Origin: Cytophagaceae bacterium
Lineage (GTDB): Bacteria > Bacteroidota > Bacteroidia > Flavobacteriales > Flavobacteriaceae
DNA length: 64,000 nt
Assembly: GCA_002710685.1 (NCBI GenBank)
Contig: PALD01000035.1
Coordinates: 1 to 64,000, forward strand
Direction: 5' to 3'
Position 1 is the stretch's first letter. The number at the start of each line of letters is the position of its first letter. Shown here one piece after another: positions 1 through 64,000 of this stretch. The notes under the pieces are model-generated. The model saw nothing but the letters and a program-made list of their open reading frames with translations, had not been told where the DNA came from and did not search any database. Position numbers and translations under genes: made by a program.

Positions 1-620
1 GTCATTTGTGGTCAAAAGGTCTACCGTGGGGGTGGTAGGGGGTGAAAGGTCAATCGTTAGTTCATCCACGGTGGCGTCCATCGCTGTATTGCCCGCAGCA
101 TCAGTTGCCTGGGCCATCACATCATAAATACCTTCTGGCAATGTATCAGCAACCGGAATGGTCAATGACCAAGTGTCATCACCATTATCGGTCAAGTTTC
201 CGTCACCTTCAATATAGGTGATACCATTTACCGTGACGGTCAAATCATCAACTGAATCAGCAGTACCCGTAAGTGTAGGGGTCTGGTCATTTGTGGTCAA
301 AAGGTCTACCGTGGGGGTGGTAGGGGGTGAAAGGTCAATCGTTAGTTCATCCACGGTGGCGTCCATTGAAGGATTGCCGGCAATATCTGTGGCAACAGCG
401 AGAACATCATATATCCCTTCAGGGATTTCATTGCCCGCAGGAATGTTCAACGTCCAGGTATCATCGCCATTATCCATAAGGTTGCCGTCACCTTCAGTAT
501 AGGTAACGCCATTAACGGTCACGGTCAAATCATCAACTGAATCAGCTGTACCGGTAAGTGTAGGGACCTGGCTATTTGTGGTCACAAGGTCTACCGTGGG
601 GATGCTAGGCGGAACCTGGT
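1..620 (-). repeat. 285 bp tandem repeat encoding 95-residue Ig modules
   Basis: The string starting gtcatttgtggtcaaaagg occurs at position 1 and again at 286. A diverged third boundary lies at about 571, giving a period of exactly 285 bp (95 codons). The two complete units are nearly identical for their first ~80 bp and differ by scattered substitutions after that. Each unit encodes one Big_13-like Ig module. More units may lie to the left of the window. Confidence 0.85.
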
Positions 621-2634
621 CTAGGGTGTAGGTCTCAGTATCCGTGGCAACGGCATCACAAAGCAGAAGGCCGCCACTTACGGTTATGCTTGCCTCAACG
701 GTCAAGTCAGGATCTGCAAGCAGGTCTGCGCCCGGCACACTCACTCCAAAAGAAAGATCTGCCTGAACATTTGCTGTATAAACATTGCCATTTACTGTTA
801 TTTCCACCTCATCTCCAGCGCTGGCATCTCCCCCTGCAACACCTGTAATCATTACAGTTGATGCTCCTTCTGCAATATTGATGACATCATCTGCCGTGAT
901 ATTCTCGGTAAGGGTGAGCTGAGCATCAGGGCCAGGGTCAACTGAAATATTAATCAAGGCCAGGTCGCCCGGTGCATTGCTACACCCAGTATCTTCATTT
1001 GTCACACTGACGAATATGGGAAGCGGAGAGTCTTCCGGCGCAAGCCCTATAACTTCTAAATGTCCATCTGCGGTAATAGTATAGGTAACACCGTTTATAA
1101 TATCACCATCATGAATGAGCTGTGTGGCATTTGCATCAAGATAAAATTGAATATCCCCATCTATCAAGGTAATGGGTTCAATAATGAGCACACCTCCTAT
1201 GCACACCGCTAGGTCCACATCAACAAAACCTATATCGCCTGCCGTAGGTCTTTGATTTACCACAATGGGAACAGCTATCCTAGCAGACTCTTCAACACAT
1301 CCTGCCGCAAATGATGATACGTAATAGGTGGTGTCTTCATCTAAAACGGGGGTGGTAAATACTTCTCCACTGTTTACCGTGGCAATGGGTGTTGTTGCCG
1401 TAGGGCTATCATAATAATTAAGGACGGCTCCGGGCGTGGTGCTCGTGGCCAAAAGACTTGCAGTATCATCCACACAGACCTCCAGGTCCACGGTTGAGGC
1501 ATCCAGCACGGGAACACCTGGTGTTACTGCTATGTCGTATAAATCTATTCTTTGACTCAATGATGTGTTGAGCAAGGAGGTATAGCGCACAGAGAGCCCA
1601 TCAACTGGCACACTGGAAATTACGGGAACATCCACGATATCCCCAGACTCCAGCAAGCCAAGCAAATCAAGGTTTATCAAACTATTGAAGTTTGTTACAA
1701 AAACCTCTGTGTTTCCACTATAGCCTACAACCTGTATATTATTAAGGACACCCAGGGCCAGCAGCGATGGGTTTACCGAAAGCCTTATCTTAAAATCGTT
1801 TGTTGCATCAACAAAATCTTCATAAAACGTTCTTTGTTCAATTGTAGCGAGCACATCCAGGATCCCCAAGCTTATTTCAGAATGGGTAGCATTAGAATTA
1901 TCAATAAAAAATTCTGGATCTGTAACCCCAGCTCCTCCCAGGCCCAATAAATCAAGTGAAATACCATCGCCATCGTAGTTTGTAAAAGATGGCCTGCCGC
2001 AATCAACACCACCGGCACCATAAAATGCGTCATATACATTAAGGAACCTTGTATCGCCCAATCCCAATAAATTAGCACCAATGATGTTTGTTATGCGCAC
2101 ACGCTGATAATCTGCAGCAGGTGTAATGGCCACATAATAATTTCCATCACCATCTACCACCACATTGGCCAGGTTGTTGCCAAAAGCCTCATAATCCTGA
2201 GAAGCAACACTAAAAACCTCAGCATCTGAGGCACTATAGGCCTGAATCGTAAATTGCTGCTGCCCCAACAGGACAACCCCCAGTACATCACCCAGTAGAT
2301 CACCAAGGCTTCCGCCCAGCAGCACATCGAGCAGGCCATCCTCAGTATCCATCTTGATATAAGTTGTGGTCCCGGCAGGAACCACCGCATCGTATGACAA
2401 CTCTATAAAAGAATCTGCTGCACCTATCCCAGCTGCGATGCCGGCATTTGCGGTAAGGACCGCACTACTGGCTAGGTCTTGATCTACTGCTTGAGAGGCA
2501 GATGACACGTTTAAGGACCTATCGCTTACACTGGTTGCAAACGTTCTTGTTTGTGAACTTGCGCTCAAACCTGTAAGCAGGAAAAGAATAAATAATGGTA
2601 AGAGGCACTTGAATTGGGTAGTTTTAGGGCTCAT
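1..2634 (-). CDS. Secreted Ig-repeat surface protein, N-terminal part (cut by window edge)
   Basis: An uninterrupted minus-strand frame of 878 codons runs from an ATG at 2634 off the left end of the window, so the C-terminus is missing. Residues 1-28 form a signal peptide (hydrophobic LLPLFILFLL core ending near SASS). The next ~330 residues are rich in short hydrophobic LLG motifs and match no domain I can name. They are followed by an Ig-like/SprB-like stretch (VDLEVCVDDTASL) and then by Big_13-like Ig modules with the signature TPTLTGTADSVDDLTVTVNG. These modules repeat every 95 residues. Proteins of this build in Flavobacteriia are usually exported adhesins with a C-terminal type IX secretion signal; that part is outside the window, so the route is inferred. 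The exact ligand is unknown. Confidence 0.8.
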   Translation of the reverse strand, partial: MSPKTTQFKCLLPLFILFLLTGLSASSQTRTFATSVSDRSLNVSSASQAVDQDLASSAVLTANAGIAAGIGAADSFIELSYDAVVPAGTTTYIKMDTEDGLLDVLLGGSLGDLLGDVLGVVLLGQQQFTIQAYSASDAEVFSVASQDYEAFGNNLANVVVDGDGNYYVAITPAADYQRVRITNIIGANLLGLGDTRFLNVYDAFYGAGGVDCGRPSFTNYDGDGISLDLLGLGGAGVTDPEFFIDNSNATHSEISLGILDVLATIEQRTFYEDFVDATNDFKIRLSVNPSLLALGVLNNIQVVGYSGNTEVFVTNFNSLINLDLLGLLESGDIVDVPVISSVPVDGLSVRYTSLLNTSLSQRIDLYDIAVTPGVPVLDASTVDLEVCVDDTASLLATSTTPGAVLNYYDSPTATTPIATVNSGEVFTTPVLDEDTTYYVSSFAAGCVEESARIAVPIVVNQRPTAGDIGFVDVDLAVCIGGVLIIEPITLIDGDIQFYLDANATQLIHDGDIINGVTYTITADGHLEVIGLAPEDSPLPIFVSVTNEDTGCSNAPGDLALINISVDPGPDAQLTLTENITADDVINIAEGASTVMITGVAGGDASAGDEVEITVNGNVYTANVQADLSFGVSVPGADLLADPDLTVEASITVSGGLLLCDAVATDTETYTLDQVPPSIPTVDLVTTNSQVPTLTGTADSVDDLTVTVNGVTYTEGDGNLMDNGDDTWTLNIPAGNEIPEGIYDVLAVATDIAGNPSMDATVDELTIDLSPPTTPTVDLLTTNDQTPTLTGTADSVDDLTVTVNGITYIEGDGNLTDNGDDTWSLTIPVADTLPEGIYDVMAQATDAAGNTAMDATVDELTIDLSPPTTPTVDLLTTND

Positions 2635-2639
2635 TTGAT

Positions 2640-3261
2640 TTGTTTTAAGTTTAGGTAATAAAAAGCCTGTCCGGCCGAAGGGCCAGATTTTTAAAATATC
2701 TATGTGCGTGGGCATAAACCGGGACGATCCTATCTTTTTAAGAAATAACCTTTGCCCGTATAAGAACGAAATCGTGCCAGTTCTTATAAGCTATACAAGG
2801 CCATGGCCATGCTCCTTGCTTATTAGAAGGCACTCACTATTTCATTAAATAGGATATAATTTTAGGGGTAAGAATAGTTATATCCACTGCATTTTGTACT
2901 GCAATGTATAAACATTTCAAAAAAGCTCAAACCATTTATCGTAAAAAAAAGTATTTAATCGGATTTTTAATGTTTTTAACAAGTAATAATTTTGAATAAT
3001 ACTATTAGCATAGGAAAATTAGTACAAAATATAGGATGAAATACATATTTATTTATTATTCAATCAATTAAACGTACAGAGTACATGAATAAAAAATACG
3101 TGAACCATGGTAGATTACATAATAATTTTGTGCAAGTACTTTTTAAAAAGTTTTTTTTTAGGATAAATTTTAAATTTAATTTGTAAGATTTTTCTTTCTT
3201 TTATAAGAAATGATTTCGAGTTTCATATTTATAAAAAAGGAAACCGTGATTGTGAAGTATC
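2640..3261. other. Intergenic region upstream of the Ig-repeat protein, no gene seen
   Basis: No credible coding frame is present on either strand and the right half is strongly AT-rich. Near the adhesin gene there is a GC-rich hairpin (ggcc-cttc-ggcc around 2673-2688) that would lie in the 5' leader of its transcript. A separate inverted repeat lies at 2759-2788. The remainder contains only A/T runs. Confidence 0.5.
2759..2788. promoter_or_regulatory. 9 bp inverted repeat upstream of the Ig-repeat protein gene
   Basis: TATAAGAAC (2759-2767) and GTTCTTATA (2780-2788) are perfect inverted copies with a 12 bp spacer, about 125-155 bp upstream of the adhesin start. The symmetry suits a dimeric regulator site or a leader hairpin. 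There is no direct evidence for either, and chance cannot be excluded in AT-rich DNA. Confidence 0.35.
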
Positions 3262-3286
3262 TTTTTTGGCTTTAAGCCAAAAAAAA
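3262..3286. terminator. GGCTTTAAGCC palindrome with flanking T/A runs
   Basis: A run of six T, the palindrome GGCTTTAAGCC and a run of A form a hairpin that would work as an intrinsic terminator on either strand. The same palindrome (GGCTTAAAGCC) recurs at 33171-33190, 34727-34748 and 57892-57911, so it belongs to a dispersed family in this genome. Confidence 0.5.
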
Positions 3287-3312
3287 ATCCCGAACATATC
3301 AATGCTCGGGAT
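3287..3312 (-). terminator. Original terminator of the tRNA-Gln transcription unit (left of attL)
   Basis: ATCCCGA (3287-3293) and TCGGGAT (3306-3312) form a hairpin followed, on the minus strand, by a long T run. It lies directly beyond the duplicated tRNA 3' end at 3321-3336. In the uninterrupted chromosome it would therefore have sat just downstream of the tRNA-Gln gene, and it was separated from it by insertion of the 9.4 kb element. The orphan position next to attL is the main argument. Confidence 0.7.
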
Positions 3313-3320
3313 CATTACCT

Positions 3321-3336
3321 TTGTTGGCCTACTAGG
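3321..3336. other. attL core: 16 bp duplicate of the tRNA-Gln 3' end
   Basis: TTGTTGGCCTACTAGG occurs here and at 12723-12738, where it forms the 3' end of tRNA-Gln (3' acceptor strand and the adjacent T-stem bases) plus three flanking bases. The match stops exactly at 3320/3337 versus 12722/12739. A partial tRNA copy lying ~130 bp from an integrase start codon is the classic left attachment site of a tRNA-integrated element. Confidence 0.88.
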
Positions 3337-3454
3337 ACAACGTATAACTTTTACTAAAATTATCTACACATCAGTAAACATAGCTATTATAGGCTTATAT
3401 CATTGAACTTATAGTTAAATAAAGTATCTCAAAGTATTGCTTAGTTAAGTTTTG

Positions 3455-3474
3455 GGCGGTACATTTGGCGGTAC
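3455..3474. repeat. Left arm-type pair of GGCGGTAC repeats
   Basis: GGCGGTAC occurs at 3455-3462 and 3467-3474, offset by 12 bp (about one helical turn), just before the integrase start. The same pair with the same offset occurs near the other end of the element at 12648-12655 and 12660-12667. Matching short direct repeats at both ends of a tyrosine-recombinase element are typical integrase arm-binding sites; the function here is inferred. Confidence 0.65.
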
Positions 3475-3485
3475 AATTTTATTTA

Positions 3486-4745
3486 ATGGCCTCAATTAGC
3501 TTAAAGCTTAGAAATTCAACAAAAGGAAATCCTAAAATCTACCTTCATTTTAACTATGGTCGTAAAAAGCAACTACGATATTCAACAGGTTATGAAGTTA
3601 CCTCTCAAAGCAACTGGGATGCTCTGAGGCAACGCGTAAAGAATGTAACATCAGAACCAAGGAGCCAATTTATAAATTCACAACTTTCAGAGCTCGTAAC
3701 ATTCTCTGAAAGATTACTTGATGACTTTGAGAGACAGAATCAGGTTATTTCTAATAGAATAGTAAAATCCAAACTTGATGAGTTTACCAAAAGAAAATCT
3801 GTCAAGAATAAAAAAAGCCTTTTGGAATTTTATGCATGGTTTATTGAATACTATTCACAAAATCCTCTCCCAAAGACTAAAAAGCCACTATCCCCCAATA
3901 CCGTAAGACCCTATAAGACCGCATTGCAAAAATTAAAGGAATTTTGCAATGCCTATTACAAAGTGGATTTTCAAGACATCACTTTAGGTTTTTACGATGA
4001 CTTTTTAAAACATCTCCAGGACAAAGGCTATTCCAACAACTATATAGGAAATCAAATAAAATTACTCAAGGCAATAATGAACTATGCCTACGAAAGAGAT
4101 CTACATAAGAATCTAGAATATAAAAAGAAAAATTTCTCAAAGCTTAGCGAGAATGTTGATGCCATTTATCTTACCGATAAAGAACTGGCCGCGATTCACG
4201 ATTTAAATTTAAAAGGATCCCTGCATAACAGAGCTCGTGATTTGTTTCTTATTGGGGCGTACACAGGATTACGTGTTTCAGATTTCAATAGACTAAAACC
4301 CGAAAACATTAAAAAGAATAATAAAGGTGATAAGTATATTGACATCACACCAAGAAAGACCGGCAAAACAGTTTTGATCCCGATAAAAAGGAAACTACAA
4401 GAGATATTCGACAAGTATGATGGAAAACCTCCAAAAGGAATGAGTGAGCAGCACATCAACAACGCCTTGAAGGAGATTGCCCAACTCGCTAAATTAAATT
4501 CCACTTTCACGATAGAAAAAACGGTAGGTGGAAAAAAGTTAAAAACGGAGTATAAGAAATGGGAACTGGTAACAAACCATACTGCAAGGCGTAGCTTTTG
4601 TACCAACGCTTATAAGGCTGGGCTTTCTACCATCGATATAATGGCCATTAGCGGTCATAAATCCGAAGCAGTATTTTTTAAATACATCAAAATAACTCCC
4701 AGTGAAAGACTGGAAAGATTAAAACAACACCCATTTTTCAACTAA
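3486..4745 (+). CDS. Tyrosine recombinase/integrase of the island
   Basis: This 419-residue site-specific recombinase should integrate and excise the surrounding element at tRNA-Gln. The N-terminus carries an arm-binding domain of the Bacteroidota phage-integrase type (KIYLHFNYGRKKQLRYSTGYE). It is followed by a SAM-like core-binding domain around residues 100-200 and the catalytic domain. Visible catalytic residues are R263 (TGLRVSD), the box II motif H365-xx-R368 (HTARR), H391 (SGHKS) and the nucleophile Y400 (FKYIK). The frame can also open at TTG 3465, but the ATG at 3486 gives the family-typical MASISLKLRN start and is preferred. The TTG lies inside the GGCGGTAC repeat pair, which suggests that integrase binding could repress its own gene. 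Confidence 0.93.
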   Translation: MASISLKLRNSTKGNPKIYLHFNYGRKKQLRYSTGYEVTSQSNWDALRQRVKNVTSEPRSQFINSQLSELVTFSERLLDDFERQNQVISNRIVKSKLDEFTKRKSVKNKKSLLEFYAWFIEYYSQNPLPKTKKPLSPNTVRPYKTALQKLKEFCNAYYKVDFQDITLGFYDDFLKHLQDKGYSNNYIGNQIKLLKAIMNYAYERDLHKNLEYKKKNFSKLSENVDAIYLTDKELAAIHDLNLKGSLHNRARDLFLIGAYTGLRVSDFNRLKPENIKKNNKGDKYIDITPRKTGKTVLIPIKRKLQEIFDKYDGKPPKGMSEQHINNALKEIAQLAKLNSTFTIEKTVGGKKLKTEYKKWELVTNHTARRSFCTNAYKAGLSTIDIMAISGHKSEAVFFKYIKITPSERLERLKQHPFFN

Positions 4746-4757
4746 AAGACATTTTTC

Positions 4758-5654
4758 ATGTTCAAAGGCATATTGAGTAAGGAAGAAATAATCATTACCA
4801 ATGAAAAAGAAAAGCGAAATTTCTATGAGCGTTTAATCTCATTGAATATTTACCACATTGTTAAAGAAATAAAACCATCTTACACTCCACCAGATGAAAA
4901 AGTCAAAAGAGAGGTAAAAGATATGTTATTTTCAAACTTGATTGTGTTTGATGAACATTACTACATAATATCTCATGATTTGTGCAATGAAATAATTGAT
5001 TTTGTGTATCCCATAATTAAAAGTCAAGCTCATGAAAAAGTTGAACAAGAATTTGAAAAAACTTCAATTGAATATGATTTTCATTCTGACCCCGCCTATA
5101 AGAGAAAAATGTTAGAAAAAGACTTCGTCTATTCTAGAGACAAAATAATGGATTCTGATCCTTTTGAGGATATATACAAATCAATGCTTTTTGACAATCT
5201 TTTCATTGCCAAAAGATTAAACAACTACAGAGATTTTAATGATAAGCTTACTCATCATCTTTTTGAAAAAGATAACGACGCATTAATCCAGAGTTATCTT
5301 ACTGGAGATGAGATTCCTTATACTGTTTTCTTCAAAAACATTTATGAATTCGAGTACAATTACTGTAAATGCAGTAAAATCCTGAAATACCTAGCGGAAA
5401 TAGACGACGAAAAAATAATTTCAGCCAACCGAAATGTTGTTGCTAGCAACACTTTATGGATTAAAACATTTGAAGAAATGGGGATATGGGAATTTTTAAG
5501 AGATAAAGGCTACACCAATTTATATCTATCAAAAATAATGGGTAAGCTCCTAGGAAGACATAATCAAAATATAAGAGATCTTTTAGGCAAGCCTAGTATA
5601 AAACTAAATAACTCCAACAAGCAGAAACTAAAGGATATCCTTTCTCCAGATTAA
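4758..5654 (+). CDS. Unrecognised island protein, 298 aa
   Basis: The gene begins 12 bp after the integrase stop, so it is probably cotranscribed. The protein is charged, rich in K, E, D and aromatic residues, predicted mostly helical, and has no signal peptide or membrane segment. Residues ~200-210 hold a small cysteine pair (YCKCSK). The C-terminal ~60 residues (TNLYLSKIMGKLLGRHNQNIRDLLGK) look like a helical DNA- or protein-binding tail. I recognise no family. Genes in this position of Bacteroidota islands often encode conserved hypothetical proteins of unknown role, so no function is assigned. Confidence 0.75.
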   Translation: MFKGILSKEEIIITNEKEKRNFYERLISLNIYHIVKEIKPSYTPPDEKVKREVKDMLFSNLIVFDEHYYIISHDLCNEIIDFVYPIIKSQAHEKVEQEFEKTSIEYDFHSDPAYKRKMLEKDFVYSRDKIMDSDPFEDIYKSMLFDNLFIAKRLNNYRDFNDKLTHHLFEKDNDALIQSYLTGDEIPYTVFFKNIYEFEYNYCKCSKILKYLAEIDDEKIISANRNVVASNTLWIKTFEEMGIWEFLRDKGYTNLYLSKIMGKLLGRHNQNIRDLLGKPSIKLNNSNKQKLKDILSPD

Positions 5655-5732
5655 AAATGTAGTGCCTTTTGTAGTACTACAAACAACTGTTAACCAAAAT
5701 ATTGAAATTAATATTGCTCAAAACATTTAGTC

Positions 5733-6017
5733 ATGAGCAAAAACATCACACAACTCCACAACATTTCCCCAGATGAATTCAAAGAAGACATCCTATCTGG
5801 TGTGAGAAAAGAACTTCTAAACTTTTCAAAAAAATTTCAACCCAAAACCGAATCCACCTGGTTAACCAGAAAAGATGTAAAAGAAGTTCTATCTATATCC
5901 TACCCTACTATTCATAAGTGGTGCCATAAAGGCATTTTGAAACCTTATAAAATCGGAAGACAAATACGTTTTAAAAGAGAAGAGATTTTAAAAGTACTCG
6001 AAGACTCATCTAAATAA
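5733..6017 (+). CDS. Excisionase-family helix-turn-helix protein
   Basis: This 94-residue protein has a winged HTH_17/MerR-like DNA-binding domain in its C-terminal half: LTRKDVKEVLSISYPTIHKW is followed by CHKGILKPYKIGRQIRFKR. That is the pattern of excisionases and AlpA/Xis-type regulators. The N-terminal ~40 residues look like a coiled or helical oligomerisation region. It lies between the integrase block and the replication block, where a recombination directionality factor or an island regulator is expected. The upstream 78 bp are AT-rich and could hold a promoter. Which of the two roles it has cannot be decided from sequence. Confidence 0.85.
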   Translation: MSKNITQLHNISPDEFKEDILSGVRKELLNFSKKFQPKTESTWLTRKDVKEVLSISYPTIHKWCHKGILKPYKIGRQIRFKREEILKVLEDSSK

Positions 6018-6022
6018 TCAAT

Positions 6023-6141
6023 GTGCAATACGCACCGTGTTGCTTATCAACAGGCTCATTAAACACACATTAACGTTGAAAATCAAGCCTTAGAGCAAGT
6101 AATAATCATTGCAACCTGCCCGTGTTGCAATCCGCAACACG
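6023..6141. promoter_or_regulatory. Palindromes with a common TGC-AATNC-GCA core before the DUF3987 gene
   Basis: GTGC-AATAC-GCAC lies at 6023-6035 and CGTGTTGC-AATCC-GCAACACG at 6121-6141. A related TTGC-AATAC-GCAA occurs inside the downstream primase gene at 7999-8011. All three have identical 5 bp spacers and a shared GC-core, so they look like binding sites of one dimeric protein. The HTH protein encoded just upstream is an obvious candidate. The second palindrome overlaps the possible GTG start at 6141. Confidence 0.5.
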
Positions 6142-6218
6142 TGGATTCAACACGTGTTAACACTATTGGAAAAGCCCCTGCTGTAACAGAGGCCGTATTC
6201 TCTTCTAACAAAAAGACA

Positions 6219-7565
6219 ATGAGTAAAAATAATGAATTTAAGCCTAATGATTATTCAAACATCACTCTAGATGATCTCAAAGAGGATTTTAAGAATAACA
6301 ACAACCCTTTTCCCATTGAAGTTTTTCCAACAGCTATACGGGATTTTATATTAAATGCGGAGGACACATTAAATTTTAATAGAGATTATTTTTCGGCATC
6401 CATTTTATCTGCATTAAGTCTTGCAATTGGCAACAGTTTCAGATTAAAAATTGATGAAGGATGGACCCCTAAATGTATTCTTTGGATTGCCCTTGTAGGG
6501 GATTCAGGAGACGGAAAAACTCCTCCTTTAAAAGAGGCCTTTTCCCCTATTGACAACAAGGAAAATGAACTCTATGAGCTTTATAAACAAGAATTAGAAA
6601 ACTTTAATCAAAATCAACAGGGATTAAAGGTACCTATAGCAAAAAGATATATAGTAAGGGATTTTACCATTGAAGCCCTTACTGAAAAATTAAGTCAAAA
6701 CCCTAAGGGAATAGGAATTTTAGCGGATGAACTTCTTGGTTGGGTAAAAAATATGGGGAAATATAACAACGGTTCAGATGTTGAGGCTTATTTAGAATTG
6801 TTTAATGGGGGTAAAATTACGGTCGATAGAGTTGGCAGAACAATAATTATTCAGGATGCTTTTGTGAATGTGATTGGCGGTATTCAACGCGACAAACTTC
6901 ATGAAGTTTTTAAAAAGGATTTTGACGCTAATGGATTTATTTTCCGAATACTTTGGGTTGACCCAGGGCAATTACCTTTCGTTCCTGAAAATGAAATGAA
7001 GCTCGATATAGAACATAAAAAAAACTATGAACGTTTCATCAATAAATTGTTTGAAGAAAGAGAAAATCCAAAAAATCGACATCTTATTTTATCTGCTGAA
7101 GCAAAAAAGCTAAGAAGACAATGGTGGAATGAGTTTGGTGAAAAACATCACTACGATGAACTTTACATTAAAGGAACCTACAGGAAAATCCGAGAATACT
7201 TCAATCGCTTCCTAGTAGTGTTTACCATTCTTGAATGTGTTGATTTTGAATTGCAACACGAGGCTACTAAAGACAAAGATAATCTTCAGGTTACTAAAGC
7301 CTCGGTTGAGAAGTCTATAACGTTAGCAGAATATTTCTTTAGAAATGCCATTGATGTTAGATCATATAAAAAGAATCCACTTGACGCAAAAGGCACAATC
7401 TATAAGAAATGGTATTTATCTCTTCCAAAAAAAACATTAGGCACTAACGACTTAATTCAATCTGGGGCAGCTGTAGAAATCAAACAAAGAACAGTAGAAA
7501 AATACATAAGAGAGGAAGAGTATTTTGAGAATACAGGCCATGGAAAATATAAAAGGAAACTATAG
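6219..7565 (+). CDS. DUF3987-type replicative helicase/primase-associated ATPase
   Basis: The protein is 448 residues from ATG 6219; the frame is also open from GTG 6141, which would add 26 residues. Around residues 97-108 it carries a Walker A-like GDSGDGKT, followed by PLKEAF, as in the DUF3987 family that is common in Bacteroidota mobile elements. A downstream ILADELLGWVKNMGKY segment resembles the Walker B/sensor part of that family (EL..W). The C-terminus has a small winged-helix-like tail. Such proteins pair with a zinc-finger primase, as here (7788-8849), and are thought to drive element replication. The start choice is uncertain because the upstream palindrome overlaps the GTG. Confidence 0.82.
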   Translation: MSKNNEFKPNDYSNITLDDLKEDFKNNNNPFPIEVFPTAIRDFILNAEDTLNFNRDYFSASILSALSLAIGNSFRLKIDEGWTPKCILWIALVGDSGDGKTPPLKEAFSPIDNKENELYELYKQELENFNQNQQGLKVPIAKRYIVRDFTIEALTEKLSQNPKGIGILADELLGWVKNMGKYNNGSDVEAYLELFNGGKITVDRVGRTIIIQDAFVNVIGGIQRDKLHEVFKKDFDANGFIFRILWVDPGQLPFVPENEMKLDIEHKKNYERFINKLFEERENPKNRHLILSAEAKKLRRQWWNEFGEKHHYDELYIKGTYRKIREYFNRFLVVFTILECVDFELQHEATKDKDNLQVTKASVEKSITLAEYFFRNAIDVRSYKKNPLDAKGTIYKKWYLSLPKKTLGTNDLIQSGAAVEIKQRTVEKYIREEEYFENTGHGKYKRKL

Positions 7566-7566
7566 T

Positions 7567-7790
7567 CGTGCGGTTCGTGCGGTTTATGCGGTTTCAATAT
7601 TATATAATTGATTAACAGTATTTTAAACCCATGTGAAACCGCACGCAAACCGCATAAACCGCATCCCGAATTATTCCCCTTTCAAATACCCCGTGCGGAA
7701 CGTGCGGTTTGCGTGCGGTTTCAAACAATAATATATAACTGATTTTCAATAATTTAAACATCAAACCGCATAAACCGCACGAACCGCATG
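7567..7790. repeat. Concentric palindromic array of GTGCGGTT iterons, candidate replication origin
   Basis: Twelve copies of GTGCGGTT-like octamers occur in four clusters of three: forward at 7568-7593, reverse at 7637-7664, forward at 7693-7720 and reverse at 7764-7789. The outer clusters are a perfect 26 bp inverted repeat (7569-7594 with 7763-7788). The inner clusters are a perfect 21 bp inverted repeat (7634-7654 with 7703-7723). Both share the centre 7678.5. The clusters flank AT-rich spacers (7595-7633 and 7724-7762) that are themselves similar direct copies. The array lies between the helicase and primase genes and its last copy covers the primase ATG, so an iteron origin with autoregulation is the natural reading. 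Confidence 0.8.
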
Positions 7791-8849
7791 GTACATAGAA
7801 GTATGAATATTCAGTTAGACAAATCATCCAATAAATTTCATTGCCCTGGGTGCGGTAAAAAAAGGTTTGTGAGATATGTTAATATAGATACTGGTGAATA
7901 TTTACATTCCAATTTTGGTAGATGTGACAGAGAAATAAACTGCGGTTACTTTCAACCCCCAAAGTCTGGAAAATACCATCAAAATCTGAATAGCCTTGTT
8001 GCAATACGCAATCTCACATCAAAGGCAAGCTTTATTCCTTTGAAAGCCGTAAACAATATTCTAGATACAGGTCTTAGAAGCAATCTATCCACTTTCTTTT
8101 CTAGCGTGTTGGGTTCAACATGCGCATTGCAACTCGTTAAAGAATATAATATAGGACTTTCAAATCACTGGAGTAACTCAACAATATTTTGGCAAATAGA
8201 TCAAGAGAACAATGTAAGAAGCGGAAAAATATTACTCTACAATCCCTCAACGGGAAAAAGGATTAAGAAACCTTACAACCATATCAACTGGTATCATAAA
8301 ACAGAAAAAATAGCAGAATTCAACTTACAACAATGCCTGTTTGGTCTTCATCTAATCAAAATGCATCCTCGAAAACCAATTGCAATTGTAGAAAGTGAAA
8401 AAACAGCCTGCATAATGAGTACTATAATGAAAGAATACAACTGGCTTGCAACAGGTGCTCTTTCCAATATCAAAACCGAATTATTCGTACCTATCTACGA
8501 GAAGAATATAACAATGTTCCCCGATGCTTCAATGCCTAACTCAAAAGGGATAACATGCTATTCATTATGGACGGAAAAAGCCAACAAATTAAGACATCAA
8601 GGTTTTCAAATAAGGGTGTCGAATCTCTTAGAAATTAAAGCTAATGAGGCTCAAAAAAAACAGGGTTTTGATATCGCAGATTTCTTTATTCCGCAGTTAA
8701 AAAATCATAAATTCTCTATAGCTCAAGATAATATTCCAAAACAAAAAATTAAATATCAAACTACTAATGAAAAAATTCTCAATAAAATGAGAACCATTAA
8801 TCCTGAAATTGAAACTCTAATCCAAACATTTGATTTAAATATAGATTGA
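7788..8849 (+). CDS. Zinc-finger primase-like protein (DUF6371/Toprim type)
   Basis: This 353-residue protein starts with a CHC2-like zinc ribbon (FHCPGCGKKRFVRY, then GRCDREINCGYF). A Toprim-like region follows around residues 195-290, with AIVESEKTA (the conserved acidic residue) and MFPDAS, as in DnaG-type and DUF6371 proteins of Bacteroidota mobile elements. It would synthesise or assist primers for replication from the adjacent iteron array. The ATG at 7788 lies inside the last iteron; an ATG at 7803 is an alternative start. The C-terminal 60 residues are lysine- and asparagine-rich. It probably works with the DUF3987 protein. Confidence 0.83.
   Translation: MVHRSMNIQLDKSSNKFHCPGCGKKRFVRYVNIDTGEYLHSNFGRCDREINCGYFQPPKSGKYHQNLNSLVAIRNLTSKASFIPLKAVNNILDTGLRSNLSTFFSSVLGSTCALQLVKEYNIGLSNHWSNSTIFWQIDQENNVRSGKILLYNPSTGKRIKKPYNHINWYHKTEKIAEFNLQQCLFGLHLIKMHPRKPIAIVESEKTACIMSTIMKEYNWLATGALSNIKTELFVPIYEKNITMFPDASMPNSKGITCYSLWTEKANKLRHQGFQIRVSNLLEIKANEAQKKQGFDIADFFIPQLKNHKFSIAQDNIPKQKIKYQTTNEKILNKMRTINPEIETLIQTFDLNID
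7999..8011. promoter_or_regulatory. TTGC-AATAC-GCAA palindrome inside the primase gene
   Basis: This is the third member of the TGC-N5-GCA family seen at 6023-6035 and 6121-6141, with the same AATAC spacer as the first. Its position within a coding sequence argues for a protein-binding role rather than a promoter part, but the short length leaves chance possible. Confidence 0.3.
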
Positions 8850-9022
8850 ACCCCTTCTAAATAGAGGGTATTAATAAATCAATTCACCCCAAATGGGGGT
8901 TATTCAAGTTCAATATCCGCGCAGATGTGCACGATTATTTCCCCACCATATGGTGGTTATTTAAGACCTGAACAGGCTCCATTTAGAGCCTATTCAAATT
9001 TTTATTATCTTAGCAATGCTAA
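8850..9022. repeat. Series of short hairpins each followed by TATTNAA
   Basis: After the primase stop come an ACCCC...GGGT hairpin (8850-8869), ACCCC/GGGGT (8886-8900), the palindrome CCACCATATGGTGG (8943-8956) and AGGCT/AGCCT (8974-8990). Each is followed directly by TATTAA, TATTCAAG, TATTTAAG and TATTCAAA respectively. A TTAGC-AAT-GCTAA hairpin ends the series (9010-9022). The repeated hairpin-plus-tail layout is not a usual terminator because T runs are lacking. It could be a set of protein sites, part of an origin, or an RNA. Confidence 0.45.
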
Positions 9023-9084
9023 AACATTCAGGACAACAGTCCAGATACATTTTATTTAAGATAGGAGTTTCCCACGGTGGCCGC

Positions 9085-9117
9085 ATTGCGAAGGCATTGT
9101 ACCGAAAGGTATGGCAA
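9085..9117 (+). promoter_or_regulatory. Hairpin with GAAA tetraloop in the leader of the small gene
   Basis: TACC-GAAA-GGTA forms a stem closed by a GNRA tetraloop, inside a longer ATTGC/GGCAAT stem. The 3' strand contains the ATG at 9111, so that start would be sequestered in mRNA. This favours translation from the ATG at 9180 or structural control of the first start. Confidence 0.4.
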
Positions 9118-9179
9118 TCCATTCTGTCCAAGAATGTTTTAGCACACCTAAAGGAAACTCTGTTTTAATTTTTAGGATT

Positions 9180-9437
9180 ATGCTAAATCAACAAAAATTT
9201 GACCCACAACACGCGGCATTGACGCCTGCACAGTATGAACTAATTGAATTTTGTCGTCACGTTGACATTCCAGACATCGTTCATGCCCTGGAGACAACAA
9301 TTAAACAGGCCGCTTTTTTCAACAGGGAAGACATTCAGCCAGAAATAGCTGAAAAATTCCTTACAACCGATTATTTACTGCAAGCTCTCAAGCGGATGGA
9401 AAAAGAAGGACCAAATCCAACGCTGGCCACAGTGTAG
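9180..9437 (+). CDS. Small island protein of unknown function, 85 aa
   Basis: The protein is 85 residues from ATG 9180; an in-frame ATG at 9111 would give 108 residues but lies in a hairpin. It is acidic and helical (TPAQYELIEFCRHVDIPDIV, then ALKRMEKEGPNP), with no membrane segment, signal or recognisable motif. The gene ends with an intrinsic terminator at 9449-9470. A decayed copy of its 3' half plus terminator lies at 9838-9991, so the unit has been duplicated in the element. I recognise no family. Its position between replication genes and RNA candidates gives no firm role. Confidence 0.6.
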   Translation: MLNQQKFDPQHAALTPAQYELIEFCRHVDIPDIVHALETTIKQAAFFNREDIQPEIAEKFLTTDYLLQALKRMEKEGPNPTLATV

Positions 9438-9448
9438 AAATGAGAAAG

Positions 9449-9470
9449 CCACCTTAACAGGTGGTTTTTT
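9449..9470 (+). terminator. Intrinsic terminator of the small island gene
   Basis: CCACCT-TAACA-AGGTGG-like stem (9449-9464) followed by six T. It lies 11 bp after the stop of the preceding gene and is repeated in weaker form at 9971-9991 behind the decayed copy. Confidence 0.85.
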
Positions 9471-9489
9471 ATTTTGCAAATGATTGAGT

Positions 9490-9497
9490 TATATTTG
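9490..9497 (+). promoter_or_regulatory. Promoter -7 box before the RNA array
   Basis: TATATTTG matches the Bacteroidota -7 consensus TAnnTTTG. A TTG exists at 9474-9476 but the 13 bp spacing is short of the usual ~19, so the -33 box is weak. Transcription would begin near 9504, directly before the first hairpin unit. Confidence 0.5.
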
Positions 9498-9503
9498 CAT
9501 AAC

Positions 9504-9567
9504 AAAAAAAACAGCTAGACATGTCGTAACGGTGTCGATTCGTCGCCCGGTCCGTTTAGCTGTTTTC
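9504..9567 (+). ncRNA. Structured RNA candidate, unit 1 of 3
   Basis: The outer stem ACAGCTAGAC (9511-9520) pairs with GTTTAGCTGT (9554-9563) over 10 bp and is followed by TTTT. It encloses the conserved core elements TAACGGTGTC (9527-9536) and GCCCGG (9545-9550). The same core occurs in units 2 and 3 with different outer stems that still pair. No open reading frame is associated. The unit resembles a small terminator-ended RNA; I know no family that fits. Confidence 0.6.
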
Positions 9568-9575
9568 TAATATTT

Positions 9576-9640
9576 AAGGCATTCAATACGATTTAACGGT
9601 GTCAATATACCATTGCCCGGCACTTTGGATGCCTTTTCTT
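9576..9640 (+). ncRNA. Structured RNA candidate, unit 2 of 3
   Basis: The outer stem AAGGCATTCAA (9576-9586) pairs with TTGGATGCCTT (9625-9635) over 11 bp and ends in TTTTCTTTT. The core is TTAACGGTGTC (9593-9603) and GCCCGG (9615-9620), with three extra bases between them compared with units 1 and 3. The stem sequence is unrelated to that of unit 1, yet pairing is kept. Confidence 0.6.
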
Positions 9641-9643
9641 TTC

Positions 9644-9704
9644 CAGCAATTCAGTACGACTTAACGGTATCCATTCGTCGCCCGGTACGCTGGGTTGCTT
9701 TTTT
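9644..9704 (+). ncRNA. Structured RNA candidate, unit 3 of 3
   Basis: The outer stem AGCAATTCAG (9645-9654) pairs with CTGGGTTGCT (9690-9699), 10 bp with G-T pairs, and is followed by a run of six T, the strongest terminator of the three. The core is TTAACGGTATCC (9661-9672) and GCCCGG (9680-9685). The inner sequence ATTCGTCGCCCGGT is identical to that of unit 1. Confidence 0.6.
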
Positions 9705-9718
9705 AATTAAATAAAATG

Positions 9719-9775
9719 CCCCTTCACACAAAGAATCGTTCACAAGGAACTATCTAGCAGCATGAAAAGGCCTGG
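9719..9775 (+). other. Diverged copy of the second RNA family (see 10705-10806)
   Basis: The stretch from caaagaatcg to gcatgaaaag aligns with 10721-10760 over about 40 bases at roughly three quarters identity, ending in the shared ATGAAAAG. The outer stem of the later copy is not evident here, so this looks like a decayed or partial member. Confidence 0.4.
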
Positions 9776-9837
9776 TGTAAATTTACAATTCTATTGAAGA
9801 ATACAGGTTTCTAAGTATAAATATTAGAAAGCTATTA

Positions 9838-9991
9838 TTTCAACAGGGAGAACATTCAGCCAGAAATAGCTGAAAAATTTCTTACAACTGATTATTTACT
9901 GTAAGCTCTCAAGCGGATGGAAAAAGAAGGATCAGATCCAGTACTGGCCACAGTGTAGAAATGAAAAAGTCACCTTAACAGGTGTTTTTTT
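9838..9991 (+). pseudogene. Decayed 3' copy of the small gene at 9180-9437 with its terminator
   Basis: The sequence from tttcaacaggga to the tag at 9956-9958 is nearly identical to the 3' part of the small gene. It has no start, carries a CAA-to-TAA change (ttactgtaagc against ttactgcaagc) and shows small shifts near its left end. The terminator is copied too (CACCTTAACAGGTG, 9971-9984, then T run). It is a remnant of a duplication that also involved the flanking RNA-like sequence. Confidence 0.8.
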
Positions 9992-10034
9992 GTGTATCAA
10001 ATATTATATTTTTCATTAATGTAATTTACTGAAT

Positions 10035-10676
10035 ATGTATGAGTTCTTAATAAGCTTAACTAGTGGTCTAATTGGTGCATTGATATTCTATCTTTTTGAA
10101 AGTTTTAGAAAAAAGAAAGAACGGATAGAAGGACATAAAAATCAAATTAGTGATTTTATTAATCTAGGAGCAAAAAAAATACCTGATGATATTCTAGAGC
10201 ATATAGATTTGGGGCATAACATGAAATACATAAATCAAATTTTAGGTGAACCTCAAAGATTTTATAAAATTCTGGCTAAAAAAAAGACTCACATTAACTT
10301 CTACGAATTTGATAATTGTATCATACAGATATTTCACAGAAAACAGGTAGTAAAAGCCATTATAATTCACCCTCTAGATAATGATTCGAAAATTAAAATT
10401 CCTTATTACAACACATATATTAACAGTTACAAGTTTAGGGATGTAATTTCAAATCAAGGAGAAAAATTCATTGATTTGAGTAGCGCACGAGATAACAATT
10501 TTGCGATTAAAGCTTATTATGGAAGATTAAGCGCATTTATTACATTTTATCATTATGGAGAACACTCTACTCCATTTAAGAAGAAACTTAGTTTTGAAGA
10601 AATAAAAAATGAAGTTGTAATAGGGTTTGGGATGTCTTATGATGATGAGATTCTAAAATTTTCACATTATCGATAG
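10035..10676 (+). CDS. Membrane-anchored island protein of unknown function
   Basis: This 213-residue protein has one N-terminal hydrophobic helix (residues ~3-22, EFLISLTSGLIGALIFYLF) followed by a basic stop-transfer stretch (ESFRKKKERIEGHK). The remaining ~180 residues would thus face the cytoplasm. The soluble part is a mixed alpha/beta domain with an NMKYINQILGEPQRFYK segment. Similar single-helix proteins with an ETS-like cytoplasmic domain occur in defence and cargo regions, but I do not recognise this one. A structured RNA candidate follows it at 10705-10806. Confidence 0.7.
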   Translation: MYEFLISLTSGLIGALIFYLFESFRKKKERIEGHKNQISDFINLGAKKIPDDILEHIDLGHNMKYINQILGEPQRFYKILAKKKTHINFYEFDNCIIQIFHRKQVVKAIIIHPLDNDSKIKIPYYNTYINSYKFRDVISNQGEKFIDLSSARDNNFAIKAYYGRLSAFITFYHYGEHSTPFKKKLSFEEIKNEVVIGFGMSYDDEILKFSHYR

Positions 10677-10704
10677 TAAACCGCCATTAATTTTTCTTTT
10701 AAAG

Positions 10705-10806
10705 GAAAAAGCCCGGCAACGAAAGATTCGCTTACTAGGAGCTTCATAGGAGTATGAAAAGATCTTTTACGAAGCTATATATTCTAAGCCGGTATTGGAC
10801 TTTTTC
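10705..10806 (+). ncRNA. Structured RNA candidate of a second family
   Basis: GAAAAAG (10705-10711) and CCGGC (10713-10717) pair with CTTTTTC (10800-10806) and GCCGG (10788-10792), enclosing ~70 nt. Inside, AGCTTC (10740-10745) pairs with GAAGCT (10771-10776), around a further AAAAGATCTTTT palindrome (10757-10768). A diverged copy of the core lies at 9719-9775. The 3' stem strand ends in CTTTTT, so the hairpin would terminate its own transcript. No promoter of consensus form was found. Confidence 0.5.
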
Positions 10807-11320
10807 ACTTTGAAATAATACATTTCACACTGTTTTCCACCCTTTAGGCAGTATTTTAGAAATCAATAAGCTCTAGAACAAATGGATGAAGTACTTCAAG
10901 TCTTTTGAAACATGGATGCTAAGTGTTCATGCACCATCTCCTCACTTCATTAAATACTTGGCCAGATATTTATGTAATAATATATCTTATTCCCTATTTC
11001 ATCAACGCGTTCAAAAGGCTGTAATTCGTAATGAAAATTACCACATTTAGAATCCTTGAATGCCATAAATAAAACTACTTTATTAAGGGATTCATTTCTT
11101 ACAGAAAAATATTCTTCACGCTTTTGTGGCTAAGTTAATTTAGCTAAAAGGATTTGAAATGAATCTCGATAACATATGATTTTAACAAGCTTCAACCGAC
11201 AAGCGATGTAAGAAAAAGCCTCATTCATTAATCTTATTAAACCTAAATTAACTCATTATAGTTAATATATTGTGAATTTTATCGAATATTTACGCATTTC
11301 GTCATTTCAAGTGGTTTTAA
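10807..11320. other. AT-rich stretch without a recognisable gene
   Basis: All frames are broken by frequent stops on both strands and no homology-like segment stands out. It may be decayed cargo. The only structure noted is a promoter-like box at its right end, listed separately. Confidence 0.5.
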
Positions 11321-11324
11321 AACG

Positions 11325-11395
11325 TATATTTGCACTATCTCAATGACCATGTGTTAGAAGAGGAACGAAACCGTCTAATTTATTAGGCGGTTTTT
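11325..11395 (+). ncRNA. Short promoter-to-terminator unit, possible small RNA
   Basis: TATATTTG (11325-11332) fits the -7 promoter consensus, though no good TTG lies at -33. About 40 bp later AACCGTCTAAT-TT-ATTAGGCGGTT (11369-11391) forms an 11 bp hairpin followed by T residues. A transcript of ~58 nt would result. Its 3' end is antisense to the last codons of the convergent gene (stop at 11383-11385). It could be a small RNA, or the remains of a leader whose gene was lost. Confidence 0.45.
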
Positions 11396-11868
11396 GCATT
11401 TATATATTCTTCATATTCCTTTATTAATTTTCTCCTTTTGTGATTTGTTGTAACTATATATGCAGTCCAAGGTAAAATATATTTCCCCCTATCATCCAAT
11501 ACAACTAAGTAGTCTTCGGCTTCATAAAAGAGAAGTATTCTTGTCTTGTTTCCTCTTCGGTTGCGCCATACTTTCAGTTCATTATTTTCAGAATTGTCGA
11601 TAATAGGTCGTGGAAATCCAATCATTTCAATCCTTCTCATATTAGGGATTCTGTTATTCTCATCGTTGCCCTCGTGAGTTAAATGGTAGAATGTACATTC
11701 TTTATTAAAATGAAGCGGATATCTTTTAAGACCAAGCCTTACACCTCTATAAATTGGTTTAGAGACGACGAAATCATTTCTGAAAATAGCATACGCCGCA
11801 TCTAAATATGTTGAAAAATCACCTTTGTAGTCATCTAGATATATTCTATCCGGTAAATATTCTTCCAT
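11383..11868 (-). CDS. Unknown cargo protein paired with a DUF3800 protein
   Basis: This is a 161-residue protein starting 3 bp after the stop of the DUF3800 gene, so the two form an operon. The C-terminal third (RILLFYEAEDYLVVLDDRGK, then ILPWTAYIVTTNHKRRKLIK) resembles the closing strand-helix pattern of BECR-fold nucleases of the PBECR/RelE type, but this is a faint motif-level impression. The N-terminus (DRIYLDDYKGDFSTYLDAAY, then IFRNDFV) has no match I know. A toxin-like or effector role beside DUF3800 is possible. The function is otherwise unassigned. Confidence 0.6.
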   Translation of the reverse strand: MEEYLPDRIYLDDYKGDFSTYLDAAYAIFRNDFVVSKPIYRGVRLGLKRYPLHFNKECTFYHLTHEGNDENNRIPNMRRIEMIGFPRPIIDNSENNELKVWRNRRGNKTRILLFYEAEDYLVVLDDRGKYILPWTAYIVTTNHKRRKLIKEYEEYINAKTA

Positions 11869-11871
11869 GTT

Positions 11872-12570
11872 TTATTCTTGTGGTTTCCAAATAAAAATAT
11901 TTGTTTTATCCTCTTTATACAGGGTAGTTTGCATTAGGCTATATCCCGATCTTTCTTGAATTCTTCGAATTAAATCCATTTTACCTTTATTCGTATTAAA
12001 TCCTCTATGCAAATAACCTATAGCTCCAATAAGCAAATCTACTACCGGCAGCTGTTCTACTTCATCTGATCGTATTTGTTGGACCTTTTTTATCATTTTC
12101 TTCCTGAAATCATAATGATTGTTTCTTAAAATCTCACATAACTTGTCCACTTTATCTTGGCTTCTTGTATCCTTAATATCTATATAAACATTGTATGAAT
12201 CCCCTGGAACTAGAATTACTTTCAATAAATCAAAATACATTTTATAATAAAAATCATCATGGGTTTGATTAAATCTATCATGATCTAATTTTTTCTTATC
12301 CTTCACTATGATACATCGAAAATGTAAATCATCATCATCAAAAAAATAATCAACAATATTCATATAGAATTCAACTTTGCTAGCGGAAACTTTATTCCAT
12401 TTAATTTCAAAGCTTGGCTTTAGGCCATGCCTAACTTTTATTTCCCTTATTCTCTTGGAGATTTCTTTTACCTTATCTTTTTTACACCATAAGGCCCCCA
12501 TAATCATTATATCACTATCATCATTTTTTAAATGACAGGATTCATCACAATAGACGTTATATTCAATCAT
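11872..12570 (-). CDS. DUF3800 domain protein
   Basis: This 232-residue protein opens with YCDESCHLKNDDSD, the signature of DUF3800, an RNase H-like fold family found in phages, islands and defence neighbourhoods. Acidic residues in the positions expected for metal binding are D9 and E10, D149-151 (YIDIKDTR) and D178 (PVVDLLIGAIGY). It is the first gene of a two-gene operon at the right end of the element, reading inward from attR. DUF3800 proteins have been proposed as nucleases, but their substrates are not established. Confidence 0.85.
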   Translation of the reverse strand: MIEYNVYCDESCHLKNDDSDIMIMGALWCKKDKVKEISKRIREIKVRHGLKPSFEIKWNKVSASKVEFYMNIVDYFFDDDDLHFRCIIVKDKKKLDHDRFNQTHDDFYYKMYFDLLKVILVPGDSYNVYIDIKDTRSQDKVDKLCEILRNNHYDFRKKMIKKVQQIRSDEVEQLPVVDLLIGAIGYLHRGFNTNKGKMDLIRRIQERSGYSLMQTTLYKEDKTNIFIWKPQE

Positions 12571-12647
12571 GGTTTAAATATTTAAGAGTGTAAGTATAAA
12601 TGATATTATTCAAAAATTTTCAATTCAGAACTATAGAATCATTACTG

Positions 12648-12667
12648 GGCGGTACAATCGGCGGTAC
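12648..12667. repeat. Right arm-type pair of GGCGGTAC repeats
   Basis: GGCGGTAC occurs at 12648-12655 and 12660-12667, with the same 12 bp offset and a 4 bp spacer as at 3455-3474. It lies ~55 bp inside attR. Confidence 0.65.
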
Positions 12668-12674
12668 TTAGTCA

Positions 12675-12718
12675 AATAAAAAAACCGCAACATGCTATAT
12701 ATAAGCTTGTTGCGGTTT
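12675..12718 (-). terminator. Element-supplied terminator of tRNA-Gln
   Basis: AAACCGCAAC (12682-12691) pairs with GTTGCGGTTT (12709-12718), followed on the minus strand by a T-rich run. It lies 8 bp beyond the tRNA 3' end and inside the element, so it replaces the chromosomal terminator now stranded at 3287-3312. Confidence 0.8.
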
Positions 12719-12722
12719 AAAC

Positions 12723-12738
12723 TTGTTGGCCTACTAGG
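12723..12738. other. attR core within the tRNA-Gln 3' end
   Basis: Second copy of the 16 bp direct repeat. On the minus strand it contains the 3' acceptor strand, the discriminator base and the last T-stem bases, so insertion keeps the tRNA intact. Confidence 0.88.
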
Positions 12739-12798
12739 GCTCGAACCTAGACTCTTCTGAACCAAAATCAGACGTGTTGCCAGTTACACCATAGGCCA
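12726..12798 (-). tRNA. tRNA-Gln (anticodon TTG)
   Basis: The 73 nt fold into a full cloverleaf: acceptor TGGCCTA/TAGGCCA, D-stem GTGT/ACAC, anticodon stem TCTGA/TCAGA around the loop TTTTGGT (anticodon TTG), and T-arm CTAGG-TTCGAGC-CCTAG. CCA is not encoded. It is the integration target of the 9.4 kb element. A consensus promoter lies upstream at 12839-12869. Confidence 0.96.
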
Positions 12799-12838
12799 AT
12801 ATTTCAAAAACAGGCGCCGTGTCCTGCAAAGGCGGGTG

Positions 12839-12869
12839 CAAATTTAAAACAAACTTTTTCTTGCACAAA
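12839..12869 (-). promoter_or_regulatory. Promoter of tRNA-Gln
   Basis: On the minus strand TTTG (12866-12869), 19 bp, then TAAATTTG (12839-12846) match the Bacteroidota consensus perfectly. Transcription would begin about 34 nt before the tRNA. Confidence 0.85.
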
Positions 12870-12985
12870 TAATTTATCGCAAAAATTGTTTTCAATAAAA
12901 TATACCTATTCTAAGGTCGTTTTCTTCAAAATAGAATGGATTACCGTATTAATTAGTAAATTCGCCAGCAATCAATAGTGGCCTT

Positions 12986-15900
12986 ATGAGAGACTTCAAC
13001 TTCTCGAAGTACAACAAGATTTTAGGATGGGGCGTATTCCTCATCGGGATTATAACTTACGCACTTACTGTAGAACCTACAGCCAGTTTTTGGGACGCGG
13101 GAGAATACATCTCCACTTCGTCAAAGCTTGAGATAGGGCACCCGCCCGGCGCGCCGCTCTATCAAATGTTGGGTGCATTTTTCTCCATTTTTTCTCCAGA
13201 CCCTGCACATGTGGCACTTGCCGTGAACTTCATGTCATGCCTGGCATCAGCCTTTACGGTGATGTTCATGTTCTGGTCCATAGGGTTGTTGTTAAAAAAA
13301 CTCATCAAAAGGTCAAATGAAGAACTAACCCCCGCAAACAAGTGGGCCCTGCTTTCAGCTTCGTTTATAGGAGCCACATCATATATATATACTGATAGTT
13401 TTTGGTTCAATGCAGTGGAGGCAGAGGTGTATGCCATGGCCACTTTTATCCTGGCCATCATGTTTTACCTTGCCCTATTATGGGAAAGGGATATGTTTAA
13501 ACCGCGGGGCAACCGCTGGCTTATCCTTATCTGTTTTATCATAGGGTTGTCTTTTGGGGTACATTTTATGGGCCTATTGACCATTCCTGCCATCGGTTTT
13601 CTTTATTTTTTCAAGAATTACAAGACCATTACCATCAAAAACTTTATCGTTGCCACGATTGCCGTGGTGGCCATATTGATGTTCATCTTTAAATTGCTCT
13701 TGCCGTATACACTGAGCTTTTTTGGCTATGCAGAGGTTTTCTTTGTAAACTCTGTGGGATTGCCCTTCAACAGCGGCACCATAATCGCGGGGCTGGTCTT
13801 CATCGCATTGTTCTATTACCTCATCAAATTCACCAAAAAGAAGAAATACTATCAGCTCAACACACTCTTGCTGTGCATACTCTTCATACTCGTAGGTTTC
13901 AGCAGCTGGATGATGCTCCCTATACGTGCAAACGCAGGGACAACCATAAACGAGAACAACCCTAACAACGCCAGGGAACTCCTCGCCTATTACAACCGCG
14001 AGCAATATCAAGAAACCCATCTATTCTATGGTCCTCAATTTACTGAAATGTACAGCAGCGACCTGGACCCTTCTGAACCCTACAAGGATGACAAGCCCAA
14101 TTATGAGAAAGATGAAGAAACGGGCAAGTACGTCATCATCAATGATTATAAGAACGCAATACCCAATTACGCCGCAAAGCATAAAGCCTTTCTGCCACGT
14201 ATGTGGAGTACAGAACATATTGCCAATTATATGCGGTTTACTGGGCCTTTAAAGTTTACCATCAAGCCAGAATACGCCTCAGACCCCAACCTGCAACAGG
14301 CCGTTGCCCAGTTTAGGAGCGATGCGGCTTCTGGTCAAATCGATTATGAGGGGTACAACTCTTTCTTGATGCGCATACGCGATTATGTGGATGTTGAAAA
14401 ACCTTCCTTTGGTGACAATATGCGCTATCTGTTCCAGTTTCAGATAGGATACATGTTCTGGCGGTACTTTATGTGGAATTTTGTGGGTAGGCAGGATGAT
14501 ATTCAGGGCAAATATGATGACCTTCACGGCAACTGGCTGAGTGGCATCAATATTATTGATGACGCCCGGTTGGGCCCTCAAGAAAACCTGCCCAGCGATG
14601 TCAAGGACAACAAGGCGAGAAACACATATTTTTTCCTCCCGCTTATACTGGGACTTCTGGGGCTTGTATTTCAGGCCAGCAAAGACAAGAAGAATTTCTG
14701 GGTACTCCTGGTGTTCTTCCTCTTTACCGGTATTGCGCTCAAAATCTATCTTAATGAACGGCCATTTGAGCCCAGGGAGAGGGATTATGCCCTGGTAGGC
14801 TCGTTCTATGTATTTGCCATGTGGATCGGTTTTGGGGTCTATGCCATTTATGACATGTTAAAAGATAGGCTTAACGCCAAAATACTTATCCCCGTGGTTA
14901 CTGTGGTTTGCCTATTGGCAAGTCCCGTCCTGCTGGCCTCGCAAAACTGGGATGACCATGACCGCTCCGGGCGCAAGACCGCCATGGCCATGGCAAAGAT
15001 GTACCTGGATAGTTGTGATGAAAACGCCATACTCTTTACCATAGGTGACAATGATACGTTTGCACTATGGTATGCCCAGGAAATTGAAGGGTACCGTAGG
15101 GACGTGCGCGTTGTCAACACCAGTCTTTTTCAGACGGCGTGGTACATTGACGACATGAAGAAAAAGGCCTATGAAAGCGACCCCATACCCGGGCAGTTGA
15201 CGCACAAAAAATACAATTCAGGTACCCGTGACGCCATCTGGTATGATGATCTTTTACAAGGGGACACCCTAGACATAAAGACATGGATGAACTGGGTGTC
15301 AAGCGACAATCCAAAAACCATGGCCGAGGTACAGAGTGGTTCAATGGTACATACCTTCCCCACTAAAAACATAAGCATCCCCGTGGACAAGGACAAAGTG
15401 GTCAAGAATGGTACCGTGGCCGCCAAGGACAGGGCGAGTATCGTGGATACCGTGTACCTATCTATTGACTCCAACATTCTTTACAAGAACCGCGTACTCA
15501 TGCTCGATGTTATTGCAAACAATGACTGGGACCGACCCATTTATTTTACCGGGGGCAGCTTTGGCGATGATGACTATATCTGGATGAAGGATTATCTTCA
15601 ACTTGATGGCGTATGCTATAAACTGGTCCCCATCAAGACACCCATAGATCCTAAAGCCCCCTATGATATGGGCAGGATAGATACAGACAAGTTTTATGAC
15701 ATCGCCACAAACTGGTACTGGGGCAACAGTGGCAATCCTGATATCTACCATGACACCGAGACCAGGCGCAACGGCATAACATACCGTGGCAACCTGGCCA
15801 GGCTGATTGAAAAATTAATTGATGAAGGCAAGAATGACAAGGCCAAGGATATCCTGGACCTTGCCATGGAGAAGATGCCGGTTGACAAGTTTGAGTATTA

Positions 15901-16294
15901 CACCCTTCTTGAACCCTTTATAAGTGGTTATTATCAAATAGGCGAAAAGGAAAAGGCCCGTGAGATATGGGATGAACTTGTACAGATCTATCATGAAAAG
16001 CTGGATTACTGGAGCCAGGTATCTTATGAAAGACAGCAAAACTACATCGAAGAAATCATTACGGACATAGAGCGTTACCGCAGCCTTGTGGACCTCCTTA
16101 TCTATAATGATGATACTGAGCGTTTCCCTGAAAAGTCAAAAGAATTCAATGAGTACCTCATGAAGTTCAACTTTGGCTCTCAGGAAGAACCACTGCCAGA
16201 GGATGCTGACTCCATACCAAAAGGCGAACCAGAAATGGGTTTTGACATTAACGATTCAATCCCTCAGGAGGTCATAGATTCCCTAACGCAGTAA
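12986..16294 (+). CDS. DUF2723 family membrane protein (predicted lipid-linked glycosyltransferase)
   Basis: This 1102-residue protein has about ten N-terminal membrane helices. They follow the family hallmark ASFWDAGEYISTSSKLEIGH with HPPGAPLYQM in the first loop (residues ~33-58), then a second membrane block around 545-660. The C-terminal ~400 residues form a soluble region ending in TPR-like helices (KAKDILDLAMEKMP). DUF2723 proteins are of the PMT/GT-C fold and in Bacteroidota are linked to envelope protein or glycan modification. The acidic DxE-like WDAGE residues are the likely catalytic site. The gene is followed after 3 bp by a NodB deacetylase, probably in one operon. Confidence 0.88.
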   Translation: MRDFNFSKYNKILGWGVFLIGIITYALTVEPTASFWDAGEYISTSSKLEIGHPPGAPLYQMLGAFFSIFSPDPAHVALAVNFMSCLASAFTVMFMFWSIGLLLKKLIKRSNEELTPANKWALLSASFIGATSYIYTDSFWFNAVEAEVYAMATFILAIMFYLALLWERDMFKPRGNRWLILICFIIGLSFGVHFMGLLTIPAIGFLYFFKNYKTITIKNFIVATIAVVAILMFIFKLLLPYTLSFFGYAEVFFVNSVGLPFNSGTIIAGLVFIALFYYLIKFTKKKKYYQLNTLLLCILFILVGFSSWMMLPIRANAGTTINENNPNNARELLAYYNREQYQETHLFYGPQFTEMYSSDLDPSEPYKDDKPNYEKDEETGKYVIINDYKNAIPNYAAKHKAFLPRMWSTEHIANYMRFTGPLKFTIKPEYASDPNLQQAVAQFRSDAASGQIDYEGYNSFLMRIRDYVDVEKPSFGDNMRYLFQFQIGYMFWRYFMWNFVGRQDDIQGKYDDLHGNWLSGINIIDDARLGPQENLPSDVKDNKARNTYFFLPLILGLLGLVFQASKDKKNFWVLLVFFLFTGIALKIYLNERPFEPRERDYALVGSFYVFAMWIGFGVYAIYDMLKDRLNAKILIPVVTVVCLLASPVLLASQNWDDHDRSGRKTAMAMAKMYLDSCDENAILFTIGDNDTFALWYAQEIEGYRRDVRVVNTSLFQTAWYIDDMKKKAYESDPIPGQLTHKKYNSGTRDAIWYDDLLQGDTLDIKTWMNWVSSDNPKTMAEVQSGSMVHTFPTKNISIPVDKDKVVKNGTVAAKDRASIVDTVYLSIDSNILYKNRVLMLDVIANNDWDRPIYFTGGSFGDDDYIWMKDYLQLDGVCYKLVPIKTPIDPKAPYDMGRIDTDKFYDIATNWYWGNSGNPDIYHDTETRRNGITYRGNLARLIEKLIDEGKNDKAKDILDLAMEKMPVDKFEYYTLLEPFISGYYQIGEKEKAREIWDELVQIYHEKLDYWSQVSYERQQNYIEEIITDIERYRSLVDLLIYNDDTERFPEKSKEFNEYLMKFNFGSQEEPLPEDADSIPKGEPEMGFDINDSIPQEVIDSLTQ

Positions 16295-16297
16295 GCC

Positions 16298-16948
16298 ATG
16301 TTCATACCTCTCCCCGTCCGTGTGCCAAAGGTTGTTAAATGGTACTACAATCAATACGTGTGGGATAAATTTCGCGAAAGCGAAAAAAAGAAGGAACTTT
16401 TCTTGACCTTTGACGATGGCCCCATCCCAGAGGTTACACCCTGGGTCATAGAGACACTTAACAACTATGGAGCTAAGGCCACCTTTTTTTGCATAGGTGA
16501 CAATGTGCGCAAGCATCCTGAGATTATCAAGCTCCATGAGGACGCGGGCAATACCGTGGCAAACCACACCATGAACCACCTTAAAGGTTGGGTTACCCCA
16601 AAAGGGGATTACGTCAACAATGTGCTACAGGCCGAAGCCATGATCAATGAACACATATCGACCCCCTTGAGAAAAATGCTGAGGCCGCCGTATGGCAAAA
16701 TAAAAGCCAACCAGGCAAAAGAACTGATCAAGGAAGGATATGAAATCATATTGTATGATGTCATTGCCTATGACTGGGACAAGGAAGTCTCGCCAGAAAA
16801 ATGTTATGACAACATCGCCAAAAACGTGAAAAGTGGTAGCATTATCGTTTTTCACGATAGCCTAAAAGCTGAAAGAAACATGAAGTATGCACTTCCCAGA
16901 GTGCTTGAAAAATTTACTGAAGAAGGGTATACCTTCAAGGCGCTCTAG
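16298..16948 (+). CDS. Polysaccharide deacetylase (NodB domain)
   Basis: This 216-residue carbohydrate esterase of family CE4 removes acetyl groups from N-acetylated sugars in cell-wall or exopolysaccharide glycans. The catalytic motifs are LTFDDGP (residues ~31-37), the metal-binding NHTMNH and the later RPPYGK. The HDS segment near the end (IIVFHDSLKAERN) supplies the fourth motif. No signal peptide is obvious; the short N-terminus FIPLPVRVPK may be a weak membrane anchor. The gene begins 3 bp after the DUF2723 gene. Its stop codon overlaps the stop of the convergent thioredoxin-like gene by 4 bp. Confidence 0.92.
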   Translation: MFIPLPVRVPKVVKWYYNQYVWDKFRESEKKKELFLTFDDGPIPEVTPWVIETLNNYGAKATFFCIGDNVRKHPEIIKLHEDAGNTVANHTMNHLKGWVTPKGDYVNNVLQAEAMINEHISTPLRKMLRPPYGKIKANQAKELIKEGYEIILYDVIAYDWDKEVSPEKCYDNIAKNVKSGSIIVFHDSLKAERNMKYALPRVLEKFTEEGYTFKAL

Positions 16949-17241
16949 ACGTATTCCTGAACGAGCCCTATCAGGGTATTGGCATCCTGCTCCCCGCTTT
17001 GACGCCATTTCATCTCACCCTTCTTGTAGATCATCAATGTAGGCAAGCCTTTGATGCGCAAGGCTTCGGCGAGTTCCGGATTCTTGTCGATATCAATCTT
17101 GATAACCTTTGCCTTATCGCCCAGCGCCGCGGCTACATCACGCAAGATGGCATGCATGGCGGCTGCTTGTTCGTTCCACTCTGTATAAAAATCGAGCAGA
17201 ACAGGAATTTCCTGGTCGATCAGTGCTCCAAATTTTGACAT
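16945..17241 (-). CDS. Thioredoxin-fold protein lacking the CxxC motif
   Basis: The 98 residues follow thioredoxin closely: PVLLDFYTEW, then KVIKIDIDKNPELAEALRIK and GLPTLMIYKKGE, including the cis-proline TP-like position (GLPT). However, the active-site WCGPC is replaced by WNEQA, and the whole protein has no cysteine. It cannot be a redox thioredoxin. A structural or chaperone-like role, as for other redox-dead thioredoxin folds, is inferred. The reading frame is intact and the codon use looks normal, so it is not an obvious pseudogene. Confidence 0.85.
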   Translation of the reverse strand: MSKFGALIDQEIPVLLDFYTEWNEQAAAMHAILRDVAAALGDKAKVIKIDIDKNPELAEALRIKGLPTLMIYKKGEMKWRQSGEQDANTLIGLVQEYV

Positions 17242-17365
17242 ATATACTGCACTAAAGTTGAGCTAAATGTAGTATTCCCCATTTTAAATACCAAAATTTT
17301 AAGGGATTGTTAGCTTTTAGATAAAGAATTACTTTAGCCTGGATGGCAATCAAGGGGTTAACAGA

Positions 17366-18199
17366 TTAATAATTGAACCCAAAAATCCCATTATTGATGC
17401 TTACCTGGGTACCGCTATTTGTGGTCGCGATAAAATTAAAGGTACCGCCTACTGATTTTTCTGCGACATTGTTAGATTCTATGACCAGTGTACCAGATTG
17501 CACTGTTAGTTGAATGCCGTTTGCAACATAACCTGCCCTATACGTTTCAGAAGTAGTGATATCAGCCAGTGAATATGTGCCTGGTTCTACATTGCGTGGA
17601 AAGATGATCCTTACAATCACCGTTCTCGTACTGCCATACCCCACGACATTTGAACCCACTTGTTCAGATGAGGTTACCTGTACATCAAGTGGAAAATTAT
17701 TGATATTGCATGAAAAAGTGGTAGCTGCCAGGGGCTGGTCTTCAATGGTATCGATTATGGGCTCATAGATGGGTACATCATAGATTATCCCTTTAGTAAA
17801 GACCAAATCCCTATCGCTGCCCGGGTCACCTGCCCTAAACCTGAAACTACCATAGTAACTATCGTTGTTTACCTGGTCTATGACAATTTCTCCCGCACCA
17901 TTGTCTGTACTGGTATAGGTGCGTATGTCATTTTTGTAATATTCAGCCAGGTTGATACCATCTTCTTCAAGGGGAAAGGTCCCCACTGAGTTTTGGCTTA
18001 TGGTAAGTTCCAGGCGTTCATCTCCCCTAAAACCGGTAAACCTTACACGCCCATCTTCAAGAATTTGCGCCCTCCCGGCAGAAGCTTTCCAGAAAACAGA
18101 ATCCTTAGTACCTTGCATGACCGCGGTATTTACCGGGATATCATCTGCACAGCCCACAAGCAATACCGCTAAGAATAAGGATAATAAAAGATGTTTCAT
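17366..18199 (-). CDS. DUF6252-like lipoprotein
   Basis: The protein is 277 residues from the ATG at 18199, with a type II signal peptide (MKHLLLSLFLAVLLVGC; lipidated Cys17). The frame is open upstream from another ATG but that would hide the signal. The mature part is all-beta, with two similar halves: residues ~35-125 (VFWKASAGRAQILEDGRVRF) and ~145-270 (FSCNINNFPLDVQ). This fits surface or periplasmic lipoproteins of the DUF6252 type common in Flavobacteriia. No enzymatic motif is seen. Confidence 0.75.
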   Translation of the reverse strand: MKHLLLSLFLAVLLVGCADDIPVNTAVMQGTKDSVFWKASAGRAQILEDGRVRFTGFRGDERLELTISQNSVGTFPLEEDGINLAEYYKNDIRTYTSTDNGAGEIVIDQVNNDSYYGSFRFRAGDPGSDRDLVFTKGIIYDVPIYEPIIDTIEDQPLAATTFSCNINNFPLDVQVTSSEQVGSNVVGYGSTRTVIVRIIFPRNVEPGTYSLADITTSETYRAGYVANGIQLTVQSGTLVIESNNVAEKSVGGTFNFIATTNSGTQVSINNGIFGFNY

Positions 18200-18250
18200 A
18201 ACAACCTTGATAGATGCATCAAAAGTAAAATTTCTAGGCATAAAAACGTA

Positions 18251-18279
18251 TTGAGAGCCAGAAAATTATATTATCTTTG
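18251..18279 (+). promoter_or_regulatory. Promoter of rpsP-rimM
   Basis: TTG (18251-18253), 18 bp, TATCTTTG (18272-18279) match the Bacteroidota promoter. The transcript leader of ~75 nt has two hairpins, GCCCAT/ATGGGC (18297-18314) and GGGGTCGGGTACCCC (18334-18348), before the S16 start. Confidence 0.8.
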
Positions 18280-18361
18280 CACGCTCATTAAAAGAAGCCC
18301 ATGATTATTATGGGCTGCAATAAATTATAATCGGGGTCGGGTACCCCAAAAATTAATTTTT

Positions 18362-18925
18362 ATGCCAGTTAAAATCAGATTACAGAGACACGGTAAAAAA
18401 GGTAAACCTTTTTACTGGGTTGTTGCCGCGGATAGCCGCGCAAAAAGGGATGGTAAATTTCTTGAAAAACTAGGAACCTACAACCCAAACACAAATCCTG
18501 CAACCATTGACCTTGATGTGGATGCATCAGTAAAATGGTTACAGAACGGTGCTCAGCCTACTGAAACTGCCAAAAGGCTACTTTCGTACAAAGGTGCACT
18601 CTTAAAGAACCATCTTGTGGGTGGTGTGCGTAAAGGTGCCTTGACCGAAGAGCAAGTGGAAGAAAAATTCAACGCTTGGTTAGAGGAGAAAACAGGAAAA
18701 GTAGAGGCTAAGAAAGAAAACCTTTCTAAAGAGGAAGAAAAAGCTAAAGCTGAAGCCCTTGAGGCTGAGAAGAAAGTGAACGAAGCCCGTATCGCTGCTG
18801 CTCAACCAGAAGAAGCTCCTGCTGAAGAAGCTGAAGAAACCGCTCCAGAAGCAGAAGCCGGCGAAGAGCCAGCTGCTGAGACCGAAGAAGCTCCTGCTGA
18901 AGAAGAGGAGAAAAAAGAAGATTAA
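18362..18925 (+). CDS. rpsP: 30S ribosomal protein S16
   Basis: The N-terminal ~85 residues are the S16 domain (MPVKIRLQRHGKKGKPFYWV, VVAADSRAKRDGKFLEKLG), which binds 16S rRNA in the 30S body. The remaining ~100 residues are an acidic, Ala/Glu-rich tail with AEEAEETAPEAEAGEEP character, typical of Bacteroidota S16 but here long (187 residues in total). rimM follows after 17 bp, as in many bacteria; trmD, often the next gene, is not here. Confidence 0.97.
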   Translation: MPVKIRLQRHGKKGKPFYWVVAADSRAKRDGKFLEKLGTYNPNTNPATIDLDVDASVKWLQNGAQPTETAKRLLSYKGALLKNHLVGGVRKGALTEEQVEEKFNAWLEEKTGKVEAKKENLSKEEEKAKAEALEAEKKVNEARIAAAQPEEAPAEEAEETAPEAEAGEEPAAETEEAPAEEEEKKED

Positions 18926-18942
18926 GCTAAGACCTGTTCACG

Positions 18943-19467
18943 ATGCGTAAGGAAGATTGTTTCTACCTGGGGAAAATCGTGAGAAAATTTAGTTTTAAGG
19001 GCGAGTTACTGGCCAAGCTGGATACTGACGAACCCGAAATGTATGAAGAAATGGAATCAGTACTTGTCGATTTTAACGGCAACCTGGTTCCATTTTTTAT
19101 TGAGCATGCCCAGCTGCACAAATCTGAGTTGCTACGCATTCAATTTGAGGATGTACATACTGAGGAAGATGCTGATGACCTGGTGGGCGCAGAACTCTAC
19201 CTGCCCCTCGACATGCTCCCAGAACTGGAAGGCGACCAGTTCTATTTTCATGAAATCACTGGTTTTACCGTAATTGATCAAAACTATGGCGAGGTGGGCA
19301 TCATTAAATCCATCAATGACAACACCGCACAGGCCCTTTTTGAAATCATGCAAGGTGATAAGGAAATACTTATTCCCGTAAATGATGACTTCATCAAGAA
19401 AGTGGATAAGGAAAACAAACAGATCTTACTGGAGACTCCCCCAGGGCTGATAGATATCTATCTTTAG
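18943..19467 (+). CDS. rimM: Ribosome maturation factor RimM
   Basis: This 174-residue two-domain protein helps assemble the head of the 30S subunit and binds S19. The N-terminal RimM beta-barrel (LGKIVRKFSFKGELLAKLDT) and the PRC-barrel (FYFHEITGFTVIDQNYGEVG) are both visible. It follows rpsP in one operon. The stop codon overlaps the stop of the convergent PepSY gene by 4 bp. Confidence 0.95.
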   Translation: MRKEDCFYLGKIVRKFSFKGELLAKLDTDEPEMYEEMESVLVDFNGNLVPFFIEHAQLHKSELLRIQFEDVHTEEDADDLVGAELYLPLDMLPELEGDQFYFHEITGFTVIDQNYGEVGIIKSINDNTAQALFEIMQGDKEILIPVNDDFIKKVDKENKQILLETPPGLIDIYL

Positions 19468-21005
19468 GCTTTTTTCTTTGGCGAAAGCCTAAAATACACC
19501 CAGAACGTAACACCGGCAAGCAAGAGCCAGAAGACATCTAACACAAAAAAATCCATCGTGGCCGGCCCTAACGTTTTCCAGAACCAGTTACCCGTTACAA
19601 AACCATTGACAAGTGGTATGGCCAGACCCAGGATGCTCCCCAATAACAGACAAGTTCTAGTGGTAAAACCATTGTCTTTCTTAAAGATGAAAAACAAGCT
19701 CAACAGCAACCACCCGATGAAGTAGAACGGGTACAGGAATCCCATGCCAGAGTAGCCCAACTTGACGGCGATAAAGCCCGCAGCGGTCATGGGGTACATC
19801 GTCAAACTAATGGCTATAAAAACATAAGCAACCCGGTTGTTGAACCTGCGTTTCTTTTCAGGAAGGTTTTTTTTATCGCGGGCCGTAAGCCATATCAACA
19901 CGCCAGAGAGGATCACCACACAGGAGATGATGCCCAGCAGAAAAGACACCGCCTTGAGTGCATAACCCCCATAATCTCCATAATGCAGCCTGAACAGGAT
20001 GTTCTTTACCCCATCAAGGTATGAAACATGTACATCAGGATTTTTAACTACTGTTGTTTTTTCGCTTAAAGCGGAATAGACCACCTTGCCCGGGCCGGTC
20101 AATTGCTGTGCATATTGCTGCGCACCCTCGATGGTAACATGCATGCCCGTGTCACCATAGTTTGCGATAAAAACCTTGGTGATTTGAAAATCATCCCAGC
20201 GGTTACGGGTTTCCTTAAAAAGTTGCGTAAGATCAGGTATTGCCGCCAGGGCCTCGCCATTAAACTGCCGTGCAGGCTCAGCATACTCAAGATCTTCGTA
20301 CATCTTTGCCTGCTCACCACCGTAAAGCACAAAAACGCTGGGCGCGACGGCAAGTGCCTTTAACATGAAGAATGCCCCGGTCACGGCATACACAAACTGA
20401 AACGGCAAGCCTATCACCCCCAGTACGGTATGTGCGTCCGTCCACAGGGTTTTTAGTTTCGCTCGGGGGCGAAAAACATAAAAGTTCGTTTTGATCTTAT
20501 CCCAATGGATAACAACCCCCGTGATGATGGTAAACAAGAAAAAAAGCGCCACAAAGCCCGAAAGGTAATACCCCACGGGATAATAGATCTGGGCAAAAAA
20601 ATGGAGCCGGTACAAAAACTCGCCCAGCCCATAAGACTCCATATATGTTGAAGTGCTGGACGTTTCCGGGTCCAGGTAGAAAAAGGTTCCTGGTCGTGCA
20701 TCCACCCGGGTGGTGTCCTTTGTGTTTGAGAGGGTGACGTTCACCCTGCGCTCGTCATAATATTTCTGGATGGTAATGTCCCGACCATACAGGTCATATT
20801 TCGCCGAAAGGCTATCAATAGCCCTGTTGACATCAAGCTCCATACCTTGCCTGGGGGCATTGGCCTCATTACGCTCCCAGTTTGTTATCTCATCCCTGAA
20901 AAATGCAAAAGAGCCAGCAAAAAATATAACATATAATGCCACGCAAATGACAATACCGCTCACGGTATGGGTGTGGAACATGATGTTGTAGACCCGTTTG
21001 TTCAT
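19464..21005 (-). CDS. PepSY-associated TM helix protein (iron-uptake reductase-like)
   Basis: This 513-residue inner-membrane protein of the PepSY_TM family begins with HTHTVSGIVICVALYVIFFA, the first helix with its conserved histidines. A long periplasmic part is followed by LHYGDYGGYALK and four further helices. Family members of this type accompany siderophore receptors and are thought to reduce ferric siderophores or handle the released iron; FoxB and FpvG are examples. It is the last gene of the operon headed by the TonB receptor, following two small membrane proteins with a 4 bp overlap. Confidence 0.88.
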   Translation of the reverse strand: MNKRVYNIMFHTHTVSGIVICVALYVIFFAGSFAFFRDEITNWERNEANAPRQGMELDVNRAIDSLSAKYDLYGRDITIQKYYDERRVNVTLSNTKDTTRVDARPGTFFYLDPETSSTSTYMESYGLGEFLYRLHFFAQIYYPVGYYLSGFVALFFLFTIITGVVIHWDKIKTNFYVFRPRAKLKTLWTDAHTVLGVIGLPFQFVYAVTGAFFMLKALAVAPSVFVLYGGEQAKMYEDLEYAEPARQFNGEALAAIPDLTQLFKETRNRWDDFQITKVFIANYGDTGMHVTIEGAQQYAQQLTGPGKVVYSALSEKTTVVKNPDVHVSYLDGVKNILFRLHYGDYGGYALKAVSFLLGIISCVVILSGVLIWLTARDKKNLPEKKRRFNNRVAYVFIAISLTMYPMTAAGFIAVKLGYSGMGFLYPFYFIGWLLLSLFFIFKKDNGFTTRTCLLLGSILGLAIPLVNGFVTGNWFWKTLGPATMDFFVLDVFWLLLAGVTFWVYFRLSPKKKA

Positions 21006-21301
21006 AGGATGGGATTGATAAGTTTACCGCAATAAATTGCTATGGAGAAAAGAAGGGCAAGCCCAAGGTATATGCCCCATATTCTATAACCACTTTTTGC
21101 CAAGAAGGCGAGTATCATAAGGATTACCCAGAGAATGAACCCCGTGTAGGTAATGGTTATCAATACCGCTTTGTGCGGAAATAAAAAGGCAAGGGCCATG
21201 TGCAGGGTGGTTGATACAAGATATCCCCCCAGGATGCCCGCCGAAATCTTGAGAAAACGTTGCCATCCCGATTGTTCAAGGTATTTTTTATTAGCTGGCA
21301 T
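21002..21301 (-). CDS. Small membrane protein of iron operon (DUF3649-like)
   Basis: This 99-residue protein with three membrane helices begins at ATG 21301 (MPANKKYLEQSGWQRFLKIS). The frame is open to 21400, but the longer form would overlap the previous gene more. AGILGGYLVSTTLHMALAFL and the second helix fit DUF3649, which occurs next to PepSY reductases and siderophore receptors. The start lies 11 bp inside the preceding gene, so the two are translationally coupled. The family call rests on context as well as on sequence. Confidence 0.65.
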   Translation of the reverse strand: MPANKKYLEQSGWQRFLKISAGILGGYLVSTTLHMALAFLFPHKAVLITITYTGFILWVILMILAFLAKSGYRIWGIYLGLALLFSIAIYCGKLINPIL

Positions 21302-21638
21302 AAGCAAAGGTTGTGAATATCTCCAGTAAAAAGACAAATAGGCACCCCATAAGCAGCAAACCCAGGTAAACACTGCCCAATGGCGCAAGCAAAACCACAA
21401 GGCTCCCTATGGTCATCAATGCCACAAGCCCAAAAAACACCCCCGCACCAAGACCTTGCGCCAAGACCATGAGTGAAAATGCGACAAGAAGGAGCACCAC
21501 GCCTAGAACTTTAGCATTACCCCTATTGTGCCTGATCCACCCTTCATAAAGAAAAGGTGGATTAAGCTGGGCACGTCTGGACGTGTTATACAGGATATGG
21601 AATCCTAGCAGAAATGTTAAACAACTTATGGAAATCAT
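21291..21638 (-). CDS. Small membrane protein of iron operon (DUF3325-like)
   Basis: This 115-residue protein has four predicted membrane helices and a cytoplasmic loop with RRAQLNPPFLYEGWIRHNRG. Its length, helix number and place between DUF4198 and DUF3649-like genes match DUF3325 proteins of iron operons. It abuts the previous gene directly (stop at 21639). The molecular role is unknown, presumably support for the PepSY reductase. Confidence 0.65.
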   Translation of the reverse strand: MISISCLTFLLGFHILYNTSRRAQLNPPFLYEGWIRHNRGNAKVLGVVLLLVAFSLMVLAQGLGAGVFFGLVALMTIGSLVVLLAPLGSVYLGLLLMGCLFVFLLEIFTTFAYAS

Positions 21639-22355
21639 CTAGGGTTTTGTATAGGTAACACAGTGCCAAATGAACTCATAATCTTCTCCATTATACCTGC
21701 CGGGCACTTCTTCTTTTTTGGTCACTTCAACTATATATTTCTCACCGGGCCAGGGCAGGGTGGTCTCGATAATCCCTTCTTCATTTGTCCATGACTCCTT
21801 TGCCCACTGGTCGCTGATGTAGGTCTTGGTCTCATGGTTTGCCAGTGGCTCGCCTTTATAAAAAACCTGTAGTTTTATCTTGTTAGCATCCGTTGAAAGC
21901 GATTTTACCGTTATTCCTTCTGGGTTGTGAATGGTTGTGGCCCCAACTTTATCGCCCACGTTCATCTGGGCAACGGCATGGTAATGGGTCTTAAAAATCC
22001 CAAAATCATATTGTGTGTAATCTATCACATCAATCTCATTATTGTTCAAGAAAAATGTATACGTACCTTCCTCCTTAGGTGTAAAGGCTGCCGTAAAATG
22101 ATTTTCCTTTTGCTCAATGCTCAACCTTGACTTCTTTCCTGCGGGACTCACGGCCCAAAGGGTGAATTTTTTTGCGCTTTGAAAGGTTTCTCCTGCTACT
22201 TCTTCAATAACTCCGTATGTGTACTCCCCCATAAAGACCTTCACGGTCTGTTGCGTGTTCACCCTTGCAGAAGTGGGGACCTCTAACCACATGTAATGGG
22301 CTTTCGCCGAAAGGCAAACGAGCAAGAATGCTAAAAGTAGGATTGATCTTTTCAT
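21639..22355 (-). CDS. DUF4198 periplasmic protein
   Basis: This 238-residue protein has a signal peptide (MKRSILLLAFLLVCLSAKAH) whose cleavage exposes the conserved N-terminal His (HYMWLEVPTS). DUF4198 proteins are periplasmic, share this metal-binding-like start, and accompany TonB-dependent metal uptake. A second histidine-containing loop (DFGIFKTHYHAVAQM) lies near residue 125. It is the second gene of the iron operon, 55 bp after the receptor, and probably binds or delivers the metal in the periplasm. Confidence 0.83.
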   Translation of the reverse strand: MKRSILLLAFLLVCLSAKAHYMWLEVPTSARVNTQQTVKVFMGEYTYGVIEEVAGETFQSAKKFTLWAVSPAGKKSRLSIEQKENHFTAAFTPKEEGTYTFFLNNNEIDVIDYTQYDFGIFKTHYHAVAQMNVGDKVGATTIHNPEGITVKSLSTDANKIKLQVFYKGEPLANHETKTYISDQWAKESWTNEEGIIETTLPWPGEKYIVEVTKKEEVPGRYNGEDYEFIWHCVTYTKP

Positions 22356-22410
22356 GATGTGTTGTTTAATGAAGAAGCCTTCCCCCGTAAGGAAAGGCTA
22401 AATTTTTTAA

Positions 22411-24810
22411 TTAGAAATTGTATTTCAGGTTAGCAGACAGTGACCTGAGCTGCTGCGGGCTGATGGTTGACCACCCCTTGTAATACTCTTTATTTGCAAT
22501 GTTATCCAGCTTCAAGGTAATCCTGAAACTTTCAAAACCGTAAAAGGCAGATGCGTTCAGGATGGTATATTCTGGCAGGGTAAAGGTGCCGTTATCTCTA
22601 TTGAAAATCTTGTTCTCGCTGGCGTAGTTACCCCCAAAACCAAGGCCAAAACCTCTCAAGGCACCCTCTGTAAAACGGTAGCTTGCCCATAGGTTTGCCA
22701 AGTTTTCTGGACCGGCACTTTCTGGTCTTCTGCCTCCAAAGGGGTCTCCAGGTGCGGCTGATGTCAACTCACTGTCGTTAAAGCTGTAACCCGCGATGAT
22801 GTTAAGACCTGCCACGGGATTTGCCGTTATGCTTGCCTCGATGCCCTTGCTGGTACGTTCACCTCCTTGAGAATAATCTTGAGGACCCAGGGTGATGACC
22901 GTGTTTGTCACTTTGATGTCATAGTAACTTACCGTAGCGCTTATCTTATCGCTAAAGTTTATCTTAGACCCTACCTCAAACTGGTTTGCCTGTTCTGGGT
23001 CAAAGTTGAAGGTCTGCCCATCAACAATGGGCGCAACGTTGCTAAAACCATTCATATAGTTTGCAAAGAATGACCATGTGTCCAGGATGGGCTGATAGAC
23101 CACTCCAAATTTTGGCGACAGCGCAGTCTGGTCAAAATCAGAATCTTCATTTACAAAATGGTCCACGCGCAAGCTGGCCATGGCACTCAATTCTGGTAGT
23201 ATGTTAAGCACATCTGACACATAAGCACTGTAAATGCGCTGTTCTGATATTGTAGGGTTAATAGCGCTGCCAGCAAGTAAGGCGTCAACCCCGGGTTGAT
23301 TTAAAATCCCGCTATCATCAGTATATGCGGCGGGGTCGGTTATTCCTAGAACTCCCTCATTGAATTCCTGCAGGTTGTCACCTATATAAATGGCCCCATT
23401 GCCCACATAGGCCGAACTATTGTTTACTACCCTTCTTGAGTAAAAATCCAGACCTCCCACAAACCTGTTGCGCAGGTTGCCCAGCTCAAAATCACCTATA
23501 AAATTCTGTTGCAGGTTTGTTCCTATTGTTTCAGAATTCTGTTTACTTACGTAGCGGCTAAGCACGATACCTTCCGTTACGGGAGTATACTGGGTACTCT
23601 CATAAAGATAGCTGTAATACCCATCAGACTTTGATGAAGAACTTGAAAAGGTAGTTTGTGAAGTCCACTGGTCACTTATCTTGTAATTCATCTGTGCCTG
23701 GATGCTCAAGCTGGGAGTATTTATGTACAAATCATTGCCAGTATAGGACCTCTTGTTATCATAGCCCAGCTCGTCAAGATTGGTCACGCGCAAGGGTGCA
23801 CCGCGATCTACAAAGAGCATGGTTTGGTTCGTGCTCTTGCCAGAAAAGATTTCGGTATTTACAAAAAATGATAAACGGTCATTTACCTCATAGCTTAATG
23901 AAGGTGCTATGAAAAAAGATTTTCTAAAGCCAGCATCCTGAAAACTATTCTGGGTATGATAAGCCGTGTTGACACGTAGTGCAATGTCTTCTGTTTCGCT
24001 CAAGCGTGTATTTACGTCTGCCGTTAAACGGTGCAGGCCGTAGCTGCCCACGGTATAGCTCGCGTTACCGCCAAAACTGTAAAAAGGCTTTTTAGTATTT
24101 ACATTGATCAAGCCCCCATAAGATGTAAGGGTACTTCCATATAAAGTCCCAGAGGGGCCTTTTATCACCTCAATGTTATCAATATTTGCAGGGTCTGGGC
24201 TTCCATTGGTCAAGCTGGCCACACCGTTGACAAGATTGGGCTGCACTGCAAAGCCCCGTAAGGAGAAATATCCTGCCCCATCGCCACCGCGACCTGTAGA
24301 CTCCCAGAGCTTGTCAATTCCCGGGCTGTTCTTCAGGGCATCATCAAAGTTGGTCACCACCTGGTCTTGCAGCAACTCTGCTGAGATTACGTTATAGACC
24401 TGTGGATTCTCGATATCCTCCAGGGGGAGCTTTGCCACGGTCTCGCTTTTTACCCTGGCAAAACGATTACCGTTATGGCCAGAAAGCGTCACGGTTCCCA
24501 GTTGCTCTTCACTTGCCACTAGCGAGACCTTCCCAAGGTTTTCATTACCATTGACGGTCACGTTAACCGTTTTAGTAACAAAACCTATGTAAGAAAACAC
24601 AAGTGTATAAGAGCCACGAGCCACATTTTGTATTGCAAATGCCCCGTCAAAGTCTGAGGTTGCCCCTTTATTAAATCCTTTCAGGGTCACGTTGACTGCT
24701 GCCAGAGGAGCACCGCCCTCATCCACGACCGTCCCGTTGATATTTCCATTTTGCGCGCTCATGATTGCTGTCGCAAAAAACAATAGGAAAGAAAATATTC
24801 GTATGTTCAT
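22411..24810 (-). CDS. TonB-dependent siderophore receptor
   Basis: This 799-residue outer-membrane receptor has a signal peptide, then a carboxypeptidase-regulatory-like beta domain (residues ~22-110, INGTVVDEGGAPLAAVNV). A plug (~118-230, VKGPSGTLYGSTLTSYGGLIN) and a 22-strand barrel ending in the terminal phenylalanine KYNF follow. The plug signature and the downstream PepSY, DUF3325-like and DUF3649-like genes point to ferric siderophore uptake; the exact ligand cannot be read from sequence. It is the first gene of the operon and its promoter lies next to a palindromic operator (24873-24897), so iron control is likely. Confidence 0.94.
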   Translation of the reverse strand: MNIRIFSFLLFFATAIMSAQNGNINGTVVDEGGAPLAAVNVTLKGFNKGATSDFDGAFAIQNVARGSYTLVFSYIGFVTKTVNVTVNGNENLGKVSLVASEEQLGTVTLSGHNGNRFARVKSETVAKLPLEDIENPQVYNVISAELLQDQVVTNFDDALKNSPGIDKLWESTGRGGDGAGYFSLRGFAVQPNLVNGVASLTNGSPDPANIDNIEVIKGPSGTLYGSTLTSYGGLINVNTKKPFYSFGGNASYTVGSYGLHRLTADVNTRLSETEDIALRVNTAYHTQNSFQDAGFRKSFFIAPSLSYEVNDRLSFFVNTEIFSGKSTNQTMLFVDRGAPLRVTNLDELGYDNKRSYTGNDLYINTPSLSIQAQMNYKISDQWTSQTTFSSSSSKSDGYYSYLYESTQYTPVTEGIVLSRYVSKQNSETIGTNLQQNFIGDFELGNLRNRFVGGLDFYSRRVVNNSSAYVGNGAIYIGDNLQEFNEGVLGITDPAAYTDDSGILNQPGVDALLAGSAINPTISEQRIYSAYVSDVLNILPELSAMASLRVDHFVNEDSDFDQTALSPKFGVVYQPILDTWSFFANYMNGFSNVAPIVDGQTFNFDPEQANQFEVGSKINFSDKISATVSYYDIKVTNTVITLGPQDYSQGGERTSKGIEASITANPVAGLNIIAGYSFNDSELTSAAPGDPFGGRRPESAGPENLANLWASYRFTEGALRGFGLGFGGNYASENKIFNRDNGTFTLPEYTILNASAFYGFESFRITLKLDNIANKEYYKGWSTISPQQLRSLSANLKYNF

Positions 24811-24840
24811 TTTTATTTAGATTGATTTCAAATAGAGTCG

Positions 24841-24871
24841 CAAAACTATTATCTGGAATCATTCTACACAA
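24841..24871 (-). promoter_or_regulatory. Promoter of the iron-uptake operon
   Basis: On the minus strand TTG (24869-24871), 20 bp, TAGTTTTG (24841-24848) match the Bacteroidota promoter consensus. It lies 31 bp before the receptor ATG. Confidence 0.8.
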
Positions 24872-24872
24872 G

Positions 24873-24897
24873 TTTATTTAGACTTAATTTAAATAAA
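24873..24897. promoter_or_regulatory. Palindromic operator, candidate iron-regulator box
   Basis: TTTATTTA (24873-24880) and TAAATAAA (24890-24897) are perfect inverted 8-mers with a 9 bp spacer, directly upstream of the -33 box. The sequence TTTAGACTTAATTTAAA within it resembles DtxR/Fur-type boxes of iron genes in Bacteroidota. The intergenic region is shared with the divergent trmN6 gene. Confidence 0.6.
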
Positions 24898-24946
24898 AAT
24901 AACCAAGTTTCACGCTGCCAAGTTTATATAATCATAATTTTGGCCC

Positions 24947-25657
24947 ATGAGCATATTTAAATTCAAGGCATTTGAGGTTGCGCAAGACCGCTGCGCCATG
25001 AAAATAGGGACTGACGGGGTGCTTCTGGGTGCCTGGGCCCCACTGGCCCACCTGCCAGAAAGTATTCTTGACATCGGCACCGGCACCGGGGTAATCGCAC
25101 TCATGCTTGCCCAGCGCAGCGAGGCCATGACCATTGATGCCCTGGAGCTCGATGACCATGCGTATGAACAGGCGATGGAAAATTTTGAAACCTCGCCCTG
25201 GGGCGACCGCCTCTTTTGCTATCATGCCCACCTCTATGAGTTTGCCGCAGAAATGGATGAAGAGTACGACCTCATCGTGTGCAACCCCCCTTATTTTTCA
25301 GAGGATACAAAAACACCCTCGCTTGCGCGAAATCAGGCCCGCTTTGAGGACTCCATGCCCTTTGACCTGTTGATAGGTGCCGTCAATAAATTGCTCAGTG
25401 CCCTTGGGACCTTTTGTGTGGTGCTTCCGCGAAAGCGGGAAGAAGAATTTATCTCCCTGTGCAGATTGGTTGACCTGTACCCTAACAGGATCTTGCGCGT
25501 CAAGGGCAATCCAAAGGCCCAGCCCAAAAGGTCATTGATCGAGTTTTCCTTTGGCGAGAGCCACCCCAAAATCGAAAAGCTCACCATTGAGGTTGCCCGT
25601 CATGAATACACTGAAAAATACAAGGCCCTGGTCAAGGATTTTTATATGAAGATGTGA
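24947..25657 (+). CDS. trmN6: tRNA1(Val) A37 N6-methyltransferase
   Basis: This 236-residue class I SAM-dependent methyltransferase would modify adenine 37 of tRNA-Val. Motif I is ILDIGTGTGVIALMLAQRSE (residues ~44-63) and the N6-adenine signature is NPPYF (~110-114). The N-terminus MSIFKFKAFEVAQDRCAMKI is typical of the YfiC/TrmN6 family. It is divergent from the TonB receptor, so the shared intergenic operator might also touch its promoter. Confidence 0.92.
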   Translation: MSIFKFKAFEVAQDRCAMKIGTDGVLLGAWAPLAHLPESILDIGTGTGVIALMLAQRSEAMTIDALELDDHAYEQAMENFETSPWGDRLFCYHAHLYEFAAEMDEEYDLIVCNPPYFSEDTKTPSLARNQARFEDSMPFDLLIGAVNKLLSALGTFCVVLPRKREEEFISLCRLVDLYPNRILRVKGNPKAQPKRSLIEFSFGESHPKIEKLTIEVARHEYTEKYKALVKDFYMKM

Positions 25658-25703
25658 TAAATCTTGCCTTAAATAATTATATTTTTAGCAAAATTGAATC
25701 CAC

Positions 25704-26882
25704 ATGAAGCCAGATCTTTTTGAAGCGCCAGATTATTATAATATTGATGACCTGCTCAACGAAGAGCACAAACTGGTGCGGGATGCCGCCCGGGACTGGG
25801 TTAAAAAAGCGGTGTCTCCCATTATTGAAGAAGCGGCACAAAAAGCTGAGTTTCCCGGTCAAATTATTGACGGCCTTGCCGAGATAGGCGCCTTTGGCCC
25901 GTATATTCCCGTAGAATATGGCGGTGCCGGCCTAGATCAAATTTCGTATGGCCTCATCATGCAGGAAATAGAGCGTGGTGACAGCGGGGTACGCTCTACC
26001 GCATCTGTACAATCATCACTGGTGATGTATCCTATTTTTAAATACGGTAGCGAGGTACAAAAGAAAAAATACTTGCCTCAGCTTGCCAGCGGAGCATGGA
26101 TGGGCTGTTTTGGCCTTACAGAGCCAGACCACGGTTCAAACCCCAGCGGCATGCTCACCAATTTTAAGGACAAGGGGGATCATTACCTGCTCAACGGTGC
26201 CAAAATGTGGATTTCTAACGCGCCATTTGCAGATATTGCCGTGGTATGGGCAAAAAACGACGAGGGCCGCATTCATGGATTGATCGTAGAGCGCGGTATG
26301 GAAGGTTTCTCCACGCCCGAGACACATAACAAATGGTCCCTGCGTGCCAGTGCGACCGGCGAACTTATTTTTAATAACGTAAAAGTCCCAAAAGAAAATT
26401 TACTGCCCAATAAATCTGGGCTGGGCGCCCCGCTGGGCTGCCTGGACTCCGCGCGATATGGTATCGCCTGGGGCGCAATAGGTGCCGCGATGGACTGTTA
26501 TGACACGGCATTGCGCTACGCAAGGGAGAGGACGCAGTTTGGCAAGCCCATAGGCGCATTTCAGCTACAGCAAAAGAAACTTGCCGAGATGATCACGGAA
26601 ATCACCAAGGCCCAACTCCTGGCCTGGAGGCTGGGAACCCTCAGGAACGAGGGCAAGGCAACCTCTGCACAGATAAGCATGGCCAAGCGTAACAATGTGG
26701 ACATGGCCTTAAAGATAGCCCGCGAGGCCCGCCAGATACTGGGTGCAATGGGCATCACGGGAGAGTACAGTATCATGCGCCACATGATGAACCTGGAGAG
26801 CGTCATAACCTACGAGGGCACACACGACATCCACCTGCTCATCACCGGCCTGGACATCACCGGCGAGAATGCTTTTAAGTAG
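25704..26882 (+). CDS. Acyl-CoA dehydrogenase, glutaryl-CoA dehydrogenase-like
   Basis: This 392-residue flavoenzyme of the acyl-CoA dehydrogenase family oxidises acyl-CoA esters and passes electrons to ETF. Visible motifs are CFGLTEPDHGSNPSGM (FAD/substrate binding), the arginine RYARERTQFGKPIGAFQLQQ and the catalytic-base region SVITYEGTHDIHLLITGLDI with the glutamate of YEGT. The length and the ITYEGTHD pattern fit glutaryl-CoA dehydrogenase. The 46 bp before it hold no clear promoter. It stands alone between trmN6 and a DUF3050 gene. Confidence 0.92.
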   Translation: MKPDLFEAPDYYNIDDLLNEEHKLVRDAARDWVKKAVSPIIEEAAQKAEFPGQIIDGLAEIGAFGPYIPVEYGGAGLDQISYGLIMQEIERGDSGVRSTASVQSSLVMYPIFKYGSEVQKKKYLPQLASGAWMGCFGLTEPDHGSNPSGMLTNFKDKGDHYLLNGAKMWISNAPFADIAVVWAKNDEGRIHGLIVERGMEGFSTPETHNKWSLRASATGELIFNNVKVPKENLLPNKSGLGAPLGCLDSARYGIAWGAIGAAMDCYDTALRYARERTQFGKPIGAFQLQQKKLAEMITEITKAQLLAWRLGTLRNEGKATSAQISMAKRNNVDMALKIAREARQILGAMGITGEYSIMRHMMNLESVITYEGTHDIHLLITGLDITGENAFK

Positions 26883-26980
26883 GCTTCCGCCAAAATTTAC
26901 CTTTGCAGCACCTTTAACGGTCAAAACCTTGCAGTTTACGGTATTCCTTTATTAATTTTGCCAAAATTGAACAGGAAGAC

Positions 26981-27757
26981 ATGCTGAATGATATCAAGAA
27001 GGCGATTTTACCTTACCAGGAACAATTACTAAACCACCCATTATATAAATCTTTGAAAACCCCTGATGACCTGCATGCCTTCATGCAGCATCATGTGTTT
27101 GCCGTATGGGATTTCATGTCCCTCTTAAAAGCACTGCAAAGCAGCCTGACAAAGACCACGACACCCTGGTACCCGCTGGGAAATCCAGAAGTACGCTACC
27201 TCATCAATGAAATCGTACTTGCAGAAGAAACTGATGTAGCCCTTGATGGCCGGCACATGAGCCATTATGAAATGTACATCGACGCCATGCAAAAAGCCGG
27301 TGCTGACACCACCAAGATGAAGACCTTTCTGGACCACATCACCCATGGGACTGATATATTTCTTGTAATCGCCGTGAGCGAAATACCCAAGAGCGTGAAA
27401 CAATTTCTCAAGTTTACCTTTAATACCATCAGTGAGGGCAAATCGCACAAGATAGCCTCAGCCTTCACCTTTGGCAGGGAAGACTTGATCCCCGGGATGT
27501 TCACACAGATCATCGCAAACATCCAGCAAAATTTCCCCGACAGGGACCTCACCCATTTTAAATACTACTTTGACCGCCACATTGAACTTGATGGTGATGA
27601 GCATGGCCCCATGGCCCTTAAGATGGTTGAAGAATTGTGTGGCCACGACCCCAGAAAATGGAGCGAGGCAGAAACCGCCGCAGTTACGGCCCTGAGGCAT
27701 AGGATTGAGCTTTGGGATGGTATCCTTAAAGAAATCAACACAGAGATTACAGTATAG
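26981..27757 (+). CDS. DUF3050 family protein
   Basis: This 258-residue soluble helical protein of the DUF3050 family has a heme-oxygenase-like fold. The hallmark start (DLHAFMQHHVFAVWDFMSLL, residues ~28-47) contains the conserved HHxFAVWDFM. Further histidines and acids (E80-E81, YYFDRHIELDGDEHGPMA) lie in positions expected for a di-iron or heme site. No enzymatic reaction is established for the family. The gene is 98 bp downstream of the acyl-CoA dehydrogenase gene and precedes the PQQ dehydrogenase gene by 47 bp. Confidence 0.85.
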   Translation: MLNDIKKAILPYQEQLLNHPLYKSLKTPDDLHAFMQHHVFAVWDFMSLLKALQSSLTKTTTPWYPLGNPEVRYLINEIVLAEETDVALDGRHMSHYEMYIDAMQKAGADTTKMKTFLDHITHGTDIFLVIAVSEIPKSVKQFLKFTFNTISEGKSHKIASAFTFGREDLIPGMFTQIIANIQQNFPDRDLTHFKYYFDRHIELDGDEHGPMALKMVEELCGHDPRKWSEAETAAVTALRHRIELWDGILKEINTEITV

Positions 27758-27804
27758 ATTATCAATGGGAAAAAACTATATTTAGTACCTTATAGTTTTT
27801 TTTC

Positions 27805-29907
27805 ATGGATATCAAACAGCTACCCTTCTATCTTACGCTATTATTTTTATTGGCATGCGCCGATAACAATCAACCAGAACCTTCTTATACCACCTGGTCG
27901 TCCTACCTGGGCGATGCGGGCAGGAACCACTACACGCAACTCAGTCAGATTACTCCTGAAAATGTATCTGAACTGGAAATCGCATGGACCTACAAGACTA
28001 AAGATAGCGGGCAGATGCAAATGAGCCCCATTATTGCAAATGGACTGGTTTATGGTACATCACCCGTCAATGAACCCTTTGCCGTTGATGCAAAAACGGG
28101 GGATGAAATCTGGTCCTTTTCGCCGCAAGGCAAAGAATACCGAGGTTCCCACCGCGGGGTTTCTTATTGGGAAGATGGTGATGACAAACGCATTTTTTGT
28201 GCAATAGGTCCTTACTTATACGCACTGGATGCCATGACGGGAGTGCCGGTTGCGGGTTTTGGCAATAAGGGCAAGATTGACCTACATTCAGGCTTACCCC
28301 CTGAGGCTGAAGATAAATATATCTCTTCAACGACCCCGGGAGCTATTTTTAAGGATTTGATCATTATGCCCATCAGGCTCTCGGAAACGGCCGATGCCGC
28401 ACCGGGCGATTTACGCGCCTTTAGCACAAGGACCGGTGAGCTCATGTGGACCTTTCATACCATCCCACATCCAGGTGAGGTGGGTTATGACACCTGGAAA
28501 AACAAGGATGCATACAAGAACACCACCGTGGGCGGCGTTAACAACTGGACGGGCGTGGCCGTTGACACCCAGCGTGAAATGGTATTTGTGCCCCTGGGTT
28601 CTGCCGCGCCAGATTTTTATGGCAAGGATAGAAAAGGGCAAAACCTTTTTGCAAACTCACTCGTGGCACTTGACGCAAATACGGGCGAATATATTTGGCA
28701 TTTTCAGTTCACACATCACGACCTCTGGGATCGTGACCCTCCAGCCCCGCCCAATCTCATTACGCTTACGCGAAATGGGACCTCAATTGACGCCGTTGCC
28801 CAGGTCACGAAGCAGGGGTATGTTTTTGTCTTTGACCGTGAGACCGGCAAGCCACTTTTTGACATTGAAGAAAGGGTATTTCCAGGATCTAGGGTAGAAG
28901 GAGAAGAGGCTTCACCCACCCAACCCATCCCCACGAGACCATTGCCCTATTCAAGGATAATAGACTCCATAACCGCTGATGATATCACGCCTTATTCTCA
29001 AAAGCAAGACTCCCTGCGGGAAGTATTCAACACCTTGAAAAAAGGAGAATATCTACCCCCATCAACTGATGCACAGCTCCTGCTGCCCGGTTATGATGGA
29101 GGTGCCGAGTGGGGCGGTGCGGGTGCCGACCCAGAGTCTGGAATACTGTACGTAAACAGCAATGAAATACCCTGGATCTTACAATTAGAAAAAACCGAAA
29201 CCAATGCAAATACCTCTGCCGGCGAGTCACTCTATACCCAATATTGTGCCGTTTGCCATAAGGCTGACCGCTCTGGAAACCCACAGAGCAATTATCCATC
29301 GCTTTTAAAACTACATAAGAAGCTTAAAAAAGCTGAAGCAAAGAATATCATCGAGGCCGGAAAGGGCATGATGCCTGGCTTTACGTTTTTAAGCGACGAG
29401 GAGGTCAACACCCTTCTTGCCTATGTTTTTGAAGAAGAACAGGGCGATAAAAAAGAGGTGGGCGGCAGCAATGCATCACTGGCATACAGGCATATGGGCT
29501 ACCCTAAATTCCTGGATGAAAATGGGCTACCTGCCATTGCACCTCCCTGGGGCCGTCTCAGTGCGATAGATTTGAACAGTGGCGACTATCTATGGCAAAT
29601 CCCACTGGGGGACACCATGCTGCCCGGCAATACTGAGAAAACAAACACAGGCACCCAAAATTATGGAGGTCCCATCATAACCCAGAATGGACTTGTGCTC
29701 ATCGCCGCTACAGAAGATGGATTCTTTAGGGCCTTTGACAAGGAACATGGGAGATTATTATGGGAGACAAGATTGCCTGCCGCGTCGTTTACCACACCTG
29801 CCACCTATATGATAGATGGCAAGCAGTACATTGTTATGGCCTGTGGGGGAGAAAAACTGGGCACGCCCAAGGGCAATCAAATCATCGCCTTTGCCCTGCC
29901 AGATTAA
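27805..29907 (+). CDS. PQQ-dependent dehydrogenase with cytochrome c domain
   Basis: This 700-residue lipoprotein starts with a type II signal peptide (LTLLFLLACADN). An eight-bladed PQQ-quinoprotein propeller (residues ~30-460) contains W-motif strands such as ALDANTGEYIWHFQFTHHDL. A c-type cytochrome domain (CAVCH, C481-H485, with axial Met in GMMPGF) is inserted, and further propeller strands (ATEDGFFRAFDKEHGRLLWE) close the blade ring. Such enzymes oxidise sugars or alcohols in the periplasm and feed electrons to the respiratory chain. The substrate is unknown. PQQ would have to be scavenged or made elsewhere, as no pqq genes are in the window. Confidence 0.93.
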   Translation: MDIKQLPFYLTLLFLLACADNNQPEPSYTTWSSYLGDAGRNHYTQLSQITPENVSELEIAWTYKTKDSGQMQMSPIIANGLVYGTSPVNEPFAVDAKTGDEIWSFSPQGKEYRGSHRGVSYWEDGDDKRIFCAIGPYLYALDAMTGVPVAGFGNKGKIDLHSGLPPEAEDKYISSTTPGAIFKDLIIMPIRLSETADAAPGDLRAFSTRTGELMWTFHTIPHPGEVGYDTWKNKDAYKNTTVGGVNNWTGVAVDTQREMVFVPLGSAAPDFYGKDRKGQNLFANSLVALDANTGEYIWHFQFTHHDLWDRDPPAPPNLITLTRNGTSIDAVAQVTKQGYVFVFDRETGKPLFDIEERVFPGSRVEGEEASPTQPIPTRPLPYSRIIDSITADDITPYSQKQDSLREVFNTLKKGEYLPPSTDAQLLLPGYDGGAEWGGAGADPESGILYVNSNEIPWILQLEKTETNANTSAGESLYTQYCAVCHKADRSGNPQSNYPSLLKLHKKLKKAEAKNIIEAGKGMMPGFTFLSDEEVNTLLAYVFEEEQGDKKEVGGSNASLAYRHMGYPKFLDENGLPAIAPPWGRLSAIDLNSGDYLWQIPLGDTMLPGNTEKTNTGTQNYGGPIITQNGLVLIAATEDGFFRAFDKEHGRLLWETRLPAASFTTPATYMIDGKQYIVMACGGEKLGTPKGNQIIAFALPD

Positions 29908-29952
29908 CACCCTTTACAGAACTGATCTTGTATGTTTTGCGTAAATAGATAT

Positions 29953-30717
29953 ATGAAAAACATCCATTTACATTATAGTTTATTCCTTGCGGTGCTGTTG
30001 GTTTTTAATCTGGCTTCATGCCAAAACGATACTGATTATACTTTTGAACCCCAGCAGGGCAATCAAGATGACACAGGTACTAATACAGAAGACCCAGACC
30101 CGGATGCTGATGTTGAATATCTTGCCCTGGGCGATAGTTACACCATAGGACAAAGTGTATGTGAAACCTGCCGTTTTCCAGAACAGTTGAAGGCAAAATA
30201 CAACCAGGATTCAGATAAAAGACTCTCTGTAGATGTAATTGCGCGCACGGGCTGGCGCACGGAAGATCTACTCAATGCGATTGACCAGGCAAAACCCTCT
30301 GATCAATATGAACTGGTCACATTGCTCATAGGTGTGAACAACCAGTATCAAGGACGGTCATTTGAGCAATATGAACAGGAGTTTCCCAAATTATTGCAAA
30401 AAGCCATAACATTTGCCCATGGTGATAAAGACAAGGTCATTGTGGTTTCCATTCCTGATTATGCCTATACGCCCTTTGGACAAAATTCTTTCAATCCGCA
30501 GATAACTTCACAGGAAATCGATGCTTATAATGCTTTCGCGAAAGCTACCACTGAAGCAGCCAGTGTAAAATATGTTGACATCACGGATATCACACGCCAA
30601 GGCCTGGACCAGCCCACACTTGTGGCCAGTGATGGCCTCCACCCCTCTGAATTGGCGTATGCCAGGTTTGTGGAGCGGTTGCTGCCTTTGGCGAAAGCCA
30701 TTTTAAACAATGATTAA
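29953..30717 (+). CDS. SGNH/GDSL hydrolase lipoprotein
   Basis: This 254-residue lipoprotein has a signal peptide ending in NLASC. The ATG at 29953 is chosen because it directly precedes it. After an acidic linker comes the SGNH domain, with block I YLALGDSYTIG (nucleophilic Ser), block III IGVNNQYQGR (Asn) and block V DGLHPSELAY (Asp and His). All four catalytic blocks are present, so it is probably an active esterase or lipase on the cell surface. The stop codon overlaps the stop of the convergent ferredoxin gene by 4 bp. Confidence 0.9.
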   Translation: MKNIHLHYSLFLAVLLVFNLASCQNDTDYTFEPQQGNQDDTGTNTEDPDPDADVEYLALGDSYTIGQSVCETCRFPEQLKAKYNQDSDKRLSVDVIARTGWRTEDLLNAIDQAKPSDQYELVTLLIGVNNQYQGRSFEQYEQEFPKLLQKAITFAHGDKDKVIVVSIPDYAYTPFGQNSFNPQITSQEIDAYNAFAKATTEAASVKYVDITDITRQGLDQPTLVASDGLHPSELAYARFVERLLPLAKAILNND

Positions 30718-31034
30718 GACTCTGGGGCTAGCTTAACCTCAAGGCCATTAAGGTCTGGGGTAATGGGGATTTGACATCCCAGGCGGCTGTTATCTTCAAC
30801 ATAAAACGCCTCAGAGAGCATGGCTTCTTCGTCGTAGTTCATCTCATTGAGCTTATGCTCACTGAGCACATAGCACTGGCAGGATGCACACATGGCCATG
30901 CCGCCGCAGGTGCCCTCCACGGGAAGTTCATACATCTTAAAAACCTCCATAAGGTTGAGGTTCATATCTGTGGGGGCCTCAAGTGCATGCGCAACTCCCT
31001 CCCTATCAATAACAGTTATTGTAACGTCCTGCAT
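30714..31034 (-). CDS. 2Fe-2S ferredoxin (adrenodoxin type)
   Basis: This 106-residue protein has the four cluster cysteines in GTCGGMAMCASCQC and RLGCQIP, which is the vertebrate/bacterial adrenodoxin-like spacing. It transfers single electrons, probably with the FAD oxidoreductase at 32101-33153 as reductase. The upstream 66 bp carry no promoter consensus. It is followed downstream by the convergent SGNH hydrolase gene. Confidence 0.92.
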   Translation of the reverse strand: MQDVTITVIDREGVAHALEAPTDMNLNLMEVFKMYELPVEGTCGGMAMCASCQCYVLSEHKLNEMNYDEEAMLSEAFYVEDNSRLGCQIPITPDLNGLEVKLAPES

Positions 31035-31100
31035 ATCCTAGTAATTCGGTAGGCAAAAGTAAATCATCAAAATTCTATCGCCAACAAAAGAATGGCTTAT

Positions 31101-32009
31101 CTACACATCACAAATCTGCACGCCTTCCTTAAGTGCAGCAATCTTATCTTTATAGGTAGGGATGAACTCCTGGGCCACATAGCCCTTAAAACCAGTCTCT
31201 ACGATGGCTTTCATGATTGCCGGGTAATATAGTTCTTGTGAAGTATTGATCTCGTTACGGCCAGGAACACCGCCCGTGTGGTAATGCGCGATATAGGGAT
31301 GATGTTCTTTGATTGTCCTGATTACATCGCCTTCCATGATCTGCATGTGGTAGATATCATAGAGCAATTTAAAATTGTCGCTGCCCAGGCGCTTGCAAAG
31401 TTCAACGCCCCAAAGTGTATGGTCGTTTTGATAATCTTTATGGTCAACCTTGCTGTTGAGCAGTTCCATGATCAAGGTAACCCCTTCGCTCTCGGCAATA
31501 TCAGCAAGTGGTTTGAGGCCTTTCACACAGGTTTCCCACCCTTCTTCATCAGTAAGTTCGCGCCTGTTGCCCGAAAACACGATCACATTGGGCACACCAT
31601 CTTTTGCAGCTTCCTTAATCAACCCTTCATATTGCTGTTGCAATCTTGAATGGTTTGCCCCAACATTGAATCCATTCTGGATATCTGCAAAACTTTCAGT
31701 TCCCACGGCACATTTTATACCCTGCTTTGCGGCGACCTTCCATTGTGCCGGGGTGAGTAGATCGATTGCCGGCATCCCCAGCCTAGCAACTTCTTTGGAG
31801 AAATCCTCAATAGTAAAAGAGTTATAGCACCAGTAACATACCGAGTGGTTGATGTTTCCTTTTAGCGGTTGATCCTGGGGTTCTTTGGCTTCCGCCAAAG
31901 GTTTTTCTCCTTGATCTTTACAGGCCAGGGCCGTCATGCCCAGGGCGACACCCGTGGTGCCCAGCGCCATGTTTTTTAATGCGCTTCTACGAGAAGATTT
32001 TTTACTCAT
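31101..32009 (-). CDS. Hydroxypyruvate isomerase-like TIM-barrel protein
   Basis: This 302-residue protein has a twin-arginine-like start (SRRSALKNMALGTTG) ending in a lipobox-like LAC, so it is probably exported and lipidated. The rest is an AP-endonuclease-2 type TIM barrel as in hydroxypyruvate isomerase and sugar phosphate epimerases, with metal-ligand motifs around LIMELLNSKVDHKDY and YDIYHMQIMEGD, and a late EFIPTY. The substrate is likely a keto-sugar or inositol-like compound. The exported form is common in Bacteroidota. Confidence 0.88.
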   Translation of the reverse strand: MSKKSSRRSALKNMALGTTGVALGMTALACKDQGEKPLAEAKEPQDQPLKGNINHSVCYWCYNSFTIEDFSKEVARLGMPAIDLLTPAQWKVAAKQGIKCAVGTESFADIQNGFNVGANHSRLQQQYEGLIKEAAKDGVPNVIVFSGNRRELTDEEGWETCVKGLKPLADIAESEGVTLIMELLNSKVDHKDYQNDHTLWGVELCKRLGSDNFKLLYDIYHMQIMEGDVIRTIKEHHPYIAHYHTGGVPGRNEINTSQELYYPAIMKAIVETGFKGYVAQEFIPTYKDKIAALKEGVQICDV

Positions 32010-32100
32010 GTGTGCTATTGATTTTGACGAATATAACCTAAATCATTTTATTCTCTATCCTGCACACACACTTCAATATTTTAAAAAAACAATACAAAAC

Positions 32101-33153
32101 CTAATCAATCGCCTTCACCACAGCCTTGGGCGCTTCTTTTTTACTTCCGTCAAAACCCTCTACCCCACCCACGGTGGTATATTTCATCACATAACGCTTA
32201 TCTGGATGAATCCTGGCATAGGCGCTCTGGCACATCAACGTGGCTTCATGAAAACCGCAAAGGATGAGCTTTAACTTACCTGGATACGTATTGACATCTC
32301 CTATGGCATAAATTCCGGGAACATTTGTTTGATAGTCAAGTGTATTATCCACCTTGATGGCATTTTTTTCAATCTCAAGACCCCAGTTTGCGATGGGTCC
32401 CAATTTTGGCGAAAGCCCAAAAAGTGGAATAAATGCATCTGTTTTAATGTCAAGTGTCTCTTCACCTTGCTGAATGGTAAGAAGTTCAAGGGTGCCTTTT
32501 CCACCCACGCCGATGACCTCGGCCGGGGTAATGAGATTGATTTTTCCTAGATCTTTGAGCTCCTTTACTTTTTCTACACTATCCAGTGCCCCACGAAACT
32601 CATTGCGACGGTGAATCAAGGTGACCTTGCTGGCGACATCAGCAAGAAAAATGCTCCAGTCCAGGGCAGAATCACCACCCCCAGCAATCACGACATCCTT
32701 ATTACGGTAGACCTCAGGGTCTTTTATCATGTAAGCCACGCCCTTATCCTCAAAATCACGAATGTTGGGAATGGGTGGCTTGCGCGGCTCAAAACTTCCC
32801 AGTCCACCCGCTATCGCGACCACGGGCGCATGGTGTTTTGTCCCCTTGTTTGTGGTAACGATAAAGGTACCGTCTTCCAGCTTTTCAATACTATCAGCAC
32901 GTTCGCCAAGGGTAAACCCAGGTTCAAACGGCTTTATCTGTTCCATGAGATTATCAACCAGCGAGCCCGCCAGGACTTCTGGAAAGCCAGGGATGTCATA
33001 AATGGGTTTTTTGGGGTAGATCTCGGCACACTGCCCACCAGGTTGTGTCAAAGCATCTATCAAGTGACATTTCAACTTTAGCAATCCTGCTTCAAATACC
33101 GTAAAAAGTCCTGTAGGACCGGCTCCTATGATTAATATATCTGTCTTGATCAT
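32101..33153 (-). CDS. Ferredoxin-NADP reductase-like FAD oxidoreductase
   Basis: This 350-residue thioredoxin-reductase-like flavoprotein lacks the redox CxxC. FAD binding is seen at ILIIGAGPTGLFTVFEAG and NAD(P) binding at VVIAGGGDSALDW, and there is a late GIYAIGDVNTYPGKLKLIL motif. This matches YumC-type ferredoxin-NADP reductases. It lies near a 2Fe-2S ferredoxin and upstream NifU and Mrp genes on the same strand, suggesting a redox/Fe-S group. An intervening palindrome at 33171-33190 separates it from the NifU gene. Confidence 0.92.
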   Translation of the reverse strand: MIKTDILIIGAGPTGLFTVFEAGLLKLKCHLIDALTQPGGQCAEIYPKKPIYDIPGFPEVLAGSLVDNLMEQIKPFEPGFTLGERADSIEKLEDGTFIVTTNKGTKHHAPVVAIAGGLGSFEPRKPPIPNIRDFEDKGVAYMIKDPEVYRNKDVVIAGGGDSALDWSIFLADVASKVTLIHRRNEFRGALDSVEKVKELKDLGKINLITPAEVIGVGGKGTLELLTIQQGEETLDIKTDAFIPLFGLSPKLGPIANWGLEIEKNAIKVDNTLDYQTNVPGIYAIGDVNTYPGKLKLILCGFHEATLMCQSAYARIHPDKRYVMKYTTVGGVEGFDGSKKEAPKAVVKAID

Positions 33154-33277
33154 CTATGGAAAAGGTTATGTTTTGGCTTAAAGCCAAAAATTAACAATGG
33201 CGAAGAAACCGCCCGATACGAAAAATCCAGGCCTGCGCACTGGCCAGCGACAAGACCCATACACTCTTCATAAAAAA

Positions 33278-33520
33278 TTAGTTCATCACGTTGATGACCT
33301 GCGTGATTTGTGGGGCGTGTTTTTTTATGGTCATCTCCACCCCGCTTTTTAAGGTCATCTGGTTGACGCTGCAGGAAACGCAAGCGCCCTCAAGCTGTAC
33401 CCTTACCGTTTCGCCATTCTCGATGTCAAGTAACGCGATATCACCCCCATCACTCTGTAGGAACGGGCGGATTTCATCTAGTGCATCCAGCACTTTTTGT
33501 TTTAATTCTGCTTCTGTCAT
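33278..33520 (-). CDS. NifU-like Fe-S scaffold (C-terminal domain type)
   Basis: This 80-residue protein has the single NifU C-terminal domain and the cluster-binding CVSC motif (GACVSCSVNQMTLKSGVE). It acts as a scaffold or carrier for Fe-S cluster assembly. It starts 3 bp after the stop of the Mrp gene, so both form an operon, and it belongs functionally with it. Confidence 0.93.
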   Translation of the reverse strand: MTEAELKQKVLDALDEIRPFLQSDGGDIALLDIENGETVRVQLEGACVSCSVNQMTLKSGVEMTIKKHAPQITQVINVMN

Positions 33521-33523
33521 GGT

Positions 33524-34657
33524 CTACTTCTTTACGGCACTACAGCCGGCCATTGTGGTAATTTTTATCGCCTCGGTGGGTGGCAGGGCCTTATTGCGCT
33601 TTACCAGCTCTCTCACCGTGTTTCTTGTGATTTCTTCAAAGGCTTCTTCTAGGGGGGTTGCCGTTTGTAGTGCTGCGGGGCGACCCACATCACCTGCTTC
33701 ACGTATGCCCTGTACAAGGGGAACCTGCCCTAGAAACTCGACACCTAGGTCTGCCGCAAGGTTCTTTGCCCCATCCTGGCCAAAGATATAATACTTGTTA
33801 TCTGGCAACTCTTGGGGTGTAAAATAGGCCATATTTTCCACGATTCCCAGTACGGGAACGTTAATACTGTCCTGTTGAAACATCGCAACACCTTTTCGGG
33901 CATCGGCCAGGGCCACATTTTGTGGTGTACTTACCACAAGCGCACCCGTTACCGGCATGGCCTGCATGATGCTCAGGTGTATGTCACCTGTTCCTGGAGG
34001 AAGATCTATTAACAGAAAATCAAGTGTTCCCCAGTCAGCATCAAAAATCATCTGGTTCAATGCCTTGCTGGCCATGGGCCCGCGCCATATCACGGCCTGG
34101 TCAGGCCTTGTAAAAAACCCTATGGAAAGCACCTTTACACCATAATTTTCCACGGGTTTCATCTTTTGCTTTCCATCAACCTTCACGGCAAGGGGGCGTT
34201 CATACTCAACATCAAACATCATGGGGATTGACGGCCCATAGATATCAGCATCCAGCACACCCACCTTAAAGCCCATCTTGGCAAGGGTCACTGCGGTATT
34301 TGCCGTGATGGTAGATTTACCCACCCCGCCTTTACCAGAAGCAACAGCAATTATATTCTGAATTCCAGGAATGGGTTTTCCCTTGATTTCATTTGTGGTT
34401 TTTTCAGGCGCTTCGACCTTTACATTTACCTTGATCTTGGCCTTTTCATACACTTCCCGGTGTATGCACTTTAAAATCTCGACCTCGGTCTTTTTCCTGG
34501 CCTGTAAACTGGGATTGTCTATGGTCACGTCTACAACGACCTCATCGCCAAAAACCATTACATTAGTCACCGCCCCGCTCTCTACCAGGTTCTTGCCCTC
34601 ACCGGGTGCAGTGATTTTTTCCAATGCCTTCAGTACATCCTTCTTATCTATCTTCAA
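33524..34657 (-). CDS. apbC: Mrp/NBP35-family Fe-S carrier ATPase
   Basis: This 377-residue P-loop NTPase has the deviant Walker A GKGGVGKSTITAN (residues ~108-120), preceded by a DUF59-like domain (KKDVLKALEKITAPGEGKNL) at the N-terminus. The Walker B region is DFLLIDLPPGTGD. ApbC proteins bind and transfer Fe-S clusters to client proteins. The operon with NifU and the neighbouring ferredoxin supports this role. Confidence 0.93.
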   Translation of the reverse strand: MKIDKKDVLKALEKITAPGEGKNLVESGAVTNVMVFGDEVVVDVTIDNPSLQARKKTEVEILKCIHREVYEKAKIKVNVKVEAPEKTTNEIKGKPIPGIQNIIAVASGKGGVGKSTITANTAVTLAKMGFKVGVLDADIYGPSIPMMFDVEYERPLAVKVDGKQKMKPVENYGVKVLSIGFFTRPDQAVIWRGPMASKALNQMIFDADWGTLDFLLIDLPPGTGDIHLSIMQAMPVTGALVVSTPQNVALADARKGVAMFQQDSINVPVLGIVENMAYFTPQELPDNKYYIFGQDGAKNLAADLGVEFLGQVPLVQGIREAGDVGRPAALQTATPLEEAFEEITRNTVRELVKRNKALPPTEAIKITTMAGCSAVKK

Positions 34658-34726
34658 AATTCCTTAATTAGATTCATTCTAAAATACAAAGATACAGTGA
34701 AATTCAGGAATAGGAAAGTTTTTCCC

Positions 34727-34748
34727 TTTTTGGCTTAAAGCCAAAAAA
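34727..34748. terminator. GGCTTAAAGCC palindrome between two minus-strand genes
   Basis: TTTTTGGCTTAAAGCCAAAAA-type hairpin with T and A runs on both sides. It would terminate the MGMT-like gene transcript on the minus strand and shares its sequence with 3262-3286, 33171-33190 and 57892-57911. Confidence 0.6.
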
Positions 34749-34755
34749 ACACTCC

Positions 34756-35106
34756 TTAAATATCCTCGAGCCCCAGTTCTTTGACCGGGTCCCAGTAATG
34801 TTTCTTGAACTCAACAATCTGGTCATCCTTTACCACCATGCCCTCGCTTTCCAGTAATTGCTGCATCAATTTTGTTCCTGGAAAATGATGCTTGCCCGTC
34901 AGGACCCCATTGCGGTTTACCACACGGTGTGCAGGTACATCCTCGCGCATGGAGGCACCATTCATGGCATAACCCACCATACGGGCACTCTTTGCGGCTC
35001 CTATGGCCCGGGCAATTGCCCCGTAAGAGGTTGCACGGCCATAGGGTATTTGACGTGCAATGGCATAGACCCTTTCAAAGAAGTTATCATTTTTATGAGC
35101 TGACAT
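34756..35106 (-). CDS. Alkyltransferase-like protein (ATL, MGMT fold)
   Basis: This 116-residue protein has the MGMT DNA-binding domain but not its active cysteine: the usual PCHR is replaced by PAHR in DVPAHRVVNRNG. Such ATL proteins bind O6-alkylguanine and flag it for nucleotide excision repair rather than repairing it directly. The HTH region is IPYGRATSYGAIARAIGAAK. The 5' end overlaps the 3' end of the LysE gene by 14 bp, so coupling is likely. Confidence 0.9.
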   Translation of the reverse strand: MSAHKNDNFFERVYAIARQIPYGRATSYGAIARAIGAAKSARMVGYAMNGASMREDVPAHRVVNRNGVLTGKHHFPGTKLMQQLLESEGMVVKDDQIVEFKKHYWDPVKELGLEDI

Positions 35107-35728
35107 AATACATCCTTATAAGAGTAAGAATTATGAGCACGACCATCAAGGCTGCCATAAAATAGTTTGAGTACTTGGTAAAGGAGCGTGCCTTTTTATC
35201 AATCTTGTTGAAGAAAATAACATAGAGATAAAGCGCGGTAAATGTACCGGCAGCTGCGGCAAGGATAAATACTATGGTTTCAAGCGGTGCATCTGTAATA
35301 TCGCCACTGCTTATCTTAAAAGTACCGGAAAGTGCACAAAAAAACGGGATGGGAAGCACGTTGAGCAATGCGATGGCCATACCCTTGCCCAGGCTCTTTA
35401 AACCTTGATGGTCAGGAACCTTGACCTTTTTTACCTGCTCTTTTTTTGCCTTGATAAAAAAATATACCGCCAGTATCCCAAAAATCACCAGCCCCGTCCT
35501 GAACAACATGTTGCGCACAAAGGGATGGCTAAAGATATACTGTGCCAGCAGCACTGCAAGAAAAGCCTGGAAAACCACCGTTATTGAAGCGCCCACGGCA
35601 ACCAGCAAACCATTGTGCTTCCCTTGATGGAGGCAGGTCTTTGCAACGCTCATATTCACCAGGCCAGGCGGTATGACGCCTATGAACGCAGCACCGTAAA
35701 CGATAAGGAAGAGCTTGGTAATTTCCAC
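35093..35728 (-). CDS. LysE-family exporter
   Basis: This 211-residue integral membrane protein has about six helices of the LysE/RhtB superfamily (IGVIPPGLVNMSVAKTCLHQ at the N-terminus is the family signature). It probably exports amino acids or related metabolites; the substrate is unknown. It lies directly after trmB, with only 5 bp between stop and start. Confidence 0.87.
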   Translation of the reverse strand: MEITKLFLIVYGAAFIGVIPPGLVNMSVAKTCLHQGKHNGLLVAVGASITVVFQAFLAVLLAQYIFSHPFVRNMLFRTGLVIFGILAVYFFIKAKKEQVKKVKVPDHQGLKSLGKGMAIALLNVLPIPFFCALSGTFKISSGDITDAPLETIVFILAAAAGTFTALYLYVIFFNKIDKKARSFTKYSNYFMAALMVVLIILTLIRMYYVSS

Positions 35729-35733
35729 TCAGG

Positions 35734-36408
35734 TCAATTGATCTTGAAATTGATATAGGTTATGGGCTTTCCCTGCTCAAGATACTGTTTTTCATAAAAT
35801 GTCTGTATTCCGGTCACTTCTTTTGGAGAATATGCATTTTTATATACATCATGGTGAGCATAGATAATCTCATGACCTTGCCCCTGTAGAAGGCCCAAAG
35901 TGTACCCATGCATAAACTCGCTGTCAGTCTTAAGGTGGACCACACCATCTGTGCTGAGCACGTTTTTATATTTCTGCAAGAACTCTGGGTTTGTCATGCG
36001 GTGCTTGGTACGCTTATATTTGATCTGGGGGTCTGGAAAGGTAATCCATATCTCGCTCACCTCGTTTTTTGCAAAAGCAAGCTCAATAAGCTCAATCTGT
36101 GCGCGCAGGAACCCCACATTTTCAATCTTTTGCTCAACCGCGGTCTTTGCACCCCGCCAGAAACGGGCCCCCTTTATGTCAATACCCACAAAGTTCTTGT
36201 CTGGGTTGGCTTGCGCCAAAGCTACCGAATATTCGCCCTTGCCACATCCAAGTTCCAGCACCAGCGGGTGGTCATTCTTAAAAAACTCCTGAGCCCATTT
36301 TCCCTTATAGGGAAAACCACCATCAAGCAGTTCATCCCTAGAAGGTTGAATAACATTGTCAAAAGTCTCGTTTTCGCGAAAGCGTTTAAGTTTATTCTTA
36401 CTTCCCAA
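35734..36408 (-). CDS. trmB: tRNA (guanine-N7)-methyltransferase
   Basis: This 224-residue SAM-dependent enzyme makes m7G46 in tRNA. The family motifs are LELGCGKGEYSVALAQANPD, FVGIDIKGARFWRGAKTA and WITFPDPQIKYKRTKHRMTN. It heads the operon with the LysE gene. The gene is divergent from the glycosyltransferase at 36591. Confidence 0.95.
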   Translation of the reverse strand: MGSKNKLKRFRENETFDNVIQPSRDELLDGGFPYKGKWAQEFFKNDHPLVLELGCGKGEYSVALAQANPDKNFVGIDIKGARFWRGAKTAVEQKIENVGFLRAQIELIELAFAKNEVSEIWITFPDPQIKYKRTKHRMTNPEFLQKYKNVLSTDGVVHLKTDSEFMHGYTLGLLQGQGHEIIYAHHDVYKNAYSPKEVTGIQTFYEKQYLEQGKPITYINFKIN

Positions 36409-36590
36409 AGTTTTATCTTCTTTTTACTTGTAAATCAGCGTGTTAAATATTTATTTTTGTTCTTTTTTTTACAAAACTGCGCAAATTACTGCAAATTCCT
36501 TAACCTAGACCGTACCAAATGACGTGATTTTTAAACATTTGGTAAAATTAAGGAAACTTTCAGCATCTATTGAAGCGCCATCTTTGTACC

Positions 36591-37760
36591 ATGCAAAAAA
36601 AGAAGACCATCTTGGTTGCCCCCCTCAACTGGGGCCTGGGTCATGCTACGCGTAGCATCCCGGTCATCCATGCCCTGATGGCTGATGGTTTTAACGTGTT
36701 GATAGGGAGTGATGGCGCTGCACTGAACTTGTTGAAACAGGAATTTCCGACAGCAGACTTTCTTGAGCTTCCCTCTTACCAGATTGAGTATTCAAAAAAC
36801 GGCAAGAAATTTATGTGGAAGATGATCTTGCGCAGCCCCAAGGTTGCCAAGGCCATCCATGAAGAAAATAAACTACTGAAAAAAATGGTAAGGCAGGGCG
36901 AGGTAGATGGTGTCGTTTCTGATAACAGGCTGGGGCTTTACAACAAGCATATACCCACGGTTTTCATCACGCACCAGCTACAGGTGCTCAGTGGTAATAC
37001 CACTAAGCTTACCTCTGCACTGCACTATAGATACATCAAGAAATTTGATGAATGCTGGGTTCCAGACTATCAGGGCAAACCCAACCTGAGCGGAAAACTA
37101 GGCCATCCCAAATCATTTAATATCCCTGTTAAATACCTAGGGCCGCTCTCGCGCTTGAACAAGAAGGAATGTGATAAGGAATATGATGTGCTCGTCCTGC
37201 TCAGTGGCCCAGAACCCCAGCGCAGCGAGCTGGAAGAAATACTCTTTTATGAGTTTAAAAAATTCAAGGGCAACGTGCTCTTTGTAAAGGGAGTTGTTGA
37301 AGATGAGCAAAAGGTAGAGCGCATCAAGGAGATGAAGGTGGTAAACTTCATGGAGAGCACAGAGCTTGAAAAGGCAATAAACAGTAGTGACATCGTGGTA
37401 TGCCGCAGCGGGTACACCACCGTTATGGACCTGGTCAAGTTAAATAAAAAAGCATTTTTTATACCCACACCGGGACAAACAGAACAAGAATACCTTGCCC
37501 GTAGGTTTAAGAAAAAAGGATGGATACCCTGTGCTAACCAAGAAAATTTCAAGCTTAAGGATTTGAGCAGTGTAGAGGTCTATAAAGGTTTTAGGCCTTT
37601 AATTGACCAGGTGGGATTCACCCAGGTTACCTTCGGGGAGCTCTTCGGCCTTTTCAAGGGTGAAAGAGAACTCAGACCCCACACCAAAGTCGCTTTCTAC
37701 ATAAATCTTTTCATCATGGGCCTCAATAATGTGTTTGACGATAGAGAGGCCAAGTCCTGA
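36591..37760 (+). CDS. MurG/UGT-like glycosyltransferase (GT28 type)
   Basis: The protein is 389 residues from ATG 36591; an upstream in-frame start at 36570 is unlikely. The N-terminal Rossmann half starts with ILVAPLNWGLGHATRSIPVI. The C-terminal donor-binding half has CRSGYTTVMDLVKLNKKAFF and PTPGQTEQEYLARRF, as in MurG and UGT-like enzymes. The acceptor is unknown, but envelope or exopolysaccharide synthesis is likely. The last ~53 codons lie antisense to the histidine kinase gene, a 162 bp convergent overlap. The family domain ends near 37600, so the tail may be non-essential read-through sequence. Confidence 0.87.
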   Translation: MQKKKTILVAPLNWGLGHATRSIPVIHALMADGFNVLIGSDGAALNLLKQEFPTADFLELPSYQIEYSKNGKKFMWKMILRSPKVAKAIHEENKLLKKMVRQGEVDGVVSDNRLGLYNKHIPTVFITHQLQVLSGNTTKLTSALHYRYIKKFDECWVPDYQGKPNLSGKLGHPKSFNIPVKYLGPLSRLNKKECDKEYDVLVLLSGPEPQRSELEEILFYEFKKFKGNVLFVKGVVEDEQKVERIKEMKVVNFMESTELEKAINSSDIVVCRSGYTTVMDLVKLNKKAFFIPTPGQTEQEYLARRFKKKGWIPCANQENFKLKDLSSVEVYKGFRPLIDQVGFTQVTFGELFGLFKGERELRPHTKVAFYINLFIMGLNNVFDDREAKS

Positions 37761-38684
37761 ACCTCCCTCCCTGCGGCTACCACTTTTATCAACACGGTAA
37801 AACCTCTCAAACAATCGTGGTATGTGCTCTGAGGCTATGCCCTCGCCGTTATCTGTCACCCGCACGATCACCTTGTTCTGTATCAAATCTTCAATCGAGA
37901 CTTCAGTGGTTCCATCTTGCTTACCGTATTTTATTGAATTGACGATAAGGTTGGTAAGTGCCTGCTGGATACGTTCTTTATCTGCATTTACATAGATGGG
38001 CTTTTCATAGATCCTGTCAAAGGTGAGGGTGATGTTTTTCTTGCCGGCCTTCATCTCAAGCAGTTCAAAGGCGCTTTCAACCAATTGTACAATATCAAAA
38101 TATTCATACTTAATATTCAGGTCACCTACCTCTAGTTTAGAGATCATGTCCAGGTCGCTCACAAGATATATTAACCGCTCGGTGGCCTTCTCGGCCCGTT
38201 CCAGGTATTTTTTGCGAACGCTTTTATCCTTTAAGGCTCCGTCAAGCAATGTAAGTATATATCCCTGTACGGTAAACAAGGGTGTCTTGAGTTCGTGAGA
38301 GACATTGCCCATAAACTCCTTGCGGTACTCCTCGCGTATCTTGAGGGACTCTATCTCAAGCTTTTTGCTCGCGGCAAAACGCTCTACCTCTTTGGTAAGT
38401 GTACTCATATCCGTGGTGATCTGACCACGTTTTAAGGTCGTGCTATCCAGCAGGGAGACATTGTCATAGATTTTCTTGACCCGCTTGTAAATAAATATCT
38501 CCACCCTATATTGTAGGATAAAAAAGCAGAAAACATAACTTACCATAGCAAAGCCCAGCGGCCGCCACCATTCAAAAATATCTGAAATCAATAAAAAAAC
38601 GCTCAACATGAGCGTAAGGAACAGGGTTATGTATAGCGAGGAATATGCCGCAAAAGAGTAAGACTTCTTAAAACTGGCAGACAT
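37599..38684 (-). CDS. PhoR-like sensor histidine kinase
   Basis: This 361-residue membrane kinase has two N-terminal helices (residues ~11-55) with almost no periplasmic loop. A dimerisation domain with the phosphorylated His in MGNVSHELKTPLFTVQGY and the ATPase with N-box (IVNSIKYGKQD), G1 (VTDNGEGI) and G2 (GGSGLGLSIVKHI) follow. The response regulator gene lies 1 bp upstream in the same operon. The last 162 bp overlap the convergent glycosyltransferase gene. Confidence 0.93.
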   Translation of the reverse strand: MSASFKKSYSFAAYSSLYITLFLTLMLSVFLLISDIFEWWRPLGFAMVSYVFCFFILQYRVEIFIYKRVKKIYDNVSLLDSTTLKRGQITTDMSTLTKEVERFAASKKLEIESLKIREEYRKEFMGNVSHELKTPLFTVQGYILTLLDGALKDKSVRKKYLERAEKATERLIYLVSDLDMISKLEVGDLNIKYEYFDIVQLVESAFELLEMKAGKKNITLTFDRIYEKPIYVNADKERIQQALTNLIVNSIKYGKQDGTTEVSIEDLIQNKVIVRVTDNGEGIASEHIPRLFERFYRVDKSGSRREGGSGLGLSIVKHIIEAHDEKIYVESDFGVGSEFSFTLEKAEELPEGNLGESHLVN

Positions 38685-38685
38685 A

Positions 38686-39369
38686 TCAAATTACAAATTT
38701 GTATCCCACGCCCTTGATGGTCTTAAAACGTTTATCGCCTATTTTTTCCCTTAGCTTTCTAATGTGCACGTCAATGGTACGGCCACCCACGACCACCTCA
38801 TTGCCCCACACCTTATCCAGGATATCCTCACGTTTAAAGACCTTACCGGGCTTTGAGGCCAGGAGCGACAAAAGCTCAAACTCCTTACGTGGAAGGATGA
38901 TTTCCTTTTTGTCCTTGATTATCTTATACTCCTCCCTGTTGATGACAAGGTTGCCTATCTTGACAGAAGTATCAGCCTCGCTCTCATCCTTAAGCCTGCG
39001 CAGCAGGGCCTTGACCTTGCTCACCAGGACCTTGGGCTTTATGGGTTTTGTAATATAATCATCAGCACCGGCATCGTAGCCTGCCACCTGGGAATAATCC
39101 TCTCCCCTGGCGGTAAGAAATGCGATTATCGTATTTTCATTTTCAGGATTCTTGCGTATCTGCTCACAGGCCTCAATACCATCCATTTCGGGCATCATGA
39201 CATCTAGGATGATTAGGTGCGGCTGAAATTTCTTGGCCTGTTTCACGCCTTCCTTGCCATTTTCGGCGGTAATTACTTGATATCCTTCATTTGAGAGGTT
39301 ATACCCCACGATCTCCAGGATATCCGGCTCATCGTCAACCAGTAGTATCTTGATGTCCTTTTTCTTCAT
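38686..39369 (-). CDS. PhoB-like response regulator
   Basis: This 227-residue OmpR/PhoB-type regulator has a receiver domain with LVDDEPDILEIVGYNLSNEG and phospho-acceptor Asp in LIILDVMMPEMDG. The winged-helix output domain includes EFELLSLLASKPGKVFKRED, RTIDVHIRKLREKIG and IKGVGYKFVI. It is cotranscribed with the kinase gene. The stimulus and targets are unknown; phosphate or envelope stress are the usual themes of the family. Confidence 0.95.
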   Translation of the reverse strand: MKKKDIKILLVDDEPDILEIVGYNLSNEGYQVITAENGKEGVKQAKKFQPHLIILDVMMPEMDGIEACEQIRKNPENENTIIAFLTARGEDYSQVAGYDAGADDYITKPIKPKVLVSKVKALLRRLKDESEADTSVKIGNLVINREEYKIIKDKKEIILPRKEFELLSLLASKPGKVFKREDILDKVWGNEVVVGGRTIDVHIRKLREKIGDKRFKTIKGVGYKFVI

Positions 39370-39533
39370 GTTTGCCTTAATTTAATGAAAGCGTAAATAT
39401 ATGATAAACTTATCGCGGTTGTTAAAGGTAGCAAAAGCATAACGTTTTTATAAACTTCCCCCGTGATAAATATTATTTGGCTTATGCCAAAGTCATTGCC
39501 CCGCAATACATCTTTCAATACCTTTGACCTGTG

Positions 39534-40511
39534 ATGAACCCCTACGACATCTTTAAGATAGACTCACAGAAAGCCTTTACAGGTGCGGCGTTGCAGGCCT
39601 TTGCATTTCAGTATGCGCACAACCCGGTGTACCGTGAATTTTGTGATTTGCTCAAGGTGTCACCACAAGGCATGAAAAATATAGAAGGCATACCGTTCCT
39701 GCCCATACAATTCTTCAAGGAAAAAGAAATCCTTACCGGCAAACAAAGGGCAAATACCGTTTTTACCAGCAGTGGCACCACCGGGATGACCACCAGCAAG
39801 CACCTCGTGGCCGATGTTAACTTATATGAAGCCAGTTTTACACATGCTTTTGAGATGTTCTACGGCCCCGCTACTGATTATTGCATCCTCGCCTTGCTAC
39901 CGGCCTACCTGGAGCGCACGGGCTCCTCCCTAATCTACATGGTGGATAACCTCATCAATACAAGTAAACATCCTGATAGCGGGTTTTACCTTGATGATCT
40001 AGAGGCGCTTTCGCAAAAGCTGAAAAAATTGGACAGCAAGGGTCAAAAAACCCTGTTGATAGGTGTCTCATTTGCATTGCTTGACCTGGTAGAAACCTAT
40101 GGTTTCAACTTAAAAAACACCATTGTCATGGAAACGGGTGGCATGAAAGGCCGCCGCAGGGAAATCATTCGTGAGGAACTTCATGAAATCCTGTGCAAAG
40201 GTTTTGGCGTAAGCCAAATTCATAGCGAATATGGTATGACCGAGCTACTCTCCCAGGGCTATTCCAAGGGCAAAGGTATTTTTAGGTCCCCGCCCTGGAT
40301 GAAAATTAGGATTCGTGATACAGAAGATGCGTTATCGCATGTACCAAGGGGCAAGACGGGAGGTATTAATGTTATTGACCTGGCAAACTGGTATTCTTGC
40401 CCGTTTATCGCCACACAAGACCTGGGCAAGGACCTGGGTAATGGAAGTTTTGAAATTCTTGGACGCTTTGATACTGCGGACGTTAGAGGGTGCAACCTTA
40501 TGGTGCTATAA
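39534..40511 (+). CDS. LuxE/PaaK-family acyl-protein synthetase-like enzyme
   Basis: The protein is 325 residues from ATG 39534; GTG 39531 is in frame three bases earlier. It has the adenylation signature FTSSGTTGMTTSKH (residues ~79-92) and the later SQIHSEYGMTELLSQGYS, as in LuxE acyl-protein synthetases. It probably activates a fatty or aromatic acid. The length is close to LuxE rather than to full PaaK ligases. No clear operon partner is present; the downstream gene is convergent. Confidence 0.85.
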   Translation: MNPYDIFKIDSQKAFTGAALQAFAFQYAHNPVYREFCDLLKVSPQGMKNIEGIPFLPIQFFKEKEILTGKQRANTVFTSSGTTGMTTSKHLVADVNLYEASFTHAFEMFYGPATDYCILALLPAYLERTGSSLIYMVDNLINTSKHPDSGFYLDDLEALSQKLKKLDSKGQKTLLIGVSFALLDLVETYGFNLKNTIVMETGGMKGRRREIIREELHEILCKGFGVSQIHSEYGMTELLSQGYSKGKGIFRSPPWMKIRIRDTEDALSHVPRGKTGGINVIDLANWYSCPFIATQDLGKDLGNGSFEILGRFDTADVRGCNLMVL

Positions 40512-40520
40512 GAAAATATT

Positions 40521-40648
40521 ATAGCAAATCGTGTAAGAAATTTGCTATTAACACGACTGAATGAGTGTTCTGCTAAGAACAATGTTCATAATTGGTTGGT
40601 TAGTTAAGTTGAACACCCGGCGTACTATATGATAGGCGCCGGGTTTTT
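40521..40648 (+). terminator. Two hairpins after the LuxE-like gene
   Basis: ATAGCAAAT (40521-40529) and ATTTGCTAT (40540-40548) form a perfect 9 bp stem. CCCGGCG (40616-40622) and CGCCGGG (40637-40643), followed by five T, form the strong intrinsic terminator. The interval between holds no gene. Confidence 0.7.
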
Positions 40649-40746
40649 CATTATAACTATTTGATATGCAGTATAAAAAAATAATATTGCAATATTACTT
40701 TTTTAATATTTAAACAATTATTTTTAGACCTCGTGTTTTTCCTCGA

Positions 40747-42051
40747 TTACTCGGTAACGTGGATAATAAAATAATTCTTCTTACCGCGTTGCAGCAAGAT
40801 ATAGGCATTGCTTATCAAATCTTGGGTGGTAATGGTGTAATCATCAGTAATCTTCTCCTTGTTAACGGCAATAGAATTTTCCTTGAGCGCACGCCTGGCC
40901 TCACCATTAGACTTTAAAAAACCGGTTTTTTCAGCGAGTGCCCCTATAATATCAAGACCTACCTCAATCTCGCTGAGTGCCACCCTGGCCTGGGGCACTC
41001 CCTCAAAAACATCAAGAAAGGTCTTCTCATCCAGTTTTTTAAGATGTGCGCTTGTGGATTTGCCAAAAAGAATCTCAGAAGCCGCGACGGCATTTTCAAG
41101 GTTTTCAGCACCGTGCACCATGGTGGTCACTTCTTCAGCAAGCCTTTTTTGCAAGGCTCTTTGATGTGGGACTTCCCTATGGTTTACGATAAGGCTTTCT
41201 ATTTCTTCCTTAGCTATAAAAGTAAATATCTTGATATATTTTTCAGCATCCTCATCACTGGTGTTCAACCAATATTGATAGAATTTATAAGGAGAGGTCC
41301 TTTCGGCGTCAAGCCAAATGTTACCTCCCGCTGTTTTGCCAAATTTAGTGCCATCAGCCTTGGTGATCAATGGACACGTCATGGCATACGCCTTGCCCCC
41401 CCCTATCCTTCGTATAAGTTCTGTACCCGTGGTAATATTGCCCCACTGGTCGCTACCGCCCATTTGCAGGGTACAATTTGCCTCTCTGTACAAATGTAAA
41501 AAGTCATAGCCCTGTACCAACTGGTAGGTAAATTCCGTAAAGCTCATGCCCTCTGCAGACTCAGATGACAAACGTTTTTTCACAGAGTCCTTTGCCATCA
41601 TATAATTTACGGTGATGTGCTTGCCCACATCACGTATGAACCCCAGGAATGAAAAATCCTTCATCCAGTCATAGTTGTTGACCAGCTTAGCGGCATTGGG
41701 CGCATCACCATCAAACTCCAGGAACCTGGACAGTTGCTCCTTTATTGCTTCTTGATTATGGTGCAGTGTTGCTTCATCAAGCAGGTTACGCTCATTAGAT
41801 TTGCCCGAGGGATCACCTATCATTCCCGTTGCGCCGCCCACAAGGGCATAAGGCTTATGACCACACTCCTGAAAATGCTTTAACATCATCACCCCTACCA
41901 GGTGGCCTATATGTAGCGAGTCTGCAGTGGGGTCAATGCCCACATAGGCGGCTCGCATTTCTTCCATAAGGTGCTCTTCTGCCCCAGGCATGACATCATG
42001 AATCATTCCTCGCCACTGTAACTCTTCTATAAAATTCTTCATCAAGGTCAA
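40747..42051 (-). CDS. tyrS: Tyrosyl-tRNA synthetase
   Basis: This 434-residue class I synthetase has the HIGH motif in [13 protein letters not shown] and the KMSKS-equivalent KFGKTAGGN. The tyrosine-binding and [10 protein letters not shown] segments lie around residues 180-215. The C-terminal ~70 residues carry the S4 RNA-binding domain ([20 protein letters not shown]). It charges tRNA-Tyr. A GGGTTAAACCC palindrome sits upstream (42053-42080). Confidence 0.97.
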
Positions 42052-42156
42052 GTAGTTTTTTGGGTTAAACCCAAATTTTTAAAACAACGGCAAATATAAA
42101 TATTCTCTTTTGGCCTAAAGCCCGTGATGCCAAAAAGAAATAGGTATCTTAGCATT

Positions 42157-43191
42157 ATGATTCTAGTGACCGGAGGAACAGGATTTGTAGGTTCGCACGT
42201 ATTGTGGGAACTAACAAGGCAACAGCCCGAAAAAATCAGGGCAATTTACAGGGATGATTCAACAATAAAGGGTGTCAAAGACCTTTTCAAATACAAGCAC
42301 AAGCTCCACGGCACCCCCAAAAAACCTTCAGAACTACGCTCTAGGATAGAGTGGGTACAAGGTGACGTCAAGGATATCCCATCACTCACACATGCTTTTA
42401 AAAACGTGACACAGGTCTATCATTGTGCGGCCATCATAAGCTTTGACCCCGGTCGTTTTCATCAATTACAAAAAACCAACATCGAGGGCACGGCAAATGT
42501 GGTCAACCTCAGTATTGAGAACGGTATTGAAAAGTTATGCATGGTGAGTTCAATAGCAGCCCTGGGCGAAACGGTAGATGACACCCTGATAACCGAAGAT
42601 ACACAATGGGACCCCAATAAGGACAACAGCGTGTACAGCATCTCTAAGTTTGCCTCTGAGATGGAGGTATGGCGTGGTACACAAGAAGGCCTGGATGCCG
42701 TGATTGTTAACCCAGGGGTTATTTTTGGTGAAGGCGCATACAAAGGAGGCACAGGTGCGTTCTATAGAAAAATAGATGAGGGCCTAAAATATGCCACGCC
42801 AGGTGTAACGGGTTTCGTGGATGTTACAGACGTTGCACGGGCCATGGTAATGCTCATGCAAAGCAGTATAAAGAACGAGCGTTTTGTTCTTGTGGCCGAG
42901 AACACCGGCATAAGGGAGGTTTTCGCGACCATTGCCCAGAGTCTGGGTCAAGCCCAAAAGATAAAACTCGTAAAGCCCTGGCAGATCAACATCGCCTGGA
43001 AAGCCGACTGGTTCCTGTCACTTTTTGGCAAAAAAAGAAAACTTTTTAAATCCATGGCAAAAAGTGCCGTGAGCACGACCCGGTACGATGGTGGTAAAAT
43101 TGTAAAAGAATTAGGTTTTAGCTACACACCATTAGCCACGACACTTCAACGTGTTGCCAGGCATTATCAAGAATTTTACAAAAAATCCTAG
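42157..43191 (+). CDS. NAD-dependent epimerase/dehydratase (short-chain, extended type)
   Basis: The protein is 344 residues from ATG 42157, chosen because the family start MILVTGGTGFVGSH follows directly. It has the Rossmann GGTGFVG and a YSISKFASEMEVWR segment with the catalytic Tyr-xxx-Lys, as in extended SDR enzymes such as dihydroflavonol reductase-like proteins. The substrate is unknown. The gene converges on a DUF4296 gene and their stop codons overlap by 4 bp. Confidence 0.9.
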   Translation: MILVTGGTGFVGSHVLWELTRQQPEKIRAIYRDDSTIKGVKDLFKYKHKLHGTPKKPSELRSRIEWVQGDVKDIPSLTHAFKNVTQVYHCAAIISFDPGRFHQLQKTNIEGTANVVNLSIENGIEKLCMVSSIAALGETVDDTLITEDTQWDPNKDNSVYSISKFASEMEVWRGTQEGLDAVIVNPGVIFGEGAYKGGTGAFYRKIDEGLKYATPGVTGFVDVTDVARAMVMLMQSSIKNERFVLVAENTGIREVFATIAQSLGQAQKIKLVKPWQINIAWKADWFLSLFGKKRKLFKSMAKSAVSTTRYDGGKIVKELGFSYTPLATTLQRVARHYQEFYKKS

Positions 43192-43655
43192 AGGATGGAA
43201 TCATTCTTGGGCGCTTGCTGTAGAACAGGTGCGATTTTACGGGCAACAGTATCCTGACCATCAATTTTATTTTGCTCTCGCAACCTTTTTTCACGGTTGA
43301 TGCTGTCATTGACCTTTTTTACTTCCTGAACAGAGTCCAGTTGAAACTGCATACGGTCACGGATGCTCTCCCACATGCGGTTGTAACGGCTAAAATCTAC
43401 TGAATAATAGGCAATGCTCTGGGCCACCTGGGTACTATCAACCCCATATTTATCATAGATAAATTTTTCCGGGTCTATACCAGATGTTTTTAAACGGGCA
43501 GTATTTGCGGTGCGCAGGCCATTGATCAAAGAAATATCATAGAGGATGCTGGTCATCTTTTTCTCTGGGATAAGATTATCTGGCTTATCTGGTTTTGCAA
43601 CGCCGCTGCATGCAACCATAATGCAAAGGACAAGTAGGGCTATAAACTGTTTCAT
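43188..43655 (-). CDS. DUF4296 lipoprotein
   Basis: This 155-residue protein has a type II signal peptide (LVLCIMVACSG) and a helical DUF4296 domain (IPEKKMTSILYDISLINGLR, FIYDKYGVDSTQVAQSIAYY). It starts 4 bp inside the pyrC gene (ATGA overlap). DUF4296 proteins lie beside pyrC and a polyprenol-phosphate mannosyltransferase in many Flavobacteriia. The function is unknown. Confidence 0.88.
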   Translation of the reverse strand: MKQFIALLVLCIMVACSGVAKPDKPDNLIPEKKMTSILYDISLINGLRTANTARLKTSGIDPEKFIYDKYGVDSTQVAQSIAYYSVDFSRYNRMWESIRDRMQFQLDSVQEVKKVNDSINREKRLREQNKIDGQDTVARKIAPVLQQAPKNDSIL

Positions 43656-44992
43656 CTATCAAAAGTTAAACGCTGGCCAAAGTGCTCATCGTATACCTTG
43701 AAGTTTTTATAGGCCAGGCGACCGTTTACAAAAGTGTGTGTCACACGGGACCTGAAAGTATTCCTGTCAAACGGTGACCACTTGCATTTATATAGAATAT
43801 TGTCTGCATTGACGGTCCAGGGATTGTTAAGGTCCACCAGCACCAGGTCAGCATGATACCCTTCACGTATGTATCCACGTTTGTTGATGTTGAACAGGAT
43901 TGCCGGGTTGTGACACATCTTTTGCACAATGGTCTCCAGGCTTATACGGCCGCGGTGGTACATCTCGAGCATCGCTGGCAGTGCATGTTGCACAAGCGGC
44001 CCTCCACTGGGCGCTTTTGTGTAAACGTTTTTCTTTTCTTCAAGGGTATGCGGCGCATGATCTGTGGCGATGACATCGATGTGGTTATCCAGCAAAGCTT
44101 TCCATAGACCTTCTTTGTCCTTTTCTGTCTTTACGGCTGGGTTCCATTTAATAAGTGTGCCCTTTTCTTCATAGTCCATATCTGTAAACCACAGGTGGTG
44201 AATACAGACCTCGCTGGTTATCTTCTTGTCCTTAAGTGGCTTTTTATTATCAAAAAGGGCCGTTTCCTTGGCCGTGCTCAAGTGAAAGACATGTAGTCTT
44301 GCCCCGGTTTTCTTTGCGAGCGCAACGGCTTTTGACGAGGAGAGGTAACAGGCTTCTTCACTTCTAATAATGGGATGCATGTTTATGGGGATGTTGTCAC
44401 CATACCGCTCTTTGTAGATCTCAAGGTTTTTCTTTATGGTGGCTTCATCTTCACAATGGGTGGAGATTACCAGCTCCGTGGATTTAAAAATATCCTCGAG
44501 CACTTTTTCATTATCCACCAGCATGTTGCCGGTAGAACTGCCTAGAAATAGCTTTATGCCTGCTGCTGCACCTTTATCAAGTTTCTTGATTTCTTCCAGG
44601 TTGTCATTTGTACCGCCAAACATAAAGGAATAGTTTGCAAAGCTTGATTTATGAGCTATGGCAAATTTATTTTCAAGCTCTTCTATGGTGGTGGTCTGGG
44701 GGATGGTATTGGGCATCTCGATAAATGAGGTGATCCCTCCCGCGACCGCAGCACGTGACTCGGTTTCTATGGTAGCCTTATGGGTAAGGCCGGGCTCCCT
44801 AAAGTGTACCTGGTCATCGATGACACCGGGCATGAGGTAGTTGCCCTCGGCGTCAAATATGTTCACATCTGGACCCTTTGCACTGATACTGCTATCAATT
44901 TGTGCAATCATTCCGTTTTCAATGTAAACATCGCCGTGGGTGATCTTACCCTCGTTTATAATCTTAGCGTCCTTGATAAGGATCTTTTCCAT
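43652..44992 (-). CDS. pyrC: Dihydroorotase
   Basis: This 446-residue zinc amidohydrolase cyclises carbamoyl aspartate to dihydroorotate in pyrimidine synthesis. The metal motif is DDQVHFREPGLTHKA (HxR variation), later STHCEDEATIKKNL, and the catalytic Asp is in ATDHAPHTLEEK. The gene order polyprenol mannosyltransferase-pyrC-DUF4296 forms a tight operon (2 bp gap and 4 bp overlap). Confidence 0.95.
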   Translation of the reverse strand: MEKILIKDAKIINEGKITHGDVYIENGMIAQIDSSISAKGPDVNIFDAEGNYLMPGVIDDQVHFREPGLTHKATIETESRAAVAGGITSFIEMPNTIPQTTTIEELENKFAIAHKSSFANYSFMFGGTNDNLEEIKKLDKGAAAGIKLFLGSSTGNMLVDNEKVLEDIFKSTELVISTHCEDEATIKKNLEIYKERYGDNIPINMHPIIRSEEACYLSSSKAVALAKKTGARLHVFHLSTAKETALFDNKKPLKDKKITSEVCIHHLWFTDMDYEEKGTLIKWNPAVKTEKDKEGLWKALLDNHIDVIATDHAPHTLEEKKNVYTKAPSGGPLVQHALPAMLEMYHRGRISLETIVQKMCHNPAILFNINKRGYIREGYHADLVLVDLNNPWTVNADNILYKCKWSPFDRNTFRSRVTHTFVNGRLAYKNFKVYDEHFGQRLTFDR

Positions 44993-44994
44993 AG

Positions 44995-45726
44995 TTAAGC
45001 AAGATAGTTTTTAAACAAACTCCTGAATTTCATAACAATAACACCAAAAACCGCCTCAGAAATAATCCCGCTGCTCATCTTACTGGTCCCTTTTGTCCTG
45101 TCCACAAAAATAACTGGAACTTCCTTGATGACAAAGCCAAAAAGATGTGCCTTGAACTTCATTTCTATTTGAAACGCATACCCTATGAACTTTATGTTAT
45201 CCAGGTTGATGGTTTCTAGCACATCCCTGTGGTAACACACAAACCCTGCGGTGGTATCGCTGATGTCCATCCCGGTGATCCACCGTACATATTTTGATGC
45301 GCAGTAGGATAACAGGACGCGGCCCATGGGCCAGTTAACAACATTCACGCCAGTTTTGTACCGGGACCCTATTGCTAGCTGTGCCCCACCTTTCGCGCAA
45401 GCGTTATACAATCTATTGAGGTCATTGGGCGAATGCGAAAAATCTGCATCCATCTCAAAGATGTATGTAAAATCATATTGCAGGGCCCATTTAAACCCGG
45501 CAATATAGGCCGTTCCCAGGCCTGCCTTCTCCCTGCGCTCAAGCAGGTGCAGGCTGCCGGTAAGCTTGCCCTGCAGTTCCTTGACAATGGCAGCGGTGCC
45601 ATCTGGCGAATTGTCATCTACAACAAGGACTTCAAAATTACGCTGTTGCGCAAAAATGTTACGTATAAGCTTCTCGATATTTTCGGCCTCGTTGTACGTA
45701 GGCACTATAACCAGCGACCTCGCCAT
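44995..45726 (-). CDS. Polyprenol-phosphate mannosyltransferase (GT2)
   Basis: This 243-residue GT-A glycosyltransferase has VIVPTYNEAENIEKLIRN and the acceptor/donor motif DADFSHSPNDL (DxD type). It transfers mannose (or a similar sugar) from a nucleotide donor to polyprenol phosphate for envelope glycans. It is the first gene of the operon with pyrC. The length and the C-terminal basic region are typical of Dpm1-like enzymes; no C-terminal membrane helix is present. Confidence 0.92.
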   Translation of the reverse strand: MARSLVIVPTYNEAENIEKLIRNIFAQQRNFEVLVVDDNSPDGTAAIVKELQGKLTGSLHLLERREKAGLGTAYIAGFKWALQYDFTYIFEMDADFSHSPNDLNRLYNACAKGGAQLAIGSRYKTGVNVVNWPMGRVLLSYCASKYVRWITGMDISDTTAGFVCYHRDVLETINLDNIKFIGYAFQIEMKFKAHLFGFVIKEVPVIFVDRTKGTSKMSSGIISEAVFGVIVMKFRSLFKNYLA

Positions 45727-45835
45727 TTTTAAAGAGCAGTTTTGGCGGCAAATGTACCTATTTTGAATCTTAAATAGTAACCATACCGAGGTATAAGTGA
45801 ATCTTTATAGTAATTTTAACCCCACAAAACAAGGT

Positions 45836-46507
45836 ATGATACAGGCGGTACAGAGAACATTTGAGGCACGTGACTGGCTTACGGTGATCATCATGTCCTG
45901 CCTTGTGCTGCTTGTTGTGGCAAAGTCGCTCAACGAGGTGCGCTTTAGGGATTTTCTTGTACTGGCCTTTAACGACAGGCAGGTGCTCAAATCCAGAAAA
46001 GACAAGAAGCATGGCAGGTCAATAAACCTGTTGCTCTTTGCCGTGCAGCTGCTCATGGTCGCCCTTTTTGTCTACCTGGGGCTTGCAAGATGGGGAGTTT
46101 ATGAGGGGTTGAGCCCCATAATACTCTATGTACGGGTACTGCTCTTCTTTGGCCTATTTGTGGGCGTTAAATATTTTATCGAGAAGATGATGGGCGTCCT
46201 GTTTGAGATTGAGGAACCCATGGAGCGTTACCATGATAAAAAACTGGCCTACCGCAATTACATAGGCCTTATCCTATTGCCCGTGAATGCCCTGCTCATC
46301 TATGCATTTGAGCCGGCAAAAATCGTGTTTTGGATCATGGGGTGCATCATTTTAATACTCAACCTGGGGAGCCTTTTTAATATTTTCAAAAGGAATGAAA
46401 ATATCATATACGACAATCCATTCTATTTTATTTTGTACCTTTGCGCTCTCGAAATAGCACCATATCTTATTTTATTTAAGATAATTGTGCCACAAACGGG
46501 AACTTAA
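45836..46507 (+). CDS. DUF4271 integral membrane protein
   Basis: The protein is 223 residues from ATG 45836; a GTG at 45797 would add 13 residues and is less likely because the family starts near FEARDWLTVI. It has about six membrane helices. DUF4271 genes lie directly before hemD in Flavobacteriia, as here. The role is unknown. Confidence 0.85.
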   Translation: MIQAVQRTFEARDWLTVIIMSCLVLLVVAKSLNEVRFRDFLVLAFNDRQVLKSRKDKKHGRSINLLLFAVQLLMVALFVYLGLARWGVYEGLSPIILYVRVLLFFGLFVGVKYFIEKMMGVLFEIEEPMERYHDKKLAYRNYIGLILLPVNALLIYAFEPAKIVFWIMGCIILILNLGSLFNIFKRNENIIYDNPFYFILYLCALEIAPYLILFKIIVPQTGT

Positions 46508-46520
46508 ATTTACAATTTCT

Positions 46521-47267
46521 ATGAAAGTGAAGACGATTTTGGTTTCGCAACCAGAACCTAAAGTAGAAAACTCACCTTATTTTGAACTTCAAGAAAAGAA
46601 AAAAGTAAAAATCGACTTCATCCCCTTTATTCATGTTGAAGGGGTTCCCGCTAAAGAGGTAAGGGCGCAAAAGATTGATTTAAAATCCTATTCTGCCATC
46701 ATACTTACCAGCCGTAATGCAGTGGATAACTTCTTTCGCATCGCCGAAGAAATGAGGTACAAAGTGCCGGATACATTAAAATATTTCTGCCAAAGTGAGG
46801 CCGTGGCCTATTACCTGCAAAAATACGTGGTGTACCGCAAGCGTAAGATCTATGTGGGCAAGCGTACCTTTTCAGAGATGGCACCCATACTCAAGAAGTA
46901 CAAGAACGAGAAGTTTTTACTCCCATCCTCAGATGTGCTCAAGCCAGAAGTACCCAACGTGCTAGATGAGCTTAAGTTGAACTGGAAACGCGCCATATGC
47001 TACCGCACCGTGGTAAGTGACCTCTCACACCTCAAGGATGTGTACTATGACATCCTGGTATTCTTTAGCCCCAGCGGTATCAAGTCGCTTTTTGAGAATT
47101 TTCCAGACTTTGAGCAAAAGGATACGCGCATCGCCGTTTTTGGCAACAGCACCGTCAAGGCCGCAAACGAGGCGGGACTCAAGATCAATATCCAGGCACC
47201 CACGCCAGAAACTCCATCCATGACCATGGCCCTTGAGAAATACATCGACGAGGTCAATAAAAAATAA
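46521..47267 (+). CDS. hemD: Uroporphyrinogen-III synthase
   Basis: This 248-residue two-domain enzyme closes and inverts the linear tetrapyrrole to uroporphyrinogen III. It has the typical TSRNAVDNFF and FFSPSGIKSLFENF motifs and GNSTVKAANEAGLKIN at the end. The gene follows the DUF4271 gene by 13 bp, so translational coupling is likely. A strong terminator lies downstream (47292-47318). Confidence 0.92.
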   Translation: MKVKTILVSQPEPKVENSPYFELQEKKKVKIDFIPFIHVEGVPAKEVRAQKIDLKSYSAIILTSRNAVDNFFRIAEEMRYKVPDTLKYFCQSEAVAYYLQKYVVYRKRKIYVGKRTFSEMAPILKKYKNEKFLLPSSDVLKPEVPNVLDELKLNWKRAICYRTVVSDLSHLKDVYYDILVFFSPSGIKSLFENFPDFEQKDTRIAVFGNSTVKAANEAGLKINIQAPTPETPSMTMALEKYIDEVNKK

Positions 47268-47291
47268 GATTTAGCTTTCGCCAAAAGCAAG

Positions 47292-47318
47292 ACGCCTCCA
47301 CCACGGAGGCGTTTTTTT
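47292..47318 (+). terminator. Intrinsic terminator after hemD
   Basis: ACGCCTCC (47292-47299) pairs with GGAGGCGT (47305-47312), loop ACCAC, then seven T. It probably also separates hemD from the convergent DUF423 gene. Confidence 0.9.
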
Positions 47319-47342
47319 ATACATATCACTTTCGCCGGAAGG

Positions 47343-47723
47343 CTACTTCTTCAAGAACCTGACCAACAAGAATATCCAGCAGGCAATCAATACCACGCCA
47401 CCTAGGGGCGTCACAAAACCCACGGCACTGATATCAATACCCGTGGCAGCCTTGGTGCTCAACAGGTAAATACTGCCCGAAAAAAGCAGCACCCCCACGA
47501 GCAACAACCAGAATACCGTGTTTTTAACCCCTTCAGACAGGTTGAACAAGCCACCCGCCACAAAGGCAAGAAAAGCATGGTACATCTGGTAGCGCACCCC
47601 GGTCTCAAAAGATGTAAGCGATTCTGGAGTCAATGTTTCTTTCAATCCGTGGGCACCAAAAGCACCTAGTATAACGGCGGTCAAGCCAAAAATAGCCCCA
47701 AGTACATATAGTTTTCTGGTCAT
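47343..47723 (-). CDS. DUF423 membrane protein
   Basis: The protein is 126 residues from ATG 47723; the longer open frame upstream has no support. It has four membrane helices and the family start LYVLGAIFGLTAVILGAFGA, followed by HGLKETL, as in DUF423 (YgdD-like) proteins. The function is unknown. It is divergent from the saccharopine dehydrogenase-like gene. Confidence 0.9.
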   Translation of the reverse strand: MTRKLYVLGAIFGLTAVILGAFGAHGLKETLTPESLTSFETGVRYQMYHAFLAFVAGGLFNLSEGVKNTVFWLLLVGVLLFSGSIYLLSTKAATGIDISAVGFVTPLGGVVLIACWIFLLVRFLKK

Positions 47724-47796
47724 CTGTGTTCTGATTTTAATGGTCAAAATGATTACATTTAGCCATATTGCATTCAAAAATACAACAGCAATCGCT

Positions 47797-49164
47797 ATGC
47801 GTGAAATCTTAATCATCGGCATTGGAAAATCCACTCCCGCCCTCATAAAATACCTGGTCAAGAACGCAGTAAAAGAGCAGCTCAACATCACCCTGGCCGA
47901 TAAGGATTTGGCGCAAGCCAAAAAATTCTTGTCGCATGACCGTATCAAAACACGTGTTCTTGATGTATTTGAAAAAGCCAGCCGCGAGCAGGCCATTGCA
48001 CAGGCTGACATCGTAGTAAGCATGTTGCCGGCGAGATTTCACATTGAGGTGGCAAAAACCTGTCTTGCCCTGGGTAAAAATCTCGTGACCGCAAGTTATG
48101 TAAGCAAGGAGATGCAGGGCCTGGACGAGGAGGCAAGGTCAAAAAACCTCATTTTCATGAACGAGTGCGGCCTTGACCCCGGCATCGACCACATGAGCGC
48201 CATGCAGGTCATCAACCGCATACGCGAAGCAGGCGGTGAGGTTATCCTCTTTGAGTCCTTTTGTGGTGGCCTGGTGGCCCCTGAAAGCGATAACAACCTC
48301 TGGAACTATAAATTTACCTGGAACCCGCGTAATGTAGTGCTGGCCGGTCAAGGCGGTGCGGCCGAGTTTATCCAGGAAGGAACATATAAATACATTCCAT
48401 ATCATCGATTATTCAGGCGAACTGAGTTTCTGGATGTGGAAGAATATGGGCGGTTTGAAGCGTATGCCAATAGGAATTCGCTGCACTACCGCAGTATTTA
48501 TGGTCTTGACGACGTCCTTACGCTTTACCGCGGCACCATGCGCCGTGTGGGGTTCAGCAAGGCATGGAACGTCTTTGTACAGCTGGGCATGACAGATGAC
48601 AGCTACACCTTACAGGATACGGAAACCATGAGCTACCGTGAGTTTACTAATTTATTCTTGCCCTATTCTCCCACAGACTCAGTAGAGCTGAAGCTGCGCC
48701 ACAACCTCAAGGTTGACCAGGATGATTTACTGTGGGACAAGCTGCTGGAGCTTGATATTTTCAATAGTGGTAAAAAGATTGCTTTGGCACAAGCCACACC
48801 GGCACAGTGCCTGCAAAAAATCCTGGAAGATAAATGGACATTGCAACCGGATGATAAAGACATGATCGTGATGTATCATAAGTTTGGCTACACGCTCAAT
48901 GGCGAAAAGAAACAAATAGACGCCACCATGGTCTGCGTGGGGGAAAATCAAGTGGATACAGCCATGGCAAAAACGGTGGGATTGCCCCTCGCCATGGCAA
49001 CGCTGGCAATCCTGAATGATGAAATCACAACCCCTGGGGTACAAATACCCATTGCAAAAGAAGTCTATGCACCCATATTGAAACAACTTGAGCAAGAAGG
49101 CATAATCTTTAAGGAATATGAGGTCCCCTACATGGGGTACAACCCAAACAATGTCGCGGGTTAG
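47797..49164 (+). CDS. Saccharopine dehydrogenase family protein
   Basis: The protein is 455 residues from ATG 47797. The N-terminal Rossmann part is ILIIGIGKSTPALIKYLVKN. The sac_dh-C-like part contains FMNECGLDPGIDHMSAMQVI. Enzymes of this type split saccharopine in lysine degradation. The next gene is an Lrp/AsnC regulator, which often senses amino acids, so the pair fits lysine catabolism. Confidence 0.9.
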   Translation: MREILIIGIGKSTPALIKYLVKNAVKEQLNITLADKDLAQAKKFLSHDRIKTRVLDVFEKASREQAIAQADIVVSMLPARFHIEVAKTCLALGKNLVTASYVSKEMQGLDEEARSKNLIFMNECGLDPGIDHMSAMQVINRIREAGGEVILFESFCGGLVAPESDNNLWNYKFTWNPRNVVLAGQGGAAEFIQEGTYKYIPYHRLFRRTEFLDVEEYGRFEAYANRNSLHYRSIYGLDDVLTLYRGTMRRVGFSKAWNVFVQLGMTDDSYTLQDTETMSYREFTNLFLPYSPTDSVELKLRHNLKVDQDDLLWDKLLELDIFNSGKKIALAQATPAQCLQKILEDKWTLQPDDKDMIVMYHKFGYTLNGEKKQIDATMVCVGENQVDTAMAKTVGLPLAMATLAILNDEITTPGVQIPIAKEVYAPILKQLEQEGIIFKEYEVPYMGYNPNNVAG

Positions 49165-49212
49165 TTTATTTTATAAAGGTTTTGAGCTATTTTTGGTTAA
49201 AACCTGAAACCT

Positions 49213-49683
49213 ATGAAGGTCGTAAACCAGCAAATAGAAATCGATGGGATTGACAAGATCATCCTGCGCCAGCTCATGGAGGATGCCCGCAAGCCCATCC
49301 TGGAAATCGCCAGAAAAGTGGGCATTTCCGGAGCTGCGATTCATCAACGCCTGCGCAAGCTAGAAAAAAGCGGACTCATTGCCGGCTCCCGCGTGATCAT
49401 CGACCCTAAAGTCCTGGGTTATTCTACCATGGCATTTATAGGTATTTACCTGGACAGGGCCATGAGCAACCCTAAAGCGGTCAAGCAGCTCCAGGACATC
49501 CCAGAGGTTATCGAGTGCCACTACACCACGGGAAACTGGTCTATCTTCATCAAAATCTTGTGTCAAAACAACGAGCACCTCATGCACCTGCTCAACAAGA
49601 AAATCCAGGCCATTGAGGGGGTCTCCCGCACGGAGACCTTTATCTCCCTCAACCAGCAGATAGAACGTCAAATCCAGGTATAG
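49213..49683 (+). CDS. Lrp/AsnC-family transcriptional regulator
   Basis: This 156-residue regulator has an N-terminal HTH (KIILRQLMEDARKPILEIAR, VGISGAAIHQRLRKLEKSGL) and a C-terminal RAM ligand-binding domain. It lies 48 bp downstream of the saccharopine dehydrogenase-like gene on the same strand. It probably responds to an amino acid; lysine is an inference from the neighbour. Confidence 0.93.
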   Translation: MKVVNQQIEIDGIDKIILRQLMEDARKPILEIARKVGISGAAIHQRLRKLEKSGLIAGSRVIIDPKVLGYSTMAFIGIYLDRAMSNPKAVKQLQDIPEVIECHYTTGNWSIFIKILCQNNEHLMHLLNKKIQAIEGVSRTETFISLNQQIERQIQV

Positions 49684-49706
49684 CCACAGATCAAACCATC
49701 TCGAAC

Positions 49707-50987
49707 ATGAAAAAAATACTACTTCCACTCGCCTGCCTCCTTGCAATCCACATCCAGGCTCAAAAGCTTTCGCGAAAGGAAAAGCAAATCATACAATTTG
49801 TAGAACAAAACCATGCTGCCTCAGTGGACTTCCTGGAAAAAGTGGTCAACATCAACAGTGGCACCATGAATTTTGATGGGGTCAAGCGCGTGGGAGACGC
49901 TTTCGCGGAAGCGTATCAAGAAATAGGCTTTGACACGACATGGATGGATATGAGCGCCGCCGGAAGGTCTGGTCATCTATTTGCATCCATTGACGGCGAC
50001 AAGGGCAAAAAAATCTTGCTCATAGGGCACCTGGACACCGTGTTTGAAGAAGACAGTCCGTTTCAAACTTTTAAGGTGCAAGACACCATTGCATACGGCC
50101 CAGGCACCAACGACATGAAGGGCGGCGATGTCATCATGTTATATGCTCTCAAGGCATTGCAACAGGCGGGCGCATTAAAAGACCGCCAGGTTATTGCTGC
50201 ATACACTGGTGATGAAGAAAGCACCGGTAGCCCGTTGATGACCACGCGACAACCCTTGATTGATGCTGCCAAAAAAAGTGACATTGCTCTGGGTTTTGAG
50301 ACCGCAACGGGATTTGACTATGCCACCGTGGCCCGCCGGGGTTCAAGTGGCTGGACGGTTGAGGTAACGGCCAAACGTGCACATTCCTCAGGGATTTTTA
50401 GTGATTATGTGGGTGCGGGTGCCGTTTTTGAGATGTCCAGGATCCTGAATGGTTTTTATGAGGATGTGCGCGGTGAAGAATTTTTGACCTTCAACCCGGG
50501 AGTGCTTCTGGGCGGCACCCAAATAGATTTTGATGCAGAGCACAGCAAGGGGACGGCTTTTGGCAAGAGCAATGTGGTGGCGCAAACAGCCGTGGTCAAA
50601 GGGGGATTACGCTTTATAACCGAAGAACAAAAGGACAGCGCACGCGAAAAGATGAAAGCCATCGTGGCGCAAAACCTCCCCAAGACCTCAGCAACCATAA
50701 CCTTTACCGATTCATATCCCGCCATGCCACCCACAGCGGGAAACCAGGCCCTGCTGGAGGAACTCAATACTGTCAGCATAGACCTAGGCCAGGGTGGAGT
50801 TAAGGCATATGACCCGGGAAGACGCGGTGCTGCAGATGTTTCCTTTATCGCACAGTATGTTGATGCCCTTGACGGACTGGGCTCCATGGGCAGTGGCTCA
50901 CACACGCCCGAAGAAACCGTTGACCTACGCACCTTTAAGGACCTGACCAAAAGAACGGCATTGTTAATTTATAGGTTGACGCGGTAA
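49707..50987 (+). CDS. M20-family metallopeptidase (glutamate carboxypeptidase-like)
   Basis: This 426-residue exported zinc peptidase has a signal peptide (MKKILLPLACLLAIHIQAQ). Metal motifs are IGHLDTVFEEDSPF (His, Asp), GTNDMKGGD (Asp), TGDEESTGSP (Glu-Glu) and the late SHTPEE (His). The dimerisation domain sits between residues ~200 and 310. It resembles carboxypeptidase G2-type enzymes that remove C-terminal glutamate. An LpxR-like gene follows after 10 bp. Confidence 0.92.
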   Translation: MKKILLPLACLLAIHIQAQKLSRKEKQIIQFVEQNHAASVDFLEKVVNINSGTMNFDGVKRVGDAFAEAYQEIGFDTTWMDMSAAGRSGHLFASIDGDKGKKILLIGHLDTVFEEDSPFQTFKVQDTIAYGPGTNDMKGGDVIMLYALKALQQAGALKDRQVIAAYTGDEESTGSPLMTTRQPLIDAAKKSDIALGFETATGFDYATVARRGSSGWTVEVTAKRAHSSGIFSDYVGAGAVFEMSRILNGFYEDVRGEEFLTFNPGVLLGGTQIDFDAEHSKGTAFGKSNVVAQTAVVKGGLRFITEEQKDSAREKMKAIVAQNLPKTSATITFTDSYPAMPPTAGNQALLEELNTVSIDLGQGGVKAYDPGRRGAADVSFIAQYVDALDGLGSMGSGSHTPEETVDLRTFKDLTKRTALLIYRLTR

Positions 50988-50997
50988 TCTCAAGAAG

Positions 50998-51930
50998 GTG
51001 AATCATTCAAACCCTCGCATAAACAAGTTGATAAGTATAGTGGTCATGCTGCTTTTAGGGTTATTTTCTTTTGGTCAAGAGTTTAAAAAAAATAAATACA
51101 CACATCAACTGGAGCTACGGCATGACAATGATTTTTTTGTCTTTCTGGACCAGTATTACACCTCTGGGCTGTATTTAACCTATCGCAAATCCCTCAATAA
51201 GGGTATTTTCTCAGAAAATGCTGAGCAAATCTATTTTACCTTAGGGCAGGAAATCTACACCCCCAGTCAAAAAGAAACCATACAGACCAGCACTTTTGAC
51301 AGGCCCTACGCGGGGTTTTTAGGCTTACATTCGGGTTGGTCAATGGTATGTAAAAATCAATTTTATGAGGCAAAACTGCTACTGGGATACACGGGAAAAT
51401 TCAGTGGTGGCGGTGGTTTTCAACGATGGTACCACAAAATGACGGGTTTTGATTCCCCGTTATGGGTCAAGGAACTCAACACCACGTTTCACACAAATTT
51501 GTATCTGGCCTACGCCAAAGAATATATGGCTCCCTTTGGCGCAAGCCTAGCCATACAACCCACACTTGCTGCTGGTTCTCGTGATATTTATGCCGAAAAT
51601 GGTGTTGCACTTTTTCTGGGCACAAGAAATACAATGCAAAAAAGTAACGCATATCACCGCTGGGGCGGTGCTGATGACGAACTATTTGTCACCATAAACC
51701 TTGCTTACCGCTATGTTTTTTACAACGGCCTCATAGAAGGTAATCTTTTTGGAGATGATTCTCGTGTGTTGAGAACCCCAGAAGAGAGCGTTTTTAAAGC
51801 CGGAATAGACCTCAACCATCAGCATAAACGCAACAGCTATCATGTGGGCGTACGTTTTAACACTAAAGAGACTCCACGAGCAAAAGCGCATGCTTATGTG
51901 CAAGTTGCTTATGCGTATGCTTTTAAATAA
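50998..51930 (+). CDS. LpxR-like lipid A deacylase (DUF2219)
   Basis: This 310-residue outer-membrane protein starts with GTG 50998. A signal peptide (LISIVVMLLLGLFSFGQ) is followed by the DUF2219 barrel with HQLELRHDNDFFVFLDQYYT and the RPYAGFLGLHSGW pattern. LpxR removes the 3'-acyloxyacyl group of lipid A and needs calcium; the NDFF and DxYYT residues match its active-site region. It is cotranscribed with the peptidase gene. An ATG seventeen codons downstream would lose the signal. Confidence 0.88.
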   Translation: MNHSNPRINKLISIVVMLLLGLFSFGQEFKKNKYTHQLELRHDNDFFVFLDQYYTSGLYLTYRKSLNKGIFSENAEQIYFTLGQEIYTPSQKETIQTSTFDRPYAGFLGLHSGWSMVCKNQFYEAKLLLGYTGKFSGGGGFQRWYHKMTGFDSPLWVKELNTTFHTNLYLAYAKEYMAPFGASLAIQPTLAAGSRDIYAENGVALFLGTRNTMQKSNAYHRWGGADDELFVTINLAYRYVFYNGLIEGNLFGDDSRVLRTPEESVFKAGIDLNHQHKRNSYHVGVRFNTKETPRAKAHAYVQVAYAYAFK

Positions 51931-51932
51931 AA

Positions 51933-51955
51933 AAGCCAGACGGATCGCCTGGCTT
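51933..51955. terminator. Hairpin between LpxR-like and YugP-like genes
   Basis: AAGCCAG (51933-51939) and CTGGCTT (51949-51955) form a hairpin just after the LpxR-like gene. The flanks are A-rich and T-containing, so it probably acts on both convergent transcripts. Confidence 0.7.
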
Positions 51956-51977
51956 ATATACTTTATTCAATATCTAC

Positions 51978-52685
51978 TTACCTCCTACTTCCCAAGATCT
52001 GCAATGCAAAATATAGTAAGGTAGCTAATGAACCCAAGGCTGCAACCACATAGGTTCTTGCCGCCCATTTCAGGGCATCTTTCGCTCCGTCATGTTCCTG
52101 CTGGGTCAACATGCGCGAACTCTCCAGCCAGGCCAGTGCGCGGTTGCTCGCATCATATTCCACCGGAAGGGTGATAAAAGCAAACAACGTACCCATGGCA
52201 TATAAGCACAGGCCTATAATCGAAACTATCATCCCAAAACCGGTCATCGCCATCAATATGATACCCCCCATGATCACAAACATGGACATGCGCGATGCCA
52301 CGCTCACCACGGGAACCAATTTAGAACGCATGGTCAGCCAGGAATAGGCCTTGGCATGTTGCACGGCATGGCCACACTCGTGCGCTGCGACTGCCGCTGC
52401 GGCCGCATTGCGCTGGTGGTAGACGCCCTCGCTGAGGTTTACGGTCTTTTTTTGCGGGTTGTAATGATCGGTGAGCTGGCCAGCCACTGAAATCACCTTC
52501 ACATCATTGATCCCGTTATCATGCAGCATCTTCTCGGCAATCTCTGCGCCGCTCATGCCGTTTTGTAAATGCATTTTTGAGTAGTGCTTAAACTTGCTCT
52601 TAAGCTTGTTGCTCACGGCCCAACTGATCAAGGCAATCAGGCCCACAAGGATGTAATATCCCATATATCCTCCTCCTAACATCAT
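51978..52685 (-). CDS. YugP-family membrane zinc metallopeptidase
   Basis: This 235-residue protein has the zinc motif HECGH in AAHECGHAVQHA, and hydrophobic helices at the N-terminus (GYYILVGLIALISWAV) and middle. YugP proteins are predicted membrane-embedded neutral peptidases. The substrate is unknown. REP-like repeats lie upstream (52851-53109). Confidence 0.92.
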   Translation of the reverse strand: MMLGGGYMGYYILVGLIALISWAVSNKLKSKFKHYSKMHLQNGMSGAEIAEKMLHDNGINDVKVISVAGQLTDHYNPQKKTVNLSEGVYHQRNAAAAAVAAHECGHAVQHAKAYSWLTMRSKLVPVVSVASRMSMFVIMGGIILMAMTGFGMIVSIIGLCLYAMGTLFAFITLPVEYDASNRALAWLESSRMLTQQEHDGAKDALKWAARTYVVAALGSLATLLYFALQILGSRR

Positions 52686-52850
52686 AATTATGTTCTTTTG
52701 AGTTTAAAGTTACGACAGATAAAAATCAAAAAGCAAGCCGAAAATCACTTCTGCCGTTTTGACGTTATTTTTTCGGCTTTCGCCAAAACCACTCCTGCGT
52801 CATTCTGGGCCTATAGATATCGTGACTCATCAGAAATCCTGCTCTAGTGA

Positions 52851-53109
52851 GACCCTGAATCAAGTTCAGGGTGACGCTAATTTTCGTCATTCCTTGCTTG
52901 ACAAGGAATCTCATAATGCTTTTTCAATTTCTGGATAGATTTGCCAAAGACAGTCAGGTAAGTTCAGGATGGGGCTCATTCCCGTCATTCCATCCCGATA
53001 GTTATCGGGCATGACCCTGAATCAAGTTCAGGGTGACGCTAATCTTCGTCATTCCTTGCTTGACAAGGAATCTCCTAATACTTTTTCAATTTCTGGATAG
53101 ATTCGCCAA
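52851..53109. repeat. Two 97 bp REP-like repeat copies
   Basis: Copy 1 (52851-52948) and copy 2 (53013-53109) are near-identical direct repeats with a 162 bp period. Each has the palindrome ACCCTGAA-TCAAG-TTCAGGGT and a second TTCCTTGCTTGACAAGGAA-type stem. Between them a third palindrome, CCCGATA-GT-TATCGGG, occurs. The same palindromic modules appear as an in-frame insertion in the neighbouring leuS gene (54580-54648). No gene lies in the interval. Confidence 0.85.
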
Positions 53110-53128
53110 TGGCGGACACTCGAAGTGA

Positions 53129-53167
53129 CAAAAAAAGCTCCTTCCCAACTAGGAAAAGAGCTTTTTT
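53129..53167. terminator. Terminator downstream of leuS
   Basis: AAAAAAGCTC (53131-53140) pairs with GAGCTTTTTT (53158-53167) around an inner CTTCC/GGAAA region. It follows the leuS stop on the minus strand by ~20 bp and has T runs on both strands. Confidence 0.85.
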
Positions 53168-53188
53168 AAAATTATACCCTAAGTGGGT

Positions 53189-56100
53189 TTACCCCACAAT
53201 ATTCACGATTTTGCCCGGTACAACAATCACCTTTTTAGGGGTGCGCCCTTCAAGATATTGTTGTGTTTTCTCATCAGCGAGGACGGCCTTTTCTATTTCG
53301 TCTTTAGACAGATCAAGCGGAAGCTCCATTTTAAAACGCATCTTTCCGTTAAAGGAAATAGGATATTCCTTGCTGCTCTCTACCAAATATTTGCCATCAA
53401 AAACTGGGAAAGGCGCCGTAGCAACAGACTCGTAATTACCCAATAATGACCAAAGCTCCTCAGCGATATGTGGCGCATAAGGCGAGATCAAAACAGCAAG
53501 CGGTTCTAGCACTTCGCGGCTATTGCACTTTTGGGCGGTGAGTTCGTTAACCGCGATCATAAACGTAGAAACCGAGGTATTAAAACTAAAGTTCTCGATA
53601 TCTTCCTCAACCTTTTTAATGGTCTTATGCAGCGTTTTCATGCTGTCTTTTGAGGCTGGAGTTTCGCTTACGCTGAAAACTTCTCCCTCATGGTACAGCT
53701 TCCATAGTTTTTTAAGGAAAGAATGCACACCGGTAATACCAGCGGTGTTCCAAGGTTTTGCCTGCTCTAGCGGCCCCAGGAACATCTCATACATTCTCAA
53801 TGTATCTGCACCATAGTCTTCACAAATGTCATCTGGATTAACGACATTATATTTAGACTTTGACATTTTTTCTACTTCGCGAGAAACCTTTACTCGACAG
53901 TTTTCAACTAAAGAATTCGGATAGATAATATTTAAAGAATCATCAACAAAAATAGAACTCTTAAGCTCCTTTCGCCAATTCCTAAACTTAAACAAATCAA
54001 GAAAGTTCGATGAATTCACAAAGCTGACATCGACATGAAATCCTCTTCCTCTAGAAAGAACTTTAATACCCAAATTTTTAATCCCTAAATCCTTTTCAAT
54101 TTGTTTCGAATACCATCTTTCAAGTTCTTCTATCTTCTTTTTCAAATCTTCCGTGAAATTATCATCTGTATATTTTGGAAGAAGATCACTAGATAAAAAT
54201 AGTGGTAACATAGATATATAATCGGATACTTTTGCCGCCTCATCCCAACTAACCTGAGAGTCATCATATTCAACGAAAACTTGGTGAGCAAAAGCACTAT
54301 CCCCCAGAATCATCCCCTGATTGATAAGCTTTTTAAATGGTTCGTCAACAGGTGCGAGTCCGCGGTCTTTTAAGAATTTAACCCAGAAACGGCTGTACAA
54401 TAAGTGACCGGTAGCATGCTCGCTTCCACCGATGTATAGATCCACATTCTGCCAGTAGTCTAGCGCTTCTTCTGATGCAAAAACTTCATCACGTTGTGCA
54501 TCTTCCATATATCTAAAGAAATACCAACTGCTTCCTGCCCACCCTGGCATGGTGTTTAACTCTAATGGGTAGACACCCTCATGAGATTCCGAGTCAAGCT
54601 CGGAATGACGTTGCGTTTCGTCATGCTGAACTTGATTCAGCATCTTATTAGGTACAACTTTATTCTGCTTTGTATCCCACGCCCAAACGTCAGCACGGCC
54701 CAAGGGCGGCTCACCTTCTTCGGTAGGTAAATATTTTTCAACTTCTGGCAAGTGCAACGGCAAATGCTCTAGCGCAATCATCTGCGGCATGCCATCCACA
54801 TAATACACCGGGAACGGCTCGCCCCAATAGCGCTGGCGGCTAAATACCGCATCACGCAGCCGGTAGTTGATCTTTCCTTTTCCATAGCCTTGCTTTTCAA
54901 GCTCAGCGATAACACGGGTCATGGCTTCCGCGTAAGCGAGACCATTTAAAAAATCAGAATCAGTAAGTTTTGTAGCATCTTTTGCTGCATACGCCTCCTC
55001 TGAAATATCAACATCTGCAAAAATGTTCTTTATGGGAATATTGAAATGCTTGGCAAAATCATAATCACGCTGGTCGCCACAAGGTACCGCCATCACCGCG
55101 CCCGTACCATAACCGGCCAGCACATAATCACCTATCCAGATGGGGATGGGCTCTTTAGTGAATGGATGCTCTGCATACGCGCCGGTAAACGCTCCGCTTA
55201 TGGTCTTAACGTCTGCCATACGCTCGCGTTCGCTGCGTTTAGACGTCGCATCGACATACGCGTCGATCTCTGCTTTTTGCTCTGGCGTGGTGATCTTTGC
55301 CACCAACTCATGCTCTGGTGCTAGCGTCATGAACGTTACTCCAAAAATGGTGTCCGGACGCGTGGTGAACACTTCGATATAATCCCCACCTAAATCCTCC
55401 CCTAAGGGGAGGACCTCACGCTCCTCTAATGCTTTTTCAATATTATTTAGAACTTCTTCTACATCCCCAGTGATATCTTCATTTCTAAACCTAAGAACTT
55501 GGTAACCCAAATCATTTAGAATAGCAGTACGAGCTTCATCTGCCTCAACTTGTTGATCATGAATAGGACCATCAACTTCAACTACTAACTTCTTTGATAG
55601 ACATACAAAATCAACTGTAAAATCATCAATCAAGTGCTGTCTTCTAAACTTATATCCTAGACTCTTTCCTCGTAATTCTTGCCAAAGAATATCTTCTTCC
55701 GCTGTTGGAGCTTTTCTCATTTCCTTTGCTCTTTCAATAAGCAAATGAGAATTATTACCACCCGTTAAATATCCAGGGCGATTTCCTTCCCCTTTGGGGA
55801 AGGTTAGGATGGGGAACTTCACCGAGGCTCCTTTACTCCTCCCTATCCAATTCGTTTGTGAATCCTTAAGTGGCTGCGGCCAGTCTATCGTATCAAGACC
55901 ATCAAGCAAACGCTGTGCATAAGCCGTGATGCGCATGCTCCACTGCGTCATTTTCTTGCGCACCACCGGATGCCCACCACGTTCAGAAACTCCGTTTACG
56001 ATCTCATCATTGGCAAGCACGGTTCCCAGTGCAGGACACCAGTTTACCTCAGTTTCTGCGAGGTAGGTCAATCTATATTTTAGGAGAATTTCTTGTTTTT

Positions 56101-56683
56101 CTTTATCAGAAAAGGCATTCCACGCTTCCGCGGAAAAGATTTCTATATCATCATCGCAAGCCGCGTTTACGGTTACGTTTCCTTCTTTTTCAAAAATGGC
56201 AACAAGCGTATCAATACTTTCAGCCTTGTCGCTGGTGTGGTTGTACCAACTCTCAAACAACTGAATGAAAATCCACTGCGTCCATTTATAATACTCAGGA
56301 TTAGAAGTGCGCACCTCACGGCTCCAGTCAAACGAAAAGCCTATTTTATCCAGCTGCTCTCGGTAACGTGCAATGTTTGTTTCGGTAGTGACCGCAGGGT
56401 GTTGCCCCGTCTGTATCGCATATTGTTCCGCCGGAAGGCCAAAAGAATCATACCCCTGTGGATGTAGCACATTAAACCCTTTGTGACGCTTGTAGCGCGC
56501 GTAGATATCACTGGCAATATACCCCAGTGGGTGCCCCACGTGCAGCCCGGCCCCAGATGGATACGGAAACATATCCAGCACATAGTATTTAGGCTTTGTG
56601 CTGTGGTTATCTGCTTTAAACGTTTGATTTTTTGCCCAGTATTCCTGCCATTTCTTTTCGATAGCATTAAAGTCGTACATCAT
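53189..56683 (-). CDS. leuS: Leucyl-tRNA synthetase with three inserted segments
   Basis: This 1164-codon class I synthetase charges tRNA-Leu; family length in Bacteroidota is usually about 930-950. The HIGH-type motif is PSGAGLHVGHPLGY and KMSKS is EKMSKSKYNVVNPD. The frame is intact. Three foreign segments are visible. Residues ~290-433 are a DUF559 endonuclease-like domain flanked by inverted repeats (55384-55815), in place of the start of the editing domain. Residues ~679-701 are a REP-derived peptide (54580-54648). Residues ~795-884 are a long divergent AT-rich stretch (54040-54300) in the catalytic-domain insertion. Since leuS is essential, all are presumably tolerated or spliced around structurally. 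Confidence 0.93.
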   Translation of the reverse strand: MMYDFNAIEKKWQEYWAKNQTFKADNHSTKPKYYVLDMFPYPSGAGLHVGHPLGYIASDIYARYKRHKGFNVLHPQGYDSFGLPAEQYAIQTGQHPAVTTETNIARYREQLDKIGFSFDWSREVRTSNPEYYKWTQWIFIQLFESWYNHTSDKAESIDTLVAIFEKEGNVTVNAACDDDIEIFSAEAWNAFSDKEKQEILLKYRLTYLAETEVNWCPALGTVLANDEIVNGVSERGGHPVVRKKMTQWSMRITAYAQRLLDGLDTIDWPQPLKDSQTNWIGRSKGASVKFPILTFPKGEGNRPGYLTGGNNSHLLIERAKEMRKAPTAEEDILWQELRGKSLGYKFRRQHLIDDFTVDFVCLSKKLVVEVDGPIHDQQVEADEARTAILNDLGYQVLRFRNEDITGDVEEVLNNIEKALEEREVLPLGEDLGGDYIEVFTTRPDTIFGVTFMTLAPEHELVAKITTPEQKAEIDAYVDATSKRSERERMADVKTISGAFTGAYAEHPFTKEPIPIWIGDYVLAGYGTGAVMAVPCGDQRDYDFAKHFNIPIKNIFADVDISEEAYAAKDATKLTDSDFLNGLAYAEAMTRVIAELEKQGYGKGKINYRLRDAVFSRQRYWGEPFPVYYVDGMPQMIALEHLPLHLPEVEKYLPTEEGEPPLGRADVWAWDTKQNKVVPNKMLNQVQHDETQRHSELDSESHEGVYPLELNTMPGWAGSSWYFFRYMEDAQRDEVFASEEALDYWQNVDLYIGGSEHATGHLLYSRFWVKFLKDRGLAPVDEPFKKLINQGMILGDSAFAHQVFVEYDDSQVSWDEAAKVSDYISMLPLFLSSDLLPKYTDDNFTEDLKKKIEELERWYSKQIEKDLGIKNLGIKVLSRGRGFHVDVSFVNSSNFLDLFKFRNWRKELKSSIFVDDSLNIIYPNSLVENCRVKVSREVEKMSKSKYNVVNPDDICEDYGADTLRMYEMFLGPLEQAKPWNTAGITGVHSFLKKLWKLYHEGEVFSVSETPASKDSMKTLHKTIKKVEEDIENFSFNTSVSTFMIAVNELTAQKCNSREVLEPLAVLISPYAPHIAEELWSLLGNYESVATAPFPVFDGKYLVESSKEYPISFNGKMRFKMELPLDLSKDEIEKAVLADEKTQQYLEGRTPKKVIVVPGKIVNIVG
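54040..54300 (-). other. Divergent AT-rich segment of leuS
   Basis: Between the motif QGMILGDSAF and HVDVSFVN the frame encodes ~87 residues where family members have ~30, with sequence such as DEAAKVSDYISMLPLFLSSD. The DNA is clearly AT-richer than the surrounding gene up to about 53880. It could be an expanded loop or a recombined piece; no flanking repeats are seen. Confidence 0.55.
54580..54648 (-). repeat. REP-like element inserted in frame in leuS
   Basis: Two palindromes, ATGCTGAA-TCAAG-TTCAGCAT and ATTCCGAG-CTTGA-CTCGGAAT, are joined by a short GACGAAACGCAACGTC link. They add about 23 codons (MLNQVQHDETQRHSELDSES). Both modules are of the type found at 52851-53109. The insertion keeps the frame. 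Confidence 0.85.
55384..55815 (-). mobile_element. TIR-flanked DUF559 domain inserted in frame in leuS
   Basis: The ends TCCCCACCTAAATCCTCC (right to left at 55384 onward) and TCCCCATCCTAACCTTCC (complement at 55815 inward) are imperfect inverted repeats. Each runs into a CCTCCCCTAAGGGGAGG-type palindrome. The enclosed ~144 codons encode a Vsr-like DUF559 domain with RRQHLIDDFTVDFVCLSKKL and VVEVDGPIH. This reads as a compact mobile element that carries an endonuclease and inserts without breaking the host frame. Confidence 0.8.
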
Positions 56684-57430
56684 CCTGTGATTTGCGTGCT
56701 TGCAGACCTCACAGGTTTTGAAAACCCGTGGGGACTATATTCAATTTAAAGCGGCAAATTTACGATTAATAGATGATGTTGAAAGACTTTTAAAAAACCC
56801 ATTCTCCTTGTGAATTATTAATATGCTCCATTTGCATGGGGTCTTTAATATCCACCACATAGGTTTTTGCCCAGTGATCACCCGCCCGTTGATGCTTTGA
56901 AGACTGGGTGATTATGATGATTCCCACAATGCCATAAAAAGAAAAATCAGCCAGATCTGCGATTCTTCTCTTTAAACATTGAGAAAATGAAGGCGGTCTA
57001 CCAGAAAGACTGTACACCTTAAGGTTAAAAAGCTGATGCCCCAAGGTAGCGCCAAACTTGAATTCCATATATGGAAGAAGAAAAACCAAAATGCCACGAC
57101 CGCAAGTACCAGGAAAATAACCAGGACAGGATTCTGATTAAAAAGGCCGCTGAACACAAGGAACAACACCGCGATTATCATAAAAAACAGAATCCTGTCC
57201 ACTATCGTGGCGCCTATGCGTTTCCCTAAGTTATCTTTTGTGTAGATATCTTCACGGGTGATTTTATCGTGTCAATATCTTAAAAATTTTGACTTAAAAC
57301 CAAAATTTTTTCTCCCTGAACATTACATGGTCAAATGGGTATATCTCCTTGTGAAGATTGTAACTTTCACATGAATTTGGGATTTTTAGCATGATTAACG
57401 CTTACATTAACCTCCCAACTTAAAAAAACC
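56684..57430. other. Intergenic region carrying the decayed RDD gene
   Basis: Apart from the RDD remnant at 56790-57280, this stretch holds no intact coding frame. The 110 bp directly before leuS carry no consensus promoter that I can see. Confidence 0.4.
56790..57280 (-). pseudogene. Frameshifted RDD-family membrane protein
   Basis: A first frame (57202-56972) encodes GKRIGATIVDRILFF-like N-terminal RDD sequence and two helices. A second frame (to 56790) continues with GATLGHQLFNLKVYSLSGRP and RRIADLADFSFYGIVGIIII. The shift lies in a run of T/TTC near 57070. No ATG starts the gene; the open frame begins just after a stop near 57266. RDD proteins are small membrane proteins of unclear function. 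Confidence 0.8.
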
Positions 57431-57832
57431 ATGAAAATGTTGACATTAGAAAAAGCTGAAAAAATAATTACCACTGCCAAGAAAAAAGCCGCGGAAATCG
57501 ACACAAAGATGAATATCGCCGTGGTTGACGCCGGGGCAAACCTCGTGGCATTTGCCCGTATGGACGGAGCCTGGCTAGGATCGGTCGACATTGCGGTTAA
57601 AAAGGCAAGAACCGCCCGATTCTTTGATATGAACTCTGGTGATATAGGTAGCCTATCGCAACCTGGCGGTTCCCTATACAATATTGAACATTCAAACGGC
57701 GGGTTAATCTCATTTCCTGGTGGCATCCCCTTAAAAGATGACGAAGGAAAAATCATAGGTGCCGTTGGCGTGAGTGGCAGTACGGTAGAGAATGACCATA
57801 CCGTGGCCTCGGCCGGTGCAGGGGTTATTTAA
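57431..57832 (+). CDS. GlcG/HbpS-family heme-binding protein
   Basis: This 133-residue protein has the conserved core [20 protein letters not shown] and the late [19 protein letters not shown] of the GlcG/HbpS family, which binds heme or small ligands. It has no signal peptide. A hairpin terminator follows at 57856-57882. The exact role is unknown. Confidence 0.9.
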
Positions 57833-57855
57833 ACCGCGACCTACAAGATTAAAAT

Positions 57856-57911
57856 AAAGGATGCATCACCGCGTCCTTTTTTATATTATTCTGGCTTAAA
57901 GCCAAAAAAAA
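57856..57911. terminator. Terminator hairpin and GGCTTAAAGCC palindrome after the GlcG gene
   Basis: AAAGGATGC-ATCACC-GCGTCCTTT with a T run (57856-57882) is an intrinsic terminator. The next palindrome CTGGCTTAAAGCCA (57892-57905) with a run of A belongs to the dispersed family noted at 3262-3286. Confidence 0.75.
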
Positions 57912-58072
57912 ACCTACAACCTTCAGGAAGACTCCACGGGGTTTTGATGGCCGGCAAGATGGGCAAATAAAGTTGACCGGTATTTTTTCCGCGGAAGCGA
58001 AATACAAAAACCACAGGAACAACGTTCAAAGAATGCCAACTTTATTACTTTTACACAAATTTTTCCCAGCCT

Positions 58073-58951
58073 ATGGCAACATCGTATGATACGTTTCAGC
58101 GCCGCCGCCTGCTATCTTCTTATTTTAGCGTGGTCATAAGCATTGCGCTCGTACTTTTCCTGCTGGGGGTCCTGGGGCTTCTTGTGCTCAACACCAAGAA
58201 GGTTGCCGACCATTTTAAGGAGCAGATCGCGCTTACCATTTACCTAAAGGATTCTGCCAAGGAGGTTGAGGTCAACCAGTTGCAAAAAAGCCTGTCACTG
58301 GCCGAATACACAAAAAGTACGGATTATGTCTCAAAAGAAGCCGCTGCCGAACAGCACAGTAAGGAGATAGGTGAGGATTTTATGGATTTTTTGGGCTACA
58401 ACCCGTTGCAGAACAGTATTGATGTGCACCTCAAGGCAGCTTATGTGAGTGCCGCACAGGTTGAGGAAATCTCCGATGACATCATGAGCAAGGGCTTTGT
58501 TGAAGAAGTGACCTATGACCAGCCATTGATTTCATTGCTTAACGATAACATTAAAAAAATCAGTTTGTGGATCTTGATCATCAGCGGGGTATTTACCTTT
58601 ATTGCCGTGTTGTTGATCAACAGCTCCATCAGGCTATCGGTTTATTCAAAGCGCTTTACCATCAAGACCATGCAAATGGTGGGGGCAACAAAGGGTTTTA
58701 TACGCCGCCCATTTATATGGAAAAGCGTACGGCTGGGGATGCTGGGCGCAATCATTGCCCTTGCGGGAATGGCCGGCGTGCTGTATTACCTGGATAAATC
58801 CTTCCCAGAACTGGGGCTCGTGAACGACTGGCAATTACTTGCCGCATTGTTTTTGGGCGTATTTTTACTGGGTATGGTCATCAGTTGGTTAAGTACCTTC
58901 TTTGCCACGCAGCGTTTCTTGAATTTAAGAACGGACGAATTGTATTATTAA
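58073..58951 (+). CDS. ftsX: Cell-division permease-like protein FtsX
   Basis: This 292-residue protein has the FtsX layout: an N-terminal helix (residues ~20-40), a periplasmic domain of ~120 residues (VNQLQKSLSLAEYTKSTDYV, EAAAEQHSKE) and three C-terminal helices. With FtsE it would regulate peptidoglycan hydrolases at the division site; ftsE is not in the window. The operon continues with a DUF3098 gene, uppP and truB. Confidence 0.93.
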   Translation: MATSYDTFQRRRLLSSYFSVVISIALVLFLLGVLGLLVLNTKKVADHFKEQIALTIYLKDSAKEVEVNQLQKSLSLAEYTKSTDYVSKEAAAEQHSKEIGEDFMDFLGYNPLQNSIDVHLKAAYVSAAQVEEISDDIMSKGFVEEVTYDQPLISLLNDNIKKISLWILIISGVFTFIAVLLINSSIRLSVYSKRFTIKTMQMVGATKGFIRRPFIWKSVRLGMLGAIIALAGMAGVLYYLDKSFPELGLVNDWQLLAALFLGVFLLGMVISWLSTFFATQRFLNLRTDELYY

Positions 58952-59036
58952 GATTAGATTTGAGTGATGAGAATTGATAAGTTAGGCAAAACGCAAACCA
59001 CTCAATACGCACTACTTAACACTTAGGACTACCAAA

Positions 59037-59312
59037 ATGGGAGAAAAGAAAAGAAAACAGCAATATGAACTGCACCGCAGCACGTTTATCTTTGGGAAAA
59101 AAAATTATAAGTTCATGCTCATAGGGCTGGGCGTCATCGCCCTAGGGTTTATATTGATGTCTGGCGGCGGCAGTGACGACCCTGCTGTTTTTAACGAGGC
59201 AATCTACAGCTGGAGGCGCATTCGCCTGGCTCCCGCCCTCGTGCTTATCGGTTTTGGGATTGAAGTCTATGCCATCCTGTTGAATCCAGGAGAAAAACAG
59301 GACGAGAACTAA
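59037..59312 (+). CDS. DUF3098 membrane protein
   Basis: This 91-residue protein has two helices (YKFMLIGLGVIALGFILMSG and the one starting RLAPALVLIGFGIEVYAILL). It fits DUF3098, which in Flavobacteriia lies between ftsX and uppP. The uppP start overlaps its stop by one base (TAATG). The role is unknown, presumably envelope-related. Confidence 0.88.
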   Translation: MGEKKRKQQYELHRSTFIFGKKNYKFMLIGLGVIALGFILMSGGGSDDPAVFNEAIYSWRRIRLAPALVLIGFGIEVYAILLNPGEKQDEN

Positions 59313-60109
59313 TGGACACCCTTGACGCGATTATCCTGGGCATCATCCAGGGCCTTACAGAATTTCTCCCGGTTTCTTCAAGCGGGCACCTGGAGCTGGG
59401 AAAAGCCATCCTGGGCGACGACATGGTGGCTGAAGATAGCCTATTGTTTACCGTGATCCTGCATTTTGCAACAGCATTGAGCACCATCGTCATTTTTAGA
59501 AAAGACATCATCGAGATCCTCAGCGGACTCTTGAAATTCAAATGGAACGAAGAAACCCAGTTTGTTGCAAAAATCGTGGTATCCATGGTTCCGGCGGCCA
59601 TTATTGGGGTCCTGTTTGAAGAAGAACTTGAGGCACTTTTTGGCGGTAGTGTACTTTTTGTAGGTTTCATGCTTGTCATCACGGCACTTTTATTGTGGCT
59701 GGCAGACAAGGCAAAAGACACCGGCAAACCGGTTTCCTTCCGCAATGCTTTTACCATAGGCGTGGCCCAGGCCATTGCCATGCTACCAGGGATTTCGCGA
59801 AGCGGTTCTACAATTTCCACCTCTGTATTGCTGGGCAATGACAAGGCTAAGGCCGCACGTTTTTCATTCTTGATGGTCGTTCCGTTGATCTTTGGCAAGA
59901 TTGCAAAGGATATCCTTGGTGGCGATATCACTGCCGAAAACACAGACATCACCGCACTGAGCATCGGGTTTGTGGCGGCGTTTATCAGCGGGCTCTTTGC
60001 CTGTACCTGGATGATCAAACTGGTAAAGAAGAGTAAATTGTCCTACTTTGCCATCTACTGCCTGGTAGTGGGTGTTATAGCCATCGGGTTTGGATATTTT
60101 TATAGCTAA
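59312..60109 (+). CDS. uppP: Undecaprenyl-diphosphatase
   Basis: This 265-residue membrane enzyme (BacA type) recycles undecaprenyl diphosphate to the monophosphate carrier for peptidoglycan and other envelope glycans. It has the motif EFLPVSSSGHLELG near the N-terminus and MLPGISRSGSTI near residue 155. Eight helices are expected. It is in the ftsX operon. Confidence 0.95.
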   Translation: MDTLDAIILGIIQGLTEFLPVSSSGHLELGKAILGDDMVAEDSLLFTVILHFATALSTIVIFRKDIIEILSGLLKFKWNEETQFVAKIVVSMVPAAIIGVLFEEELEALFGGSVLFVGFMLVITALLLWLADKAKDTGKPVSFRNAFTIGVAQAIAMLPGISRSGSTISTSVLLGNDKAKAARFSFLMVVPLIFGKIAKDILGGDITAENTDITALSIGFVAAFISGLFACTWMIKLVKKSKLSYFAIYCLVVGVIAIGFGYFYS

Positions 60110-60130
60110 AGCAAAAATTACCCGTGCTTC

Positions 60131-60841
60131 ATGATTATAGATTTCTCAGAAGAAGCCTTTAAAGAAGGCCAGGTCCTGCTTTTTGACAAGCCCCTGGAGT
60201 GGACCTCCTTTCAGCTGGTGAACAAAGTGCGCTGGCTCATACGCAAAAACTGCTGCATCAAGAAGATTAAGGTGGGCCACGCCGGTACACTCGACCCACT
60301 GGCCACCGGCCTGCTCATCATTTGCACAGGCAAGTTCACAAAGCGCATCGAGGAGTTTCAGGCGCAGGAAAAAGAATACACCGGCACCATAACCCTGGGC
60401 GCCACTACCCCATCTTATGACCTGGAGACGGCTATTGACCAGACCTTCCCGCTAGATGGGATTACCAAGGAAGACCTTTTGGCCACAGCCAAGACCTTTG
60501 TGGGTGAAATCAATCAATATCCCCCGGTATTTTCTGCGGTCAAAAAAGATGGCAAAAGGCTGTACGAATATGCCCGCCAGGGCAAGGAGGTAAAAATCAA
60601 TAGCCGAAAAATCACTATTCATGACCTTGAACTCACCAGGATAGAACTGCCCGAGGTTGACTTTTGCGTAAGCTGCAGCAAGGGCACGTACATACGCTCG
60701 CTGGCACATGATTTTGGCAAGGCAGTGGACAATGGCGGGCACCTCACGGCATTGAGAAGGACAAAAATAGGCCCCTTTGACGTACAGGGTGCGTTGACGA
60801 TTGAAGAATTTGAGCAAAAAATCACGGCCTTTCATCAATAA
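60131..60841 (+). CDS. truB: tRNA pseudouridine-55 synthase
   Basis: This 236-residue enzyme makes pseudouridine 55 in the T-loop of tRNA. It has the catalytic Asp in HAGTLDPLATGLLIICTGKF and SKGTYIRSLAHDFGKAVDNG. It is the last gene of the ftsX-uppP operon, 21 bp after uppP. Confidence 0.95.
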   Translation: MIIDFSEEAFKEGQVLLFDKPLEWTSFQLVNKVRWLIRKNCCIKKIKVGHAGTLDPLATGLLIICTGKFTKRIEEFQAQEKEYTGTITLGATTPSYDLETAIDQTFPLDGITKEDLLATAKTFVGEINQYPPVFSAVKKDGKRLYEYARQGKEVKINSRKITIHDLELTRIELPEVDFCVSCSKGTYIRSLAHDFGKAVDNGGHLTALRRTKIGPFDVQGALTIEEFEQKITAFHQ

Positions 60842-60918
60842 TTTAACCTTCCCTTAAGCCCATAACGGGCATAAAATACGTTGGTTTAAGGAAGTTTAGT
60901 ATTTTTATCACGACCATA

Positions 60919-61644
60919 ATGAAACTGACGCCCCAAGATAAAGCCATGTTAATCACCTTTGGAGGTGCAAGCTTTCTTTTGGTCGCGTTTATCCTCATCA
61001 CGATCAAACCTTTTGACCACGCTGCCGCGAAAAAAGAACGGTTTATACCCATCCCCATCGTTGAAGAAATCCCGCTTGAAGAAGAACAACAGGAGGCCGA
61101 AGAAAAACAGATAGCCCAGCAGATTTCGCATCACGTGCGCAACAACAACGCCCTCATGCGCGAGGCTGAGCAGTACTTTAGTCAAGATGACCCGCTGGAC
61201 GAGGCCCTGAACAGCAGTGATGAGGTTGAGCCCCAACCGGAAATCATGGAAGCAAGTTCGGGTGTGGATTACCGGCAAAAAATTGCCGAATTGCGCAAAA
61301 AACGCCAGGAGATACGTTCTTCAGGAGATGAAGCAAATACTCAAAAAGTCTCCCGGAAAAGCACCACCAGCCGGTATAGCACCGTAAGCTACAATCTTGT
61401 GGACCGCGATGCGGTGCGCATCCCAAACCCTGTGTACACCTGTGATGCCACCGGCAAGGTCGTCATCAACATAGAAGTGAACGGTGGCGGGGGCGTCATC
61501 AAGACCACCTATAATAAAAGTGCCTCCACCACCTCAAATGGATGCCTGGTGGACCAGGCCACGGAGTATGCCAAAAAGGCCTATTTCAACAAATCTTCAC
61601 GAGAAAAACAACTGGGTTCCATAACCTTTGAATTTCAGGGATAA
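60919..61644 (+). CDS. TonB-like energy-transducer protein
   Basis: This 241-residue protein has one N-terminal helix (ITFGGASFLLVAFILITI), a long charged Pro-poor linker (EEIPLEEEQQEAEEKQIAQQ) and a C-terminal TonB-like fold (CDATGKVVINIEVNGGGGVI, ATEYAKKAYFNKSSREK). This is the layout of TonB proteins. The linker is unusual in lacking Pro-Lys repeats. It may energise a transporter elsewhere. A metalloprotease gene follows. Confidence 0.75.
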   Translation: MKLTPQDKAMLITFGGASFLLVAFILITIKPFDHAAAKKERFIPIPIVEEIPLEEEQQEAEEKQIAQQISHHVRNNNALMREAEQYFSQDDPLDEALNSSDEVEPQPEIMEASSGVDYRQKIAELRKKRQEIRSSGDEANTQKVSRKSTTSRYSTVSYNLVDRDAVRIPNPVYTCDATGKVVINIEVNGGGGVIKTTYNKSASTTSNGCLVDQATEYAKKAYFNKSSREKQLGSITFEFQG

Positions 61645-61667
61645 CCTTAGTGTTTATGCAGCATTGC

Positions 61668-61686
61668 CTTTTGGCGAAAGCCAAAG
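61668..61686. repeat. TTTTGGCGAAAGCC palindrome between two genes
   Basis: CTTTTGGC-GA-AAGCCAAAG lies in the gap between the TonB-like and metalloprotease genes. Related palindromes occur at 30686-30700, 32404-32422, 47274-47288, 52773-52790 and 19477-19492, and GGCTTAAAGCC forms occur elsewhere. It is part of a dispersed family. Confidence 0.6.
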
Positions 61687-61726
61687 ATGGACTATCTTGT
61701 GTGCATGACTAAACAATTTCCATAAA

Positions 61727-64000
61727 ATGATCAAAAAACTAACGTGGTTACTGCTTCTGGCAGTGATTCTTGGCGGATGCCAAAGCCAGAAAAAGATTGC
61801 CGGGACGGCTCCCCCAGAAAAAAAGAAAAAAGAGGATTTTAAAAAGTACAAAGAGGTCATCACCGGTGAAGCCCAGAGTGACGACGGGCTCTTCACCACC
61901 CACCTCGTAGATGAAGACCTGTACTACGAAATCCCCGATAGCCTTTTCAACAAGGATATGTTGTGGGTAAGCCGTATCGCCAAGGTCCCCGCGGGGTATG
62001 GCGGCGGCTATGTGAACGCGGGCAGCAAGGTCAATGAGCAAGTGGTGCGGTGGGTGCGCCGGGGCAAGCACATAGACCTCAAGGTCATGAGCTTTGAAAA
62101 TGAAAGCGACGAAGGATCGCCCATTCATATCTCGGTGGCAAACAATAATTTTGAACCCATACTTTTCAGTGCCCCCATCGAGACATTTGGCAAGGATTCA
62201 ACCACGGTCGTCATCCAGGTAAACAAACTTTTTGAAGATGAAGTGGGTGCGCTTGACGGGCTTTCGCCCAGGCTAAAAAAAGAATACAAGGCCAAGGGGA
62301 TGGACAAGAACCGCTCCTACATCGAGTCAGCACATGCATACCCCAAGAACATCGAGGTAAAGCACGTTACCACTTATGAGGCAGAAGAACCGCCAGAGCG
62401 CGGCCAGGCCGGGACAATCTCACTGATGATGAATCAATCAATGATATTGCTGCCTGACGACAAGATGCAGCCCCGCATCGCTGACGACCGCGTGGGCTGG
62501 TTCACCGTTGACAAGTACAATTATGACAGTGATGAACTCAAATCTGACGATTATGAAATCATTCGTCGATGGAGACTGGTACCCAAGGATATTGAGGCAT
62601 ACAGGCGAGGTGAACTCGTTGAGCCCGTCAAACCCATTGTCTATTATCTGGACCCGGCCACTCCAAAAAAATGGAGGCCCTACTTCAAACAGGGCATTGA
62701 AGATTGGAACGTCGCTTTCGCGAAAGCGGGATTCAAGAATGCCATCATTGCAAAAGACCCACCCACGGCAGAAGAAGACCCTGAGTTCAGCCCAGAAGAT
62801 GTGCGCTACTCCGTGGTGCGCTATGTGGCGAGCACCACACGCAATGCCGTGGGCCCATCAGTCACCGACCCGCGAACGGGGGAAATCATTGAAAGTGATG
62901 TGATATGGTACCACAACCACCTGCGCTCGTACCGCAACCGTTTTATGATCGAGGCCGGTGCCCAGAACCCTGCCGCAAGAACGCTCAATACCCCCGAGGA
63001 AGAAATAGGTGAAATGATGCGCATGGTAATTGCCCATGAGGTGGGTCATGCCCTGGGGTTGCCCCATAACATGAAGGCGAGCTCGGCATATCCCACAGAT
63101 TCACTTCGTGTGGCAAGCTTTACGCAAAAATATGGCCTTACCCCCTCAATCATGGATTATGCCCGGGTAAACTATGTGGCACAACCGGGCGACGAGGGTG
63201 TGCGCTACATCCGCATGATGGGTCCTTATGACCTGTATGCCGTCAACTGGGGATATCGCTATCTGCCAGATGCAACCAGCGCAGCAGATGAAAAGCCCAC
63301 GCTGCACAAATGGATCATGGAGCATGATGGCGACCCGGTTTATGAATTTGGCGGAAGCCGGGGTATCGACCCGCACTCTCAGACCGAGAGCCTGGGCGAT
63401 GATAACGTCAAGGCCAGTGAATATGGCCTGGCAAACCTTAAAAAGGTGGTTCCGCAACTTGCAGAATGGACCACGAAGGATGGCGACAACTATGAAGACC
63501 TGGGCGAAGTGTACGGAGAACTCACAAACTTATGGCGTGGTTACATTTACCATGTCATAACAAACATAGGGGGCGTTTATGAAAACCACAAAACAGCAGA
63601 CCAGGAAGGCGCCGTCTATGAACCCGTGCCCGCTGGGATACAAGAAGGTGCCCTTGATTTTTTACTGGATAATGCCTTTAGCAGTCCTGACTGGCTGATG
63701 AACGATGAAATCCTGGACAAAATAGGCACGAATGAAGCCGTAGAACGCGTGCAAGGCCTACAATCCCGAGCGCTGGGCTACCTGCTGTCCAGTGATAGGC
63801 TGAACCGCATCGTCGAGGCCCAGCAACTCAACGGCAAGGATGCCTACAATGTCGTGGACATGATGAATACCTTGCGCAAGGGCCTGTTCACAGAACTCTA
63901 TCAATATAAAAAGGTTGATGCCTTTCGGCGAAATCTACAACGCTCGTTTGTGGATATAGCTGCAGGTTACCTGGATGAACTTGAAGTGAAGAAGGATACT
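61727..64000 (+). CDS. Zinc-dependent metalloprotease (DUF5117/DUF4953 type), partial
   Basis: An open frame from ATG 61727 runs off the right end after 758 codons. A lipobox-like LAVILGGCQSQK starts the protein, so it is an exported lipoprotein. The catalytic zinc motif HEVGHALGLPHN (HExxHxxGxxH) lies around residue 440, followed by SIMDYARVNY, the Met-turn region of metzincins. Such proteases are common in Bacteroidota and probably degrade extracellular protein. The C-terminal end is missing. Confidence 0.92.
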   Translation, partial: MIKKLTWLLLLAVILGGCQSQKKIAGTAPPEKKKKEDFKKYKEVITGEAQSDDGLFTTHLVDEDLYYEIPDSLFNKDMLWVSRIAKVPAGYGGGYVNAGSKVNEQVVRWVRRGKHIDLKVMSFENESDEGSPIHISVANNNFEPILFSAPIETFGKDSTTVVIQVNKLFEDEVGALDGLSPRLKKEYKAKGMDKNRSYIESAHAYPKNIEVKHVTTYEAEEPPERGQAGTISLMMNQSMILLPDDKMQPRIADDRVGWFTVDKYNYDSDELKSDDYEIIRRWRLVPKDIEAYRRGELVEPVKPIVYYLDPATPKKWRPYFKQGIEDWNVAFAKAGFKNAIIAKDPPTAEEDPEFSPEDVRYSVVRYVASTTRNAVGPSVTDPRTGEIIESDVIWYHNHLRSYRNRFMIEAGAQNPAARTLNTPEEEIGEMMRMVIAHEVGHALGLPHNMKASSAYPTDSLRVASFTQKYGLTPSIMDYARVNYVAQPGDEGVRYIRMMGPYDLYAVNWGYRYLPDATSAADEKPTLHKWIMEHDGDPVYEFGGSRGIDPHSQTESLGDDNVKASEYGLANLKKVVPQLAEWTTKDGDNYEDLGEVYGELTNLWRGYIYHVITNIGGVYENHKTADQEGAVYEPVPAGIQEGALDFLLDNAFSSPDWLMNDEILDKIGTNEAVERVQGLQSRALGYLLSSDRLNRIVEAQQLNGKDAYNVVDMMNTLRKGLFTELYQYKKVDAFRRNLQRSFVDIAAGYLDELEVKKDT

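Follow-up and report, generated by a model that had tools for sequence, protein, structure and literature searches.

LhrC1-5 and other multicopy sibling small RNAs exist as several homologous copies that share a functional segment. Integron attC sites are imperfect hairpins of variable sequence with RYYYAAC and GTTRRRY boxes as outer arms. Multicopy small RNAs of the structured or seed type are already known in the Bacteroidota as well: FopS is a paralogous small RNA family of Bacteroides with 14 members of ~65-70 nt, which are classed as intergenic, antisense or derived from 3' UTRs, and which carry a single-stranded 5' seed before a terminator hairpin at the end (PMC11697453).

The window (the whole stretch of 64,000 nucleotides of Flavobacteriaceae DNA analysed here) contains an array of three hairpin units (Table 1) that resembles each of these systems in part. 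Like FopS and GibS (PMC11697453), the units would be short paralogous RNAs of the Bacteroidota that end in a terminator hairpin; they differ from this known kind in that they are adjacent in tandem, that their predicted 5' end is already the start of the stem, and that what is conserved lies within the hairpin. The homologous copies are reminiscent of LhrC1-5, but sequence, phylum and layout are different. What the array shares with sibling small RNAs in general is a set of paralogous copies with a conserved segment (identity of 23-27/33 in the core, 3-8/11 in the arms). Tandem structured repeats, three in this case, and a possible pseudoknot also recall the type III toxin-antitoxin RNAs ToxI and CptI; however, each unit ends in its own T run and has a long, variable clamp stem, and no recognised toxin follows. 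Finally, the hairpins are imperfect and variable in sequence like attC sites, whereas their conserved part is central and no cassette separates the units. By eye, the three units do not all have a GTTRRRY/RYYYAAC pair in register: GTTTAGC in unit 1 deviates by one mismatch, and units 2 and 3 carry TTTGGAT and GCTGGGT.

The reading that we favour, at about even confidence and on sequence grounds, is that the array is a cargo gene for three paralogous, structured "sibling" small RNAs, each ended by a T run and each presenting a conserved apical recognition domain. If transcribed, it would represent a structured RNA not described before, on a small mobile element whose further cargo includes a candidate phage-defence pair. 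With their changed stems, the three copies amount to a natural experiment, suggesting that the core matters and the stem sequence less so, and their compensatory record provides a ready test of the structure.

Table 1. Positions of the array, its promoter box, its flanks and the element that carries them.
Feature	Position	Strand	Description
Unit 1	9504-9567	+	Stem AAAACAGCTAGAC/GTTTAGCTGTTTT flanking the conserved core, then TTTT
Unit 2	9576-9640	+	Stem AAGGCATTCAA/TTGGATGCCTT flanking the core (core 3 bases longer), then TTTTCTTTT
Unit 3	9644-9704	+	Stem AGCAATTCAGT/GCTGGGTTGCT flanking the core, then TTTTTT
TAnnTTTG -7 promoter box TATATTTG	9490-9497	+	Sequence match; predicted start ~9502
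Left repeated flank	9314-9481	+	168 nt, 3' end of the 85-aa ORF and terminator-like repeat; second copy at 9835-10002, 89%
Right repeated flank X1	9699-9769	+	Overlaps the last T run; resembles X2 (10691-10761), after the 213-aa gene
213-aa protein gene	10035-10676		Predicted N-terminal helix (weak model)
Integrative element (putative ends)	3321-12738		16-bp direct repeat TTGTTGGCCTACTAGG at 3321 and 12723

Structure of the Array

Re-examination of the sequence returned the units, their common core (TAACGGTRTC, then GCCCGG) and the start-to-start distances of 67 and 68 exactly as given in a first-pass annotation of this DNA, and also the T run claimed after each unit: every stem runs straight into one on the plus strand. 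The array has 44% G+C inside an element of 33% G+C. Among the listed ORFs of at least 40 aa, the sole overlap with it is a 44-aa ORF on the minus strand, by its last two bases (9504-9505).

The outer stems had been annotated as pairing over 10-11 bp. They comprise 11-13 bp per unit in a single register, column i of the three-unit alignment pairing with column 63-i in 3/3 units, but the innermost of the 11 pairs in unit 2 (columns 13/50) is T-T. In this alignment, 97.1% of the outer-stem cells are paired and 7 of the 12 outer pairs have changed on both sides; for the whole tested structure of 18 pairs, 96.2% of the cells are paired and 8 pairs show both-sided change. None of 500 shuffles matched either the pairing or the both-sided-change value and 4/500 matched the number of pair types, counts that are not probabilities for three related sequences, which can exceed such shuffles. 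Sliding the registers against each other left at most 52.8% of the cells paired, and RNAalifold found the same clamp in the same alignment. When the 5' arm of one unit is paired with the 3' arm of another, only 5-9 of 11 pairs form, compared to 10-11 of 11 with its own arm, which implies that the arms of each unit have changed together.

The same annotation described the stems as completely different, which does not hold for units 2 and 3 (8/11 identical bases in the 5' arm, 6/11 in the 3' arm); the corresponding values are 3/11 and 3/11 for units 1 and 2, and 4/11 and 6/11 for units 1 and 3. Core identity amounts to 27/33 letters for units 1 and 3, 23/33 for units 1 and 2, and 26/33 for units 2 and 3. 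Thus, the core is better conserved than the arms in every pair of units. Since much of the stem is common to units 2 and 3, and most of the core to units 1 and 3, unit 3 links the other two, and the array consists of diverged tandem duplicates. The argument from compensatory change to a selected structure is supported by the three paralogous copies, their pairing in the same register and the RNAalifold clamp. That the units are neutral, decaying duplicates of a single hairpin is very hard to credit: their confinement to one genome, with no relatives in the searched genome samples, would suit such decay, but neither the 8 pairs that changed on both sides and still pair nor the 0/500 shuffles that do as well would be expected.

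The clustering is itself unusual. A stem detector (stem of at least 10 pairs, loop of 26-50, T run) gave three matches on the plus strand of positions 3301-12800, all of them these units, and one on the minus strand, which is the mirror of unit 1. In nine comparison loci (141,219 bases, both strands) it gave 17 matches, the nearest two ~700 bases apart. The cluster of hairpins therefore exceeds chance expectation.

Strand, Promoter and Inner Fold

Compared to shuffled sequences, the plus-strand RNA of unit 1 folds strongly (z -4.48), that of unit 2 moderately well (-2.87) and that of unit 3 weakly (-1.45; 17/200 shuffles fold as well), while the opposite strand gives z values of -3.30, -1.83 and -3.61. 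Unit 3 thus folds better on the minus strand and units 1 and 2 on the plus strand, so that the energies alone do not choose between strands. The stem of unit 3 also has a competitor, a small terminator-like hairpin at 9680-9695 that is followed by a T run and uses parts of the core and the 3' arm. Read on the plus strand, five of the outer-stem pairs (columns 2-13 with 50-61) are G-U, distributed as 1, 1 and 3 over the units, one is T-T and none is A-C. Selection on a DNA hairpin or on the minus strand would make G-U and A-C about equally frequent, so that the observed split is a one-sided 1/32 on five cases. Together with the T runs and the -7 box on the plus strand, this favours plus-strand RNA as the folded molecule.

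This evidence bears on the idea that the units act as single-stranded DNA hairpins of the element, be it as priming or replication-origin sites for the DUF6371/zinc-ribbon protein, whose function we take to be primase-like, or as recombination sites. The array lies ~650 bp downstream of the DUF6371 gene, and as DNA, units 1 and 2 fold better than shuffles on the plus strand (z -3.43 and -2.46), as does unit 1 on the minus strand (z -3.20). However, unit 3 lacks a clear DNA fold (z -0.29 and -1.38), the bias towards G-U over A-C points to RNA, and no such array was found in eight stretches of 9.8-16.5 kb around DUF6371 relatives, taken from seven other genomes. We consider a role as DNA hairpins distinctly unlikely.

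The TAnnTTTG box is located at -12 to -5 in Flavobacterium psychrophilum (PMC9723704), which would put the start two bases before unit 1. On the plus strand of 3321-12740 this motif occurs five times, including the box at the array; the promoter box of the first-pass annotation stands before the array as a whole and not before each unit. By eye, no TTG is seen at its usual spacing upstream of the -7 box, and there is no good -33 element, so that the promoter is only partly matched. A scan with an E. coli-type promoter model lists nothing at the array start.

Inside the clamp, two folds have about the same support, and either of them leaves a single pair broken in one unit: a nested hairpin (96.2% of cells paired, covariation score 0.648), and a helix of columns 15-18/38-41 combined with a pseudoknot of columns 23-25/43-45 (96.4% paired, covariation score 0.719).

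Proposed Sibling RNAs versus Tandem Terminators

In the proposed mechanism, the array would be a cargo gene of a small integrative element and would have arisen by tandem duplication. Transcription would start near 9502, and leaky termination at each T run would give rise to RNAs of ~65, 140 and 200 nt. The outer 11-13 bp stem of each unit would serve as clamp and terminator, its sequence hardly mattering, while the apical domain (TAACGGTRTC...GCCCGG, with a possible small pseudoknot) would be the part that recognises a partner, which might be a protein or a target RNA; three copies would raise the dosage. The structural part of this reading comes close to being shown, while we infer transcription, strand, nested ends, partner and purpose. 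Counting against it, all three sequences stem from one genome, and a single promoter box would have to serve three units. As to antisense targets within the element, with the array itself excluded, even the best duplexes did not exceed in energy what shuffled cores reach on average (20 mononucleotide shuffles for each unit and strand).

Alternatively, the units could be tandem intrinsic terminators that form a transcription barrier, in which case the core would owe its likeness to common descent and have no role of its own. All three stems are stable and lead into a T run, that of unit 1 is in addition preceded by an A run, unit 3 contains the compact terminator-like hairpin at 9680-9695, and terminator-like sites abound in the region 8850-10830, with 8 found against 1.2 expected. 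However, loops of 33-38 nt are large for terminators, and conservation is higher in the core than in the stem. Moreover, an inverted repeat with TTTTTTATTTT after it (9449-9475; the terminator scan lists this repeat on the minus strand only) already stands at the end of the 85-aa ORF upstream, so that three more terminators would be redundant. We regard a pure terminator function as unlikely.

Search for Relatives

In Rfam 15, searched at the gathering cut-offs of its families, the array matches no family. Permissive searches were added for two regions: 9400-9800 gave 14 matches, the best being RNAI on the minus strand at 9440-9574, over unit 1 (21.6 bits where 47 are required, E 0.077), and 9500-9710 gave 4 matches, the best with 16.3 bits against a cut-off of 80. 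The annotation knew of no RNA family with this core, and the Rfam searches, with sub-threshold matches only, agree with it.

A covariance model of the three units retrieved only the three units of the own genome from 60 relatives (E 0.1), 395 genomes of the phylum (E 0.01) and 289 genomes of the family (E 0.1), samples that overlap and each include the own genome. Scoring used strict filters in all three, at the cost of weak matches, and in the two larger samples it covered, among the entries listed, no more than 14 and 19 candidates from any one genome. At E up to 10, the model found no match in the eight stretches around DUF6371 relatives or in a stretch of G009, a genome of the same genus, and the stem detector found no clustered hairpins in any of them. 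The first-pass annotation was to be given up if there were neither transcripts nor conservation in related islands; the latter half of this applies, as no relative was found in the nine related stretches examined.

The exact core pattern occurs in 1 of 149 relatives, which is the own genome, and in at least 118 stretches of public genome contigs and 116 stretches of viral contigs. With matches within 30 bases of a locus end left out, at least 237 were kept, of which 9 show the three window units over again and 228 come from other places, near-identical records among them. As candidate relatives these were rejected: among the matches listed, the flanking stem has at most 9 pairs, compared to 11-13 in the window, and they are therefore read as chance. 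Two looser viral patterns matched 5 and 1 stretches, none of them with the structure (best model score 10.6 bits, E 5.8). BLASTN of the array with an E limit of 10 yielded short matches throughout, in 6 phage records (best E 0.8) and 5 plasmid records (best E 3). A DNA search of 149 relatives with the same limit gave, among the matches listed, only short ones outside the own genome (best E 6.5e-4 over 26 bases). As none of the Rfam, covariance-model, pattern, and viral, phage or plasmid searches brought up a convincing match, the array is an orphan at present; a literature search of partial coverage found no description of such an array.

The Host Element and Its Cargo

The integrative element spans 9.4 kb with 33% G+C beside a chromosome stretch of 46% G+C, and its second direct repeat lies at the 3' end of a tRNA-Gln. 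Further along in the window, an S16-Flavobacteria leader placed by Rfam at 18324 points to a host from the Flavobacteriia. It encodes a tyrosine integrase and HTH_17, DUF3987 and DUF6371 proteins, and two minus-strand genes at 11383-12570 match the PADLOC candidate defence models PDC-M04B (E 1.5e-64) and PDC-M04A (E 1.6e-95). The DUF6371 protein (353 aa) has relatives in 8/90 genomes, own included, and none in viral contigs.

The array is bordered by repeated flanks. Within the element, X1 and X2 align over 71 nt with 67.6% identity (search E 1.2e-6); at an E limit of 0.01, X2 has a single occurrence in the own genome. Since like flanks surround the array and the 213-aa gene, the two fill corresponding positions and may be interchangeable cargo. 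The 213-aa protein scores just under the cut-off for the ETEC_3214 domain (33.7 bits against 35); its gene is confined to the own genome among 249 family genomes (E 1e-5, the 248 others without a match) and has no relatives in viral contigs.

The ORF upstream of the array is listed with 108 aa and counts 85 aa when read from the start that is conserved in G009. It is present in 2/299 family genomes, own included, and was not found in plasmids; two viral loci were dismissed as relatives, their match covering 17 residues only and being taken as chance. G009 also carries the 85-aa gene and part of its leader, in a different context, where the gene is followed by a 161-aa ORF and a PemK/MazF-type toxin gene. 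Judged from its ORFs, this context may be phage-like; PHROGs gave only families of unknown function and one MazF-like family on the stretch.

The G009 arrangement is one of the points in favour of a type III-kind RNA antitoxin, or of an RNA partner for a cargo protein such as the 213-aa protein or the PDC-M04 pair. Tandem structured repeats, the possible pseudoknot and the accessory cargo nearby, including the candidate defence pair, would also fit. However, family matching found no ToxN/AbiQ/CptN/TenpN-like toxin gene directly downstream of the array, the next gene being 330 bp away, past a further terminator-like site (9971-9984), and the PDC-M04 pair is on the other strand. Neither the 213-aa nor the 85-aa protein has a family match above cut-off, in libraries that may miss some type III toxins, and their structure models (mean pLDDT 45.6 and 63.5, respectively) are too weak for fold comparison. 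An antitoxin or partner RNA thus appears improbable. We give similarly little credence to a bolder version of the sibling-RNA reading, in which the array would stand for a novel class of clamp-stem pseudoknot RNAs carried as cargo by satellite-like elements of the Bacteroidota: its apical domain might be a decoy or ligand for a phage or host factor, and an RNA-only accessory gene for defence, immunity or antitoxin function might be swapped as a cassette between the repeated flanks.

Several other features of the locus were observed. The leader of the 85-aa ORF (window 9005-9180; L250 1365-1560), with hairpins and GAAA/GAAG loops, looks like a complex structured RNA. It is found in 2/299 family genomes, own included. 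G009 retains part of it, with 80% over 119 nt (window 9076-9194), and there its long-range helix GAGTTTCC/GGAAACTC has, by eye, the counterpart GAAGCAGCC/GGTTGCTTC. Its match to Rfam c4-2, a family that is presumably related to the phage C4 antisense immunity RNA, is sub-threshold (16.2 bits against 41, E 0.99), and the G009 copy does not match c4-2 up to E 2. In phages, all matches to the leader were short (best E 0.6), and scanning viral sequences for its pattern yielded 0 stretches.

Both ends of the element have two copies of GGCGGTAC nearby, spaced by 12 bases (3455 and 3467, 12648 and 12660); the window has 9 matches to it, where 0.6 are expected, and 4 of these are the paired end sites, which are perhaps integrase arm sites. 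Between the DUF3987 and DUF6371 genes lies an inverted repeat (7569-7788; 95 nt, 76% complementary) with CAAACCGCATAAACCGCA repeats.
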